Positions 1 to 64,000 of a stretch of DNA of 64,000 bases are shown here, piece after piece. Source of the DNA: Shinella sp. CPCC 101442 (GTDB lineage: Bacteria > Pseudomonadota > Alphaproteobacteria > Rhizobiales > Rhizobiaceae); the NCBI RefSeq assembly GCF_024704725.1, contig NZ_JALIQS010000002.1, positions 558,001 to 622,000 on the forward strand, in the 5' to 3' direction. Under the pieces are notes generated by a model. It saw only the letters and a list, made by a program, of their open reading frames with translations, did no database searches and had not been told where the DNA came from. Each line of letters begins with the position of its first letter. Positions within the stretch are counted from its first letter, which is position 1. The position numbers and the translations under genes are program-made.

Positions 1-115
1 CTCGCTCGGCCTCGTCGAGCCGCTCGTCTTCGTGTTCTTCATGCTGGCCGGCATGATCCTGCACGACCGCCTTTTCGTTCGCCGTCCGCGAGGCGAAGGC
101 AACCTTCCGGCTTGA
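1..115 (+). CDS. C-terminal tail of a membrane protein (5' end outside window)
   Basis: An open frame (codons from base 2) runs in from the left edge and stops with TGA at 113-115. The 37 visible residues begin with a hydrophobic stretch (LVEPLVFVFFMLAGMIL) followed by a basic tail (HDRLFVRRPRGEGN), which is the pattern of a last transmembrane helix with a cytoplasmic end. The family cannot be told from this much. It lies 112 bases upstream of the oligopeptidase B gene on the same strand. Confidence 0.55.
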   Translation, partial: SLGLVEPLVFVFFMLAGMILHDRLFVRRPRGEGNLPA

Positions 116-227
116 TGCGAAGCATCCAGCTCTCTATCTCTCTTGTCCCGACACAGTTGCGAACAGAAAGCCTTTACGCTTTTTTCGCGATTGCCGCCCC
201 CGCCGACCGATTTCCCGGAGTGACATC

Positions 228-2321
228 TTGCCTGTCTTCAAGAATCTGCCCGCCGCCCCCGTCGCTGCCAAGAAGCCGCAGGAGGACACCCGTCACGGCA
301 TCACCCGTCGCGACGACTATGCCTGGTTCCGCGACGAGAACTGGCAGGCGATGTTCAAGGATCCCTCGATCCTCCAGCCCGACATCCGCACCCATCTGGA
401 AGCCGAAAACGCCTATATGAACGCGGCGATGGCCGACACCGAAGCGCTGCAGAAGGTGCTGTTCGCCGAGATGCGCGGCCGCATCAAGGAGGACGACAGC
501 TCGGTTCCGGTGAAGGACGGCCCCTATGCCTATGGCACCGCCTATGTCACCGGCGGCGAACAACCGCGCTTTTTCCGCGAGCCGCGCGACGGCGGCGAAC
601 GGGTGATCCTGCTCGATGGCGACAAGGAGGCCGCCGGCAAGGACTATTTCCGCCTTTCCGGCATCGACCATGCGACCGATCACTCCATCGGCATCTGGGG
701 TTATGACGACAAGGGTTCGGAATACTTCACGCTGAAGGTGCGCGACCTCGCAACCGGCGAGGACCGGGCGGACGAGATCGTCAATTCCGGCGGCGACGGC
801 GTCTGGGCACCCGATGCGAAGAGCTTCTTCTACACCGCGCTCGACGAGAACCATCGCCCGTCGAAAATCTTCCACCACATCCTCGGCGAACGCCAGGAGA
901 ACGACCGGCTGGTCTACGAGGAGAAGGATGCGGGCTTCTTCATGTCGGTCGGCGGCTCCCTTCTCGACGACGTCATCTATATCGACATCCACGACCACGA
1001 GACGAGCGAATACCGCCTGCTCTCCACCAATGACCTGCTCGCCAATCCCGTCATCGTCGCGCCGCGCCAGACGGGCCTCGAATATTCGATGACGGAGGGC
1101 GGCGACGTCTTCTACATCCTGACCAATGCCGACGGCGCCAAGGACTTCAAGATCATGCAGGCGCCGGTGACAGCGCCCGGCCGCGAGAACTGGGTGGAGG
1201 TCGTGCCGCACCGCGCCGGCACGCTCATCCTCAACCACATGGCCTTTGCCCGCCACCTCGTCTGGCTGGAGCGCCACGAGGGCCTGCCGCGTATCGTCGT
1301 GCGCGATCGCGAGAGCGGCGAGGAACACGCCATCGCCTTTGCCGAGGAAGCCTATTCGCTCGGCCTGTCGGGGGCCGCGGAATACGACACCGACGTCATC
1401 CGCTTCTCCTATTCCTCGATGACGACGCCCTCGCAGCTCTTCGACTACAACATGGCGACGCGCGAGCGCACGCTCCTGAAGACGCAGGAAGTCCCCTCCG
1501 GTCACAATCCGGACGACTACGTCACGCGCCGTGTCTTCGCACCGGCCTTCGACGGCGAGACGGTGCCCGTCACCCTGCTTTACCGCAAGGATACGCCGCT
1601 CGACGGCTCGGCACCCTGCCTGCTCTACGGCTACGGCGCCTACGGCATCACCATCCCGGCGTCCTTCAACACCAACTGCCTGTCACTCGTCGATCGCGGC
1701 TTCGTCTACGCCATCGCCCATATCCGGGGCGGCAAGGACAAGGGTTTTGCCTGGTACGAAAATGGCAAGATGGACAGGAAGACCAATACGTTCAAGGACT
1801 TCATCGCGGCGGCCGACTATCTGAATCAAGAGAAGTTCACGTCCTACGCAAACATCGTCGCCGAGGGCGGCTCGGCGGGCGGCATGCTGATGGGCGCGAT
1901 CGCCAACATGGCGCCGGAAAAATTCGGCGGCATCATCGCCGCCGTGCCCTTCGTCGATGTGCTGAACACCATGCTCGACGACACGCTGCCGCTCACCCCG
2001 CCGGAATGGCCCGAATGGGGCAACCCGATCGACAGCAAGAACTTCTACCAGCTGATGGCGAGCTACTCGCCCTACGACAATGTCGAGGCGAAGCCCTATC
2101 CCGCCATCCTCGCGCTATCAGGCCTGACGGATCCGCGCGTCACCTATTGGGAACCGACCAAATGGGTGGCGAAGCTGCGCGAGAAGACGACGGGCTCGGA
2201 ACCGATCCTCCTCAAGACCAATATGGGCGCCGGCCATGGCGGCGCCTCGGGTCGGTTCCAGCGGCTGGAGGAGATCGCCTTCGAATACGCCTTCGCGATC
2301 AAGGTCGCGGGGAAGATGTGA
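228..2321 (+). CDS. ptrB: Oligopeptidase B (S9 prolyl oligopeptidase family)
   Basis: Cytoplasmic serine peptidase expected to cleave short peptides after basic residues. The 697-residue product has the family layout: an N-terminal beta-propeller of about 400 residues, starting with the typical HGITRRDDYAWFRD segment, then an alpha/beta hydrolase domain. The catalytic Ser is in GGSAGG (S549), the Asp in LTDPRV (D635) and the His in GAGHGG (H670). The chosen start is TTG at 228, because the protein then begins MPVFKNLPAAPVAAKKP as in relatives; no strong Shine-Dalgarno sequence precedes it, so the start is the least certain part. It has no signal peptide. A hairpin follows the stop codon. Confidence 0.95.
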   Translation: MPVFKNLPAAPVAAKKPQEDTRHGITRRDDYAWFRDENWQAMFKDPSILQPDIRTHLEAENAYMNAAMADTEALQKVLFAEMRGRIKEDDSSVPVKDGPYAYGTAYVTGGEQPRFFREPRDGGERVILLDGDKEAAGKDYFRLSGIDHATDHSIGIWGYDDKGSEYFTLKVRDLATGEDRADEIVNSGGDGVWAPDAKSFFYTALDENHRPSKIFHHILGERQENDRLVYEEKDAGFFMSVGGSLLDDVIYIDIHDHETSEYRLLSTNDLLANPVIVAPRQTGLEYSMTEGGDVFYILTNADGAKDFKIMQAPVTAPGRENWVEVVPHRAGTLILNHMAFARHLVWLERHEGLPRIVVRDRESGEEHAIAFAEEAYSLGLSGAAEYDTDVIRFSYSSMTTPSQLFDYNMATRERTLLKTQEVPSGHNPDDYVTRRVFAPAFDGETVPVTLLYRKDTPLDGSAPCLLYGYGAYGITIPASFNTNCLSLVDRGFVYAIAHIRGGKDKGFAWYENGKMDRKTNTFKDFIAAADYLNQEKFTSYANIVAEGGSAGGMLMGAIANMAPEKFGGIIAAVPFVDVLNTMLDDTLPLTPPEWPEWGNPIDSKNFYQLMASYSPYDNVEAKPYPAILALSGLTDPRVTYWEPTKWVAKLREKTTGSEPILLKTNMGAGHGGASGRFQRLEEIAFEYAFAIKVAGKM

Positions 2322-2336
2322 GCCTGCCAAAAGAAA

Positions 2337-2361
2337 GACCGGTGCCATAAGGGCACCGGTC
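2337..2361. terminator. Hairpin between convergent genes
   Basis: Perfect 10-bp inverted repeat (GACCGGTGCC, loop ATAAG, GGCACCGGTC) between the 3' ends of oligopeptidase B and the convergent caspase-fold gene. It has no good T-run on either strand, so it may be a weak intrinsic terminator or only an RNA 3'-end stabiliser. Confidence 0.5.
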
Positions 2362-2397
2362 ATCAAGTTTCCGGTCAGAGGGTCGTCCTGACCGGGA

Positions 2398-4443
2398 TCA
2401 GTGAAAGGCCCCTACACAGGCCTGCAAGTCGTTCAGCATCGCGGTGGAACCCTTGAGGCTGGTGCTGATATCGCCGATGCGGATGTGATTGCCGCGCTTC
2501 AGGGCCTCGATGACGGAGCGATCGCTGCCGAGGTCGTAGGCGATCTCCTGGCGGCCATAGGCCTTGCCGCTGACATCGTAGCCCTTGTCGTCATCGATCC
2601 AGTATTTCGCGTCGCTCGCATGGCTGTCGGCATAGTCGTAGGACGCGTCCTGGAAGCCGAAGGTCACATGGCCATCCCCGTACAAGCGGAAGGCGGCGGA
2701 ACGGTCGCCGTCGCCTCGGCGGGTGGCGCGGCAGTTCAGGAAGCGGCGGTCGCTCCCCAGATCGGCCACGATGTCCCAGCCGGCGACCGAGCGCGCCACG
2801 CGGTAGGGATCGGCGTCCGAGCCGTAGCCATCGGCGGCGGCCTTGCCGTTGTCCGCATAGGCGTCCGTCTTGGTCTCCGGCTTCATTTCATGGCTTGAAT
2901 GGTCGTTCGAAGCGTGCGCGTCGGCCGGGAAATCGCGCAGCAGGTCGCGGTAGCGGTCGAAGTAGCCGAGGCGGCGCACATCGACGAATTCCAGCTCGTA
3001 GTCTTCCAGCGAGCGCACGCTGTTGTCGCGCAAGCGCACGAGACCGCGCAAACGCAGGCAGCCGTCACCGCAATCGATTTCGTCGACATATTCGCGTGCA
3101 TTGTCGTCGGGCGTCTTCACCGCGACGCCGAAGCCGTGGCGGCGTTCGTCGTTGATCGCGCGGAACATCAGCGATTGCGCGTAACCACGGCGATCCTCAT
3201 CGAAATAGTCGTAGATCGCGCGCTCTTCGCTCGGGCTCAGGTCATCCTGCGTCGCCACACGGATGCGGCGCTCGGGAATGCCTGCCGAGGTGATGATGTT
3301 GCGCAGCCGTTCGTGCGAATAGACGGTCGTGAAATAGGAGATGTCCTCGCAGCTTTCCGGCGGAGCCCAGAAGCGAAAATCGACAAGCGCCAGCTGGCCG
3401 TCCTTGTAGAGATCGCCAAGCCGGCGGTCGCTGTTGTTGAAGGAGAAGCGGCCGCAGGGATCGTGCTGGTCGTTGGAGAAGGTCAGGTATGGCAGGTTGC
3501 CGGTATCCTCGTGCTCGCGCTCGAAGCGCTTGCCGAGAAGGTCGATCTTACGCTGCGCGATGGTGGCGAAGATGCCTTTCGGGTAGCGGCTGAGATACCG
3601 GTCATAGGCCTCGCGGTTGTCGGAAAGCGAAGCGAATTCGTAGAAGGCGATTTCGGCCGCGTCGACCTTGTCGTCATCAGGGTTCAGCGCGAACTTGCCG
3701 TAGTCGGCGTCGCTCTGCCAGATCTCCTGTCTGCCCTTGCTGCGCTCCTTGACGATGTCGCCGACCTTGCGGAAGGCGTCTTCCAGCGCAAGGCCGGGGA
3801 TGCTGATCGCATCGACGAAGGCCGAGGCGAAGGGGCTGATCGGCGTACCCTCATAGTCATAGGCGGTGCCGGGCGCGGCGGCATAGGCGTAGTGGATGCC
3901 CGTGGCGTTCTTCGGTTCGGCCAGGCCATCGGGGATATCGCGCAACGTCGGGAACGGGTTTTCATGAGCGGCATCGAACAGCACGACCTTGAGGCCCTTG
4001 CCGATCCCGCGCAACGTATCGCTGACCTGCGAGACGGGCAGCGAGCGGTTCCGGAGGCCTGTCATCGTGCGGCCGGAGGCATCGGTCGGCAGCAGGAAAT
4101 TGTCGCCGTCGAGCTGCACGGCATAGCCGGAGAAATAGACGAAGATCACCGGGTCCTGCGCCTTCTCCGCACGACGCGTGAAAGTGTTCAGCGCCGAGAG
4201 CATGGCGAGGTTGTCGGCGTCGGTCACGCGGGTCACGTCGAAATCCGCCCGCTCCAGCGCCTCGCCCACAAGATCGATGTCGTTCAGCGGGTTTTCCAGC
4301 GGCTCGGCATCCTCGTACTCGGCATTGCCGATGAGGAGCGCATAACGCTCGGCGGCAAAGGCGGCGGGGGCCGTAAGGAGAACAAGACAGGCGGCGAGCG
4401 CCCCGAGCATCCGCCCGATCATGCACTGGACATTGCGCTGCAC
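2398..4443 (-). CDS. Exported caspase-fold (C14-like) protein with both catalytic residues replaced
   Basis: N-terminal caspase p20-like domain followed by about 450 residues without a recognised domain. The start chosen is GTG at 4443, five bases after a strong GGAGGGAGG; the product then begins with a signal peptide (hydrophobic LGALAACLVLLTAPAAFA). The caspase fold is shown by RYALLIGNAEYEDAEPLENP and by the equivalents of the two active-site loops. However, the usual FSGHG His is Tyr (FVYFSGYAV, Y107) and the usual DAC Cys is Ala (LFDAAHENPF, A159), so no Cys protease activity is expected. The C-terminal part has a Cys-containing region and charged repeats suggestive of a periplasmic binding role. 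No partner gene is adjacent. Function unknown. Confidence 0.8.
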   Translation of the reverse strand: MQRNVQCMIGRMLGALAACLVLLTAPAAFAAERYALLIGNAEYEDAEPLENPLNDIDLVGEALERADFDVTRVTDADNLAMLSALNTFTRRAEKAQDPVIFVYFSGYAVQLDGDNFLLPTDASGRTMTGLRNRSLPVSQVSDTLRGIGKGLKVVLFDAAHENPFPTLRDIPDGLAEPKNATGIHYAYAAAPGTAYDYEGTPISPFASAFVDAISIPGLALEDAFRKVGDIVKERSKGRQEIWQSDADYGKFALNPDDDKVDAAEIAFYEFASLSDNREAYDRYLSRYPKGIFATIAQRKIDLLGKRFEREHEDTGNLPYLTFSNDQHDPCGRFSFNNSDRRLGDLYKDGQLALVDFRFWAPPESCEDISYFTTVYSHERLRNIITSAGIPERRIRVATQDDLSPSEERAIYDYFDEDRRGYAQSLMFRAINDERRHGFGVAVKTPDDNAREYVDEIDCGDGCLRLRGLVRLRDNSVRSLEDYELEFVDVRRLGYFDRYRDLLRDFPADAHASNDHSSHEMKPETKTDAYADNGKAAADGYGSDADPYRVARSVAGWDIVADLGSDRRFLNCRATRRGDGDRSAAFRLYGDGHVTFGFQDASYDYADSHASDAKYWIDDDKGYDVSGKAYGRQEIAYDLGSDRSVIEALKRGNHIRIGDISTSLKGSTAMLNDLQACVGAFH

Positions 4444-4676
4444 GTTATCCTCCCTCCGGGAAACGACATGGTGCGCGGCCCTGCCGACCGGATGCACGCA
4501 TGTTTGCTGAGAAAGGGACGTGCCGACCCGCCCGCTTATTCAGGTTGCTTATGGAGAGGACGATGAAATTCCATCCTCCCCGATGCAGCAAGACCTGTGG
4601 CAAGGACAAAAGCGGGAGCGAAAGGTTTTGTTGAGATGCCGCTGCTAGCGTCACGCGCAGAGACGAATGGAAGCGC

Positions 4677-5846
4677 ATGACCCTTCTGACGCGCCCACAG
4701 CCCGACGAGGCCGGCGTGGAGCACCGCGTGCTCCGCGACCGCGCGGCCATGGCCGATATGGCTGCGGCCTGGCGCGATCTCGATGCCTGCGCCGGCAACC
4801 CCTTCACCTATTTCCAGAGCGCCGACTGGTGCCTCAAATGGATCGAGACCTTTGCCAGCCCGAAATGCCGGCCGCAGGTGCATACGCTCTGGCGGGATGG
4901 GCGGCTGATTGCCGTCTGGCCACTGATGTTGTCGGGCGGCGTGCTGAAGCGGCTGGAGCCCCTCGGCTGGCCGCATAGCCAATATGCCAATCTGCTGACC
5001 GACCCGGCCTATGGCGGGGTGACAGCCCGGCTGCTGACCGGCCTTGCGGGCCACGACCTGATGGTTCTCGACGGCGTGCCCGATGGCTCGGCGCTGGCCG
5101 GCCTGCTTGGCGAAACGCCGCCGCTAGCGTCGCTTGCCAACAGTGCGGCGATGCTGGACCTTTCCGCCTTCGCGACGCCGCAGGCCTATGCGGAGACGCT
5201 CAGCAAGACGCAGCGCCGCAACCGCAACCGACGGCGCAATGCGCTGGCGCGCGAGGGCGAACTCTCCTTTGCCGTGCTCTTCCCCGGCGATGCCGGCTTT
5301 GCCGAAGGCGTGGCGACCTGCGTCGCCTTCAAGCGCCAATGGCTGCGCGAGACCGCCCGGCGCGGCACGGGGCTCGCCTTCGAGGGATTCGACCGTTTTC
5401 TCGCTTCGCTTTCGGGGGACGAGGCGGCGTTGTCCGGCGCCTGTCTTTCCGTCCTGAAGGCCGGCGACCGGCTCATCGCGGGCGAGATCGGCTTTCTGCA
5501 TCATGGCCACTACCACGCCTATCTCGGCGCCTTCGACTGGGCGCTGCGCGAGGCCTCGCCCGGCAAGGTGCAGATGGACATGACGGTCTGCTGGCTGATC
5601 GAGCGCGGCGTGAAGACCTATGACCTGCTCGGCAATCCCGCCGACTACAAGGACAGCTGGAGCAACAGTGCGGTGGAGCTGCAGTCCTATGCCCTGCCCG
5701 CCAGCCTCGCCGGCCGCGCCTATGCGCATCTCTGGACCGCACGCCTGCGCCCCGGCCTCAAGCGCCTCTATTATGGCCTGCCTTACCGGCTGCGCCGTCT
5801 CGCCCGGGTCAGCCAGAGTTTCGGCCTTTTCCTCCTGATCGCCTGA
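4677..5846 (+). CDS. GNAT acetyltransferase of the CelD/BcsL (Acetyltransf_6) type
   Basis: A 389-residue protein resembling the GNAT family linked to polysaccharide synthesis in rhizobia (CelD/BcsL-like). Recognisable elements are the FTYFQSADWCLKWIE segment near residue 42, a basic KTQRRNRNRRRNALAREG stretch mid-protein, and the C-terminal acetyl-CoA fold region DRLIAGEIGFLHHGHYHAYL followed by DLLGNPADYKDSW. The substrate is unknown; a sugar or peptidyl amine is inferred from the family. It is divergent from the caspase-fold gene with a 233-bp gap and is probably monocistronic. ATG at 4677 is chosen; an in-frame upstream start is not available. Confidence 0.8.
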   Translation: MTLLTRPQPDEAGVEHRVLRDRAAMADMAAAWRDLDACAGNPFTYFQSADWCLKWIETFASPKCRPQVHTLWRDGRLIAVWPLMLSGGVLKRLEPLGWPHSQYANLLTDPAYGGVTARLLTGLAGHDLMVLDGVPDGSALAGLLGETPPLASLANSAAMLDLSAFATPQAYAETLSKTQRRNRNRRRNALAREGELSFAVLFPGDAGFAEGVATCVAFKRQWLRETARRGTGLAFEGFDRFLASLSGDEAALSGACLSVLKAGDRLIAGEIGFLHHGHYHAYLGAFDWALREASPGKVQMDMTVCWLIERGVKTYDLLGNPADYKDSWSNSAVELQSYALPASLAGRAYAHLWTARLRPGLKRLYYGLPYRLRRLARVSQSFGLFLLIA

Positions 5847-5908
5847 CAAACCTTTCGTTCCCGGCCTTAAGTCCCTATCTCTAGGGCAAACAGCAGGGAT
5901 GGATGATC

Positions 5909-7393
5909 ATGAGCGGCGCAGCGACGATACATTTCGACAACAGTTATGCGCGCCTGCCGGACGCCTTTTTCGCGCCGGTCGATCCGACCCCGGTGGAAGC
6001 GCCGCGACTGATTGCGTTCAACAGGGCGCTCGCCGCAGAACTCGGCCTCGACGCCGATGCGCTGGAGCGCCACGGTGCGGCCTATTTCTCCGGCAACACG
6101 CCGCTGCCCGGCTCGTTGCCGCTCGCCATGGCCTATGCCGGCCACCAGTTCGGCCAGTTCGTGCCGCGGCTTGGCGACGGGCGGGCGATCCTGATCGGCG
6201 AGGTGATCGACCGCGCGGGAAAACGGCGCGACATCCAGCTCAAGGGCGCCGGCCAGACACCCTATTCGCGCCGTGGCGACGGGCGCGCGGCGCTCGGGCC
6301 CGTGCTGCGCGAATACATCATCAGCGAGGCCATGCATGCGCTCGGAATTCCGACGACGCGCGCGCTGGCGGCCGTCACCACCGGCCAGCCGGTCTATCGC
6401 GACCGGGTGCTGCCCGGCGCCGTCTTCACGCGCGTCGCGGCCAGCCACATCCGTGTCGGCACTTTCCAGTTCTTTGCCGCGCGCGGCGAGACGGACAACA
6501 TCCGCATCCTCGCCGACCACGTCATCGAGCGGCACTACCCGGAGCTGAAAGACGTCGAAAAACCCTATCTGGCACTGCTCGACGCGGTAGCGGAGCGGCA
6601 GGCCGCGCTGATCGCAAAATGGCTCGGCGTCGGCTTCATCCACGGCGTGATGAACACCGACAACATGACGATCTCGGGCGAGACCATCGACTTCGGCCCC
6701 TGCGCCTTCATGGACCGATACGATCCGCGCACCGTCTATTCCTCCATCGACCAGCACGGGCGCTACGCCTTCGGCAACCAGCCTGGCATTGGACAGTGGA
6801 ACATCGCGCGCCTTGCCGAGGCCCTGCTGCCGATCCTCGACGAAAACGAGGACAAGGCGGTGGAAGCGGCGAACGAAGCCGTCGCCCGCTTCATGGACCG
6901 TTTCCAGGCCCATTGGAAAATCGTCATCCGCGCCAAGCTCAGCCTCGGCGAGGACGAACGGGACGGCGATCAGGGCCTCATTCGCGACCTGCTCGTCACG
7001 CTCTACGAGCAGAAGGCCGATTATACCCTGACGTTCCGGCGCCTTGCCGATGCCGCGGAGGATGCGCGCGCGGATGCCGCGCTCGGCGCGCTGCTGGAAG
7101 ACCCGGCCGCCCTCACCCCGTGGCTTTCCGTCTGGCGCGAACGGCTTTCGCAGGATGCGACGACGCCTTCGGCGCGTGCGCAAGCGATGCGCAAGGCCAA
7201 TCCCGCCTTCATCCCGCGCAACCACAAGGTGGACGAGGCCTTGACGGCGGCCGTCGACCACGGCGATTTTTCGCTGTTCGAGGCGCTGAACGACGTTCTT
7301 TCAAAGCCTTATACGGACCAGCCGGCCTTTGCCCCCTATGCCGAGCCGCCGAAGCCCGGCGAGGAAATCACGGCGACGTTCTGCGGCACCTGA
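5909..7393 (+). CDS. selO: Protein adenylyltransferase SelO (YdiU family)
   Basis: Pseudokinase-fold enzyme that transfers AMP from ATP to Ser/Thr/Tyr of target proteins; in other bacteria it is linked to redox stress. The protein of about 494 residues carries the family signatures: QLKGAGQTPYSRRGDGRAAL (nucleotide binding), AVTTGQPVYRD, FIHGVMNTDN (the equivalent of the catalytic loop) and the metal-binding IDFGPCAFMD. It ends FCGT, so the position that is selenocysteine in animals is Cys here, as is usual in bacteria. ATG at 5909 lies nine bases after CAGGGA; ATG at 5903 is also in frame but too close to it. The gene is separated from its neighbours by more than 50 bp. Confidence 0.95.
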   Translation: MSGAATIHFDNSYARLPDAFFAPVDPTPVEAPRLIAFNRALAAELGLDADALERHGAAYFSGNTPLPGSLPLAMAYAGHQFGQFVPRLGDGRAILIGEVIDRAGKRRDIQLKGAGQTPYSRRGDGRAALGPVLREYIISEAMHALGIPTTRALAAVTTGQPVYRDRVLPGAVFTRVAASHIRVGTFQFFAARGETDNIRILADHVIERHYPELKDVEKPYLALLDAVAERQAALIAKWLGVGFIHGVMNTDNMTISGETIDFGPCAFMDRYDPRTVYSSIDQHGRYAFGNQPGIGQWNIARLAEALLPILDENEDKAVEAANEAVARFMDRFQAHWKIVIRAKLSLGEDERDGDQGLIRDLLVTLYEQKADYTLTFRRLADAAEDARADAALGALLEDPAALTPWLSVWRERLSQDATTPSARAQAMRKANPAFIPRNHKVDEALTAAVDHGDFSLFEALNDVLSKPYTDQPAFAPYAEPPKPGEEITATFCGT

Positions 7394-7538
7394 AACGCGG
7401 GAGGAACATCGCAGCCATGCAAAATCGCGTGATCGCACACATTGAAGCGTCACGTTTCCGCCCTAATTTCTCCTGCGTCCCTCCTTGAGCCGGACGTCAT
7501 GTCGGCCCCTCCCCGCCGACATTGCCACGGAGACTATC

Positions 7539-9872
7539 ATGTTGCTTTCTCTCACTGCTACGCTCGTCGCCCTCATCGGTCTGGTGCTGACGGGCGGCGG
7601 CGGTTGGCTGCTGTCGCTCGGCGGCAGCCCCTATTATCTCGTCACCGGCCTTACCTTCCTCGTCACGGCCATCCTGCTTTTCCGCCGCTCCAGCGCGGCG
7701 CTCTGGCTTTATGCCCTCATCATCCTCGGTTCGCTCGGCTGGGCGGTCTGGGAAGTCGGCTTCGACTGGTGGCAGCTCGGCCCGCGCGGCGGCGTCATCG
7801 TGCTTCTCGGCCTGTGGCTGATGCTGCCGGCGATCCGCCGCCCGCTCGGCTTTGCGAGCCCGACCGGCACGCCCTACCCCGCCTCCGCCCTGCCGCTCGG
7901 CGTCGCCGTCGTCGTCGCGATCGCCGTCGCCGGCTATTCGATGACGCAGGATCCGCACGATCTGTCCGGCGCGCTGCCGACCGACGTCGTCAATGCGACA
8001 CCCGCGCTCGGTGGCAACGTACCCGCGGGCGAGTGGCACCAGTATGGCCGCACGCAATACGGCCAGCGCTATTCGCCGCTCGACCAGATCAACACGGAGA
8101 ACGTCTCGAAACTCGCGGTCGCCTGGCAATACCAGACCGGCGACGTGAAGAAGCCCGACGATGTCGGCGAGACCACCTACCAGGTGACGCCGCTGAAAGT
8201 GGGCGACACGCTCTATATGTGCACGCCGCATAACTGGGCGATCGCGCTCGATGCCGCCACCGGCAAGGAGAAATGGAAATTCGATTCCAACTCCGGCATG
8301 AACCCGGATCGCCAGCACCAGACCTGCCGCGGGGTGACCTACTATGCCGATCCGGCAGCCACCGCCGGCACGGCCTGCGCCGCCCGCGTCTATTTGCCGA
8401 CGTCGGATGCCCGCCTGATCGCGCTCGATGCCGCCACCGGCGACGTCTGCACGAGCTTTGCCGAAAACGGCGTGCTGCACCTTGAAAAGGGCATGCCGTA
8501 CAACCCGGCCGGCTACTACTACTCCACCTCGCCGCCGGCCATCACCGATGGCAAGATCATCATCGGAGGCGCGGTCAACGACAACTATTCGACGCAGGAA
8601 CAGTCCGGCGTCATCCGCGCCTTCGACGTGAATTCCGGCGCGCTGATCTGGAACTGGGATTCCGGCAATCCGGATATCACCACCCCGCTGCCGGAAGGTC
8701 AGGTCTACACGGTCAACTCGCCGAATTCCTGGTCGGTCTTCAGCTATGACGAAGCCCTTGGCCTCGTCTATGTGCCTCTCGGCAACCAGGTGCCGGACCA
8801 GCTCGGCATGGGCCGCAGCGAACATGTCGAGAAGTACTCGTCCTCCATCGTGGCGCTCGACATCAAGACCGGTGCCATGCGCTGGGTACGCCAGACGGTC
8901 CACCATGACCTCTGGGACATGGACGTGCCCGCCCAGCCGGTTCTGATCGACATCACCAGGGACGGTGCGACCACGCCCGCCCTCGTCGGTCCGACCAAAC
9001 AGGGCGACATCTACGTGCTCGACCGGCGCACCGGCGAGCCGATCATCCCCATCAAGGAGATCCCGGCGCCGACCGGGGCAATCCCGGAAGATTTTACCGC
9101 CCCGACACAGCCCATATCCGATCTCACCTTCTCGCCGCCGCCGCTGACGGAAAAGAACATGTGGGGCGTCACCATGTTCGATCAGCTCGCCTGCCGCATC
9201 GACTTCCTGTCGATGAAATACGAGGGCCGCTACACGCCGCCGTCGCTGCAAGGCACCATCGTCTATCCCGGCAATTTCGGTACGTTCAACTGGGGCTCGG
9301 TCGCGGTGGACCCCGAACGGCAGATCATGTTCGGCATGCCGACCTATCTCGCCTTCACCTCCCGCCTCGTGCCGCGCGACCAGATCCCGCCGAAGGGACA
9401 GAGCGAAAAGGGTTCCGAACAGGGCCTCAACCGCAATGACGGCGCACCCTACGGCGTCTTCATGGGACCGTTCCTCGGCCCGCTCGGCATTCCCTGCCAG
9501 GCGCCGCCATGGGGCTATGTCGCGGGAGCGGACCTTGCGACCGGTCACATTGCCTACAAGCACAAGAACGGCACGGTCCGGGACATGACGCCGCTGCCGC
9601 TGGCCTTCAAGCTCGGCGTGCCCGGCATCGGCGGCCCCATCATCACCAAGGGCGGCGTCGCCTTCCTGGGTGCTGCGGTCGACAATTACATCCGCGCCTA
9701 TGACGTCACCACCGGGCGGCAGCTCTGGGAAGGCCGCCTTCCCGCCGGCGGACAGGCGACACCCATGACCTATACCGTCGGCGACAAGCAGTATGTGCTG
9801 ATCGTCGCGGGCGGCCATGGCTCGGTCGGCACCAAGCCGGGCGACTACGTCATCGCCTACACGCTGCCGTAG
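7539..9872 (+). CDS. gcd: Membrane-bound PQQ-dependent glucose dehydrogenase
   Basis: Quinoprotein that oxidises glucose to gluconolactone in the periplasm and passes electrons to ubiquinone. The product (777 residues) has about five N-terminal membrane helices in the first 140 residues, then an eight-bladed PQQ propeller with repeats such as LDAATGKEKWKFDSNSG, VRQTVHHDLWDMDVPAQP and YDVTTGRQLWEGRLPAGG. ATG at 7539 is chosen because it follows GGAG by eight bases and begins directly with the first helix; an upstream in-frame ATG at 7485 would add 18 residues unlike the family. No pqq biosynthesis genes are in the window, so cofactor must come from elsewhere or outside. A strong terminator hairpin follows. 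Confidence 0.95.
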   Translation: MLLSLTATLVALIGLVLTGGGGWLLSLGGSPYYLVTGLTFLVTAILLFRRSSAALWLYALIILGSLGWAVWEVGFDWWQLGPRGGVIVLLGLWLMLPAIRRPLGFASPTGTPYPASALPLGVAVVVAIAVAGYSMTQDPHDLSGALPTDVVNATPALGGNVPAGEWHQYGRTQYGQRYSPLDQINTENVSKLAVAWQYQTGDVKKPDDVGETTYQVTPLKVGDTLYMCTPHNWAIALDAATGKEKWKFDSNSGMNPDRQHQTCRGVTYYADPAATAGTACAARVYLPTSDARLIALDAATGDVCTSFAENGVLHLEKGMPYNPAGYYYSTSPPAITDGKIIIGGAVNDNYSTQEQSGVIRAFDVNSGALIWNWDSGNPDITTPLPEGQVYTVNSPNSWSVFSYDEALGLVYVPLGNQVPDQLGMGRSEHVEKYSSSIVALDIKTGAMRWVRQTVHHDLWDMDVPAQPVLIDITRDGATTPALVGPTKQGDIYVLDRRTGEPIIPIKEIPAPTGAIPEDFTAPTQPISDLTFSPPPLTEKNMWGVTMFDQLACRIDFLSMKYEGRYTPPSLQGTIVYPGNFGTFNWGSVAVDPERQIMFGMPTYLAFTSRLVPRDQIPPKGQSEKGSEQGLNRNDGAPYGVFMGPFLGPLGIPCQAPPWGYVAGADLATGHIAYKHKNGTVRDMTPLPLAFKLGVPGIGGPIITKGGVAFLGAAVDNYIRAYDVTTGRQLWEGRLPAGGQATPMTYTVGDKQYVLIVAGGHGSVGTKPGDYVIAYTLP

Positions 9873-9907
9873 AAACGACAAGTCTCGCAAAAGCTGCAAC
9901 CGCTATG

Positions 9908-9940
9908 GGTCTCCCTGAACATTTTTCAGGGAGACCTTTT
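9908..9940 (+). terminator. Perfect 12-bp terminator hairpin that also contains the next gene's SD
   Basis: GGTCTCCCTGAA (9908-9919), a 5-base loop, TTCAGGGAGACC (9925-9936), then TTTT. This fits an intrinsic terminator for gcd. The only good Shine-Dalgarno for the gene starting at 9943 (AGGGAG, about 9928-9933) lies in the 3' arm, so a transcript reading through would have it paired. Confidence 0.8.
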
Positions 9941-18744: not shown

Positions 18745-19176
18745 CTACCGTCGATAGCCTTCAAGTCTTAGTCCCTGCTCGGTTTCAGTGAGAGGCAACT
18801 GTCCCAGAAAGTCTATTGCCGCGCGAAGGGCGCCAATTTCCTGGGCAATTTTTGGTGGGGGCACGTCGTCCTGCCGCGGCCAAGACGCGACAACCGGGAT
18901 TTCTAGCCATTCCAGTGCACATAGTTCCCACGGCCCGTATTCCAAACTGTCGATGTAAGGTTTTGGACACGAAAGCGCAGATTCTCCCGGAAGACGCATC
19001 ACCCGAGGCTCTGGAACATCCAGAAACTTTACAATCATCTGCGTTTCCGTCGCGGACACATTTGCCCATGCCCTGAACACTTTGCGCCACTTGGTATCCG
19101 ACATCAAAGCAACAGAAAATTCGCGCTTGGCCCGGCGCGAGATGCGTCGCATCTCTTCTCGTGTATGAACGCTCAT
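18745..19176 (-). CDS. DUF6678-like protein
   Basis: About 143 residues. The core ALMSDTKWRKVFRAWANV followed by WELCALEWLEIP resembles the DUF6678 family, which has no assigned biochemical role and is often seen near polymorphic-toxin or immunity loci. ATG 19176 (MSVHTREEMRRISRRAK) is preferred over an in-frame upstream start. GC content is visibly lower than in the flanking genes, suggesting horizontal origin. The downstream alcohol dehydrogenase is convergent; the next minus-strand gene upstream is another orphan of the same style. Confidence 0.65.
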   Translation of the reverse strand: MSVHTREEMRRISRRAKREFSVALMSDTKWRKVFRAWANVSATETQMIVKFLDVPEPRVMRLPGESALSCPKPYIDSLEYGPWELCALEWLEIPVVASWPRQDDVPPPKIAQEIGALRAAIDFLGQLPLTETEQGLRLEGYRR

Positions 19177-19271
19177 ACTAGGCAGAATACGTCCGCACAG
19201 TAGCCAATTCAAGGTTCTGAATATTCAGCACCTTCGAAGACGCTGGAGGCAGCGCGTCGACAGTGGTCCAT

Positions 19272-19724
19272 TCAAGTCTGCGAAAATGTGACCTGATAGC
19301 CTTCCAATTCTTCTGGATCATCTGGCTGAAAGAACTCAACGGAAAATTTTCGATCGGGAAATTCATACGCCAACTTAACGGCATAAATTTCACGTAGGCG
19401 GCATCCTAAGATGACAAGTTTGTCTGACGTGACATCGGTGCATGCTGAATGTTGGATGTCGGCCACATGTAGATGGTTCATTACCTGTTCGATCGAGCGG
19501 CGTGTCGCTCCGGGCGCTTGTTCGAACGAACGCAGGCCATCAAGTCCAAAATCTTCCAGAAAAACATACTTCTCAAACTCTACAAAACGAGGCCAGAACA
19601 ATTCAGAGTACCCGACAGCGAGTGAAAAGTTCCCGGTATTTGCTGTCCAGTCCGCGAGGCTTATGCCTCCACCGTTGTTCCACTCCATTAGGTCCGATTT
19701 CATGCTTTCTGGAAGGTCCGACAT
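19272..19724 (-). CDS. Conserved hypothetical protein, immunity-protein-like
   Basis: A 150-residue cytoplasmic protein rich in aromatic and acidic residues. Core segments are YSELFWPRFVEFEKYVFLED, RRSIEQVMNHLHVADIQH and the C-terminal YEFPDRKFSVEFFQPDDPEE. I have a recollection of a widespread family with this pattern but no function. No toxin gene is next to it. The lower GC and isolated position next to the DUF6678-like gene suggest a small imported patch. It lies 95 bp upstream of that gene in the same direction. Confidence 0.7.
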   Translation of the reverse strand: MSDLPESMKSDLMEWNNGGGISLADWTANTGNFSLAVGYSELFWPRFVEFEKYVFLEDFGLDGLRSFEQAPGATRRSIEQVMNHLHVADIQHSACTDVTSDKLVILGCRLREIYAVKLAYEFPDRKFSVEFFQPDDPEELEGYQVTFSQT

Positions 19725-19855
19725 CTGCTCTCCTGCTCAAGATCATGCTGTGAATGCAGCTAGACTATAGCCGCTTTCCAGTGAATATGTCGTCCGCTAT
19801 CGGCCGTAAGCAGGCGTTGCGGCGGCTCAAGCACAGAGATATGTGTTCTTGCTGA

Positions 19856-20092
19856 ATGCATCAGTCGTGGAGAAACGAGATTATCAAGATAATGGTGTTG
19901 CTGCACAGCGCCAATGGCGTCGATTGGCAGTCTCCCCCCAAAGGCACAAGCCTGAAAACCTTGAGCGAAGCCGAAGAGCAAGGCTTCATCCTTATTCGAG
20001 GGGAATTTCAGAAACGCCAATTCCGTCTGACAGAAATGGGCTTCAAACATGTGGAGCACGACAAGCGGCGGCTGGAAGCTCGCAAGTCGTGA
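19856..20092 (+). CDS. Short ORF with winged-helix-like tail (possible remnant)
   Basis: A 78-residue open frame whose second half (LKTLSEAEEQGFILIRGEF then FRLTEMGFKHVEHDKRRLE) looks like helix 3 and the wing of a winged-helix DNA-binding domain, while the N-terminal part lacks the first helices. No convincing Shine-Dalgarno is seen. It may be a decayed regulator. The remaining roughly 380 bases of this gene-poor stretch (19725-20349) show nothing else that I can support. Confidence 0.3.
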   Translation: MHQSWRNEIIKIMVLLHSANGVDWQSPPKGTSLKTLSEAEEQGFILIRGEFQKRQFRLTEMGFKHVEHDKRRLEARKS

Positions 20093-20349
20093 AGCGATCT
20101 CGTCGCGCCGGTGTTCAAAGGGGAGCGATGAATGTCTCCTCAGGACTGAAAGCCGATATTATGGCAGTTTTTGCCCATCTGTTCCTTCATTGGAAGGCGG
20201 CGTTCAAGGGCCGCGAGGTATACATCACATAACCCGTCTTCGGTGCGCATCGCAGACGGCGCCGAGGAGCGCATACCTCCAACTCCGCAATTGACATTCC
20301 CTCGCCGATAACGGCCAATCGCCGGTAAATGCTGGAGGAATCGCAGTCC

Positions 20350-21000
20350 ATGTCCCATGCCGCCTATGTCTTCGATGCCTATGGCACGCTGTTCGATGTG
20401 CATGCGGCGGTGCGGCGCCATGCCGGGGATGTGGGGCCGAACTACCAGGCTTTTTCGGAAATGTGGCGCGCCAAGCAGCTGGAATATTCCTGGACGCGGG
20501 CCTTGATGGGGGCCTATGCCGATTTCTGGCAGCTGACAGAACAGGCGCTCGACTATACGTTCAAGCGCGTCGGCGGGGTCGATCCGACGCTGCGGCAGAA
20601 ACTGCTCGATGCCTATTGGAAGCTCGACTGCTATCCGGAAGTGCCTGCCGTCCTCAAGGCGCTGAAGAGCCGCGGCGCGCATATCGCCATCCTGTCGAAC
20701 GGCTCGCCGTCCATGCTCGCCTCGGCGGTGAGGAATGCCGCCCTCGATACCGTCATCGACGACATCTTCTCCGTCGATGCGCTGAAGACCTACAAGACCG
20801 CGCCCAGCGTCTACGATCTCGTCACGACGAACTACCGGCTCTATCCCAACGTCGTCTCCTTCCAGTCCTCCAACCGCTGGGACATTGCCGGCGCCACGAA
20901 ATTCGGCTTCCGCACCGTCTGGATCAACCGCGCCAACATGCCGGACGAATATTTCGACCTCGGCCCGTCGCTGATCCTGCCCTCGCTCGAAAGCCTCTGA
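20350..21000 (+). CDS. Haloacid dehalogenase, type II (HAD superfamily)
   Basis: A 216-residue HAD hydrolase expected to remove halide from 2-haloacids by an aspartyl-ester mechanism. The nucleophile is in [14 protein letters not shown]; motif II is AILSNGSP, motif III the Lys in [13 protein letters not shown], and motif IV the [14 protein letters not shown] segment. The usual form of the last motif has Ala or Gly where this has Arg, so specificity may differ. ATG 20350 has GGAGGA nine bases upstream. The next gene starts one base after its stop, so they are co-transcribed. Confidence 0.88.
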
Positions 21001-21001
21001 C

Positions 21002-21775
21002 ATGGCGTGGTCTGCCGCCCAATATCTGAAATTCGAAGACGAGCGCACGCGCCCGGCCCGCGATCTGCTCGCCCAGGTGCCCGCCGATCTCGTCGCCGGC
21101 CTGGTCTTCGACCTCGGCTGCGGCCCCGGCAACTCCACGGAACTGCTGGCCGCGCGCTTTCCCGGCCGCGGCGTCAAGGGCGTCGACAATGCGGCGGACA
21201 TGCTGAGGGCCGCCCGCCAGCGCCTGCCGGGTATCGATTTCGTCGAATGCGACCTGGCGACATGGCGCCCGCCGATGCCTTCCGCCCTGCTCTACGCCAA
21301 CGCCGTCTTCCAGTGGCTGCCGGATCACATCACGCTTCTGGCCGAGCTGATGGACGGCCTGCGCCCCGGCGGCGTGCTGGCCGTGCAGATGCCAGACAAC
21401 CTATGCGAGCCCTCCCACCTGCTGATGGAGGAAAGCGCGCTGGCCGGCCCCTGGAAAAGCGCCTTCGAGACGGGGACACCGCGCCGCAAGCCGCTCCCCG
21501 CGCCTGCCGCCTATATGGATGCACTCGGTCCGAAGGCCGCGCGCGTGGACGTCTGGCACACGGCCTACAATCATCCTATGGCCGATGCCGCCGCGATCGT
21601 GGAGTGGGTGAAAGGCACGGGGCTCAGGCCCTATCTTGACCGCATTCCGGCCGAGCAGCGCGACGGTTTCCTCGCGGACTACGAGAGCCGCATCGCCAGG
21701 GCCTATGCGCCGATGGCGGATGGCCGGCGGTTGCTGCGCTTTCCGCGGCTGTTCATCGTGGCTGTGAAAGGCTGA
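21002..21775 (+). CDS. tam: Trans-aconitate 2-methyltransferase
   Basis: A 257-residue SAM-dependent methyltransferase that esterifies trans-aconitate, a spontaneous by-product that inhibits aconitase. The family start ([20 protein letters not shown]), the SAM motif [16 protein letters not shown], and [10 protein letters not shown] followed by the tail YPG-like [15 protein letters not shown] all match. It starts one base after the stop of the dehalogenase gene. No unusual features. Confidence 0.92.
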
Positions 21776-21844
21776 AGGACGAAGGCGAGGGAACGACGTC
21801 CCCCGCCTCCATAGTTTCCGATCGAAAAGACTTGCCCGCGACGC

Positions 21845-23422
21845 CTAGCGCCGCAGGCTGCCGAGAATGCCGCGCACCAGCGCACGGCCAAGCGAGGACG
21901 CGACGGTTCGCGCCACGGATTTCATCGCCGCTTCCGCGACCGTCTCGCGCTGATAGCCGGCGCGGGGCTTTGCCTGCTTGGGCGCGGAGGGGGCGGCCGG
22001 CTCGTCGTCGCCGAAGCCGGGCAAGGTCCAGCGGCTGCCGCCGGAGGGTTGCTCGGCGGGCTGCTCGGCCTGCGCCTGCTCCTGGGCCGCCACCGAATCG
22101 GCGGCCTTCTTGGCGCGCGCCATGAGGATCTCGTAGGCGGATTCGCGGTCGAAATCCTCGTCGTAGAGGCCGGCGACCGGGCTGACGCTCATGATCTGCT
22201 TGCGCTCGGCATCCGTGACGGGCCCGAGGCGCGAGGCCGGCGGGCGGATCAACGTGCGTTCCACCATCGAGGGGGCGCCCTTGCCCTCCAGCGTCGAGAC
22301 CAGTGCCTCGCCGGTGCCGAGATTGGTGATGACGGTGGCGCAGTCGAATTCCGGATTGGGTCGGAACGTATCGGCCGCCGTCTTCACCGCCTTCTGCTCG
22401 CGCGGCGTATAGGCGCGCAGCGCGTGCTGCACGCGGTTGCCGAGCTGGGCGAGCACGGTTTCCGGCACGTCGAGCGGGTTCTGCGTGACGAAATAGACGC
22501 CGACGCCCTTGGAGCGGATGAGGCGCACGACCTGCTCGACACGCTCGGTCAGCACTTTTGGCGCATCGTTGAAGAGAAGGTGGGCCTCGTCGAAGAAGAA
22601 CACCAGCTTGGGCCTTTCCGGGTCGCCCACTTCCGGCAGCACTTCGAAGAGCTCGGAGAGCATCCACAGCAGGAAGGTGCCGTAGAGGCGCGGGTTCATC
22701 ATCAGCTTGTCGGCGGCGAGCACCGAGATCGCGCCACGGCCGTCATTGGTGGTGCGCATGATGTCGGAGATCTTCAGCGCCGGCTCGCCGAAAAAGTGTT
22801 CGGCGCCCTGCTGTTCGAGGATCAGCAGTTCGCGCTGGATCGAGCCGACGGATGCCTTGGAGATGAAGCCGAACTGGTTGGACAGCGTCGTGGCGTTTTC
22901 GCCCATATAGTTGAGCAGCGCCTGGAAATCCTTGAGGTCGAGCAGCGGCAGGCCGCCCTGGTCGGCGATCTTGAAGGCAATGTTGATGACGCCTTCCTGC
23001 GCGTCCGTCGCATTCATCAGGCGCGACAGCAAAAGCGGCCCCATCTCGGACATGGTGGTGCGGACGCGGTGGCCCTTCTCGCCATAGAGATCCCAGAAGA
23101 TGACGGGGAATTCCTGGAAATCGTAGGGGGTGAGCCCGATCTGGTCGGCGCGCTTCTGGAGAAAGTCCTTCGGCTCGCCCATCGCGCCGATGCCCGAAAG
23201 GTCGCCCTTCACGTCGGCGCAGAACACCGGCACGCCGGCATTGGAAAAACCCTCGGCGAGGATCTGCAGCGTCACCGTCTTGCCGGTGCCGGTCGCGCCC
23301 GTCACGAGGCCGTGGCGGTTGCCGAACTTCAATTCCAGATATTCCGGCTTGTTGTTGGTGTCATCAGGCTTGCGGCTGGTGCCGATATAGAGCTTGCCGT
23401 CCTGAAGAATGGAATCCGCCAC
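21845..23422 (-). CDS. HerA-like ATPase, YjgR/DUF853 family
   Basis: A 525-residue P-loop ATPase of the FtsK/HerA type. Walker A is [14 protein letters not shown] near residue 40 and Walker [13 protein letters not shown] near 268; a conserved [20 protein letters not shown] segment follows. The tail (about residues 440-490) is Ala/Gln/Pro-rich and variable. The cellular role of this family is not established. The start is GTG 23422, with GGGAG about ten bases upstream. It is divergent from the small gene at 23644. Confidence 0.9.
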
Positions 23423-23609
23423 GTTGAAAACTCCCTGACTGCCGGGTTCCCGTCAGAAGCGGACTGCCGCGTCAAAACGGTTTTCATTGAATCGTCTCAG
23501 CCAAGTTATAAGGATAGTCCGGCACGGGAACAACACGATTTCAAGGCCTTCGTGCCCTTGCCCCGACATGTGCCAAACCGGCTTGAATTTGCCGGGAAGT
23601 TCATTTACC

Positions 23610-23625
23610 TTGACGTTAACGTCAA
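23610..23625. promoter_or_regulatory. Perfect 16-bp palindrome, MerR-type operator candidate
   Basis: TTGACGTTAACGTCAA is an exact palindrome located 18 bp before the ATG at 23644 and just before its GGAGG. The pattern resembles operators of MerR-family regulators of the LiuR type (TTgACGTnnACGTcAA). The regulator is not in the window. Confidence 0.6.
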
Positions 23626-23643
23626 TTTTTCGGAGGACTTTCC

Positions 23644-24036
23644 ATGAACGATCTCGTTACCCGCGTTGCCAATGCCGTTGGCATCGATGCGGCCCTTGCT
23701 GAAAAGGCCATCGGCATGATGCTCGGCTTCCTGCAGCGCGAAGCCGCCGACGGCCCGGTTGCCAAGATGATCGAATCCATTCCCGGCGCTTCCGAACTGG
23801 TGGCCCAGTACAATGGCGAAGGCACCGGCGGCGGCGGCCTGCTCGGCGGCCTGATGAGCGCCATCGGCGGCGGTGGCATCATGGGTCTCGGCCAGCAGCT
23901 GATGAGCCAGGGCCTCGGCATGGGCGAAATCTCCGGCCTCGCCAAGGAAACGCTCGCTGTAGCCCGCGAACATGCCGGCGCCGACGTGGTCGACGAAGTC
24001 GTCGCCTCCGTGCCGGGCCTCAGCCAGTTCGTCTGA
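23644..24036 (+). CDS. Conserved hypothetical Gly-rich protein
   Basis: A 130-residue protein with no signal peptide, with an alpha-helical N-terminus (MNDLVTRVANAVGIDAALAE), a Gly-rich middle (EGTGGGGLLGGLMSAIGGGG) and a helical C-terminus (HAGADVVDEVVASVPGLSQF). The layout is similar to DUF2267/DUF2780-type proteins, but I cannot confirm it. GGAGGA lies nine bases before ATG. A perfect palindrome sits immediately upstream, so its expression is likely regulated by an outside factor. Confidence 0.75.
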   Translation: MNDLVTRVANAVGIDAALAEKAIGMMLGFLQREAADGPVAKMIESIPGASELVAQYNGEGTGGGGLLGGLMSAIGGGGIMGLGQQLMSQGLGMGEISGLAKETLAVAREHAGADVVDEVVASVPGLSQFV

Positions 24037-24076
24037 TTCTCACCCCTGCCATCCCGCGTCCGCGCGGGATGGCCTT

Positions 24077-24589
24077 TCACGCGCTGCCTTGGGATTTCAA
24101 CCATTTGCGCAATCGTCCGCGCGCATTGGCATAGGGTGACGACGTATTGAACTGGATCATCCGGCCCATCGTCCATTGCTCATACCAGGGACGGCCGTAA
24201 AGCACCGCATCGTCCTGCCGGCCAATGGCCTCGACGATCTGCCCCTTCGCCGTCTCAAGACGCGCGACAAGTTCGGGATAGGGGATATCCGCGTAATCGC
24301 GGTAGAATTTCCCCGCGAGCTTTCCAAGCTCGTTCCATTTGAAGCCCGTTTCCGGAAAGTCGACCGGCTGGCCCGCCGCATCCCGATCCAGCCATTTCAG
24401 TACGAGTTCGTTCCAACCGGTAAGGTAGGCCACGAGATCCGACGGGCTCATCAGCGTGCCCTTTGCGTGTCCGTCCATCGTGCGTGCATGGACGAGATCC
24501 GGCTCGACATCGTCGAGCGTCTTCCGGAGCTTGCCGAATTCCAGCGCGATGGCGGCGAGCAGTTCGTCCTTGGTCTGCGGAACGGCCAT
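24077..24589 (-). CDS. ClbS/DfsB family four-helix bundle protein (DUF1706)
   Basis: A 170-residue protein whose start MAVPQTKDELLAAIALEFGK and later VAYLTGWNELVLKWLDRD, FYRDYADIPYPELVARLE and WTMGRMIQFNTSSPYANARG match the DinB-like ClbS/DfsB family. ClbS protects colibactin producers by inactivating the electrophilic toxin, so a detoxifying role is possible but only inferred; most homologues have no tested substrate. It follows the MFS transporter gene by seven bases, so efflux and inactivation may be co-expressed. Confidence 0.85.
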   Translation of the reverse strand: MAVPQTKDELLAAIALEFGKLRKTLDDVEPDLVHARTMDGHAKGTLMSPSDLVAYLTGWNELVLKWLDRDAAGQPVDFPETGFKWNELGKLAGKFYRDYADIPYPELVARLETAKGQIVEAIGRQDDAVLYGRPWYEQWTMGRMIQFNTSSPYANARGRLRKWLKSQGSA

Positions 24590-24596
24590 GGCGGCT

Positions 24597-25751
24597 TTAG
24601 CGCTTGCGCGTCAGAACCAGCAATGCCGTAAACGCGGCAAGGCCGAGGCCGACCGAGAGCGGCCCGGCCTTCGGCCCGCCGGCTTCCATGATCGCGCCGG
24701 TCAGGCCAGAGCCAGTGGCGCTGCCCGCGGCATAGACGAGCGCGAAGGCGGCCGAACCCGCCACCAGCATGGAGCCGCTGTAGCGTTCGCCGAGCATGGT
24801 GAGCGCGCAGGTATAGAGCGAGAAGATGGCCGTTCCCATCACCGCCAGAAGAGCCAGGATCGCGATTTCCGACGTCATCAGCGGTAGGATGAGATAGCTC
24901 GTAGCGGCAACGACGACAGTCGCGAGCGCCACCCGTTCCCGCGGCAGCTTGTCGAGCAGCACGCCGATGAAGGGCTGGGCAAGCGCGGTGGGCAGCGCCA
25001 TCACCGTCACGGTGATGGCGGCGAAGGCTTCGCTATAGCCCATCTTGACGAAATAGACTGGCATGGCGGAAATCGCCGCGATATCGGCGAAACCGAAGAC
25101 ATAGACCATGCCGACCAGGATGGGCGCCGCCTTGAAGAAGCGGAAGACATCGGCCGTCGAGGACGGTTCCGGTACCGTCCTGGTCGAGAACATCAGCATG
25201 GCGGTGGCGAAGGCTACGATGGCAAGATAGACGGCCGTCAGCGCAAAGCCGAGCCCCCCGGCGCTGCCGAACAGCGGAATGGCGAGCGGACCGGCGGCGA
25301 ACCCGCCGCAGATGCCCATGCCGTAGAGGCCGGAGACGCGACCGCGCAGACGATCCGGGCAGGCGGCATTCAGCCAGGCTTCGCCGAGCATGAAGATGAT
25401 GCTGGCGAAGAAGCCGAGCAGGAAGCGGGCAATGCCCCAGACGGCAAAGGACGACGTGGCCGCGAAGGTGGCAAGGCAAAGCGAGCAGATAACGAGGCTG
25501 AAGATGATCAGCCGGTCGGGCCGCCAGCGCGCTGTGAGACTGCCGACGAGCAGCGTCGAAGCGCCCATGCCGCCGGCATAGGCGATGGCGTTGACGCCGA
25601 TCATCGACGACGAGTAGCCGCGCGCCTCCAGCGTCAGCGAGACAAGCGGATAGGTGAGCCCCTGCGCCACGGAAAACGCGGTCGCGCCAAGCACGACGGC
25701 GATAATGGCCGACCAGTCCGGCGCGAGGACGGTTGAAGACGAGGACTGCAT
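24597..25751 (-). CDS. MFS transporter (12-helix, drug/sugar efflux type)
   Basis: A 384-residue major facilitator protein with about twelve helices. The MFS motif region lies around VGSLTARWRPDRLIIFSLV between helices 2 and 3. The start at ATG 25751 (MQSSSSTVLAPDW) is preferred over an upstream one, because the latter would add a non-hydrophobic 33-residue lead. It is of YcaD-like form. Substrate unknown. It is the first gene of an operon with the ClbS-like gene. Confidence 0.85.
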   Translation of the reverse strand: MQSSSSTVLAPDWSAIIAVVLGATAFSVAQGLTYPLVSLTLEARGYSSSMIGVNAIAYAGGMGASTLLVGSLTARWRPDRLIIFSLVICSLCLATFAATSSFAVWGIARFLLGFFASIIFMLGEAWLNAACPDRLRGRVSGLYGMGICGGFAAGPLAIPLFGSAGGLGFALTAVYLAIVAFATAMLMFSTRTVPEPSSTADVFRFFKAAPILVGMVYVFGFADIAAISAMPVYFVKMGYSEAFAAITVTVMALPTALAQPFIGVLLDKLPRERVALATVVVAATSYLILPLMTSEIAILALLAVMGTAIFSLYTCALTMLGERYSGSMLVAGSAAFALVYAAGSATGSGLTGAIMEAGGPKAGPLSVGLGLAAFTALLVLTRKR

Positions 25752-25871
25752 GAGGGGCTCCCTGCCGCAAGCGTGGCGGCGCGACACCCATACATGCCCG
25801 GCGGCATTTTGGAAAGACGGCCTCGCCTTTCGGCGTGGTCGGCGGGGCACGATGCGCCCCGCCTAAGCCTG

Positions 25872-26705
25872 TCAGGCCGCGTGGTCCCACACAGGCGCAA
25901 GGCCATCCGGGCTGACGATGCGGCCGTCGGGGCGGGCGAGTTTGTGGATGCGCGCCACCTCCTCGGCCGTCAGCGCGAAGTCGAAGATGTCGAGGTTTTC
26001 GGCAAGCCTCGCCTGCGTCGACGTCTTGGTGAGCGCCACCACCTCCGGCTGCTGGATCAGCCAGCGCAGCGCAACCTGGGCGGCGGATTTGCCATGCGCC
26101 AAACCGATCTCCTTCAGCACCGGATCGTTCGGCACCTTGCCATCGGCCATGGCGAAATAGGCGGTCAGCGCCATGCCGTGGCTTTCGGTTGCTTCCCGCA
26201 CCTTCGTCTGGTCGAGGAAAGGATGATACTCGACCTGATTGGTGGCAAGCGGTGCTGCGCTGAGGCGAACGGCTTCGGCCACCAGTGCGGTGTTGAAATT
26301 GCTGACGCCGATATGCCTGGCAAGACCGCGTTCACGCACGGCGTTGAGTTCGGCGATCTGCACCTCCAGCGGCACCGCCTCGTTCGGCCAGTGCAGCAGG
26401 AGGAGATCGACATGGTCGGTCTTCAGCTTGTGCAGGCTCTCCTCGACGGAGGCGGCGAAGGCATCCTTGCCATAGTTCGCCACCCAGACCTTGGTGGTGA
26501 GAAAGATGTTTTGGCGGGCGATACCGGATTGCCGGATGGCCTCGCCCACGGCTGCCTCGTTCTCGTAGATCTGGGCGGTATCGACATGGGTGAAACCGGT
26601 CCGGAGCGCCTTCGGCAGGATCGAGAGGACGTCTGTTTCCGGCATGCGGAAGGTTCCGAAGCCGAGTTGGGGAATGTGGGCGCCATTGGCGTTGACGGTT
26701 TTCAT
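25872..26705 (-). CDS. Aldo/keto reductase (DkgA/DkgB type)
   Basis: A 277-residue NADPH-dependent carbonyl reductase. The catalytic tetrad is visible: Asp and Tyr in HVDTAQIYENEAAVG, Lys in TTKVWVANYG, His in LLLLHWPNEAVP. The cofactor end is VALTKTSTQARLAENLDIFD. The segment normally reading YCPLARG is YFAMADGKV, which is unusual. AAGGAG precedes ATG 26705 by six bases. It lies 58 bp downstream of an MFS gene and probably belongs to the same transcript, controlled by the divergent LysR regulator. Confidence 0.9.
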   Translation of the reverse strand: MKTVNANGAHIPQLGFGTFRMPETDVLSILPKALRTGFTHVDTAQIYENEAAVGEAIRQSGIARQNIFLTTKVWVANYGKDAFAASVEESLHKLKTDHVDLLLLHWPNEAVPLEVQIAELNAVRERGLARHIGVSNFNTALVAEAVRLSAAPLATNQVEYHPFLDQTKVREATESHGMALTAYFAMADGKVPNDPVLKEIGLAHGKSAAQVALRWLIQQPEVVALTKTSTQARLAENLDIFDFALTAEEVARIHKLARPDGRIVSPDGLAPVWDHAA

Positions 26706-26763
26706 GGAAAGTCTCCTTGTGAGGCTGGCGGACCGCCGGCGTCGAGCCGGCGGGGTGAAGGCT

Positions 26764-27957
26764 TCAGGCCGGCTGGCAGGCGGCGTCCGGGTGGCTGCGC
26801 TCGCGCCGGTCAAGCGCGACGCTGAACAAGGTGAGGCCAAGTGCCCCGGCGACGAGGATGGCGCCGACCCAGGGCGTTGCGCCCAGACCGAGCGGCGAAG
26901 CGACGACGAGCCCGCCGATCCAGGCGCCGGCGGCGATGCCGAGGTTGAAGGCGGCGATGTTGAGCGCCGAGGCGACGTCGATTGCCGCCGGGCGATGGCG
27001 CTTTGCGATATCGACCACATAGAGCTGCAGGCCAGGCACGGTGGCGAAGGACAGGAAACCGAGCGCGGCAAGCGTGATGAGGACGAAGATCGGCGACGGC
27101 GCGGTGAAAGTCAGCAAGACGAGAACCGCCGCCTGAAGGGCGAAGAGCACGACGAGCGCTTTCACGGGGTCCTTGTCCGCGACCTTGCCGCCGATGATGT
27201 TGCCGAAGGCGATGGCCGCGCCATAGAGCACCAGCACGAGGCTGACCGTGTTGGCGGAAAAGCCGGTGATCTCCTGCAGCAGCGGCGAAAGGAAGGTGAA
27301 GGTCACGAAGGTGCCGCCATAGCCAAGCGCCGTCATGGCGAAGACGAGGAGCAGGCGGCTGGAGCCAAGCACGCGCACCTGCTCCATGAGGCCGGCCGGC
27401 TTTTCGCGCTTGAGATTGGACGGCAGCAGGAGGGCGATGGCCGCGAAAGCGACGAGGCCGAGAGCGGCCACGGCCCAGAAGGTGGCGCGCCAGCCAAAGG
27501 TCTGGCCGATGAAGGTGCCGAGCGGCACGCCGGTGACGATGGCGACGGTCAGCCCCATGAACATCATGGCGATGGCGGATGCGCGACGATCGGGCGCCAC
27601 CAGATCGGCGGCGATGGTGGCGCCGACCGAGAAGAAGACGCCATGCGCGAAGGCCGAAAGCACGCGGCCGACAAGCAGCATGCCGTAGCTCGGCGAAAGG
27701 GCCGCGAGCGCATTGCCGGCGATGAAGAGAGCCATCAGGCCGAGCAACAGCGGCTTGCGGCCGAGCCTGCCGGTCAGGGCGGTGAGCACCGGTGCACCGA
27801 ACGTGACGCCGAGCGCGTAGACGGAGACGATGAGGCCGGCGAGCGGCAGGGTGATGTGGAGATCGGAGGCAACGGTCGGCAGCAGGCCGACGATCACGAA
27901 TTCGGTGGTGCCGATCGCGTAGGCCGCGACGGTCAGGGCAAAGAGGGCGAGAGGCAT
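26764..27957 (-). CDS. MFS transporter, DHA1 family (AraJ/YdhP-like)
   Basis: A 397-residue protein with about twelve helices; the start is MPLALFALTVAAYAIGTTEF, typical for this subgroup, and the A-motif region is LTGRLGRKPLLLG. The central loop has basic residues (PSNLKREKPAG). Members export sugars, purines or drugs; the substrate is unknown here. It is divergent from the LysR regulator at 28098, whose operator-like repeat sits in the 140-bp gap. The downstream aldo/keto reductase is likely in the same transcript. Confidence 0.9.
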   Translation of the reverse strand: MPLALFALTVAAYAIGTTEFVIVGLLPTVASDLHITLPLAGLIVSVYALGVTFGAPVLTALTGRLGRKPLLLGLMALFIAGNALAALSPSYGMLLVGRVLSAFAHGVFFSVGATIAADLVAPDRRASAIAMMFMGLTVAIVTGVPLGTFIGQTFGWRATFWAVAALGLVAFAAIALLLPSNLKREKPAGLMEQVRVLGSSRLLLVFAMTALGYGGTFVTFTFLSPLLQEITGFSANTVSLVLVLYGAAIAFGNIIGGKVADKDPVKALVVLFALQAAVLVLLTFTAPSPIFVLITLAALGFLSFATVPGLQLYVVDIAKRHRPAAIDVASALNIAAFNLGIAAGAWIGGLVVASPLGLGATPWVGAILVAGALGLTLFSVALDRRERSHPDAACQPA

Positions 27958-28072
27958 GGCGGATCCCTGCGTCCGGCGCGGGGCCGGACGTCCTGTTGGG
28001 TTGATTGCTGGTTCGGGACGGAATATGGCGCCAAGCCACTTGCGCGTTAATCCGGATATATCGATAAATATA

Positions 28073-28089
28073 TGTGAAACGAATTCACA
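28073..28089. promoter_or_regulatory. LysR-type inverted repeat
   Basis: TGTGAA-N5-TTCACA (28073-28089) lies nine bp before the ATG of the LysR gene and close to an AT-rich promoter-like segment (ATATATCGATAAATATAT, about 28057-28074). It is a probable site for self-regulation and control of the divergent transporter. Confidence 0.5.
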
Positions 28090-28097
28090 GGTGAGAC

Positions 28098-28991
28098 ATG
28101 GACAACCGGGCCGGCGAAATGGAGGTCTTCGTACTGGCGGCGGAGCTGAAAAGCTTTTCCGCTGCCGGCCGAAAGCTGCGCCTGTCGCCTTCGGCGGTCA
28201 GCAAGCTCGTGACCCGCATCGAAGACCGGCTCGGCGCGCGGCTGCTGGTGCGCACCACACGCCGGCTGGAACTGACGCCGGAGGGCGAGGTCTATCTCGG
28301 CCGGGCGCGGCAGATCCTCTCCGACATCGCCGAGACGGAGCGCATCGTGGCGGAGGGGGCAAAGCTCGTGCCGCGCGGACCGCTCAGGGTGAATGCGTCG
28401 GTCGGCTTCGGCGAACGCCATATCCTGCCGCTGGTGCCCGCCTTTCTGGCACTCTATCCGGAGATCGAACTCGACCTGACGTTGTCCGACGGGGTCATCG
28501 ACGTGATCGGCGAACGCACCGACGTCGCCATCCGCTCCGGTCCCCTGCGGGACTCTTCGCTGAAGGCGCGAAAACTGCTGGAAAGCCGCAAGGTCGTCAT
28601 CGCCTCCCCCGCCTATCTCGAACGGCACGGCCTGCCCAAACATCCCGCCGAGCTCCAGGCGCACAATTGCCTGCGCTTCAATTTCCGCCGCGCCATGGAC
28701 GACTGGCCTTTCCTGCTGGACGATGGCGGCACCGTGGAAGCCTACGACATTTCCGGCAATATGCTGGTCTCCAGCGGCGCGATCCTGCGCCAGCTCTGCC
28801 TCGACGGCCTCGGCATCGGCCGCATCGGCCGCTTCCATGTCGAACCCGACATCGCCGCCGGAACACTCGTGCCGGTTCTGGAAACCTTCAATCCCGGCGA
28901 TATCGAGGTGGTGCACGCCGTCTTCGCCGGGCACGAGCATCTGGCGGCACGCATCCGCGCCTTCATCGATTTCATGGTGGAGACGATCTGA
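28098..28991 (+). CDS. LysR family transcriptional regulator
   Basis: A 297-residue regulator: winged helix in residues 1-60 (FVLAAELKSFSAAGRKLRLS, then SAVSKLVTRIEDRLGARLLV) and a periplasmic-binding-like effector domain after residue 90. AGGTGAG precedes ATG 28098. It is divergent from the MFS-AKR operon, which it probably controls; the inducer is unknown but may be a carbonyl compound given the AKR. Confidence 0.92.
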   Translation: MDNRAGEMEVFVLAAELKSFSAAGRKLRLSPSAVSKLVTRIEDRLGARLLVRTTRRLELTPEGEVYLGRARQILSDIAETERIVAEGAKLVPRGPLRVNASVGFGERHILPLVPAFLALYPEIELDLTLSDGVIDVIGERTDVAIRSGPLRDSSLKARKLLESRKVVIASPAYLERHGLPKHPAELQAHNCLRFNFRRAMDDWPFLLDDGGTVEAYDISGNMLVSSGAILRQLCLDGLGIGRIGRFHVEPDIAAGTLVPVLETFNPGDIEVVHAVFAGHEHLAARIRAFIDFMVETI

Positions 28992-29074
28992 ACGCGCGCC
29001 CTGTCGCCCGGTTGCCAACTCCGCCCGCCGATGATATTTCTCGCCCGTTCGCAACACGTAAGAGAGGACTGCGC

Positions 29075-29146
29075 GTGAAACACGAATTTCTGCCACACCG
29101 CACGCATGGTCCCAATCTTGCCCTGCAGATGCGTTTGCAGGGCTGA
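29075..29146 (+). CDS. Leader peptide upstream of ABC-F gene (23 codons)
   Basis: GTG at 29075 opens a 23-codon frame (VKHEFLPHRTHGPNLALQMR then LQG, stop TGA at 29144-29146). AGAGAGGA lies about eight bases upstream. The last third of the frame contains an exact 8-bp hairpin (GCCCTGCA 29120-29127 with TGCAGGGC 29136-29143). Such short coded leaders before ABC-F genes are known in other bacteria to sense stalled ribosomes. The function here is inferred from position and size. The remaining 131 bp to the ABC-F ATG hold further inverted segments (TCTGGTC 29166-29172 with GACCAGA 29264-29270). Confidence 0.5.
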   Translation: MKHEFLPHRTHGPNLALQMRLQG

Positions 29147-29277
29147 TCGGAACGAACACGTCTCTTCTGGTCCGCCTGTCCGGCGATGCGGCCTGCCCGC
29201 ATCCAATTCCCCTGTGCCTTTTCGCGTGACTGACGGCTGATGCCGCGCCGCGAGGGCCTTGAAGACCAGAGATTTTC

Positions 29278-30798
29278 ATGTCGCTCATCCATATCCGTGC
29301 GCTCGGCGTCACGCTGTCCACCCCCCTCTTTGCCAATCTCAACCTCGCCATCGCGGGCGGCGACCGCATCGGCCTCGTTGCCGCCAACGGGCGGGGCAAG
29401 ACGACGCTTCTGAAATGCATCACCGGCGACTTCGAGCCGACGACGGGCGAGATCACCCGCGCCCGCGGCCTCACCGTCGGGCATATGGAGCAGAACCTTG
29501 CCCCCGGCCTCGAAAAGCTCACCTTCCGCGACGCGGTGCTGGATGCGCTTTCAGCCGAACAGCAGGAAAGCGAAAGCTGGCGGGCGGATGTGACGCTCGA
29601 GGAGCTCGAGGTGCCCGAAGCCCTGCGGGAGCGCCCGCTTTCCGCGCTGAGCGGCGGCTGGCAGCGCATTGCGCTCATTGCCCGCGTGCGCGTCAGCGAA
29701 CCGGACGTGCTTCTGCTCGACGAGCCGACCAACCATCTGGATCTCGAAAAGATCGCACGGCTGGAAAGCTGGCTCGGCACCTTGCCGCGTGACATGCCGG
29801 TCCTCATCTCCAGCCACGACCGCGCCTTCCTCGACGCGACGACAAACCGCACGCTCTTCCTGCGTCCGGAGCGGTCGCAGTTCTTCGCCCTGCCCTATTC
29901 CCGGGCCCGCGCCGCCCTGGACGAGGCGGATGCGGCCGAGGAGCGACGCTTCGAGAAGGACATGAAGGCGGCGGCGCAGCTGCGTCAGCAGGCGGCGAAG
30001 CTCAACAATATCGGCATCAATTCCGGCAGCGACCTGCTGGTGGTGAAAACCAAACAGCTGAAGGCCCGTGCCGAGCGGATCGAGGACGCGGCGCGCCCCG
30101 CCCACCAGGAGAATTCCGCGGGCGCCATCCGGCTCGCCAATCGCGGCACCCACGCCAAGGTGCTGGTGACGCTGGAGGATTGCCCCGTCGAGACACCCGA
30201 TGGCACCCTGCTCTTTCGGACCGGCCAGAAATTCATCTGCCAGGGTGATCGCATCGTGCTGCTCGGCCTCAACGGCACCGGCAAGACGCGGCTGGTGCTG
30301 CGGCTGCGGCAGGCGATCGAGGGTGCGGCGCAGCAAGGCATCAAGCCGACGCCATCCCTGGTGCTCGGCTATGGCGACCAGACGCTTTCGGATCTCTCCG
30401 ATGCGGAAACGCCGCATGGCACCATCATCCACCGCTTCGACGTCGGCGACCAGCGGGCGCGCAGCCTCTTGGCCGGCGCCGGCTTTTCCGTGGAGATGCA
30501 GGGGCGGCCGGTCGGGCTGCTCTCCGGCGGGCAGAAGGCGCGGCTCGGCATGCTGGTGCTGCGCCTCACCAATCCGAACTTCACCCTGCTCGACGAGCCG
30601 ACCAACCATCTCGATATCGAGGGTCAGGAAGCACTGGAAACCGAGTTGACCGCCCAGCAGGCCAGCTGCCTCTTCGTCTCGCATGATCGCGCCTTCGTGC
30701 GGGCGGTGGCGAACCGCTTCTGGCTGATCGAGAAGCGGCGGCTGGTCGAGGTGGACGGGCCGGAGGACTTCTTCGCGGAGGCTGCCCTATCCGTGTGA
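29278..30798 (+). CDS. ABC-F family ATPase (ribosome-associated)
   Basis: A 506-residue protein with two ABC domains and no membrane segments. First domain: GLVAANGRGKTTLLK (note Ala-Asn-Gly in place of GxNG-type), LSGGWQRIALIA signature, LLLDEPTNHLD Walker B. Second domain: LLGLNGTGKTRLVLRL, LLSGGQKARLGML, LLDEPTNHLDIEG. A helical linker of about 80 residues joins them. ABC-F proteins act in translation, either as ribosome rescue factors or as antibiotic protection. It is preceded by a 23-codon leader and 131 bp of structured sequence, pointing to induced expression. Its last 12 bp overlap the convergent RES toxin gene. Confidence 0.92.
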   Translation: MSLIHIRALGVTLSTPLFANLNLAIAGGDRIGLVAANGRGKTTLLKCITGDFEPTTGEITRARGLTVGHMEQNLAPGLEKLTFRDAVLDALSAEQQESESWRADVTLEELEVPEALRERPLSALSGGWQRIALIARVRVSEPDVLLLDEPTNHLDLEKIARLESWLGTLPRDMPVLISSHDRAFLDATTNRTLFLRPERSQFFALPYSRARAALDEADAAEERRFEKDMKAAAQLRQQAAKLNNIGINSGSDLLVVKTKQLKARAERIEDAARPAHQENSAGAIRLANRGTHAKVLVTLEDCPVETPDGTLLFRTGQKFICQGDRIVLLGLNGTGKTRLVLRLRQAIEGAAQQGIKPTPSLVLGYGDQTLSDLSDAETPHGTIIHRFDVGDQRARSLLAGAGFSVEMQGRPVGLLSGGQKARLGMLVLRLTNPNFTLLDEPTNHLDIEGQEALETELTAQQASCLFVSHDRAFVRAVANRFWLIEKRRLVEVDGPEDFFAEAALSV

Positions 30799-31545
30799 GG
30801 CGATACGCGGGTCGGCGGAAAAATCCTCGCGGGAGAAGCCGATGCGCCTTGGCGGGTGGTCGCACAGCGCCTGCACGCCGAGCGCCGAGAGCCGGATGCG
30901 CCAGGTCTGCCTCTCCATCGGCCTTGGCGCGGCGAAGGCTTCTGCCGTGAGAAGCGCAAGGTTGTTTCCCGCGGCGGGATCGCGCACCGAGCGATAGAGG
31001 ATGGCGGCAAGTCCGCCTCCCCGCGCGTCGTCGGCCAGCGCCTGGCAGGCGGCGTAGTCGGTCGGATGCGCCCAGTGCGGCGCGTCGCGGTCGAGCGGCG
31101 GAAGCGTGAGGTCGATGGCCTGCTCGGTCGCGACGGCGGCGGAAAAGGCCGTATAGTCGGCGGCGTTGGCCGGCAGCGGCGTTGCCGGCGATTCCGAAAA
31201 GAACAGCAGCCGGTAGAACGCCATCTCGGCGAGCGCCGTCTCCACCGTCAATGCCGCATAGTAGACGCCCAGCGTACGCCCCGCCCGGCGGAACCGCGAG
31301 CCGTGCGGATAGATGGCGCCGTAGCGGAAGGGTGTCGCAAGCAGGTAGTCGAGGCCGGCGCATTCGGGCGGCAGCACCGGCTTGCTCTCCTCGAGGAGAT
31401 CCTCCAGCAGCGCCTGCTCGTCCAAGGTATCGACGAGTTTGAGCGTCGAGACGCGGTGCTGCGCCTCCACGAACCGCCAGACGCCGCCCCGGAAGGGCCG
31501 CGCCTCAGACGAGAGCGCGGCGGGCGTCCAGATAGGCAAGGACAT
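30787..31545 (-). CDS. RES domain toxin of a RES-Xre system
   Basis: A 252-residue RES domain protein; characterised RES toxins split NAD+. The family core is visible in GSRFRRAGRTLGVYYAALTV with the conserved Arg and the following ETALAEMAFYR Glu. Its start ATG 31545 lies inside the end of the upstream antitoxin gene (41-bp overlap), typical of translational coupling. The C-terminus overlaps the convergent ABC-F gene by 12 bp. Activity is inferred from the family. Confidence 0.88.
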   Translation of the reverse strand: MSLPIWTPAALSSEARPFRGGVWRFVEAQHRVSTLKLVDTLDEQALLEDLLEESKPVLPPECAGLDYLLATPFRYGAIYPHGSRFRRAGRTLGVYYAALTVETALAEMAFYRLLFFSESPATPLPANAADYTAFSAAVATEQAIDLTLPPLDRDAPHWAHPTDYAACQALADDARGGGLAAILYRSVRDPAAGNNLALLTAEAFAAPRPMERQTWRIRLSALGVQALCDHPPRRIGFSREDFSADPRIASHG

Positions 31546-31882
31546 CGACAAGACCGGAAATGGAGACGATACGATCGACGGGACGCGCACCAAGCACGGT
31601 GTTCTCAGCCGTCATCCAGCTGCGGGCGACGGTTTCGTCGCCGCCCACGATGGCATCGAGCGATCGGAACAGCCGCACGAGCAGCACGGCAAGCTCGAAA
31701 GGCTTCGTGCCGCGCTCGAGCAGCACGTCCTGCCGCTTCAGCCGCGAGACCGTCGCCTCCGACACGCCGATGACCGCCGAGAGGATGCGCGCCGTCAGCC
31801 CCAACCGGTCCGCCGCATTGACGGCCGCCTTGGTGAGCACGACACCTTCCGCATTGATCTGCTGTATGGGCTTGCGCTGCAT
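31505..31882 (-). CDS. Xre/MbcA/ParS-type antitoxin
   Basis: A 125-residue antitoxin. N-terminal HTH (ADRLGLTARILSAVIGVSEA then TVSRLKRQDVLLERG) and a C-terminal toxin-binding domain of DUF2384 type (LFRSLDAIVGGDETVARSWM, then ARPVDRIVSISGLVDVLAYL). ATG 31882 is preferred with GAAAGGA upstream; ATG 31900 is also in frame but has no Shine-Dalgarno and lies in a palindrome. It is the first gene of the pair; it probably represses the operon through the palindrome at 31892-31905. Confidence 0.88.
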   Translation of the reverse strand: MQRKPIQQINAEGVVLTKAAVNAADRLGLTARILSAVIGVSEATVSRLKRQDVLLERGTKPFELAVLLVRLFRSLDAIVGGDETVARSWMTAENTVLGARPVDRIVSISGLVDVLAYLDARRALV

Positions 31883-31891
31883 GGCCTTCAT

Positions 31892-31905
31892 CCTTTCCAT
31901 GGAAA
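31892..31905. promoter_or_regulatory. Perfect 14-bp palindrome over the antitoxin promoter/start
   Basis: CTTTCCATGGAAAG is an exact palindrome. On the minus strand a -10-like TATATT (31906-31911) ends one base away, so a bound antitoxin would block the promoter. The first candidate ATG (31898-31900) is inside it. Confidence 0.65.
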
Positions 31906-31945
31906 GAATATAGCAATTATTTTTCAGATGACAAGGAAACCTTGC

Positions 31946-32326
31946 TCAAGCGCCCAGAAGGTCGGCCATGACGCGCAGGTGATCGGCCTGCAGCGGCTTT
32001 TCGAAATAGCTCTTCACGAAGCTGTATTGCATCGCCCGCTCGCGGTCCTTGCCGAGATGGGAGCTGGTGAGCATGGCGACGACGGGAGCGTGCTGCTCGA
32101 ACTCCTCCGCATAGCGGTCGAGAAACTCGAAACCGTTCATCACGGGCATGTTGATATCGAGGATGATGGCGTCCGGCGTCTGCTCCTGGCGCAGCATGTC
32201 GAGCGCCTCCATGCCGTCGAACGCCTTCAGGACGCGGATCGACGGATCGTATTTGCGGATCGTGTACTCACAAATGAACTGGTCGTTCTCGTCGTCGTCG
32301 ACGACCAGGATCGAATGGATCTTCAT
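31946..32326 (-). CDS. Single-domain response regulator (CheY/Rcp1-like)
   Basis: A 126-residue receiver with no output domain. The acidic pocket is in SILVVDDDENDQF, the phospho-Asp in DAIILDINMPVMNGFEFL, the switch Thr/Ser in AMLTSSH and the Lys in KSYFEKPLQ. It starts two bases after the stop of the upstream histidine kinase gene, so the two form a phosphorelay whose final output lies elsewhere. Confidence 0.93.
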   Translation of the reverse strand: MKIHSILVVDDDENDQFICEYTIRKYDPSIRVLKAFDGMEALDMLRQEQTPDAIILDINMPVMNGFEFLDRYAEEFEQHAPVVAMLTSSHLGKDRERAMQYSFVKSYFEKPLQADHLRVMADLLGA

Positions 32327-32327
32327 C

Positions 32328-34292
32328 TTATTCCCCGTCGGGCAGCTCGATCATAAAGCGGCTGCCCTTATCCCTTGCTTCATAAAGCGCCGCGCCACCG
32401 AGGGCTTCCGCGCTCTTTCTCAATATGTAGAGGCCGAGCCCGCTGCCGAAGGATCGGTTGGGGTGCAGCCGTTTGAACATCTTGAACAACAAATGACGGC
32501 TTGCGGGCGGAACACCCAGACCGTTGTCCTCCACCGACAGCCGCAGCCGGCCGCCATAGCGGAAAGCGCGGACATCGATCGTCGGCTCGGCCTCCTTCGG
32601 ATCATGATATTTGACCGCGTTGGACAGCATGTTGCCGACGATGACCTGGAATTTCGACGGCTTGCTGACGATTGTCAATTCCGCAGGCACATGATTTTCG
32701 ATGCGGATTCGCTTGAAATCGTCGAGATGCGAGAGCGCGTCGATCGCCTCGGCGACGAGCGGGCGCAGCGCGATCGGCCTTTCGTCCTCCTCCATCAACC
32801 GGGTGCGCGTAACCGTGAGGATGTTCTGGATGAGATGGTCGAGCCGACGGAAATTCACCTCCATGCGCTGCAGCATCTGGCCGAGCGCGGGAATATCCCC
32901 TTCCGCCAGCATATCCCGGGAAATGCCGAGCAGCCCGAGCGACGAGGCGATCGGCGAGCGCAGGTCGTGCGAAGTGCGGTAGGCGAACTCCTCCAGCTCG
33001 GCATTCGCGTCGATCAGCGCCTGCTCGCTCGCCCTGCGCTCGGAAATATCGCGCACGATGCCGCTGTAGATGGTCGTGCCGTCGAGATCGAGCTTCGACA
33101 CGGAAAGGTCGAGCGGAATGATGAGATCGTCCTTCCGGCGGCCCTTCGCCTCCACCTCGCGGCCGAGGCCGATGATCTTCGCCTCCCCGGTGCGCTGGTA
33201 GTTGGCGATATAGCCGTCATGGGCGCTGTGATAGGGCTCGGGCATCAACATCTTGACGTTGCGGCCGATCATCTCCGTCGCCTCGTAACCGAAGATGCGC
33301 GTGCAGGCGGGGTTGGTCGAGAGGATGATGCCGCGTTCGTCGATGGTGATGATGCCGTCCACGGCGTTTTCGATGATGGCGGCAAGGCGCGCGCGGTTTT
33401 CGGCGAGATCGGCCGCCATGGCGCGGGCACGGCGAGAGGAGAAATACAAATGCATGACGAGCGCGCCGTAGAGCGCGCCCGAGATCAGCACGAGCGAGGA
33501 GAGTGTTCCGCGCGCATTGTTGCCACTGGAGGAAAAGCTGATGCCGAAGGCAGATTCGTAGCGTGCCAGCTCGTAATAGGTCATCGCCAGCAGAATGAGA
33601 TAGGTCAGGAGACCGAGCACGGCGGCGATGGTCAGGCGGTTGTAGCCGGTTTTCTCGGTGCCCACGAAGACGACGGCGATGCTGAGCGCCACGAAGCAAC
33701 TGGCGGTCTGGAACGACATGCGCGTGAAACGGATCCAGTCATGCGCGAAGTCGAGCGAGATCGCATAGCCGACGAGAGCCGCTGCGGCGACGATGAAGGT
33801 GATAAAGCCGAGCGCCACCTGCACGATGTCGTTCTTCTGGTGGAGGGCACGGCGGCCGATGGCGATGCTCATCAGCATGAAACAGAGCGCGGTATTGGGC
33901 GCGATGCGCCCCGGCCGGCTCGTGCCGATATCGACGAAAGGCGTGTTGAGCAGCGTGTCGATGCCGGTATCGACGCCGAAGACGTGCTGGGAAAGCGCGA
34001 TCGCACCATAGATGAAAATCGGCACCATCATCAGCGCGGCCAGGCGCATCCGGCCGCGCGCGGCAAGGAGAAGCCCCGCGCCGAGCACGACGAAGGCAAG
34101 TGCGGCATTGAACTTCATGCCGAACAGGCCGGGATGCGCGGCCGCAAGGCCGGCGGGTTCCGCCAGCCACAGCGCCATCATGAGGACGCCCACGGCGATG
34201 CACCACAGGCTCGCCGCGCCGGTCGCCTTCTCCCAGGACCATTTGAAGTTCAACCGTGCCCCCTTCGGCGGCTCCTTGTCCGCCGCGCGCAC
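32328..34292 (-). CDS. Membrane histidine kinase with FixL-like PAS domain
   Basis: A 654-residue sensor. About eight membrane helices in residues 25-285 form a MASE-like input, followed by a PAS domain (about 300-420) and HisKA/HATPase domains (H442 in FAYRTSHDLRSPIA; N-box GNMLSNAVKYH; G-box EDNGLGVPP, GSGLGLYIL). The PAS sequence NVKMLMPEPYHSAHDGYIAN followed by IIGLGREV closely resembles FixL, including a His at 358 where FixL binds heme and the Arg in GLGREV; heme binding is inferred. GTG 34292 lacks a clear Shine-Dalgarno; TTG at 34253 behind AAGGGGG is an alternative start. It is co-transcribed with the receiver gene. Confidence 0.9.
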   Translation of the reverse strand: MRAADKEPPKGARLNFKWSWEKATGAASLWCIAVGVLMMALWLAEPAGLAAAHPGLFGMKFNAALAFVVLGAGLLLAARGRMRLAALMMVPIFIYGAIALSQHVFGVDTGIDTLLNTPFVDIGTSRPGRIAPNTALCFMLMSIAIGRRALHQKNDIVQVALGFITFIVAAAALVGYAISLDFAHDWIRFTRMSFQTASCFVALSIAVVFVGTEKTGYNRLTIAAVLGLLTYLILLAMTYYELARYESAFGISFSSSGNNARGTLSSLVLISGALYGALVMHLYFSSRRARAMAADLAENRARLAAIIENAVDGIITIDERGIILSTNPACTRIFGYEATEMIGRNVKMLMPEPYHSAHDGYIANYQRTGEAKIIGLGREVEAKGRRKDDLIIPLDLSVSKLDLDGTTIYSGIVRDISERRASEQALIDANAELEEFAYRTSHDLRSPIASSLGLLGISRDMLAEGDIPALGQMLQRMEVNFRRLDHLIQNILTVTRTRLMEEDERPIALRPLVAEAIDALSHLDDFKRIRIENHVPAELTIVSKPSKFQVIVGNMLSNAVKYHDPKEAEPTIDVRAFRYGGRLRLSVEDNGLGVPPASRHLLFKMFKRLHPNRSFGSGLGLYILRKSAEALGGAALYEARDKGSRFMIELPDGE

Positions 34293-34357
34293 CCTAGCGC
34301 GAAGGTTGAATCGCGAACAGGACCCGCAGCGCAGGCTTTACGGTAAAATCGACCTTT

Positions 34358-34849
34358 TCAGGCGGCGTCGTCGCGCGCCGCACCGGCTTCGAGCCGTTCG
34401 GTCATTGCCTGCAGGTCGCCGGTCAGCGCCTGCAGGGCCTCCAGCGTACAGCCGGTCGCCTTGCCAATCTCCATGCGGATGGCGACGGCGTCGCGCTGCA
34501 TGGCCCTGCCCTTGTCGGTGAGCGTGACGAGAACCTGCCGCTCGTCGGCCTTGTCGCGGGCACGCATGATGTAACCGGCGGCCTCCAGACGCTTCAGCAG
34601 CGGCGAGAGCGTGCCGGAATCCAGCCCAAGCTTGGCGCCCAGCGCCTTGACCGTGCGGCCGTCCCCCTCCCAAAGCGTCATCAGCGCGATATATTGCGGA
34701 TAGGTCAGGCCATAGGGATCGAGCAGCGGCTTGTAGGTGCGGTTGAGCGCATGGGCAGCGGAATAGACGGCAAAACAAAGCTGCTGGTCGAGCGCCAGCA
34801 TGCCCGGGGGAATGATGTCTGTCTCAGCTTCGTCACGTTTGTCGACCAT
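34358..34849 (-). CDS. ohrR: OhrR, organic hydroperoxide-sensing MarR-family repressor
   Basis: A 163-residue MarR-type repressor. The peroxidatic Cys is C25 in ALDQQLCFAVYSAAHALNRT, as in OhrR proteins, and the winged helix is in TVKALGAKLGLDSGTLSPLL and LEAAGYIMRARDKADERQ. Oxidation of C25 would release it from DNA. It is divergent from ohr across a 113-bp gap with two palindromes spaced two helical turns apart. Confidence 0.94.
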   Translation of the reverse strand: MVDKRDEAETDIIPPGMLALDQQLCFAVYSAAHALNRTYKPLLDPYGLTYPQYIALMTLWEGDGRTVKALGAKLGLDSGTLSPLLKRLEAAGYIMRARDKADERQVLVTLTDKGRAMQRDAVAIRMEIGKATGCTLEALQALTGDLQAMTERLEAGAARDDAA

Positions 34850-34873
34850 GCTTCATTGTCGCATAAATAGCCA

Positions 34874-34907
34874 AAATTGCAATTTGCAAAATCATATTGC
34901 GCGCAAT
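34874..34907. promoter_or_regulatory. Twin palindromic OhrR operators
   Basis: AAATTGCAATTT (34874-34885) and ATTGCGCGCAAT (34896-34907), both exact 12-bp palindromes sharing ATTGC/GCAAT arms, with centres 22 bp apart. They lie between ohrR and ohr and are probable OhrR sites. Confidence 0.7.
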
Positions 34908-34962
34908 TTAATTTTACGCTATTCAATGCCCATCATCAACGACAGCAAGGAAGGAGACACCC

Positions 34963-35385
34963 ATGCCCATTCTCTACAGGACCAAGGCTTTCGCAACGGG
35001 CGGCCGCGCCGGCCACGGCGCGACCGAAGACGGCACCGTCGACGTGACGCTGACGCTGCCGAAGGAACTCGGCGGCGACGGCGCTGCCGGCGCCAACCCG
35101 GAAAAGCTCTTCGCCATCGGCTATTCCGCCTGCTTCCTCGGCGCGCTGAAGTTCGTCGCCGGCCAGGAAAAGGTCAAGATTCCGGATGAGGCCAAGGTCA
35201 CGGCAACGGTCGGCATCGGCCCGCGTGAAGACGGCGGCGGTTTCGGCATCGAAGCGGCGCTTGAAGTCTCCGTACCCGGCGTCGACAAGGCCGTGGTCGA
35301 AGACCTCGTCAAAAAGGCCCACGTCGTCTGCCCCTACAGCCACGCCACGCGCGGCAACCTGGACGTCAAGACGACGGTCGCCTGA
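34963..35385 (+). CDS. ohr: Organic hydroperoxide resistance peroxidase
   Basis: A 140-residue OsmC/Ohr family thiol peroxidase that reduces organic hydroperoxides with a lipoyl-type reductant. The two active Cys are C57 in IGYSACFLGALKFVA and C123 in AHVVCPYSHATRGN; the Arg is in the N-terminal ATGGRAGHGA. GGAGACACCC precedes ATG 34963. Single gene followed by a strong terminator; regulated by the divergent ohrR. Confidence 0.97.
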   Translation: MPILYRTKAFATGGRAGHGATEDGTVDVTLTLPKELGGDGAAGANPEKLFAIGYSACFLGALKFVAGQEKVKIPDEAKVTATVGIGPREDGGGFGIEAALEVSVPGVDKAVVEDLVKKAHVVCPYSHATRGNLDVKTTVA

Positions 35386-35399
35386 CCCGTTCCCCATTG

Positions 35400-35434
35400 A
35401 AAAAGCCGCCCGGATCGCTCCGGGCGGCTTTTTT
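35400..35434 (+). terminator. Intrinsic terminator after ohr
   Basis: AAAAGCCGCCCGG, loop, CCGGGCGGCTTTTTTCG: a GC-rich stem of about twelve pairs with a T-run. The opposite strand also carries A/T flanks, so it may serve the convergent chemoreceptor gene too. Confidence 0.88.
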
Positions 35435-35453
35435 CGTTTGCATGAAACGATGC

Positions 35454-37334
35454 TCAGAACTCTTCCCAGTTCTCGGCCTTCAGCGCCGTATTGCCGGAAA
35501 CGCGCGGGCGAGACTGCACCAGACGCTGCGGAATGGCGCGGGCCTGCGGCGCGCGCGCCCGCTGACCAAGTGAAAACCGGTCGATCAGGGTGCGCAGGCG
35601 GTCCGCCTGGGTGACCAGGGTCGCGGAAGCGGCGTTGGTTTCCTCCACCATCGCGGCGTTCTGCTGCGTCGTCTGATCCATCTGGTTGACGGCGGTGTTG
35701 ATTTCCGAGAGACCGACCGACTGTTCGCGGGCCGACACGGCGATGGCCTCCATGTGCTGGTTGATCGTCGCGACATGGCCGCCGATCGCCTGCAGGGCTT
35801 CTCCGGTCTCGCTGACGAGCTTGACGCCGCTGCGCACCTCGGCTTCCGAATTGCGGATGAGTTCCTTGATCTCGCGGGCGGCCTGCGCCGAACGCTGGGC
35901 AAGCTCGCGCACTTCCTGCGCTACAACCGCGAACCCCTTGCCCGCTTCGCCCGCCCGCGCCGCCTCGACGCCGGCATTCAGCGCCAGAAGGTTGGTCTGG
36001 AAGGCGATCTCGTCGATCACGCCGATGATCGAGGAAATCTGGCTTGACGACTGCTCGATACGCTGCATGGCGTTGACGGCATTGGCAACCACGGTGCCGG
36101 AATGGGCCGCACTGCCGTTCGCCTCGACCGCGACGGAGCGGGCCTCCTCGGCGCGACGCGTCGAGTTGGCGACATTGGCGGTGATCTCGTCGAGGGCGGC
36201 GGCGGTCTCCTCCAGCGAGGCGGCCTGCTGTTCCGTGCGCTTGGAGAGCGAGTCGGCGCCGGTGCTGATTTCCCGGGTGCCGGTGTCCATCTCGTCGATG
36301 GCTTGCGAGACCGCGCGCAGCGTCTCGCCAAGTTCGGCCACGGCGGAGTTGAGGTCGCTGCGCAACTGTTCGAAGTCAGGCGCGAAGGGTTCGTCGAGTT
36401 GGAAGCTCAGGTCGCCGCCCGCCAGACGACGCAGGCCGGCGGCAAGGCCGGACGTCGCCTGCTGGAGGCGTTTCTGGGCGGCAGCCTCGGCTTCCTCCTG
36501 CAGGCGCACGCGGTCCTGCTCGGCCTGAAGACGCGCAGCCTCCGCCTCGTGCTGCAGCCTGACCTTGGCGATCTCGGACTGGCGGAACACTTCCACGGCG
36601 CCGGCTATATGGCCGATCTCGTCCTTGCGATTGCGGAACGGCACCTCGAAATCCGTGACGCCCTGCGCCAGCGTCTGCATCACCTTGGTGATGGTTCGCA
36701 GCGGACGCGACACGCCGGCGACGATGATCCAGAAGGACAGGCCGGCAACGGCGACCGCGACGGCGCCGAACAGCGCGAGAAGCATGCGATAGTCGTGCTC
36801 GTGCGCCTCCGCCGCGGCATATTCTTCCTGCCCGACCCGGATCTGCAGGTCGATCAGTGCAGCGACATAGGTGCCGATCGGATCGATCGTCGGATAGAGG
36901 CGCGTTTCGACATAGGTATCGAGCGCCGCCTGATCCTTCGACTGCATGATGGCGAGCAGGTCGTTGATGCTGCCGGCCTGCTTCTGCATTTCCAAGGTCA
37001 TCTGTCCGGCCAGGCCGCGTTCCTCGTCGGTCAGATACGTCGCGGCATAGGCATCCCAGATCGTCTGGATCTCGGCGAGGGCCTGCGTATTCAGCCGGTG
37101 CCCTTCCTCCCAGGGCAGCGCGCCGCTGCGCACCTTGTGCGCGGTATCGACGATGTTGACGGCATAGAGATCGCCGACCTTCTTGAGGCTGGCGGCGGGA
37201 ACCAGCCGGTCGACGACGATGGTGCCCATCTTGGCCGACATGACGTTGAGAACGAGATAGGTGGAAAGAATGGCGCCGGCGAGCAGGAGCGTCAGGAAGA
37301 GCGTCACCGCACCGAGTTTCGTCGATATCTGCAT
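35454..37334 (-). CDS. Methyl-accepting chemotaxis protein with C-terminal CheR/CheB tether
   Basis: A 626-residue chemoreceptor: N-terminal membrane helix ([20 protein letters not shown]), a periplasmic four-helix-bundle sensor (about 31-186), a second helix, HAMP (about 210-262) and a signalling domain with the hairpin tip [20 protein letters not shown] and [17 protein letters not shown]. The protein ends with NWEEF, which fits the NWxxF pentapeptide that binds methyltransferase CheR and CheB. Ligand unknown; 4HB sensors bind small polar compounds. The AT-rich 37380-37440 segment upstream likely holds its promoter. Confidence 0.93.
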
Positions 37335-37489
37335 GGGAATGCCTTGCCGTTCGGGACTTTGAATGCCTCAACGTGGCAGGCTTTATTTAAGTATTAATTA
37401 AAATTAGAAATATCTTATTAATGGTTGAATAAAGCTCGCCATACTCACCCAGGCGCTGCACAAGCGGCGTTTCCAGGCCTGCAAAACAG

Positions 37490-37518
37490 AAAAGGCCCGG
37501 ATGCGATCCAGGCCTTTT
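37490..37518 (-). terminator. Intrinsic terminator after the L,D-transpeptidase gene
   Basis: AAAAGGCC (37490-37497) and GGCCTTTT (37511-37518) with an inner GGAT-GCG-ATCC stem; read leftward it ends in a T-rich run. It terminates the minus-strand gene ending at 37537. Confidence 0.85.
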
Positions 37519-37536
37519 GCATCTATCGACGGACCG

Positions 37537-38316
37537 TCAGATGACGAGGATCGGCGCCTTGCCGCGCACGCGATCATAGAGATCCATGACGTCCTGGTTC
37601 AGCATGCGCACACAACCGGACGATACGGCCTTGCCGATGGATTTCCACTCCGGCGAACCATGCAGGCGGTAGAGCGTGTCCTGCCCGTCCTTGAAGATAT
37701 AGAGGGCGCGCGCGCCGAGCGGGTTGTTGAGGCCGCCGACCATGCCGCCATTCGCGCCGGAATATTTGACGAGCTCCGGCTGACGCTTGACCATTTCGTC
37801 CGGTGGCGTCCATTTCGGCCAGGCCTGCTTCCACTGGATGACGCCGCGGCCCGACCAGGCAAAACCCTGCCGGCCGATGCCGACGCCGTAGCGCATGGCG
37901 CGGCCGTTCGGAAGGATCAGATAGAGGAAGCGGTTGCCGGTATCGACGATGATCGTGCCCGGCTGTTCGGCAAAGGGGCTATCCACCTCATGGCGATAGA
38001 AGCGCGCATCGATCTGCTGGTAGGGGATTGCCGGCACCTGGAAGCCGCCATCGTTCACCGGGCCGTACATCGCCGCGAAATGCGACGAATCAGGCAAGAG
38101 GCCGGAGGGCGGCGTCTGGCCGTAAATGCTGATGGGGCCGCGACGGTCGGCGAGGATTTCCGGCCGGCCTTCCAGAGCGGGATTGCGGAAATAGGGCCGC
38201 GTTTCCTCGCGGAAACGGTCCGTATTCATCGACGAGGTGCAGCCTGCAAGGCCGGTCGCCATGGCGAGCCCGGAAAACTGGAGGAAGCGGCGACGGGAGA
38301 GCGCGGTGTCGGTCAT
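37537..38316 (-). CDS. L,D-transpeptidase, Tat-type lipoprotein
   Basis: A 259-residue cell-wall enzyme (YkuD fold) that makes 3-3 peptidoglycan cross-links or attaches proteins. The catalytic motif is HGSPEWKSIGKAVSSGCVRM with the His and Cys in place. The N-terminus (SRRRFLQFSGLAMATGLAGC) combines a twin-arginine motif with a lipobox, so export through Tat and lipidation are predicted. ATG 38316 is chosen on the signal peptide, since its Shine-Dalgarno is poor; GTG 38373 is the alternative. No neighbouring cell-wall genes. Confidence 0.92.
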   Translation of the reverse strand: MTDTALSRRRFLQFSGLAMATGLAGCTSSMNTDRFREETRPYFRNPALEGRPEILADRRGPISIYGQTPPSGLLPDSSHFAAMYGPVNDGGFQVPAIPYQQIDARFYRHEVDSPFAEQPGTIIVDTGNRFLYLILPNGRAMRYGVGIGRQGFAWSGRGVIQWKQAWPKWTPPDEMVKRQPELVKYSGANGGMVGGLNNPLGARALYIFKDGQDTLYRLHGSPEWKSIGKAVSSGCVRMLNQDVMDLYDRVRGKAPILVI

Positions 38317-38552
38317 GGAAGGGATCGGTATCCGTTTGACGGAAAGGCAGGATGAACGAGGAGGCTGAATCACTAACTAACGAAGCGCAAACTAGGTCCA
38401 CAACCCTGCCCTAATTGTGGCATTTGCGGCTGGATCGAGGCTTGCGCGTGAGCTTTTCCCCGGACTGTGGCAACGCATGTACTCTACCAAAGTGGTTCTT
38501 TACCCTGTATCCCGAATGGATATGAATGCCGGGAAACGGAGACCGCGACGGG

Positions 38553-39956
38553 ATGGACGCGAGCATTTTGACCGAGGCGGGCTTTCAGCTCATCGATGAG
38601 GCCGGCTGGCGCACCCTGGCGGAAAAAGCCCTCAAAGGCGCCGATTTCGACGCGACGCTGGTCTCGCAAAGCGACGACGGCCTGCCGATCCGCCCGATCT
38701 ACACCCGCTGCGACGATGCGCAGCCCCTCGCCCACAACCATGCCGGCACGCCGCATGCGGGCGACGCCTGGACCGTCAACCAGCGCCGTGACGACGCGAA
38801 CCTTGCCCGCGCCCGCGCCCAGATGGCCGACGACCTCGAAAACGGCGCGACCGGCATAACGCTGGTCTTTGCCGGCAGCGTGAGCGCCCATGGCGCGGGG
38901 CTGACGGCCGGCGACGAAACCGCCTTCCGCAAGACCGCCGCGTCGCGCGCCGCCGCCCCCTTTTCGCTGCGCCTCGAAGCCCCGTATGCCGAGCGGGTGC
39001 TTGCCGGCACGCTCGCCCGCGCGCTCGATTCGGCCGGCGCGCGGAAAGCGCCGGTGCATTTCGGCCTCGATCCCTTCAGTGCAGCCCTTGCCGGCACCGC
39101 ATCCGGCACGACGGACCTCGCAGTCCTGGTCAAGGAACTGGCCGGCTTCGGCTTTTCCGGCACCGTGCTCAATGCTGACGGGCGGCTGGCGCACAATGCA
39201 GGCGCCGGAGAAGCGCTGGAGCTTGCCGTCGCCGCTGCGGCCCTCGCCGAAATCCTGCGCCTCCTCGACGCATCGGGCGTTGCGCCCGAAGCCGCCTTCG
39301 CCCTGACGGGCCTGTCGCTCGCCGCCGATCAGGACCAGTTCCTGACCACGGCCAAGCTGCGCGCCGCGCGGCGGATTCACGCCCGCATGCAGGCTGCCTG
39401 CGGCATCTCCGAACCGCAGCCCGCCCATCTCCATGCCGAGACGAGCTGGCGCATGCTGACGCGGCTCGATCCGGAAACCAACATCCTGCGCAACACCATC
39501 GCCGTCTTCTCCGCCGGCACGGGCGGAGCGGACGAGATCACCGTGCTGCCGCACACGCTGGCGCTCGGCGTGCCCGATCCGCTTGCCCGTCGCATCGCGC
39601 GCAACACGCAGGTCGTGCTGATCACCGAAAGCAATCTCGCGCATGTCGCCGATCCCGCAGCCGGTGCCGGTGGTATCGAGGCACTGACGGATGCGCTGGC
39701 GGAAAAGGCATGGGCGCTGTTTGCCGGGATCGAAAGGGACGGCGGCCTCTCCGCCGCCATCGCCTCAGGCAGGATCAAGGCATTGGTGGAGACGGCGCGT
39801 GCGGGCCGCAAGGCAAAGCCCATCGTCGGGACCACGCTGTTTCCGCTGAAGCAGGAACGGCCGTTCACCGTGCTCGGGCCGCTGGCGGAAGCCGCCGCAA
39901 CCACGGGGCTCAAGCCCGTACTGCTTGCCGATCTCGATGCAGGAGCCGCAGCATGA
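38553..39956 (+). CDS. mutA: Methylmalonyl-CoA mutase, small (beta) subunit
   Basis: Non-catalytic partner of the B12-dependent mutase. About 467 residues; the TIM-barrel-like N-terminal half is present ([40 protein letters not shown]), and no B12-binding DxHxxG motif is seen, as is normal for this subunit. ATG 38553 is chosen behind GGAG; ATG 38526 is an alternative nine codons upstream. Its stop overlaps the start of mutB by four bases (ATGA), showing tight coupling. Confidence 0.93.
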
Positions 39957-42085
39957 GCCGGATTCCCGATTTTTCGACGGTCGCCTGGTCGAAAGCCGCT
40001 GCCCCCGGCGCCAAGACCGGTGAAGCTTCCTGGCTCACACCGGAAGGCATCGCCGTCCGTGGCGCCTATGGCGCCGCGGACCTCGCAGGCCTGTCCTATC
40101 TCGACACCTGGCCGGGTGCGGCCCCCTATCTGCGCGGCCCCTACCCGACCATGTACGTCCAGCAGCCCTGGACGATCCGGCAATATGCCGGGTTCTCGAC
40201 GGCGGAGGAGTCCAACGCCTTCTACCGCCGCAACCTCGCGGCCGGGCAGAAGGGCCTCTCCGTCGCCTTCGACCTTGCCACCCATCGCGGCTATGACAGC
40301 GACCATCCGCGCGTGGCCGGCGATGTCGGCATGGCGGGCGTGGCGATCGATTCCATCCTCGACATGCGCCAGCTCTTCGACGGCATCCCGCTCGACGAGA
40401 TGAGCGTGTCGATGACCATGAACGGCGCGGTGCTGCCGATCATGGCGCTGTTCATCGTCGCCGCCGAGGAACAGGGCGTTTCCGAGGGCAAGCTGTCCGG
40501 GACCATCCAGAACGACATTCTGAAGGAGTTCATGGTCCGCAACACCTATATCTATCCGCCACAGCCCTCGATGCGGATCATCTCCGACATCTTCAGCTAT
40601 ACAAGCCGGCGCATGCCGAAGTTCAATTCCATCTCGATCTCCGGCTACCACATGCAGGAGGCGGGTGCGACGGCGGACCTGGAGCTTGCCTACACTATCG
40701 CCGACGGCATCGACTATGCCCGCGCCGGCGTTGCCGCCGGGCTCGACATCGACACTTTTGCCCCCAGGCTTTCGTTCTTCTGGGCGATCGGCATGAACTT
40801 CTTCATGGAAGTCGCGAAGATGCGGGCCGCCCGCCTGATCTGGGCGGCACTGATGAAGAGGAATTTTGCGCCCAAGGATGCCCGGTCGCTCGCGCTGCGC
40901 ACCCATTGCCAGACCTCCGGCTGGTCGCTGACGGCGCAGGACCCGATGAACAACGTCATGCGCACCATGGTGGAGGCGATGGCGGCCACGCAGGGCCATA
41001 CGCAATCGCTGCACACCAACTCCTTCGACGAGGCGCTGGCGCTGCCGACCGACCACTCCGCCCGTATCGCCCGCAACACGCAGATCCTGCTGCAGAAGGA
41101 AAGCGGCACGACGCGCATCATCGATCCCTGGGGTGGCTCGGCCTATGTCGAGCGGCTGACGCATGATCTCGCGGCGCGCGCCCTCTCCCATATCGAGGAA
41201 GTCGAAGCGCTCGGCGGCATGGCGAAGGCCATCGAAAAGGGCATTCCCAAGCTCAGGATCGAGGAAGCCGCCGCCCGCACGCAGGCACGTATCGATTCGG
41301 GCCAGCAGACCGTCGTCGGCGTCAATTTCTCGCGGCCCGAGCGCGACATCGAGGTGGATGTGCTGAAGGTCGACAATTCCGAGGTGCGGGCCCGCCAGCT
41401 GGCAAAACTCCAGCAGCTCAAGGGCACGCGCGACACGGCCGCCGCCGAAAGCGCGCTCGACAGGCTGACCGACGTGGCGAAAAGCGGCGACGGCAACCTC
41501 CTGGAATTCGCCGTGACGGCCGCGCGTGCCCGCGCGACGGTGGGCGAGATCGCGCTGGCGCTGGAAAAGGCCTTCGGCCGCCATGTCGCGGAAATCCGCA
41601 CCATCTCCGGGGTCTATCGCAAAGAAATGGGCGCCAACGACCGCGCCTTCAACACGGCCGTCGACAAGGTCGCCGCCTTCGAAAAGCTGAAGCGTGAAAA
41701 GCCCGCGATCCTCGTCGCCAAGATGGGACAGGACGGCCATGACCGTGGTCAGAAGGTGATCGCGACTGCCTTCGCCGACCTCGGCTTCAACGTCATCGTC
41801 GGCGCCATGTTCCAGACGCCGGAGGAAGTGGCTGATCTCGCCATCCGCGAGGGCGCGCATATTGTCGGCGCCTCCTCGCTTGCCGCCGGCCACCTGGCGC
41901 TGGTGCCGGAGCTGAAGGCCGCCCTCGTCAAGCGCGGGGCGCGCGACATGCTGATCGCGGTCGGCGGCGTCATTCCCCCGCAGGATTTTCCCGCGCTGGA
42001 AAAGGCCGGCGCAGATGCGATCTTCCCGCCCGGCACCGTCATCGCGGATGCCGCTTCGGCGCTCATCGACCGGCTGATGACCTAA
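39953..42085 (+). CDS. mutB: Methylmalonyl-CoA mutase, large (alpha) catalytic subunit
   Basis: A 710-residue adenosylcobalamin enzyme isomerising methylmalonyl-CoA and succinyl-CoA, used in propionyl-CoA breakdown and the polyhydroxyalkanoate or ethylmalonyl pathways of alphaproteobacteria. Substrate domain: [41 protein letters not shown]-terminal B12 domain: [18 protein letters not shown] with the lower axial His at 596, [16 protein letters not shown] and GGVIPPQDF. It starts inside the stop of mutA. The chaperone MeaB and epimerase genes are not in the window. Confidence 0.97.
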
Positions 42086-42177
42086 GAAGTGAACGCTGTG
42101 TCAATCGGCGGCGGAATTGCCGTTTTCGCGCGCGGGCGTTACTCCGGATGCACGATCAAACGACGTGAGGTGACGCA

Positions 42178-43137
42178 ATGCTGGTCAATGGCAAATGGAC
42201 GGAAGACTGGCAGCCGGTGCAGGCGACGGACGCCAAGGGCGGCTTCGTGCGGCAGGTTTCGAGCTTCCGCAACTGGGTGACGCCTGATGGCAGCGCCGGC
42301 CCGACCGGCGAAGGCGGCTTTGCCGCCGCCAAGGGCCGCTATCAGCTCTATGTCGCGCTGATCTGCCCCTGGGCCTCGCGCACGCTGATCGCCCGCAAGC
42401 TGAAGAAGCTGGACGATGCGATTTCCATCTCGATCGTCGAGCCGGCGCTGTCCGACCAGGGCTGGCAGTTCGGTGATTTTCCGGGTTCCAACCGCGACGC
42501 GCTCAACGGCGCGACCTACATGCACGAACTTTACACGCGTGCCGCATCGACCTTCACCGGCCGCGCCACCGTGCCCGTGCTCTGGGACAAGGAAAAGAAG
42601 ACCATCGTCAACAACGAGTCCGCCGATATCGTGCGCATGCTCAACAGCGGTTTCGGCGCGCTGGCGGACGAGAGCGTCGATCTTTATCCGGAGGCGCTGC
42701 GCGCCGAAATCGACGCCCTCAACGAACGCATTTATCCCGCGCTGAACAACGGCGTCTACCGCGCCGGCTTCGCCACCACGCAGGCCGCCTACGAAGAAGC
42801 CTATCAGGGCGTCTTCGCCATGCTGGACGAACTGGAAAACCGTCTTGCCGATGGTCGCGCGTTCCTGACGGGCAGCACCTTCACCGAGGCCGATATCCGC
42901 CTCTTCGTCACGCTCATCCGCTTCGACGCCGCCTATTTCGGCCTCTTCAAATGCAACCGCCAGCGCCTGGCCGACTATACGGCGCTCTCGGCCTACACGA
43001 AGCGGGTGCTCGACCTTCCGGGCGTGCGCGAAACGGTCAATATCGACCACATCAAGCACGGCTACTATTCGATCAAGGCGCTCAACCCGAACCGCATCGT
43101 GCCGCTCGGGCCGGACCTTTCGGTTTTGGGGCTCTGA
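42178..43137 (+). CDS. Glutathionyl-hydroquinone reductase (Xi-class GST)
   Basis: A 319-residue enzyme that removes glutathione from glutathionyl-hydroquinones. The active Cys is C63 in ICPWASRTLIARK, the hallmark of the YqjG/ECM4 class, and NNESADIVRMLNSGF and YEEAYQGVFAMLDELENRLA follow the family pattern. GAGGTGA precedes ATG 42178. A small membrane protein gene begins two bases after its stop, so they are co-transcribed. Confidence 0.93.
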   Translation: MLVNGKWTEDWQPVQATDAKGGFVRQVSSFRNWVTPDGSAGPTGEGGFAAAKGRYQLYVALICPWASRTLIARKLKKLDDAISISIVEPALSDQGWQFGDFPGSNRDALNGATYMHELYTRAASTFTGRATVPVLWDKEKKTIVNNESADIVRMLNSGFGALADESVDLYPEALRAEIDALNERIYPALNNGVYRAGFATTQAAYEEAYQGVFAMLDELENRLADGRAFLTGSTFTEADIRLFVTLIRFDAAYFGLFKCNRQRLADYTALSAYTKRVLDLPGVRETVNIDHIKHGYYSIKALNPNRIVPLGPDLSVLGL

Positions 43138-43138
43138 C

Positions 43139-43513
43139 ATGCCGCTGATCGCGTGGCTAGGGCTGGCGCTCGGCTTTGTGCTCACCTTTGCCGAGGCACG
43201 ACGGTTGTACCGCCGTTACGGGCTTCTCGTTGCCGCTGCGATCTGGCCGCTTCTATCCGCGATCGTCGCAGGCTGGGTCTTTTGCGCCACGGTGAACCAC
43301 TACAATTTCGGCTCGCCGCGTCTTCCGATCTACTTCCACGCCTGGCACCTGCTGATGATCATCGTGGGCCCGGTTGCCGTCGCAGCCCTCTTCGGGCGGA
43401 AATACAATCTCTCGGCCGGCATCTTCGCCGGCGGCGTCGTGCTGGCCTGCACTTTCTTCTTCTGGGTTTCGATGCTCTTCGGCTACGGAACCAGCGCTGC
43501 CGCGCAAGGCTAG
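43139..43513 (+). CDS. Small integral membrane protein
   Basis: A 124-residue protein with four hydrophobic helices (WLGLALGFVLTFAE, LLVAAAIWPLLSAIVAGWVF, WHLLMIIVGPVAVAALFG, and IFAGGVVLACTFFFWVSMLF). No family is recognised. It begins two bases after the hydroquinone reductase and overlaps the end of the convergent ligase gene by four bases, so it is likely a coupled partner of the reductase in function unknown. Confidence 0.75.
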   Translation: MPLIAWLGLALGFVLTFAEARRLYRRYGLLVAAAIWPLLSAIVAGWVFCATVNHYNFGSPRLPIYFHAWHLLMIIVGPVAVAALFGRKYNLSAGIFAGGVVLACTFFFWVSMLFGYGTSAAAQG

Positions 43514-45138
43514 CTCTCCTTGGCCTCGACCATCGCCATCAGCGTTTCCAGCCGATCGGCGTCGGCCGGCAGCTTGTCCTGCCTCAGCCGCGCGATGCGG
43601 GGAAAGCGCATGGCGACGCCGGATTTGTGGCGGGTGGACCGGTTGATCCCCTCGAAGGCGACCTCCAGCACGAAACCGTGGGCGGGTTCGGCGCGGACGG
43701 CCCGAACAGGGCCGAAGCGCTCGGTCGTATTGTCGCGCACATAGCGGTCGAGCACCTCCAGTTCCGCATCGGTGAAACCGAAATAGGCTTTTCCGACCGG
43801 CACCAGCACATCGCCATCGGGCCCTTCGGTCCAGACGCCGAAGGTGAAGTCGGAATAGTAGCTCGAGCGTTTGCCGTGGCCGCGCTGGGCATACATCATC
43901 ACCGCATCCACATTGAACGGATCGCGCTTCCACTTGAACCACGGCCCCTTCATGCGGCCGGCCTGGTAGGCGCTGTCGAGCCGCTTGATCATCACGCCCT
44001 CGATCACCGGATCGGGCGGGTCGCGACGGATCGTTTCAAGTTCCTGCCAGCTCGTGAAGGGTACCAGCGGCGAGAGGTCGAAACGGTCGTGCGGCGCCTT
44101 TTCGATGAGGTCGGCAAGCCGCTCGCGGCGCTCGGCGAGGGGAGCGGGGCGTATATCCGCCTCGCCCTCGAACAGCACGTCATAGGCGCGCACGAAGGCC
44201 GGAAACGCCTCGAGCATCTTGCTCGTGACCGTCTTGCGGTTAAGGCGCTGCTGGAGATCGGAGAAGGTGCGCGTCGGGCTGTTCGTGCGCGCCGTGCCGC
44301 CGACCAGCAATTCGCCGTCCACAACGCCCTCGAAATTGATGGCGTCGAGCACATCGGGAAAGGCCGCGGAAATATCGTCGCCGGAACGGGAATAGAGCCT
44401 GCGCGTCGAGCCGGATGACGACATCTGCACGCGAATGCCGTCCCATTTCCATTCGGCGGCGAAATCGGCGGGATCCAGATTATCAAGATCGCCCTCGCCC
44501 ACGGGATTGGCGAGCATGACGGAATGGAAGATCGCCGGCGTCGCCAGAACCGGCCGGTCGGCCTGTCCTTCCAGCCAGGCGAAGAGGGATTCGTAAGGCG
44601 GCTGCAGCCCGTGCCACAGCGTTTCGATTTCCGTGACGTCCATGCCGGAAAACTCGGCAAGCGCCTGCTTGGCAAGCCTTGCGGAAACACCGATGCGCAG
44701 CCCCCCGGTCGCCAGCTTGAGGAAGGCGAAGCGGGCCGAGGGATCGAGCCGGTCGAGCAGATCGCGTACCGCGCCGCGCACGTCCGTGCGGCCAAGCGCA
44801 TTCATGCGTGTCACGACGGCGCCGAGCCGTGGCTCGGCCTCGCCCGGCATGCGCTCCTTGCGCTCCTGGTCCCAGACGAGCGCGATGGTTTCGGCGAGGT
44901 CTCCGACATAGTCGTAGGAGTAGCGAAACAGCACCTCGTCCATGCGTTCCAGCACGAGTTCACGCAAGAGCGCCGGCTTGACGCTCTTGAGGTCCAGCGT
45001 GCCTGCAAGGGCGGCAAGGCCATAGCCCCGGTCGGGATCGGGCGTGTCACGGAAGTAGTCGGCGAGCAGCTTCAGCTTGCCGTTGCGCGAGGGCGTGAGG
45101 ACGAGGCGGTCGAGCAGGGTGGCGAAGGCGCGCATCAA
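43510..45138 (-). CDS. ATP-dependent DNA ligase (ligase of the Lhr/Exo DNA repair cluster)
   Basis: A 542-residue ligase. The adenylated Lys is K231 in the AEWKWDGIRVQMSS motif; later motifs include GVVDGELLVGG, EGVMIKRLDSAYQAGRMKGP (motif IV/V) and PWFKWKRDPFNVDAVM, followed by an OB fold. This matches the bacterial ligase family that is coded with a metallo-beta-lactamase exonuclease and, in full clusters, an Lhr helicase and the PdeM nuclease. Start and stop overlap the exonuclease gene by four bases, so translation is coupled. The helicase and PdeM genes are not next to it. Confidence 0.92.
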   Translation of the reverse strand: MMRAFATLLDRLVLTPSRNGKLKLLADYFRDTPDPDRGYGLAALAGTLDLKSVKPALLRELVLERMDEVLFRYSYDYVGDLAETIALVWDQERKERMPGEAEPRLGAVVTRMNALGRTDVRGAVRDLLDRLDPSARFAFLKLATGGLRIGVSARLAKQALAEFSGMDVTEIETLWHGLQPPYESLFAWLEGQADRPVLATPAIFHSVMLANPVGEGDLDNLDPADFAAEWKWDGIRVQMSSSGSTRRLYSRSGDDISAAFPDVLDAINFEGVVDGELLVGGTARTNSPTRTFSDLQQRLNRKTVTSKMLEAFPAFVRAYDVLFEGEADIRPAPLAERRERLADLIEKAPHDRFDLSPLVPFTSWQELETIRRDPPDPVIEGVMIKRLDSAYQAGRMKGPWFKWKRDPFNVDAVMMYAQRGHGKRSSYYSDFTFGVWTEGPDGDVLVPVGKAYFGFTDAELEVLDRYVRDNTTERFGPVRAVRAEPAHGFVLEVAFEGINRSTRHKSGVAMRFPRIARLRQDKLPADADRLETLMAMVEAKES

Positions 45139-46145
45139 TCCCCCTCGTCTTCATAGCCGACGAGATGCAGCGGGCGGGCCGGCAGGCCTGATAGTTCGCA
45201 CCAGCGCACGAGCGCTTCCTCGCGGCCGTGCGTGACCCAGACCTCGCGCGGTGCAAGTTCGCGGATCGTCTCGGTCAGTTCCGGCCAGTCGCAATGGTCG
45301 GAGATGACGAGCGGCAGTTCGACACCGCCCTGCTTGGCGCGCTGGCGTATCATCATCCAGCCGGAGGCGAACGCGATCAGCGGTTCGTTGAAGCGCCGTG
45401 CCCAGCGGTCGGCGAAGGCCGATGGTGGACCGACGATGACCGCGCCACGAAAGTCGGTCGGGTCGCCCTTTTCCAGCGTGGCCGGACGCAGGTCGCCAAG
45501 CGCGATGCCGCGGCTGACATAATAGTCGCAAAGGCGGGCGAGCGAGCCGTGGATGTAGATCGGCGCATCGTAACCGCAATCGCGCAGGAGCCGCAGCACG
45601 CGCTGCGCCTTGCCGAGCGAATAGGCGCCGACGAGATGGCTGCGCTCGGGGAACTGGCGAAGCGAAGTGAGAAGCTTGCCCGTCTCGGCCTTCGGATCGG
45701 GGTGGTGGAAGACCGGCAGGCCGAAGGTCGCTTCAGTGATGAAGACGTCGCAGGGCACCGGCTCGTAGGGCGTGCAGGTGGGGTCGGCGCCGCGCTTGTA
45801 ATCGCCCGAGGCGACGATGCGCAGGCCTGCCTGCTCGACGGCGATCTGCGCGGAACCGAGCACATGGCCGGCGGGATGGAAGGAGACGGTGACGCCACCG
45901 AGATCGATTCGCTCACCGAGGGCAGCCGCCTGCATCGTGCCGCAAAAATCCTCGCCGTAGCGGATCGCCATGATATCCAGCGTCTCGCGCGTCGCCAGCA
46001 CCGCGCCATGGCCGGCGCGCGCGTGATCGGAATGGCCATGCGTGATGAGCGCCCGCGCCACGGGGCGGACGGGGTCGATGTAGAAATCGCCGGCAGGGCA
46101 ATAAAGGCCGGCGGGCGCCGGCCTGAGGAGTTGATCGGGCTTCAT
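45135..46145 (-). CDS. Ligase-associated DNA exonuclease (metallo-beta-lactamase fold)
   Basis: A 336-residue nuclease with the HxHxDH motif in ALITHGHSDHARAGHGA, further ligands in SGDYKRGADPTC and ISDHCDWPELTETIRELAPR, and the beta-CASP-like tail region EVWVTHGREEALVRWCELSG. It works with the adjacent ligase in DNA end processing. ATGA overlap with the ligase start marks the operon. A MarR gene lies 42 bp upstream on the same strand, but is probably separate. Confidence 0.9.
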   Translation of the reverse strand: MKPDQLLRPAPAGLYCPAGDFYIDPVRPVARALITHGHSDHARAGHGAVLATRETLDIMAIRYGEDFCGTMQAAALGERIDLGGVTVSFHPAGHVLGSAQIAVEQAGLRIVASGDYKRGADPTCTPYEPVPCDVFITEATFGLPVFHHPDPKAETGKLLTSLRQFPERSHLVGAYSLGKAQRVLRLLRDCGYDAPIYIHGSLARLCDYYVSRGIALGDLRPATLEKGDPTDFRGAVIVGPPSAFADRWARRFNEPLIAFASGWMMIRQRAKQGGVELPLVISDHCDWPELTETIRELAPREVWVTHGREEALVRWCELSGLPARPLHLVGYEDEGD

Positions 46146-46187
46146 GGAAGCAAAGATAGCGGCTTTGGCGCGCTCTTCCAGTGGCGC

Positions 46188-46634
46188 TCAGGCGATTGCC
46201 ACCATGCCGGCGCGCAGCGTCGCCATGTCGACGGCGGAAAGCTGGCGATCGATCTTTTCGTGGGTTTCCTTCCAGATCGGAAAGGCATCCGTCAGCAGGC
46301 GCCGACCGTCCGGCGTCAGCCGCAGCAGCCGGCCGCGGCGGTCGCGCGGATCGGCTTCGACGCGCACGAGACCGCGGCGTTCGAGTGGCTTCAACGCGGC
46401 CGTCAGCGTCGTGCGATCCATGGCGAGCACGGCGGCGACCGGCCCCATCGGCGGCGGCTCGGGGCGGTTCAGCGCCATCAGCAGGGAGAACTGGCCGTTG
46501 GTCAGCGCGAGCGGGCGCAACGCATCGTCGAAACGGCGGGCGAGCGCGCGGGCCGCGCGCTGCGCATGCAGGCACAGGCAGTGGTCACGCACGAAAAGCG
46601 TCGTTTCGTAAGGAATCAGCACGTCGTTGGACAT
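46188..46634 (-). CDS. MarR family transcriptional regulator
   Basis: A 148-residue winged-helix regulator (ALTNGQFSLLMALNRPEPPP, AAVLAMDRTTLTAALKPLE, RRGLVRVEADPRDRRGRLL). ATG 46634 is preferred, with AAGGATC just upstream; ATG 46658 in the palindrome is an alternative. It contains two Cys in LFVRDHCLCLHAQRAARAL, which may sense redox state; this is inference. A 14-bp palindrome just upstream suggests self-repression, and it sits directly before the exonuclease-ligase pair, which it may control. Confidence 0.88.
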   Translation of the reverse strand: MSNDVLIPYETTLFVRDHCLCLHAQRAARALARRFDDALRPLALTNGQFSLLMALNRPEPPPMGPVAAVLAMDRTTLTAALKPLERRGLVRVEADPRDRRGRLLRLTPDGRRLLTDAFPIWKETHEKIDRQLSAVDMATLRAGMVAIA

Positions 46635-46643
46635 GATCCTTAC

Positions 46644-46657
46644 TGTTGATATCAACA
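46644..46657. promoter_or_regulatory. Perfect 14-bp palindrome before the MarR gene
   Basis: TGTTGATATCAACA, ten bases upstream of ATG 46634 and overlapping the alternative start. The TTGATATCAA core is typical of MarR operators. Confidence 0.7.
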
Positions 46658-46697
46658 TAACAATGTCAAGAGCGAAAAGCCTGCACGGCCTGCCTTG

Positions 46698-48998
46698 TCA
46701 GAGGTTCGGGATGCAGAGGATCGCCTGGAGGGCGCGGGCGTCGATGGGGCGGCTCAGATAAAAACCCTGGATCTCGTCGCAGCCCGCCTCGCGCAGAAAA
46801 TCGACCTGATCTTTGGTTTCCACACCCTCGGCGATGACGCGCAGCTGCAGCGTATGGGCAAGCGAGATGACGGCGCGGGCGATCGCCGCGTCGTCGCCAT
46901 CCTCGGGCAGGTCCTGCACGAAAGAGCGGTCGATCTTGAGGCGACCGACGGGGAAACGTTTCAGCGAAGCCAGGCTGGAATAGCCCGTGCCGAAATCATC
47001 GATCGCGAGATGCACACCGAGCTTTTCCAGCCGGTGCATGGTTTCCACCGCCTGCTGCACATCCTGCATGATCAGGCTTTCGGTAAGCTCCAGCTCGAGA
47101 TAGCGCGCCTCCAGCCCGCTTTCCTCCAGCGCCGCCGCCACGCGCTCCACCCAGTCCTTCTCCTGGAACTGGCGGGCCGAGACGTTGACGCTGACCACAA
47201 TGGGCGGCAGGCCGGAAATCTGCCAGGCCTTGTTCTGCCGGCAGGCCGCGCGCAGCGTCCAGTCTCCGATCGGGCCGATGAGGCCGGTTTCCTCGGCCAG
47301 CGGAATGAAATCGCCCGGGCCGACAAGACCACGTTCGGGATGGCGCCAGCGGATCAGCGCCTCGACGGCGAAGATGCGGCCGGTCGAAAGGTCCATCTGC
47401 GGCTGGTACTGCAAGAACAGTTCGCCCTGCGCCAGCGCGCGGCGCAGTTCCTCCTGCCGCTGCAGCTTTTCATGCGCCCGGTTGGCCAGCTCGGCGGTGA
47501 AGACCTGCATGGCATCACGGCCGATTTCCTTGGCGCGGTACATGGCGGCATCGGCGCGGGCGAGCAGTTCGGTGACGTTGCGGCCATGCTCCGGATAGGC
47601 GGCGACGCCCATCGAACAGGTGACCTGGAAGGAGCGCCCCTCGATCACCACGGGCTCGGCGATCGCCTCGCGCACGGCACGCAGCCGGTCTTCCACGCTT
47701 TCGCCGCGCCGCATGGCGCGACTGATGAGAATGACGAACTCGTCGCCGCCAAGGCGCACGATGCTGTCGCTGGCGCGCACGCAGCGCAGCATGCGGGTGG
47801 CGACGATCTTCAGGAGTTCGTCGCCGGCATGGTGGCCGAGGCTGTCGTTCACCAGTTTGAAATTGTCGAGGTCGATGAAGGCGAGCGTCATGGTGCCGCC
47901 GCGGTCGTCCGCCGCCTCGATGGCCGAGGCCACGCGCTCGTCGAGCATGCTGCGGTTCGGCAGGCCCGTCAGCGTGTCGTGATGCGCCATGAACTGAATG
48001 CTGTCTTCGGCCTCCTTGCGCTCGATGGCGATGCCGGCAATATGCGTCGCCATGCCGACGAGCTTCATGCATTCTGCGGACGGCTCACCGGGCGTGCGCG
48101 AATAGAGCGCGAAGGTGCCGAGCACCTTGCCCTGGTAGGAGCGGATCGGCGCGGACCAGCAGGCGCGGAAACCATAGGGCGCGACGAGCGCCTTGTAGCC
48201 CGCCCAAAGCGGGTCGGTTTCTATATCGGAGACGATGACCTGTTCTGCCCGCCACATGGCCGTGCCGCAGGAGCCCACGGCCGGGCCGATCTCGACGCCC
48301 TCGATCAGCCGGCAATAGGCGGGATCGAGGTTCGGCGCGGCGCCATTGATGATGTGCTTGCCATCCGGCGCCAGCATCAGGATCGAGCCGGTGACATCGG
48401 CCACATGCGCTTCGATCAGCAGGATGAGCGAGGAGAAGACATCGACGAGCGGCGAACCGAGGGCGATCATCTTCAGAAGATGCGCCTGGCCGACATGCAG
48501 GCTTTCGGAGCGCTTGCGCTCGGTGATGTCGCGGGCGATGCCGACGATGCCGATCACCTCGCCGCCATGGTCGCGCACCGGCAGCTTGGAGGTGAGCAGC
48601 CATTTGAGCTTGCCATTGGAATCGCGGATCAGCTCCTCCATGTCGAGCATCGGCCGGCCGGTGCGGATGATCTCCTGCTCGGTCTCGAAGAACCCGCGGG
48701 CGACATGGTCGGGGTGGATGTCGAAATCGGAAAAACCTTCGAGGCTCTCCAGCCCCTCGCGCCAGTTGTCGTTCACGATGGCGCGGTTGGCGACGACGAA
48801 CCGGCTGTTGCGGTCCTTGAAATAGAGGTAGTCCGGCACCTCGTCGATCATGGCCTCCAGCCACATCGTGCGCTCGTTCTGCGCGGAGGCGAGCGGAAAA
48901 AGCCGCGCCGCCTCCGTGATGAGGCGCTGACTGGCGGACATCAGGCGCGCGGTCGCGTCGGCGTCTTCATTGCCAAGGTGGGACAGTTTCGTCGACAT
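46698..48998 (-). CDS. Diguanylate cyclase/phosphodiesterase with PAS and GAF sensors
   Basis: A 766-residue cytoplasmic c-di-GMP enzyme. Domains in order: N-terminal PAS (about 40-165, WLEAMIDEVPDYLYFKDRNS), GAF (about 180-330, VGSCGTAMWRAEQVIVSDIE), GGDEF (about 350-510) and EAL (about 520-760). The cyclase site reads RLGGDEF with an RxxD inhibitory site (RASD) five residues before it; the EAL domain has AVEALIRWRHPE, DDFGTGYSS and EGVET intact. Both activities are thus possible. ATG 48998 is chosen over an upstream start because the first 22 residues would be unlike the family. Monocistronic. Confidence 0.92.
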   Translation of the reverse strand: MSTKLSHLGNEDADATARLMSASQRLITEAARLFPLASAQNERTMWLEAMIDEVPDYLYFKDRNSRFVVANRAIVNDNWREGLESLEGFSDFDIHPDHVARGFFETEQEIIRTGRPMLDMEELIRDSNGKLKWLLTSKLPVRDHGGEVIGIVGIARDITERKRSESLHVGQAHLLKMIALGSPLVDVFSSLILLIEAHVADVTGSILMLAPDGKHIINGAAPNLDPAYCRLIEGVEIGPAVGSCGTAMWRAEQVIVSDIETDPLWAGYKALVAPYGFRACWSAPIRSYQGKVLGTFALYSRTPGEPSAECMKLVGMATHIAGIAIERKEAEDSIQFMAHHDTLTGLPNRSMLDERVASAIEAADDRGGTMTLAFIDLDNFKLVNDSLGHHAGDELLKIVATRMLRCVRASDSIVRLGGDEFVILISRAMRRGESVEDRLRAVREAIAEPVVIEGRSFQVTCSMGVAAYPEHGRNVTELLARADAAMYRAKEIGRDAMQVFTAELANRAHEKLQRQEELRRALAQGELFLQYQPQMDLSTGRIFAVEALIRWRHPERGLVGPGDFIPLAEETGLIGPIGDWTLRAACRQNKAWQISGLPPIVVSVNVSARQFQEKDWVERVAAALEESGLEARYLELELTESLIMQDVQQAVETMHRLEKLGVHLAIDDFGTGYSSLASLKRFPVGRLKIDRSFVQDLPEDGDDAAIARAVISLAHTLQLRVIAEGVETKDQVDFLREAGCDEIQGFYLSRPIDARALQAILCIPNL

Positions 48999-49234
48999 GA
49001 ATCCCTGCAAAGCCCAAACGCGAGGAAGAACGCAGCCTGCCGCCGCCTCTTCCCGGACAGCCAACGCTACACCTAGAGTCGTTATCCAAACCTAAAGGAA
49101 ACCCGCGAAATGCCGCCAATCCGGCCTTTCTCGGTACGTTTTCGACAACCTCGGCGAGCAACATCCGATTTGTTCCGTTTCGACACAGAACCACTTGGCA
49201 CGGTTCCTGCTCTGCTTTCCGGCAAGGAGCTTCC

Positions 49235-50608
49235 ATGGTTACCAGACGGTTATTTCTTTCAGGTCTCGGTCTTGGCGCAGCAGCCGGTCTCGCAACCCCG
49301 GCGGCGGCCGGCGGTACGCACCTGCCGATCGTCGACGTCGATCTGCGCGGCAGCATCGATGCGTCGGCGCACGGCATCCGCCCCGGCGCGGACGACCGCA
49401 AGAGCAAGGTCTTCGAAAAGCTGCTGAAGGAAGCCGCCGCCAAGAACATGCCGGTCTTCCTGCCGCCCGGCGACTATGCGATTTCCAACATCATGCTGCC
49501 CGACAATACGCGGCTGACAGGCGTTGCGGGCGCCACGCGCATCATCTATGGCGGCGGCGGCCATCTCTTTGCCGCCGATGGCGTCGGCCGGATCGAGCTT
49601 GCCGATCTCGTCATCGACGGCGCGAACCGCTGGCTCGGCGATACGGTCGAAGGCCTCGTGCATCTCAGCAACGTCGCCAATGTCGTGATCGAGAACTGCG
49701 AGATCCAGGGCTCCTCGAAGACCGCCGTCAGCCTGGAGCGCTCCGGCGGGCGCATCGAGCGCAACCGGCTTTCGGGCGCGGCGGACTATGCGCTCTACGC
49801 CGTCGAGAGCCACGACTTGTCGGTCACCGGCAACCAGGTCTTCGACTGCGGCAATGGCGGCATCCTTGTCCACCGCTGGCAGAAGGGCCGCGACGGCTCG
49901 ATCATCTCCGGCAACCGCATCTCCCGCATCTCCGCCACGCGCGGCGGCACCGGCGAATATGGCAACGGCATCAACATCTTTCGCGCCGACGGCGTGATGG
50001 TGACGAACAATCATGTCTCCGGCTCGGCCTTTTCGGCCATCCGCGCCAATGCCGGCTCTAACATCCAGATTTCGGGCAATACCTGCCTCGATAGCGGCGA
50101 GACGGCGATCTATTCGGAATTTGGCTTCGAGGGCGCCATCGTCAACGGCAACCTCGTCGACGGTGCGGCGAACGGCATCCTGATCGTCAATTTCAACGAG
50201 GGCGGCAGGCTTGCCACCGTCACCGGAAACGTCGTGCGCAACCTCAGGCTCGACGGACCCTATGTCCACGACGGCGCGGGCTTCGGCTTCGGCATCGCGG
50301 TGGAGGCCGATACGGTCGTTTCCGGCAACACGGTGGAAAACGCGCCGAAATGGGGCCTGATGCTCGGCTGGGGGCCCTATATGCGGGGCCTCGTCGTCTC
50401 CGGCAATCTCGTGCGCCAGAGCCCGGTCGGCTGCGCCGTCACTGTCGTCGAGGAGGCGGGCTCCGCGCTCATCTCCGGCAACATCTTCGAGGACACGCCC
50501 AATGGCGCGATCGCGGGCTATCGCTGGAACGAGCGCACCACCGGCGACCTCGCCAGCGAACCGTCCGGCTACGCGCATCTGACGATCGAACGGAACCGGA
50601 CGGGCTGA
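49235..50608 (+). CDS. Tat-exported right-handed beta-helix repeat protein (TIGR03808 type)
   Basis: A 457-residue secreted protein. The N-terminus MVTRRLFLSGLGLGAAAGLA is a twin-arginine signal with TRRLFL. The rest shows parallel beta-helix repeats of about 22 residues with NxVxG-like turns (for example FDCGNGGILVHR, NVVRNLRLDGPYV). The family is rhizobial and uncharacterised; its fold suggests binding or cleaving polysaccharide, but no catalytic residues are clear. GGAGCTTCC precedes ATG 49235. Confidence 0.9.
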   Translation: MVTRRLFLSGLGLGAAAGLATPAAAGGTHLPIVDVDLRGSIDASAHGIRPGADDRKSKVFEKLLKEAAAKNMPVFLPPGDYAISNIMLPDNTRLTGVAGATRIIYGGGGHLFAADGVGRIELADLVIDGANRWLGDTVEGLVHLSNVANVVIENCEIQGSSKTAVSLERSGGRIERNRLSGAADYALYAVESHDLSVTGNQVFDCGNGGILVHRWQKGRDGSIISGNRISRISATRGGTGEYGNGINIFRADGVMVTNNHVSGSAFSAIRANAGSNIQISGNTCLDSGETAIYSEFGFEGAIVNGNLVDGAANGILIVNFNEGGRLATVTGNVVRNLRLDGPYVHDGAGFGFGIAVEADTVVSGNTVENAPKWGLMLGWGPYMRGLVVSGNLVRQSPVGCAVTVVEEAGSALISGNIFEDTPNGAIAGYRWNERTTGDLASEPSGYAHLTIERNRTG

Positions 50609-50706
50609 GCGCCCGTCCCCCGATGCGTCTCTTCTTCTTGCCCGAACGGAGAGACGCCATGGTGGATGAGGGGGCGGTATCCAGGCTGCCCCCTCATCCG
50701 CTTTCT

Positions 50707-51207
50707 TCAGCCACCGTGGCCTTCATGGTTGGCCGCGCCCTCACCGCCCCCGGCATTGCCCGGCTTGGCGGCTTCGATCTTGAAATTGACGTCCACGGCG
50801 CCAGCCTTCTCGAAGTTGAGCGTCGCCTTGAAGCTGTCGCCTTCCTTGAAGGGATGCTTGATCTTCATGAACATGACATGCAGCCCGCCGGACTTCAGTT
50901 CGACCTTGGCGCCGGCCGGGATTTCCACACCGTCCGGCAGCTGGCGCATCTTCATCACGTCGTTCTCGATGGCCATCTCATGGATCTGCACGTCGTCCGA
51001 CACATCCGGCGCGGTGATCGAGACGAGCCGGTCGGGGTCCGTGCCCTTGTTGGTGATGGTCATGAAACCGCCGCCGACAGGCTGGCCGGGCAGCGTCGCC
51101 TTCGAGGCCGGGTGGTGGATTTCGAGATTGCCCGTCGTGAAGTCATGGGCGAGAACCGCCGAGGCCGAGAGTGCCAGCGCGGCGAAGGTTGCAAGGATGC
51201 GTTTCAT
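50707..51207 (-). CDS. Periplasmic copper chaperone PCu(A)C
   Basis: A 166-residue protein with a signal peptide (ILATFAALALSASAVLA) and the Cu(I) site His/Met pattern: H in IHEMAIENDVMKMRQLPDGV and GLHVMFMKIKHP later. It delivers copper to cytochrome oxidase or takes part in copper handling. The C-terminal GNAGGGEGAANHEGHGG is Gly/His-rich and may bind metal too. It lies 25 bp after the PepSY gene in the same direction. Confidence 0.92.
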   Translation of the reverse strand: MKRILATFAALALSASAVLAHDFTTGNLEIHHPASKATLPGQPVGGGFMTITNKGTDPDRLVSITAPDVSDDVQIHEMAIENDVMKMRQLPDGVEIPAGAKVELKSGGLHVMFMKIKHPFKEGDSFKATLNFEKAGAVDVNFKIEAAKPGNAGGGEGAANHEGHGG

Positions 51208-51232
51208 GGAAATGTCCTTTCGGTGTGCGGGA

Positions 51233-52621
51233 TCAGGAGAAGATGCGCCGCAGCGGCGGCACGGAGCGGATGACGATCTGGTCGAAGAGGATCATGGCGA
51301 CAATCGTGATGCCCGTCAGCGGGAACAGCACGCCAAAGACGCCGGCAATCGCCCACAGGCCGAGATAGATGCGCTTTTCACGCGGCGCCGGCGGCACGCC
51401 GATGCGGCCGGCGGGGCGGCGCTTCCACCACATGACGACCGCCGACACGCTCATCGCGATGACGATGAAACAGGTGGAGAGCATGAGGAGCTGGTTGAAC
51501 AGGCCCCATTCCTGCCCCTTGTGCAGATTGATGCTCCATTCGATGGCTTTGCCCGTCGCCGGATAGTCACCGAAGGCGATATCGACGAGGCGTTCGCCGG
51601 AATATTGATCGATATGGATGGTGCGCTCGTATTGCAGATCGGCAGGGTAGATCGCGGCGGTATAGACGCCGGTCTCGCCTGACGGCGGCGACATCTCGTA
51701 GCCCGGCAGCATGCCGGCGGCATCGGCGATCGTCACCGCATTGTCGAGGCCGATCGACGGCAGCGCCGTCTGGCCGCCGGCGGGCAGGCTCGATTCAGGC
51801 ACCGGGGCATTTTCCATCAGCCAGGAGGCCTTGGGCTGCACGTCGGTGGTGATCAGCATGGAATGGGGAACATTGTCCCAGAGCTGCACCGGATACCCCA
51901 TGCCGTTGGCGGTCAGGGTGGCATTGACCTTCGAACCCCAGAAACCCGACCAGAGCAGGCCGCTGAAGGCAAGAAACAGGATGACGACGCTGGCGAAGAT
52001 GCCGGTGACGGCATGCAGGTCGCGCCAGAAGACGCGCTTTTTCGGCGTGCCGCGCACGCTGAGAACACCGCCCGTCTGGTTGCGCGGCCACCAGAGATAG
52101 ATGCCCGTCAGGGTGAGCACGATGGCAAAGCCCGCGACCACCTCGATGATGCGCTCCCACGAGGTGCCGAAGTAATCGAGGCTGTGCAGGTCCTCCACCA
52201 CCTGGTTGAACTCTTCCGTCGCGCCCACCGTGTCGAGCACGGCGCCATTGTAGGGATCGACGAAAACCAGCTGGCGGCCGGCGTCGGTCGACAGCGTCAC
52301 GCGGGCGGAGCGATCGGCACCGGCCGGGGTACGGTAGGACGCGAGGGCGCCGCCGGGCACGGCCCCGATCGCCGTTTCGACGATCTTCGACGGCGGCAGC
52401 GCCGCATCGCCGACAGCGACATAGTTGCGGTAGCGGAAAAGGCTGGCGTCGATCTCGTCGTTGAAGAGGTAGAGCCCGCCGGTGATGGCGAGGCTGATCA
52501 TGAAGGGCACGGCGAGAAGGCCGGCGAAGAAGTGCCAGCGCCAGATCGCGCGGTAGAGGCGCTGCGAAAGCGCGGAGGGTTCGGCAGCGGCGGCGGCCGG
52601 CGCATCGGAGATTACGGACAT
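51233..52621 (-). CDS. PepSY-associated membrane protein (reductase/iron-copper transport linked)
   Basis: A 462-residue protein with four to six membrane helices and two PepSY-like periplasmic regions (YLFNDEIDASLFRYRNYVAV, then RVTLSTDAGRQLVFVDPYNG). The W/H-rich helices include WRWHFFAGLLAVPFMISLAI and RDLHAVTGIFASVVILFLAF, with heme-type His pairs. Such proteins reduce siderophores or act in metal homeostasis; here the neighbours point to copper. ATG 52621 is used. The 65-bp gap to the DUF2946 gene suggests separate or loosely coupled translation. Confidence 0.85.
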   Translation of the reverse strand: MSVISDAPAAAAAEPSALSQRLYRAIWRWHFFAGLLAVPFMISLAITGGLYLFNDEIDASLFRYRNYVAVGDAALPPSKIVETAIGAVPGGALASYRTPAGADRSARVTLSTDAGRQLVFVDPYNGAVLDTVGATEEFNQVVEDLHSLDYFGTSWERIIEVVAGFAIVLTLTGIYLWWPRNQTGGVLSVRGTPKKRVFWRDLHAVTGIFASVVILFLAFSGLLWSGFWGSKVNATLTANGMGYPVQLWDNVPHSMLITTDVQPKASWLMENAPVPESSLPAGGQTALPSIGLDNAVTIADAAGMLPGYEMSPPSGETGVYTAAIYPADLQYERTIHIDQYSGERLVDIAFGDYPATGKAIEWSINLHKGQEWGLFNQLLMLSTCFIVIAMSVSAVVMWWKRRPAGRIGVPPAPREKRIYLGLWAIAGVFGVLFPLTGITIVAMILFDQIVIRSVPPLRRIFS

Positions 52622-52686
52622 GAAAACGGTCCTGTCAGACTGGATTTCGGACGCGCGACGGTTTTTCGCCGCGCAGACTGCAAAAA

Positions 52687-53070
52687 TCAGACGGACAGGA
52701 AGGGAGGCGCGCGCGGCGGCGCGCCGGGCCGATCGCGTTTGGAACGAAGCGCCTCTTCGACGAGCGGCAGCGCCGCGATACGGCGGAAGGTGAGAACCGT
52801 CACCGCGAACGTGGCAGGCTCCGGCGTCAGCATGGCGCCGCCGATGCGGCAGGCGTCGCACTTGCCGGGCACGGCCTGCTTCGTCTTGCCATCGACCATG
52901 TCGTTCAGGCAGAGATCGGCAATGGAACCGTCCGGCAGGACATATTGCGCCATCTCGAGCCCGGCCGGCATCGCGGCCATGGCGGGGCGATGGGCGAAAC
53001 CGACAAACAGCAGGGCGACCGCGCAAAGCATGCGCAGGCAAAGCCCCCAATGTGTCATCCCTCGGTTCAT
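52687..53070 (-). CDS. DUF2946-like small copper-associated protein
   Basis: A roughly 127-residue protein with a signal peptide or helix (GLCLRMLCAVALLFVGFAHR). The segment GKCDACRIGGAMLTPEP with two Cys three residues apart is a likely metal site. GGGATACGGG precedes ATG 53070; earlier in-frame ATGs at 53160-53163 would add about 31 charged residues. First gene of the copper cluster (this, PepSY, PCuAC). Confidence 0.7.
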   Translation of the reverse strand: MNRGMTHWGLCLRMLCAVALLFVGFAHRPAMAAMPAGLEMAQYVLPDGSIADLCLNDMVDGKTKQAVPGKCDACRIGGAMLTPEPATFAVTVLTFRRIAALPLVEEALRSKRDRPGAPPRAPPFLSV

Positions 53071-53328
53071 CCCGTATCCCCGTGCGCGAAATCGCGAACC
53101 CTTTCGCCCATAGCCCCATGCCGGCGAGAGGTCAATGCGGCAAAGGTGGCCTTCCGCCATCACGACAATTCATCGATCGATCAGGCGATCGGCCTACCGC
53201 GCGACCAGCCGGCCTCCTATTGTGCCTGATGGTTGCGTGCGCTTCGTCCTTTCTAGGGCTGAAGGCTCCGCGTCACATTGTTCTATCGCAAGCCCGGCGG
53301 GAAAACCCCGCCTGCCCCTGGAGGATCC

Positions 53329-53988
53329 ATGCTCAGCATCTACGGCGTCTACCGCTCGCGCGCCTCACGCAACTACTGGCTCGCCGGTGAACTCGGCCTG
53401 CCCTTCGTGTCCGTGCCGGTCGTCCAGGCGCGCCGGGTCGACGATCCCCAGGCGGCCGATGCGCCGCTCAACACGCAGTCGCCGGATTTCCTCGCCGTCA
53501 ACCCGACCGGCCTCATTCCCTGCATCGACGACGGCGGCTTCGTGATGACCGAGTCGCTGGCGATCAACCTCTACCTTGCCCGCAAACACGGCGGCCCGCT
53601 CTCCGGCCAGACGGTGACGGAAGAGGCGGAGATGCTGCAATGGACGATGTGGGCGGCGACCGAGGTGGAGCCGCATGCGGTGAAAATCATCCTGACGCTG
53701 GATACCAATGCGGCCGAAAGCGAAGCCGGGCGCCTTGTCATCCGTGGCGCGGCCAAGGCGCTGAAGAAATGCTTCCAGCGGCTGGATGAGCATCTCGCCG
53801 CAACCGGCCATGTCGTGGGCGACAGGTTCACGGTGGCCGACCTCAATGTCGCGGAGGTCTTCCGCTATGCGATGAGCCAGCCGCAGCTTTTCGACGGCGC
53901 GCCCAACGTCAAGGCATGGCTGGAACGCTGCCAGTCCCGCGCCGCCTTCAAAGCGATGATGGAGACGCGTTCGAAAGAGCTGGAATGA
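53329..53988 (+). CDS. Glutathione S-transferase family protein
   Basis: A 219-residue GST with thioredoxin-like N-terminal domain ([20 protein letters not shown], then [20 protein letters not shown]) and a helical C-terminal domain. The Tyr/Ser near residue 5-9 (YGVYRSRAS) likely plays the glutathione-activating role. GGAGGATCC precedes ATG 53329. Its 3' end overlaps the convergent LysR gene by 41 bp. Confidence 0.88.
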
Positions 53989-54889
53989 TCGCGCCGGCAA
54001 AACCGTCCTCGTCCTCGGCGAGGGCGGCCCGCAGCCACCGCTTGAACAGCGAGACTTTTCGAGGCTCGGGAACACCGGGCGCCGTCACGAAATAATAGCC
54101 GTTTCCTGTCTGCACCCTTATGGGGAACGGCGCGACAAGCCGCCCTTCCTTCAGCGCCCAGGAGGCCAGCACCGGCCAGGCGAGCAGCACCCCCTGCCCC
54201 GCCAGGGCAGCATCGAGGCAGAGCGACGCGTCGGAGAAGACGTGGCGTGCCTTCGGCGCTGCGATGTCGAGACCGGCGGCCTTCAGCCAGAGCTCCCAGG
54301 TGAAGGCATCGTTGCCATCGATGACGGCCGGTTGCGTGGCAAGGTCCTCGGGCGTCTTTATCCGTTCCGCCAGCGCCGGCGCGCAGACGGGGAACATGAT
54401 CTGCGGGATCAGAAATTCCGCCGTCACATCCGGCCAGCTGCCCGGCCCGACGCGGATGCCGAGATCGACATCCGAGCGGGCGAGATCTACCAGCGTCGTC
54501 GTCGCCTCGATGCGCAGGCTTATATCGGGGTGGGCCTGCGCGAAGCGGTCGATGCGATGGATGAGCCAGCGCGAGGCGAAGATCGGCGCGACCGAGATCG
54601 TCAGGATAGCATCGTCGCGGCGCTGCGTTGTCGCGACGGCCTCGGAAATCTGCCCGAAACCCGCCGAAAGGCGCGCGAGGAAGGGCACACCGAACGCCGT
54701 ATGCTGAAGGCCGCGATTGGTCCGGTCGAAGATCGCCCGACCCAATTGCTGCTCGGCGCGAATGACCTGCTGGCTGACGGCACCGATGGTGACGCCCAGT
54801 TCCTCGGCCGCCGCCTGCAACGAGCCGAGCCGCCCCACCGCCTCCAGCGCACGAAGGCCGTTCAGATGCACGAGGCTGAGGTTCCGCAT
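53948..54889 (-). CDS. LysR family regulator (GcvA-like)
   Basis: A 313-residue regulator. The winged helix is [20 protein letters not shown] then [20 protein letters not shown], and the effector domain follows at about residue 90 ([20 protein letters not shown]). GcvA-type sequence features (GAVSQQV) are present. The gene overlaps the convergent GST end by 41 bp, which may interfere with transcription of either; its own promoter faces the small DUF1127-like gene. Confidence 0.92.
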
Positions 54890-54904
54890 ATAGTTTTTCT
54901 ATAT
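54888..54904. promoter_or_regulatory. LysR-type inverted repeat at the regulator start
   Basis: ATATAG-TTTTT-CTATAT, an exact 6-bp inverted repeat with 5-bp spacer, starts within the LysR start codon. It fits autoregulation. Confidence 0.5.
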
Positions 54905-54992
54905 CCCTGTCATGAAGTGCTCGATTGCGCAAAAGGCCTTTCGGCGCGACTATCAGGCATCGTCAATGGTAGCAAACCGCAAGGAGAAGGCA

Positions 54993-55184
54993 ATGTTCAA
55001 GATTTTCTCCACGATCAAGCAGGCGTTGCAGGCCGAGGTCGAGCCTGCGAATGCCCCTGTCTGGATGCGCGACCCGCTGGCCCATCCCGCGATCGAGGCG
55101 ATGGATGCACGTGCACTCGGCGACCTGCCCTTCGGCCTTTTCCGGACACAGTCCCGCGCCAGCGAAACGGCTTGCCGCAACTGA
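54993..55184 (+). CDS. Small DUF1127-like protein
   Basis: A 63-residue protein; the C-terminal part HPAIEAMDARALGDLPFGLF resembles DUF1127 domains, small alphaproteobacterial proteins linked to phosphate and RNA regulation. ATG 54993 is behind AAGGAGAAGG. Divergent from the LysR gene. Confidence is limited by size. Confidence 0.55.
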   Translation: MFKIFSTIKQALQAEVEPANAPVWMRDPLAHPAIEAMDARALGDLPFGLFRTQSRASETACRN

Positions 55185-55240
55185 TCCTCCCCCTCGCGGT
55201 CCTCCCCGCTCCGGTGTAACCTGGGCGGGGAGGATTTCGC

Positions 55241-55579
55241 ATGTCCGATGATCCGCTTCTGGCGCGGCTCCAACGCCTTGCCCAAGACCTGCCCGGCGTC
55301 GAGACCGGAACGTCCTACGGCACGCCTGCGCTGAAGGTGGCGGGCAAGCTCTTCATGCGGATCAAGGATGCCGATACGCTGGTGCTGATGGTTCCGCTCG
55401 ACGACAAGGAACGCCTCATCGAAATGGCGCCCGAACTCTACTACGAGACCGATCACTATCGCGGCTGGCCCGCACTCCTGGTCCGCGCCGCCCTTGTCGA
55501 CGACACGGAACTCCTGCACCGCCTCACCGAATCCTGGCGCTTCAAGGCTTCGGCGAAACTGCGCAAGCAGCGCGACTGA
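55241..55579 (+). CDS. MmcQ/YjbR family DNA-binding protein
   Basis: A 112-residue YjbR-like protein (RLQRLAQDLPGVETGTSYGT, FMRIKDADTLVLMVPLDDKE, ELYYETDHYRGWPALLVRAA). The fold suggests a DNA-binding role but no function is established. GGAGGATTTCGC precedes ATG 55241. Single gene. Confidence 0.88.
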   Translation: MSDDPLLARLQRLAQDLPGVETGTSYGTPALKVAGKLFMRIKDADTLVLMVPLDDKERLIEMAPELYYETDHYRGWPALLVRAALVDDTELLHRLTESWRFKASAKLRKQRD

Positions 55580-55632
55580 CCTCCCGCCTCACCCGCTTGA
55601 CAGGCCGTGTGAATGAAGGTTAGACCAACTCA

Positions 55633-55650
55633 GTAACGTAATAACATTAC
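55633..55650 (+). promoter_or_regulatory. Zur-like operator before the DUF4198 gene
   Basis: GTAACGTAATAACATTAC. The core AACGTAATAACATT matches the palindromic zinc-uptake-regulator pattern AATGTTATAACATT at 12 of 14 positions. It lies 16 bp before the ATG at 55667. Confidence 0.45.
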
Positions 55651-55666
55651 CAATCTGGAGACCAGA

Positions 55667-56404
55667 ATGCTGAAGCAGATTCTCGCTGTTTCGGGCGCGC
55701 TCGCGCTCGTCCTTTCTCTTCCGCTTGCGGCCGGAGCGCACGGCGCCTGGGTGGCTGAGCGCTGGGGCAATCTCGGCGTCGTCTACGGTCATGGCGCAGG
55801 CGACGACCCCTATGATCCCGCGCGCATCACGCAGGCGCTCGCCATTGCCGAGGATGGCGCCACGACGCCGGTCGAGGTCGACAAGCGCGAAAAACACGCG
55901 ATCCTGAAGCCGGAAGGGGAACCTGCCGCCATTCTCATGACCTTCGACAACGGCTATTGGACGGAGAAGACGGATGGCAAATGGGTGAACGAGGCCAAGG
56001 ACAAGGTGGTGGATGCCAAGGCGGCCGGCCACTACATCAAGAACAGCCTCTCGCTCCTCCACGCCCACGGCGCGCTCCCTGCCTTCCCCAAACAGGACCT
56101 GCAGATCCTGCCGCTGGACAACCCGATCGGCCGCAAGGCCGGCGACCCGATCCGGCTGCGCGTTCTCCACGACGGCAAGCCGCTCGCCGGCGCCGTGGTG
56201 ACGCTCGACTACGTCAACCAGGCGTCGCTGAAGAGCGAGCCGACGGATGCCGACGGCGAGGTGATCGTGGCGATCCGCAACGATGGGCTCAACGTGCTTG
56301 CTGTGGATCACACCGTGCCGCTGGAGAACGACCCCAAGGCGGACCTTGTCGGCTATACGGCGACGCTGAGCTTCGTTGCGGAAGCGCATAGCCACGACGA
56401 CTGA
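55667..56404 (+). CDS. DUF4198 periplasmic metal-related protein
   Basis: A 245-residue exported protein with a signal peptide (ILAVSGALALVLSLPLAAGA) and a mature domain starting HGAWVAERWG, with His residues at the N-terminus and C-terminus (AEAHSHDD) that may bind metal. The DUF4198 family goes with nickel, cobalt and zinc uptake. GGAGACC precedes ATG 55667. A strong terminator follows, and a Zur-like box precedes it, so zinc control is inferred. Confidence 0.8.
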   Translation: MLKQILAVSGALALVLSLPLAAGAHGAWVAERWGNLGVVYGHGAGDDPYDPARITQALAIAEDGATTPVEVDKREKHAILKPEGEPAAILMTFDNGYWTEKTDGKWVNEAKDKVVDAKAAGHYIKNSLSLLHAHGALPAFPKQDLQILPLDNPIGRKAGDPIRLRVLHDGKPLAGAVVTLDYVNQASLKSEPTDADGEVIVAIRNDGLNVLAVDHTVPLENDPKADLVGYTATLSFVAEAHSHDD

Positions 56405-56406
56405 GC

Positions 56407-56440
56407 AAAAAGGGCTGCGCCATCAGGCGCAGCCCTTTTT
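56407..56440. terminator. Strong intrinsic terminator after the DUF4198 gene
   Basis: Exact 14-bp arms AAAAAGGGCTGCGC and GCGCAGCCCTTTTT around a 6-base loop. The symmetrical A and T runs make it bidirectional and suited to the convergent VOC gene as well. Confidence 0.92.
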
Positions 56441-56453
56441 CAAGCGGGATCGG

Positions 56454-56855
56454 TCAGCCCTGGCCGCCCGACTGATCCATATGCATGAACTCCCAGACAT
56501 TGCCGTTGATGTCCTGGAAAGAGCAGCCATACATGGGGCCGAACTCGATGTTGGGCTTCCATTCGCGCCCGCCGGCGGCGAGCGCCTTGGCCTTGAAGTC
56601 GTCGACCTCCTGGCGGCTGGTGGCGGAAAAGCAGGTGAGTGCCTGGGTCTGCTGTTCGGGATCGCCGACCTTGCCGGTGACGAACTGCGCGAATTTCTCC
56701 TCGGTCAGGTGCATGACGAAGATGTTTTCGTCCACCACCATGCAGGCGGCGGTGTCGTCGGAGAACTGCTCGTTGAAGGAAAAGCCGAGGGCCGTGAAGA
56801 AGCGGCGGGTCGCCGGCAAATCCTTGATGGGCAGGTTGACGAAGATCATGCGCAT
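56454..56855 (-). CDS. VOC (glyoxalase/bleomycin resistance-like) protein
   Basis: A 133-residue protein with VOC fold elements (FVNLPIKDLPATRRFFTALG, FVMHLTEEKFAQFVTG, GPMYGCSFQDINGNVWEFMH). The metal-binding residues are only partly conserved; enzymatic role unknown. AGGAGGACTTCC precedes ATG 56855. Confidence 0.85.
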   Translation of the reverse strand: MRMIFVNLPIKDLPATRRFFTALGFSFNEQFSDDTAACMVVDENIFVMHLTEEKFAQFVTGKVGDPEQQTQALTCFSATSRQEVDDFKAKALAAGGREWKPNIEFGPMYGCSFQDINGNVWEFMHMDQSGGQG

Positions 56856-56952
56856 GGAAGTCCTCCTTGTTGTTGGCGATGCGGGGTGTGTTCTCCCGTC
56901 ATGCCACAAGGACGTAACACGCGGCCCCTTCCCGACAAGGTCTTCGAAAAAA

Positions 56953-57315
56953 TTACGCCGCCGCGCAACCCGGCACATCTTCCAGCCGGTGCCAGACCGG
57001 AATGCCGCGTTCGCGGGCGATGCGCACATCGTTGTCGGCCCCCTTGCTGTCGCCCGGCAGTCGCAGCACGCCTTCGCAGAGTTCGAGCAGACGATGCGCC
57101 GTCGGGTAAAAAATCTCCTCGTGCAGGGCGTCGCCGATCACCTCGCCGCCGGCCGCATGCCAGACGGGCAGCGCCACCCATTCGCCGATGACAGGCAAGT
57201 GGCCGGCCTTGAACAGCGCATAGGACGGCGCTTCCAGCCGCTTCAAATTCTCCGCCATCTTCTGCGGGTCGTCCCCGGTGCCCGAGCGGTAGGGGCCGGC
57301 GATCAGGATCAACAT
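56953..57315 (-). CDS. DUF4406 / nucleoside 2-deoxyribosyltransferase-like protein
   Basis: A 120-residue protein with Rossmann-like start MLILIAGPYRSGTGDDP and later PGDSKGADNDVRIARERGIP. The family is related to nucleoside deoxyribosyltransferases, with little known function. GGAG precedes ATG 57315 by about six bases. Divergent from the DeoR regulator, with the operator in between, so likely its target. Confidence 0.72.
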   Translation of the reverse strand: MLILIAGPYRSGTGDDPQKMAENLKRLEAPSYALFKAGHLPVIGEWVALPVWHAAGGEVIGDALHEEIFYPTAHRLLELCEGVLRLPGDSKGADNDVRIARERGIPVWHRLEDVPGCAAA

Positions 57316-57335
57316 GTCTTACTCCACACAATTAC

Positions 57336-57367
57336 ATGAAATATCCGGATTATTCTGGATATTTCAT
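57336..57367. promoter_or_regulatory. DeoR operator: 11-bp inverted repeat with 10-bp spacer
   Basis: ATGAAATATCC (57336-57346) and GGATATTTCAT (57357-57367) are exact inverted copies. They lie between the divergent DUF4406 gene (start 57315) and DeoR (start 57414) and overlap the expected promoters. ATTATT occurs again downstream, and AATTAC/GTAATT flanks add further symmetry. Confidence 0.7.
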
Positions 57368-57413
57368 GATTATTCGTGTAATTTCGTGCAGAGTCAAGAT
57401 GGAGTGCGCACGC

Positions 57414-58169
57414 ATGCTGACCAGCCAGAGAAAGGCGCTCATTACCCGACGCCTCACCCGCGACGGCGAGATCGTCGCCAAGACGCTCGCGGCGGAGCTC
57501 AATCTTTCGGAAGACACGATCCGCCGGGACCTTCGGGAAATGGCGGCGGAGGGACTGCTGAAGCGGGTGCATGGCGGCGCGCTGCCGCTTGTCCCGCCGC
57601 TGCCGGGTCTGGCGGTGCGCCAGACACTCGCGCCGGACGAGAAGGCAGCCCTCGGCGCCCGCGCGGCGGCGATGATCGAGCCGGGTCAGGTGGTCTTTCT
57701 CGACGGCGGCACGACGACGGCAGCGCTTGCCCGCGCGCTGCCACGCGACTTCGCCTTCACGGTCGTCACGCACAGCCCGACCATCGCCTGCGAACTCGAA
57801 CGCCACCCGACCGCCGAGATCGTGCTGATCGGCGGGCGGCTCTACAAACATTCGATGGTGGCGATGGGCGCATCCGCGCTGGAGGCGATCCGCGGCCTGA
57901 AGGCCGACCTCTATTTCATGGGTGTGACCGCCGCCCACCCGACGCACGGCCTCACCACCGGAGACATGGAGGAAGCCGCCACGAAGCGCATCATCACTGA
58001 CAACGCCGCCGCCACCTGGGTGCTGCTGACCGCCGAAAAACTCGGCCGCGCCTCCCCCTGGAAGATCATGCCGACAGCTTCCGCCACCGGCCTCATCGTA
58101 CCGGGCGGGCTGGCGCCGGAGACGCTCTCGCCCTATCGGGAGCTGGATGTGGAGATTGTTGAGGCCTGA
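57414..58169 (+). CDS. DeoR family transcriptional regulator
   Basis: A 251-residue regulator: HTH (TRRLTRDGEIVAKTLAAELN, then LSEDTIRRDLREMAAEGLLK, the family signature) and a sugar-phosphate-binding domain with VVFLDGGTTTAALARALPRD and GVTAAHPTHGLTTGDMEEAA. ATG 57414 follows GGAG by nine bases; ATG 57399 is possible. It likely senses a phosphosugar or nucleotide and controls the divergent gene. Confidence 0.92.
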   Translation: MLTSQRKALITRRLTRDGEIVAKTLAAELNLSEDTIRRDLREMAAEGLLKRVHGGALPLVPPLPGLAVRQTLAPDEKAALGARAAAMIEPGQVVFLDGGTTTAALARALPRDFAFTVVTHSPTIACELERHPTAEIVLIGGRLYKHSMVAMGASALEAIRGLKADLYFMGVTAAHPTHGLTTGDMEEAATKRIITDNAAATWVLLTAEKLGRASPWKIMPTASATGLIVPGGLAPETLSPYRELDVEIVEA

Positions 58170-58493
58170 TCAGGCGGCGTCACGCGGCACGATGCGGTCG
58201 AGGTCCCGGCCGATTTCGCGGCGCTTCTGCATCAGGTCGAATTCGGCCTGCAGGCGCAGGAAGTAGCCTTCCGAGAGACCGAAATAGCGTGTGAGCCGCA
58301 GATCGGTATCGGCCGTCACCTGTCGCTTGCCGAGCACGATCTCGTTGATGCGGCGGGGCGGAACATGCACCGCGCGGGCCAGTGCATTCTGGCTGATCTC
58401 CATCGGCTCGAGAAACTCCTCAAGCAGGATATCGCCGGGATGCGGATTGGGCAGCAAGTTATCGTCAATCATGGTAGTCGATGATGCGGACAT
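58170..58493 (-). CDS. higA: HigA-type antitoxin
   Basis: A 107-residue antitoxin with an XRE helix-turn-helix (MEISQNALARAVHVPPRRIN then EIVLGKRQVTADTDLRLTRY). ATG 58493 is chosen, since AAGGAG lies nine bases upstream; another in-frame ATG at 58472 lies in the end of the toxin gene. The overlap with higB is 29 bp. Typical HigBA order with toxin first. Confidence 0.9.
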   Translation of the reverse strand: MSASSTTMIDDNLLPNPHPGDILLEEFLEPMEISQNALARAVHVPPRRINEIVLGKRQVTADTDLRLTRYFGLSEGYFLRLQAEFDLMQKRREIGRDLDRIVPRDAA

Positions 58494-58749
58494 GAACGGC
58501 ATCTCCTTGCGACCAGCCGAAGCACAGCCGCCACTGGTCATTGATCCGGATCGAATAAAGCCCGGCCAGATTTCCCTTCAAAAGCTCCAGCCGATTGCCA
58601 GGCGGCACGCGCAGGTCTGTAACCGTCTGCGCGGCGTGCAGCATACGCAGTTTGCGCAGGGCAATCGCCTGCATATCGGCCGGAAGCCGCCGGCTTTTCC
58701 GGCCGGACCAGATCAATTCTGTCTCCCGGTCGGCGAAGCTCTTGATCAT
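58465..58749 (-). CDS. higB: HigB/RelE-type toxin
   Basis: A 94-residue RelE-superfamily mRNA interferase (KSFADRETELIWSGRKSRRL, RLELLKGNLAGLYSIRINDQ, WRLCFGWSQGDAVHVRIIDY). The conserved Arg/Lys surface (NLAGLYSIRINDQWRLCF) matches the ribosome-dependent HigB type. It precedes higA, and a 10-bp palindrome lies upstream at 58765. Confidence 0.93.
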   Translation of the reverse strand: MIKSFADRETELIWSGRKSRRLPADMQAIALRKLRMLHAAQTVTDLRVPPGNRLELLKGNLAGLYSIRINDQWRLCFGWSQGDAVHVRIIDYHD

Positions 58750-58764
58750 GCTCCACCATAACGC

Positions 58765-58774
58765 ATGACGTCAT
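58765..58774. promoter_or_regulatory. Palindrome ATGACGTCAT before higB
   Basis: An exact 10-bp palindrome about 16 bp upstream of the toxin start, within a promoter-like region (TTGACG and TTATGG on the minus strand). Possible HigA operator. Confidence 0.45.
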
Positions 58775-58785
58775 AAGGCGTCAAT

Positions 58786-59793
58786 TCAGGCCGCGAATGC
58801 CTCGGTCACCCTGATGTCGCCGACATGGATGCCGTTCCAGTTCTTCATGGAGCGGTTGGCCTGGGCCATCAGGGCAATGTGGATATCCGGCTCTTCCGTG
58901 AAGAAACGGGCGAGCGTCGCGGCGACCATGCTTTCGGCGGCGCGGGTGGTGCCGTCTTCGCATTTCAACGCGATGGCGATGCCCTTTTCCGGGATCGCGG
59001 CGCAGAACACGCCCTCAGCGCCGGTTTTCGCAAAAATGCGGCCAGGGGCGGTTTCCATCAGGCGCGTGCAGGCGCGGCCCGTGCCGGCGACGAAGAAGGG
59101 TTCGGCCATGCATGCCTCCATCAGGCGGCGTGAGGCCTTGGCCCGTTCTGCACCGAGGCCGACGCCGGTCGCCATCTTCGCGAAACCGTGGGCGAGACCC
59201 TTCATCGGCACGGCATAGGTCGGGATCGAGCAGCCATCGACGCCGCAATTGTCGACGGCAAGCGCCGCCCCCGTCAGGCTTTCCATGATGCCGCGGATTT
59301 CGGCCTGCACGGGGTGCTCGTAACGCACGTAGCCCTTCAAATCCTTGCCGGTGTGGCAGGCGGCGCAGACGAAGCCGGCATGTTTGCCGGAGCAATTGTT
59401 GTGGAGCGCCGTCGGGCGGTCGAGCAGGCGTGCCTGGCCGATCAGAACGGGCTGCTCGAAGGACCAGTGGGCGCCGCATTCCAGCACGCTCTCATCGACG
59501 CCGGCAGCAGCAAGCATGGTGCCGGCAAGCCGGGCATGCGCCGCCTCGCCGCTGTGCGAGGAACAGGCAAGCGCCAATTCCTGGTTGCCGAAGGCATGGG
59601 CATCGGCCGCGCCGCTTTCGATGAGCGGCAGCGCCTGCATGGCCTTGCAGGCCGAGCGCGGAAAGACGCCGCCTTCGATATCGCCCTGCGAGAACACCAC
59701 CTTGCCGTCGCCATCGACCACCACGACCATGCCGCGATGGCGGCTTTCGACGAGATTGCCGCGCGTGACTTCGACAAGTACCGGGTTTGCCAT
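58786..59793 (-). CDS. L-asparaginase, Rhizobium etli type (class 3)
   Basis: A 335-residue asparaginase unrelated to the E. coli enzymes. It carries the serine-lysine motif PRSACKAMQ (S47, K50), the zinc/catalytic segment NNCSGKHAG, and VDNCGVDGCSIP, which match ReAV-like enzymes. It starts MANPVLVEVTRGNLVES. It hydrolyses asparagine in the cytoplasm, fitting rhizobial nitrogen use. It lies 36 bp downstream of the higB promoter palindrome and converges on nothing. Confidence 0.92.
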   Translation of the reverse strand: MANPVLVEVTRGNLVESRHRGMVVVVDGDGKVVFSQGDIEGGVFPRSACKAMQALPLIESGAADAHAFGNQELALACSSHSGEAAHARLAGTMLAAAGVDESVLECGAHWSFEQPVLIGQARLLDRPTALHNNCSGKHAGFVCAACHTGKDLKGYVRYEHPVQAEIRGIMESLTGAALAVDNCGVDGCSIPTYAVPMKGLAHGFAKMATGVGLGAERAKASRRLMEACMAEPFFVAGTGRACTRLMETAPGRIFAKTGAEGVFCAAIPEKGIAIALKCEDGTTRAAESMVAATLARFFTEEPDIHIALMAQANRSMKNWNGIHVGDIRVTEAFAA

Positions 59794-59875
59794 GATCGTG
59801 CCCTCAAATATCCGATTTCCGCTGCGGTATTATCCGAAATTCACAAACCTGCCCACTCGGTTTTGGAGCGCCCGC

Positions 59876-60613
59876 ATGAAATTGCTGAGGAATGTCCTTG
59901 TCCTCTTTCTCGTGATCTACCTCGTGCCCGCCCTTGGCGCCGCCGGCTACTGGTACATCAAGGACCGCCCGGCCAACTGGCGCGAGGCGAACTGGACCTC
60001 CGCCGGCATCCTGCCCGAAGCGACGAAGACGCCGCAGGCGACGATCCACATCTTCTCCGCCGCGACGGGCGGCATGAAGGGCGCGGTCGCGAGCCATGCC
60101 TGGATCGTCACCAAGGAGGCGAATGCCGCAGGCTACAACCGCTACGACAAGGTCGGCTGGGGCGCGCCGGTGCGCAAGAACGCCTACGCGCCCGATGCCT
60201 TCTGGTACTCCAACACACCGCGCACCGTCGTCTCCGTCAGCGGCGAGGAGGCGGCGCGGCTGATCCCGAAAATAGAGAAGGCCATCGCCGCCTATCCCTA
60301 TGCCAAGCCCGGCGCCTATCGTCTCTGGCCGGGGCCGAATTCCAACACCTTCGTCGCCCATGTGCTGCGTTCCGTGCCGGAACTCGGCGTCGTCCTTCCG
60401 CCGGATGCCGTAGGGCGCGACTACCTGCCGGATGGGAAACTCTTCGCCGTGGATGCCGACGGCAGGGACGTGCACGCGACGCTCTATGGCCTGCTCGGCA
60501 TTTCCGCGGGCATGCGCAGCGGGCTGGAACTGCACATCATGGGCCTCGTCGCCGGCGTCGACATCGCGCGGCCTGCGATCAAGATACCGGCGATCGGACG
60601 GATCGGGATCTAG
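59876..60613 (+). CDS. DUF3750 domain protein
   Basis: A 245-residue protein with an N-terminal membrane anchor (LLRNVLVLFLVIYLVPALGA) and a DUF3750 domain (ATIHIFSAATGGMKGAVASH, SNTFVAHVLRSVPELGVVLP). Likely periplasmic. GGAG precedes ATG 59876 by about ten bases. Divergent from the asparaginase. Function unknown. Confidence 0.85.
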   Translation: MKLLRNVLVLFLVIYLVPALGAAGYWYIKDRPANWREANWTSAGILPEATKTPQATIHIFSAATGGMKGAVASHAWIVTKEANAAGYNRYDKVGWGAPVRKNAYAPDAFWYSNTPRTVVSVSGEEAARLIPKIEKAIAAYPYAKPGAYRLWPGPNSNTFVAHVLRSVPELGVVLPPDAVGRDYLPDGKLFAVDADGRDVHATLYGLLGISAGMRSGLELHIMGLVAGVDIARPAIKIPAIGRIGI

Positions 60614-60747
60614 CGGTGAAAACGTCGTGAGACGGGCCGCTGGACATCCCGGCGTCATCGACGGATCGTGAGCCGCAACGAAATTGAGATTTGGCAAAGC
60701 GGGATCAACGAAACCCGACTTGCTGTTACCAGAAGCGGAGAGCGGTC

Positions 60748-61173
60748 ATGAGCGACGATAGAAAACAGCACACGGCGACCTGTCACTGCGGCACCGTCCG
60801 GTTCCGCGTGCGGCTAACGGACGGATTCAACACGATCCGCCGCTGCACCTGCTCCTATTGCCGCATGCGCGGGGCCATTGCCGCCTCCGCAGAACTTTCG
60901 GATATCGACTTCATGGAGGGCGAAGACAATCTGACGCTCTATCAATTCAACACGGGCACGGCGAAGCACTATTTCTGCAAGACCTGCGGCATCTATACCC
61001 ACCACCAGCGCCGTTCCAATCCGAACCAGTTCGGCATCAATATCGCCTGCATAGAGGGCGTCAGCCCCTTCGATTTCGCGACGGTGGAGGTCATGGACGG
61101 CGTTTCCCATCCCGCCGATTCCGGCGCAGGCCCCCAGGTCGCCGGTATCCTCCGGTTCGAGCCGGCGACCTGA
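60748..61173 (+). CDS. GFA family (glutathione-dependent formaldehyde-activating-like) protein
   Basis: A 141-residue small zinc-binding protein. Ligand Cys are visible in TATCHCGTVRFRV, CTCSYCRM and YFCKTCGIYTHH. The family binds glutathione-linked formaldehyde or related adducts, but substrate specificity is not known. GCGGAGAGCGG precedes ATG 60748. Confidence 0.88.
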   Translation: MSDDRKQHTATCHCGTVRFRVRLTDGFNTIRRCTCSYCRMRGAIAASAELSDIDFMEGEDNLTLYQFNTGTAKHYFCKTCGIYTHHQRRSNPNQFGINIACIEGVSPFDFATVEVMDGVSHPADSGAGPQVAGILRFEPAT

Positions 61174-61194
61174 CGCCGGGGGCCTCCCGCAGCA

Positions 61195-62058
61195 TCAGAG
61201 ATACGCCACCTCCACGGCGGTAAGCAGGGCGGGATCGGCGATGGAATCGATGGCGACGATCCGCTCCCCCTCCACCTCGATGAGCACAACCACCTTGAGC
61301 TGGCCGCCGAGAATGACGGCAAGGCCGAGCTGACCGTCGATGAGGGCGAGCTTTGCCGCCGTCGCCTTACCCTTGAAGTTGGTCGCAACGGCCTGCGCGC
61401 CGTGCATTTCGGCGAGCGAGCCGAGCCGCACCGCGTCGGCATCCGCGTGGAAGACGACATCCGGGTCGAGCACGGCGAGCAGACCCGAAAAGTCGCCGTC
61501 GCGCGAGGCGGCGAGGAAGGCGGCGACGACGTTCTTGCGGCGGTCGTAGTCGGCCGCTGGCGTTTCCGGCAGCCCCTGCACGCGGCGGCGGGCGCGGCTG
61601 GCGAGCTGGCGCGCTGCGACCGGCGAGCGATCGACGATGCGGCCGATCTCCTCGAAGGGCACGTCGAACATGTCGTGAAGAACGAAGGCGAGGCGTTCGG
61701 CAGGCGCGAGGCGCTCGAGAACGACGAGCAGCGCGAGGCCGACGGAATCGGCAAGCGCTGCCTGCTCGTCGGCGCTTGCTGACGGATCGGCGTGCTGGAC
61801 CTCACCTTTCCCGCCATCGATCGGGTCCTCGCGGCGCCGCGAGCGTGCACGCAACATGTCGAGGCAGATGCGGCCGACGACGGTCGTCAGCCAGCCTGCC
61901 GGGTTTTCGATGCCGCCCTCCGCGCGCTCCAGCCTGAACCACGCCTCCTGCACCGCGTCCTCAGCCTCCGCGTGAGAACCCAGCATGCGCAAGGCGACAC
62001 TGCACAAACGGCCCCGCTCGGCCTCGAAACGGTCGGCCCAAAACTTTTTTTCGCTCAT
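61195..62058 (-). CDS. ECF sigma factor with C-terminal SnoaL-like domain (ECF41-like)
   Basis: A 287-residue sigma-70 family factor: region 2 (FEAERGRLCSVALRMLGSHA, then AEDAVQEAWFRLERA), region 4 (LAPAERLAFVLHDMFDVPFE, then SPVAARQLASRARRRVQGLP) and a fused SnoaL-like domain from about residue 165. Such fused domains tune the activity of ECF41-type factors without an anti-sigma factor. Usual linker motifs WLPEP and DGGGK are absent here (linker contains RREDPIDGGKGEV), so it may be a variant or another SnoaL-ECF group. AAGGAG precedes ATG 62058. The divergent neighbour is a carboxymuconolactone decarboxylase. Confidence 0.9.
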   Translation of the reverse strand: MSEKKFWADRFEAERGRLCSVALRMLGSHAEAEDAVQEAWFRLERAEGGIENPAGWLTTVVGRICLDMLRARSRRREDPIDGGKGEVQHADPSASADEQAALADSVGLALLVVLERLAPAERLAFVLHDMFDVPFEEIGRIVDRSPVAARQLASRARRRVQGLPETPAADYDRRKNVVAAFLAASRDGDFSGLLAVLDPDVVFHADADAVRLGSLAEMHGAQAVATNFKGKATAAKLALIDGQLGLAVILGGQLKVVVLIEVEGERIVAIDSIADPALLTAVEVAYL

Positions 62059-62059
62059 C

Positions 62060-62086
62060 GGTCACACTCCTTCGCTCCGTGGCGTC
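62060..62086 (+). promoter_or_regulatory. ECF41-type promoter for the decarboxylase gene
   Basis: GGTCACA (62060-62066), 16 bp, CGTC (62083-62086). It differs from the ECF41 consensus TGTCACA-N16-CGTC, as I recall it, only at the first base. It overlaps the sigma gene's Shine-Dalgarno region and points toward the gene at 62166. Confidence 0.6.
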
Positions 62087-62094
62087 AAGGCCAT

Positions 62095-62121
62095 GACGAA
62101 CGAAGCCGCACCGGTGTGACA
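62095..62121 (-). promoter_or_regulatory. ECF41-type promoter for the sigma factor gene
   Basis: On the minus strand TGTCACA (62121-62115), 16 bp, CGTC (62098-62095): an exact match. A transcript would start near 62088 and reach the ATG at 62058 after about 30 bases, fitting self-activation. Confidence 0.7.
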
Positions 62122-62165
62122 GGGCTCGCAGCCGTCGACGCGAAATCACTGCAAGGAGATCAGAA

Positions 62166-62624
62166 ATGCAATCCCGTATGACCAATATCGTTACCGTCCT
62201 CCCGGACGTCATGAAGGCCATGCAGGCGCTTCAGGGCGCCGCACAAAAAACCGGCCTGCCGGAAAAGACCGCCCACCTCGTGCATCTGCGCGCCAGCCAG
62301 ATCAATGGCTGCGGCTTCTGCGTCGATCTGCACCCGCGCATGATGAAGAAGGCCGGCGAGAGCGACCGGCGCATCCTCTCCGTCGCCGCCTGGCGCGAGG
62401 CGCCGTTCTATACGGATGACGAGCGCGCGGCGCTGGCGCTGACCGAGGCCCTGACCCGCATCGCCGACCGCGAGGAGCCGGTTCCGGACACGATCTGGAA
62501 CGAGGCCGCCCGCCACTTCGACGAAAAGACGCTTGCCGCGCTCGTCGTGGAGATCGCGGCGATCAATGTGTGGAACCGGTTCAACGTGGCGACGCGGCAG
62601 GTTGCCGGCGAGTGGAACCCGTAA
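62166..62624 (+). CDS. AhpD-like carboxymuconolactone decarboxylase family protein
   Basis: A 152-residue AhpD-like protein with the CxxC-His motif in RASQINGCGFCVDLHPRM. It is the typical partner of ECF41-type sigma factors. It could act as a peroxidase partner or decarboxylase. CAAGGAG precedes ATG 62166. It begins after the sigma-dependent promoter at 62060, so it is probably its target. Confidence 0.92.
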   Translation: MQSRMTNIVTVLPDVMKAMQALQGAAQKTGLPEKTAHLVHLRASQINGCGFCVDLHPRMMKKAGESDRRILSVAAWREAPFYTDDERAALALTEALTRIADREEPVPDTIWNEAARHFDEKTLAALVVEIAAINVWNRFNVATRQVAGEWNP

Positions 62625-62751
62625 GCCCTCCCTCACCCGCCTGACGGTCCCTTCCCTGCCGGAGAAGGGGCCGGTGCACGCCGCCGCTGCGATTGCCGTT
62701 TCCGCAACGCCGTGCTTTCATATCCGGAACTCTTTCGAAGGCGGGCACCGC

Positions 62752-63078
62752 ATGGCCGAGCAGGGTTCTCAGTCCAGAGCAGCAATCACTCTTGCGGTCG
62801 TTTCCGGCTTCTTGATCTTCCGCTGCCTCTGGCGCGTGTTTACCCCGGGCACGGAATACGCCCTGCCGCCATGGCCTCTCGTCTCCGTCATCTCCGACAT
62901 TCTGATGATGGTCGCGCTTTTCATCATAAAGCCGATGGTGCCGACAGCCACGGCGGAATCTCCTGCCCTTGTCCGGCACGCCACGGCACTGTTCATCGGC
63001 GGGATCGTCGCAACCGCGATCATGGTGTTGATCAGGGTGTCCAGCGATCGTGGCTGGTGGACCGGGCATCTGATGTAA
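62752..63078 (+). CDS. Small membrane protein
   Basis: A 108-residue protein with three hydrophobic helices (ITLAVVSGFLIFRCLWRVF, LVSVISDILMMVALFIIKPM, LFIGGIVATAIMVLIRVSS). ATG 62752 (MAEQGSQSRAAITLA). No family recognised. Located 127 bp after the decarboxylase gene; its own promoter is not clear. Confidence 0.7.
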   Translation: MAEQGSQSRAAITLAVVSGFLIFRCLWRVFTPGTEYALPPWPLVSVISDILMMVALFIIKPMVPTATAESPALVRHATALFIGGIVATAIMVLIRVSSDRGWWTGHLM

Positions 63079-63231
63079 GGCGCGAAGCTCTGCTTGCGCT
63101 CTCGCGGGCGGCTTATCGCGGGCATCGGCCATGCCCGTCATTCGACCACCCCTTCACAATCAAAAGTCACGGCTTGAACTGCCGCGTGCACCATGCGAGG
63201 TCTTCGGCCTCGAATTCGCAAGGCCCCATCC

Positions 63232-64000
63232 ATGTCCGAAAGCGTCATCCCCTCCAAAGAGGCCGCCCCGCGGCTTTCCAGCCTGTTTTGTCGCGACTAT
63301 CTGTTCGGGACGCTCATGCTCGGCGGCGGCATCATGCTGCATGCGGTGGAGACCTATATCACCGCGACGCTGATGCCCTCGATCGTGCGCGATATCGGCG
63401 GCCTGGAACTCTTTGCCTGGGCAACGACGATCTATGTCGCGGCCTCCGTGCTCGGCTCGACCTTCGTCGCCGTCCGGCCGCAAAGCGTGACACTCAACCG
63501 CTGCTACGTCTTCGGGGCGGTGCTGTTCGGCATCGGCAGCCTCGTCTGCACCATCGCGCCGACCATGGAGATCGTGCTGGCAGGACGCGCGGTTCAGGGG
63601 CTTGGCGCGGGTTTTCTCGTCGCGCTCGGCTATGCCTTCATCCGCCATGTCTATCCTGAACCGCTGTGGAGCACGGCGTCCACGCTCTATGCCGCCGTCT
63701 GGGGCATCGCGACCTTCCTGGGGCCGACGATCGGCGGCATCTTCGCGGCCGGCAGCGCGTGGCGCGAGGCCTTTGCACTGCTCGTGCCGCTTTCGGTGAT
63801 CATGGCCTTCACCGCGCCAAAACTGCTGCCTTCGGGCGAAGGCGAGCGGGTGACGACGAAGACGCCCTTCGTGCAGATCGTGCTTCTGGTGACTGCCGTC
63901 CTGCTCCTGTCCTTCGCAAGCTCGGTGGACGCGCCGGCGCTGCGGGGCATTCTTGCCGGCGCGGCGGTTCTTGGCGTCGTCGCGGCCATCACCGTCGAGC
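63232..64000 (+). CDS. MFS transporter, 3' end outside window
   Basis: The first 256 residues of a major facilitator protein. Helix 1 is LFGTLMLGGGIMLHAVETYI, and the segment LAGRAVQGLGAGFLVALGYA is the conserved loop between helices 4 and 5 of drug efflux (DHA2-like) members. ATG 63232 follows CAAGGCCCCATCC. It is cut by the window edge. Confidence 0.88.
   Translation, partial: MSESVIPSKEAAPRLSSLFCRDYLFGTLMLGGGIMLHAVETYITATLMPSIVRDIGGLELFAWATTIYVAASVLGSTFVAVRPQSVTLNRCYVFGAVLFGIGSLVCTIAPTMEIVLAGRAVQGLGAGFLVALGYAFIRHVYPEPLWSTASTLYAAVWGIATFLGPTIGGIFAAGSAWREAFALLVPLSVIMAFTAPKLLPSGEGERVTTKTPFVQIVLLVTAVLLLSFASSVDAPALRGILAGAAVLGVVAAITVE

Follow-up and report, generated by a model that had tools for sequence, protein, structure and literature searches.

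Interlocked ECF41-type promoters form a putative symmetric bidirectional promoter between a SnoaL-type ECF sigma factor gene and a CMD-domain gene in Shinella

Introduction

Bidirectional promoters have been described in Escherichia coli, where, in the part of the account by Warman et al. (2026, PMC12825309) on which we draw, RNA polymerase docks exclusively in one direction or the other and the divergent transcript starts are most commonly 18 bp apart, with distances of 10 and 23 bp also common. For ECF41 sigma factors, the sections of Wecke et al. (2012, PMC3426412) used here report 55 loci with divergent sigma factor and COE genes (<ECF< >COE>) and place the promoter motif before 36 of the ECF genes and 41 of the COE genes, often before both. 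In its main text a word search turned up no mention of a palindrome or of symmetry, and "overlap" is used there for two coding regions only. At the Sinorhizobium meliloti locus SMb20029-rpoE9, which encodes a canonical ECF41, the excerpts cited give a mapped transcript start 9 nt after the motif (PMC3616915), and in the SMb20029 sequence as printed the final G lies nine bases after CGTC (PMC6180224); we take this G to be the transcript start. For HrpL of Pseudomonas syringae, the portion of PMC5263251 considered here describes an effect of the bound holoenzyme on the sigma gene.

A search of the literature, mostly at the level of titles and abstracts, recognised no symmetric ECF promoter of the kind described below. 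Our analysis concerns a stretch of 64,000 nucleotides from Shinella sp. CPCC 101442 (here called the window), near the end of which an ECF sigma factor gene and a CMD/AhpD-type gene diverge from a short intergenic region.

Results

Genes and promoter elements at the locus

The genes and elements of the locus are listed in Table 1. The sigma factor has a SnoaL_2 match which is below the Pfam cut-off (E 0.00024, 22.1 bits, cut-off 27), and its best alignment among solved structures is to M. tuberculosis SigJ (E 2.2e-40). It also missed the cut-offs of two NCBIfam models which we take to stand for ECF41, namely SigX4 (TIGR02957; 204.6 bits, cut-off 323.25) and SigJ (NF007214; 235 bits, cut-off 271). 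The CMD/AhpD-type gene encodes a CxxC motif (NGCGFC). On its other side the sigma gene stands tail to tail with a gene of the glutathione-dependent formaldehyde-activating (GFA) family (60748-61173).

Table 1 Features of the sigma factor/CMD locus, in window coordinates.
Feature	Position	Strand	Basis or remark
SnoaL-type ECF sigma factor gene, 287 aa	61195..62058	-	Pfam Sigma70_r2 50.2 bits, Sigma70_r4_2 38.1
-35 GGTCACA, CMD-ward promoter	62060..62066	+	one change from the consensus; conserved
Likely Shine-Dalgarno AAGGAG of the sigma gene	62067..62072	-	from sequence; within the CMD promoter spacer
-10 CGTC, CMD-ward promoter	62083..62086	+	opposite strand GACG = predicted sigma transcript +1..+4
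Predicted sigma transcript start, 28-nt leader	62086	-	same inference as for the CMD start, other strand
8-bp centre AAGGCCAT between the two -10 elements	62087..62094		from sequence
Predicted CMD transcript start, 71-nt leader	62095	+	mapped S. meliloti start and position 8-9 preference
-10 CGTC, sigma-ward promoter	62095..62098	-	opposite strand GACG = predicted CMD transcript +1..+4
-35 TGTCACA, sigma-ward promoter	62115..62121	-	exact match
CMD/AhpD-type gene	62166..62624	+	Pfam CMD 73.4 bits; ahpD_dom 47.4 bits, over cut-off

Two promoters of the ECF41 type (TGTCACA-N16-CGTC) are interlocked within the 62 bp between these genes (62060-62121), with the -35 boxes outermost, the -10 boxes facing each other and 8 bp between the -10s. 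The sigma-ward site, TGTCACACCGGTGCGGCTTCGTTCGTC (minus strand, 62121-62095), is exact, and the CMD-ward site, GGTCACACTCCTTCGCTCCGTGGCGTC (plus strand, 62060-62086), has a single change at its first base; the spacer is 16 bp in both. A preliminary description of this DNA had reported the pattern on both strands, once exact and once with one change, and this was accurate. The likely Shine-Dalgarno sequence of the sigma gene is separated from the start codon by 8 nt, and the CMD-ward -35 falls within these.

There was no excess of the motif in the window: with 2 changes or fewer it matched 15 times, compared with 13.7 ± 3.5 in shuffled sequence. As this count is at chance level we rejected it as evidence, which must therefore come from the position of the sites and from related loci. 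A search of the Shinella genome for the face-to-face pair, with the spacers fixed and a gap of 0-30, gave a single occurrence. With spacers of 15-17 allowed, the genome has four single exact sites, including the sigma-ward site of the window; another precedes a CMD gene which is followed by a canonical ECF41 gene (locus L003), and the open reading frame lists around the remaining two (L001 and L004) contained no sigma or CMD frame.

Conservation of the module in the order and family

We call a sigma factor window-type when it resembles the window sigma more closely than canonical ECF41. Loci in the order (Rhizobiales) and family (Rhizobiaceae) samples were drawn by protein search, so that gap and spacer lengths were free to vary. 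A face-to-face pair with a gap of 8 was found at 43 of the 44 window-type sigma loci of the two samples, which bears out the earlier proposal that ECF41-type promoters face each other here. The order sample comprised 297 genomes, 55 of them with a sigma match at E 1e-35; 12 of the 30 loci from the initial search were window-type and the 33 fetched later were all canonical. Eleven of these 12 had the face-to-face pair at gap 8, and at the twelfth (L015) the CMD and sigma genes run in the same direction and there is no pair. The family sample comprised 394 genomes, 39 with a sigma match at E 1e-50. Here 32 of 33 further loci could be classed and all 32 carried the gap-8 pair, as did the unclassed one (L175); the class table holds no proteins shorter than 200 residues, which removed L175 and L237, and also 6 of the 107 scan loci described below.

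With at most 1 change allowed per site, the order sample had 11 pairs, 9 of them at gap 8, and the family sample had 31, of which 30 were at gap 8; all 39 gap-8 pairs had 16/16 spacers. Two of the other three pairs share one -35 box (apparent gaps -47 and -48) and in the third, from the canonical locus L017, the sites stand back to back. Because TGTCACA is one base off its own reverse complement, a single box can be read both ways, and pairs with apparent gaps of about -45 to -51 were taken as artefacts and omitted from the final classes. Among the order and family loci the reversed motif gave 0 sites and the scrambled motif 2 single sites and 0 pairs.

We aligned 42 distinct modules from the two samples, leaving out one duplicate module and L015. 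The sigma-ward GTCAC was present in 42 of 42, and in the CMD-ward arm GTGAC (each base in 41-42 of 42), the 16-bp spacer and GACG are maintained. The conservation extends by one base into the centre from either side: A follows CGTC in 42/42 and T precedes GACG in 41/42, and the same bases were found at 79% and 82%, respectively, of the matches listed from the genome scan (n = 102), neither of them being part of the scan pattern. At L016 (the same position as L187) and L100 the module is intact and the sigma match is partial or in two frames; the sigma gene may be broken at these loci.

The two arms are not equivalent. The first base of the -35 is T in 32/42 sigma-ward sites vs 7/42 CMD-ward sites (30 have G), which hints at a promoter bias toward the sigma gene. 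The sigma-ward site outscores the CMD-ward site in 41/42 modules on a crude matrix which includes the spacer columns. GATG directly follows the module in 32/42, and the CMD-ward -35 may start with G because it lies between the Shine-Dalgarno sequence and the ATG, with GATG following. These asymmetries, together with the position of the outward -35 in the ribosome-binding region, could also mean that the sigma-ward promoter alone works, the outward arm being kept for the Shine-Dalgarno-to-start gap and for the initiator overlap considered below. However, the outward arm retains GTGAC, a 16-bp spacer and GACG, which should be beyond the needs of a ribosome site or an initiator, and a CMD gene diverges at 53 of the 107 listed scan loci with a sigma gene; we regard a one-way promoter as improbable. 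It is more improbable still that the inverted repeat is the operator of a dimeric repressor or activator. The repeat does form a long imperfect palindrome, but its arms are 48 bp apart, each arm is paired with a -10 at the spacing of an ECF41 promoter, and single copies of the motif precede CMD or sigma genes elsewhere.

Distribution of the module across phyla

A genome scan with both 16-bp spacers fixed and a free centre gap of 0-30, which is informative on the gap and not on spacer length, found at least 119 loci. Among the 119 matches listed, the gap was 8 in 109, 9 in 3 and 13 in 2, with gaps of 7, 11, 12, 24 and 30 found once each. A window-type sigma gene lay within 600 bp of the module, pointing away from it, at 107 of the matches listed, and at these the gap was 8 in 102, 9 in 3, 11 in 1 and 12 in 1. 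These 107 listed loci belong to at least nine phylum-level groups: Actinomycetota (n = 66), Pseudomonadota (n = 29), Acidobacteriota (n = 4), Myxococcota (n = 2), Chloroflexota (n = 2), Armatimonadota (n = 1), Cyanobacteriota (n = 1), candidate division FCPU426 (n = 1) and Nitrospirota (n = 1, gap 12). The best named sigma relative among the matches listed was from Shinella lacus (511 bits, against 605 for the self match; L087).

The divergent partner was a CMD gene at 53 of the 107 listed loci with a sigma gene, and the 48 other listed partners which were scanned included NAD_binding_10 (n = 18), NmrA (n = 18, which may overlap with the former), PNPOx_N (n = 5) and Glyoxalase (n = 5). It should be noted that the partner was picked mechanically as the nearest long open frame, so these counts are approximate, and that 6 of the 107 listed loci gave none.

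No recognised sigma gene was found at 12 of the 119 matches listed. Four of these (L044, L078, L084 and L146) lie within 200 bp of the end of the locus and one (L089) contains masked letters. At L065 and L066 a gap-8 module is flanked by a CMD gene and lacks a recognised sigma gene beside it; on the non-CMD side L066 has a small membrane protein, presumably DoxX-like. The remaining five (L042, L045, L071, L099 and L129, with gaps of 30, 24, 13, 13 and 7) are probably chance matches. Genes were inspected at L065, L066, L084 and L089. L071, from Streptomyces atratus, is a 67-bp near-perfect inverted repeat (6210-6276) with no sigma gene adjoining.

We also searched 398 Pseudomonadota genomes with a looser pattern (GTCAC arms). 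Matches were found in 13 of the 398, with a gap of 8 in 11 and gaps of 7 and 22 in the others, and a reversed control pattern matched in 1 genome of the same set. Ten of the 11 gap-8 matches were already in the earlier samples; the eleventh, at L303, combines a window-type sigma with a CMD gene. There were 0 matches to the module pattern in viral contigs, and spread of the module by viruses was rejected on this count.

Limits of the layout in Actinomycetota and at canonical ECF41 loci

In a sample of 246 Actinomycetota genomes (51 with a match at E 1e-40; 81 of 82 match rows fetched), 53 of the 81 fetched loci were window-type and just 13 of these 53 had sites face to face, with a gap of 8 in 5, 9 in 7 and 4 in 1. 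Of the others, 7 had sites back to back, 10 had the sigma-ward site only, 4 had the outward site only, and 19 of the 53 had no site at the threshold used. The layout is thus near universal in the order and not so in Actinomycetota.

When exact GTCAC and CGTC were required, the face-to-face layout was found in 86 of 103 distinct promoters at window-type loci and in 0 of 45 at canonical ECF41 loci. Two divergent loci of canonical ECF41, L017 and L269 (1-1444), have a pair of ECF41-type sites in the back-to-back arrangement. In the Kribbella locus L269 about 10 bp separate the -35 boxes, and the partner gene encodes a small membrane protein.

The 8-bp gap and the initiator

We examined 62 distinct single ECF41-type promoters near CMD or sigma starts for an initiator, counting them without regard to relatedness. 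In 39 of 62, positions 8-9 after CGTC are a pyrimidine and then G, against 26 of 62 for the next best of 12 other offsets, and a pyrimidine-purine step stands at these positions in 49 of 62, against 33 for the next best offset. The pyrimidine-G step was present at positions 8-9 in 31 of 45 canonical loci and in 8 of 17 window-type loci without a partner site.

A gap of 8 places the G of the opposing GACG at the ninth base, and the eighth base is T in 41 of 42 modules. Since the opposing G thereby falls on the favoured position, each -10 would be the initiator of the other direction, and we propose that this overlap is why the gap is nearly always 8 and sometimes 9; in the gap-9 modules TGAC is shifted one base further on. 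The literature searched yielded no description of a reason for the near-fixed 8-bp spacing, and the -10/initiator overlap is the likely one.

Both promoters could also be real and their gap of 8 reflect only descent from one ancestral module, without functional need. This would fit with the module being carried by one sigma clade and being similar over its whole length within the order. Against it, the spacer letters of gap-8 listed scan loci whose sigmas are <45% identical agree at 35% (overall composition would give 27% and column composition 43%), so that the sequence has drifted considerably, and the gap is still 8 in 102 of the 107 listed. Other face-to-face gaps are few and mostly 9, a quick tree of unassessed support requires 9 switches between a gap of 8 and another face-to-face gap, and single promoters show the very initiator that the overlap would serve. 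Ancestry without a need for the gap is unlikely, and shared ancestry and functional need may both contribute.

Class of the sigma factor and the likely user of the module

The window sigma lacks the WLPEP motif of the sigma2-sigma4 linker, and the preliminary description was right that this fused sigma factor is without the ECF41 linker motif. WLPEP was found in 1 of 198 window-type proteins vs 77 of 79 canonical ones. DGGGK, which we take to be a motif of the ECF41 C-terminal extension, was present in 0 of 198 window-type vs 62 of 79 canonical proteins, and NPDKL in 0 of 198 vs 66 of 79, with patterns which allow a few variants in either case. NPDKL is a motif of the same extension in the part of PMC7730460 cited here. 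The locus does have other ECF41 features: in the window these are the TGTCACA-N16-CGTC promoter and the neighbouring CMD gene, and elsewhere the module has CMD, NAD_binding_10/NmrA and PNPOx_N partners, as in the ECF41 neighbour set of CMD, oxidoreductase and epimerase genes. With the ECF41 motifs absent and the NCBIfam cut-offs missed, the window sigma should not be filed as ECF41 by class; its gene lies at ECF41-type promoters. Further SnoaL groups among ECF sigma factors are ECF56, ECF205, ECF294 and ECF295.

The Shinella genome also encodes a canonical ECF41 with WLPEP, DGGGK and NPDKL (L003, C4:255171-258197). Its gene lies downstream of a CMD gene which has this promoter motif as well. 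Cross-talk of this ECF41 with the window module is possible, and one might go further and suppose that the module is served by such a sigma factor elsewhere in the genome, not by the adjacent one. We searched 30 of the 45 genomes with a window-type sigma in the order and family samples, using the ECF41 of the window genome as query (E 1e-30). In 18 of these 30 the only match was the window-type sigma, and all 18 have the gap-8 module. This makes service by a distant canonical ECF41 highly improbable and the adjacent window-type sigma the likely user of the module.

Discussion

The symmetric pair of promoter sequences is real and conserved, and most likely works as one two-way promoter. Our preferred reading, to which we give a probability of roughly three in four, is that of a symmetric bidirectional promoter at which one ECF sigma factor would have two exclusive docking orientations over the same 62 bp. 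RNA polymerase with the adjacent sigma would dock in either of two opposite orientations, one leading to the sigma mRNA (positive feedback) and the other to the CMD mRNA (output). The CGTCA of each -10 would form, on the opposite strand, the initiator of the other promoter (T-1 G+1 A+2 C+3 G+4), and the two directions would share one melted stretch of about 16 bp with starts about 9 bp apart. Because both polymerases need the same DNA, docking should be exclusive. Sequence comparison shows the layout and its conservation, the narrow gap and the preference of single promoters for the initiator; we infer the use of both directions, their use by the adjacent sigma, the exclusive docking and the sigma-ward bias.

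The predicted RNAs would diverge from the shared centre without overlap, each crossing the elements of the other promoter on leaving, which makes exclusive docking likelier than collision. Head-on collision or overlap of antisense leaders, which we also considered, is unexpected because the predicted starts at 62086 and 62095 diverge. The preliminary description had each RNA passing through the other promoter, and this stands for the promoter elements and needs amending for the transcripts, which with starts 9 nt after CGTC would not overlap. It had further suggested a self-activating switch with built-in interference. Self-activation of the sigma gene is likely, judging from the conserved sigma-ward site and from the 18 of 30 genomes without a match to a canonical ECF41; interference between the two promoters is possible, the geometry favouring exclusive docking, and the bistability of a switch is unsupported.

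A wider proposal is that the module marks a self-controlling class of ECF sigma factors, with one symmetric promoter in which each -10 is the initiator of the other direction, a choice between feedback and output, and near-exact retention in several phyla; to this we give a little better than even odds. If true, it would provide a compact (62 bp), self-regulating bidirectional promoter which is widespread enough for genetics and structural work, as well as a small building block for synthetic circuits, with feedback and output competing for a single site, and the initiator overlap would give a reason for the near-fixed spacing.

Compared with known systems, as far as the parts of the sources cited here describe them, the module shares with ECF41 loci the TGTCACA-N16-CGTC motif and neighbours of the COE set, but ECF41 has the WLPEP motif (PMC3426412), which the window sigma does not. 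The S. meliloti RpoE9 (ECF41)/SMb20029 pair has the same promoter motif and a CMD target; it differs in that the CMD and sigma genes there are probably one operon with one promoter (PMC6180224, PMC3616915). HrpL of P. syringae is likewise an ECF sigma whose gene diverges from a target; in contrast, hrpL is driven by sigma-54 and repressed by occlusion, not self-activated (PMC5263251). With the bidirectional promoters of E. coli (PMC12825309) the module has in common pseudo-symmetric DNA, close divergent starts and exclusive docking, the last two being suggested for the module by its sequence geometry. Unlike them, it has an ECF sigma as its probable user and recurs across phyla, each of its strands carries a complete -35 and -10, the two -10s are distinct and nearly constant in spacing, and one of its directions is the sigma factor's own gene. 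The module would add a variant to the known bacterial bidirectional promoters, one built for an alternative sigma factor.
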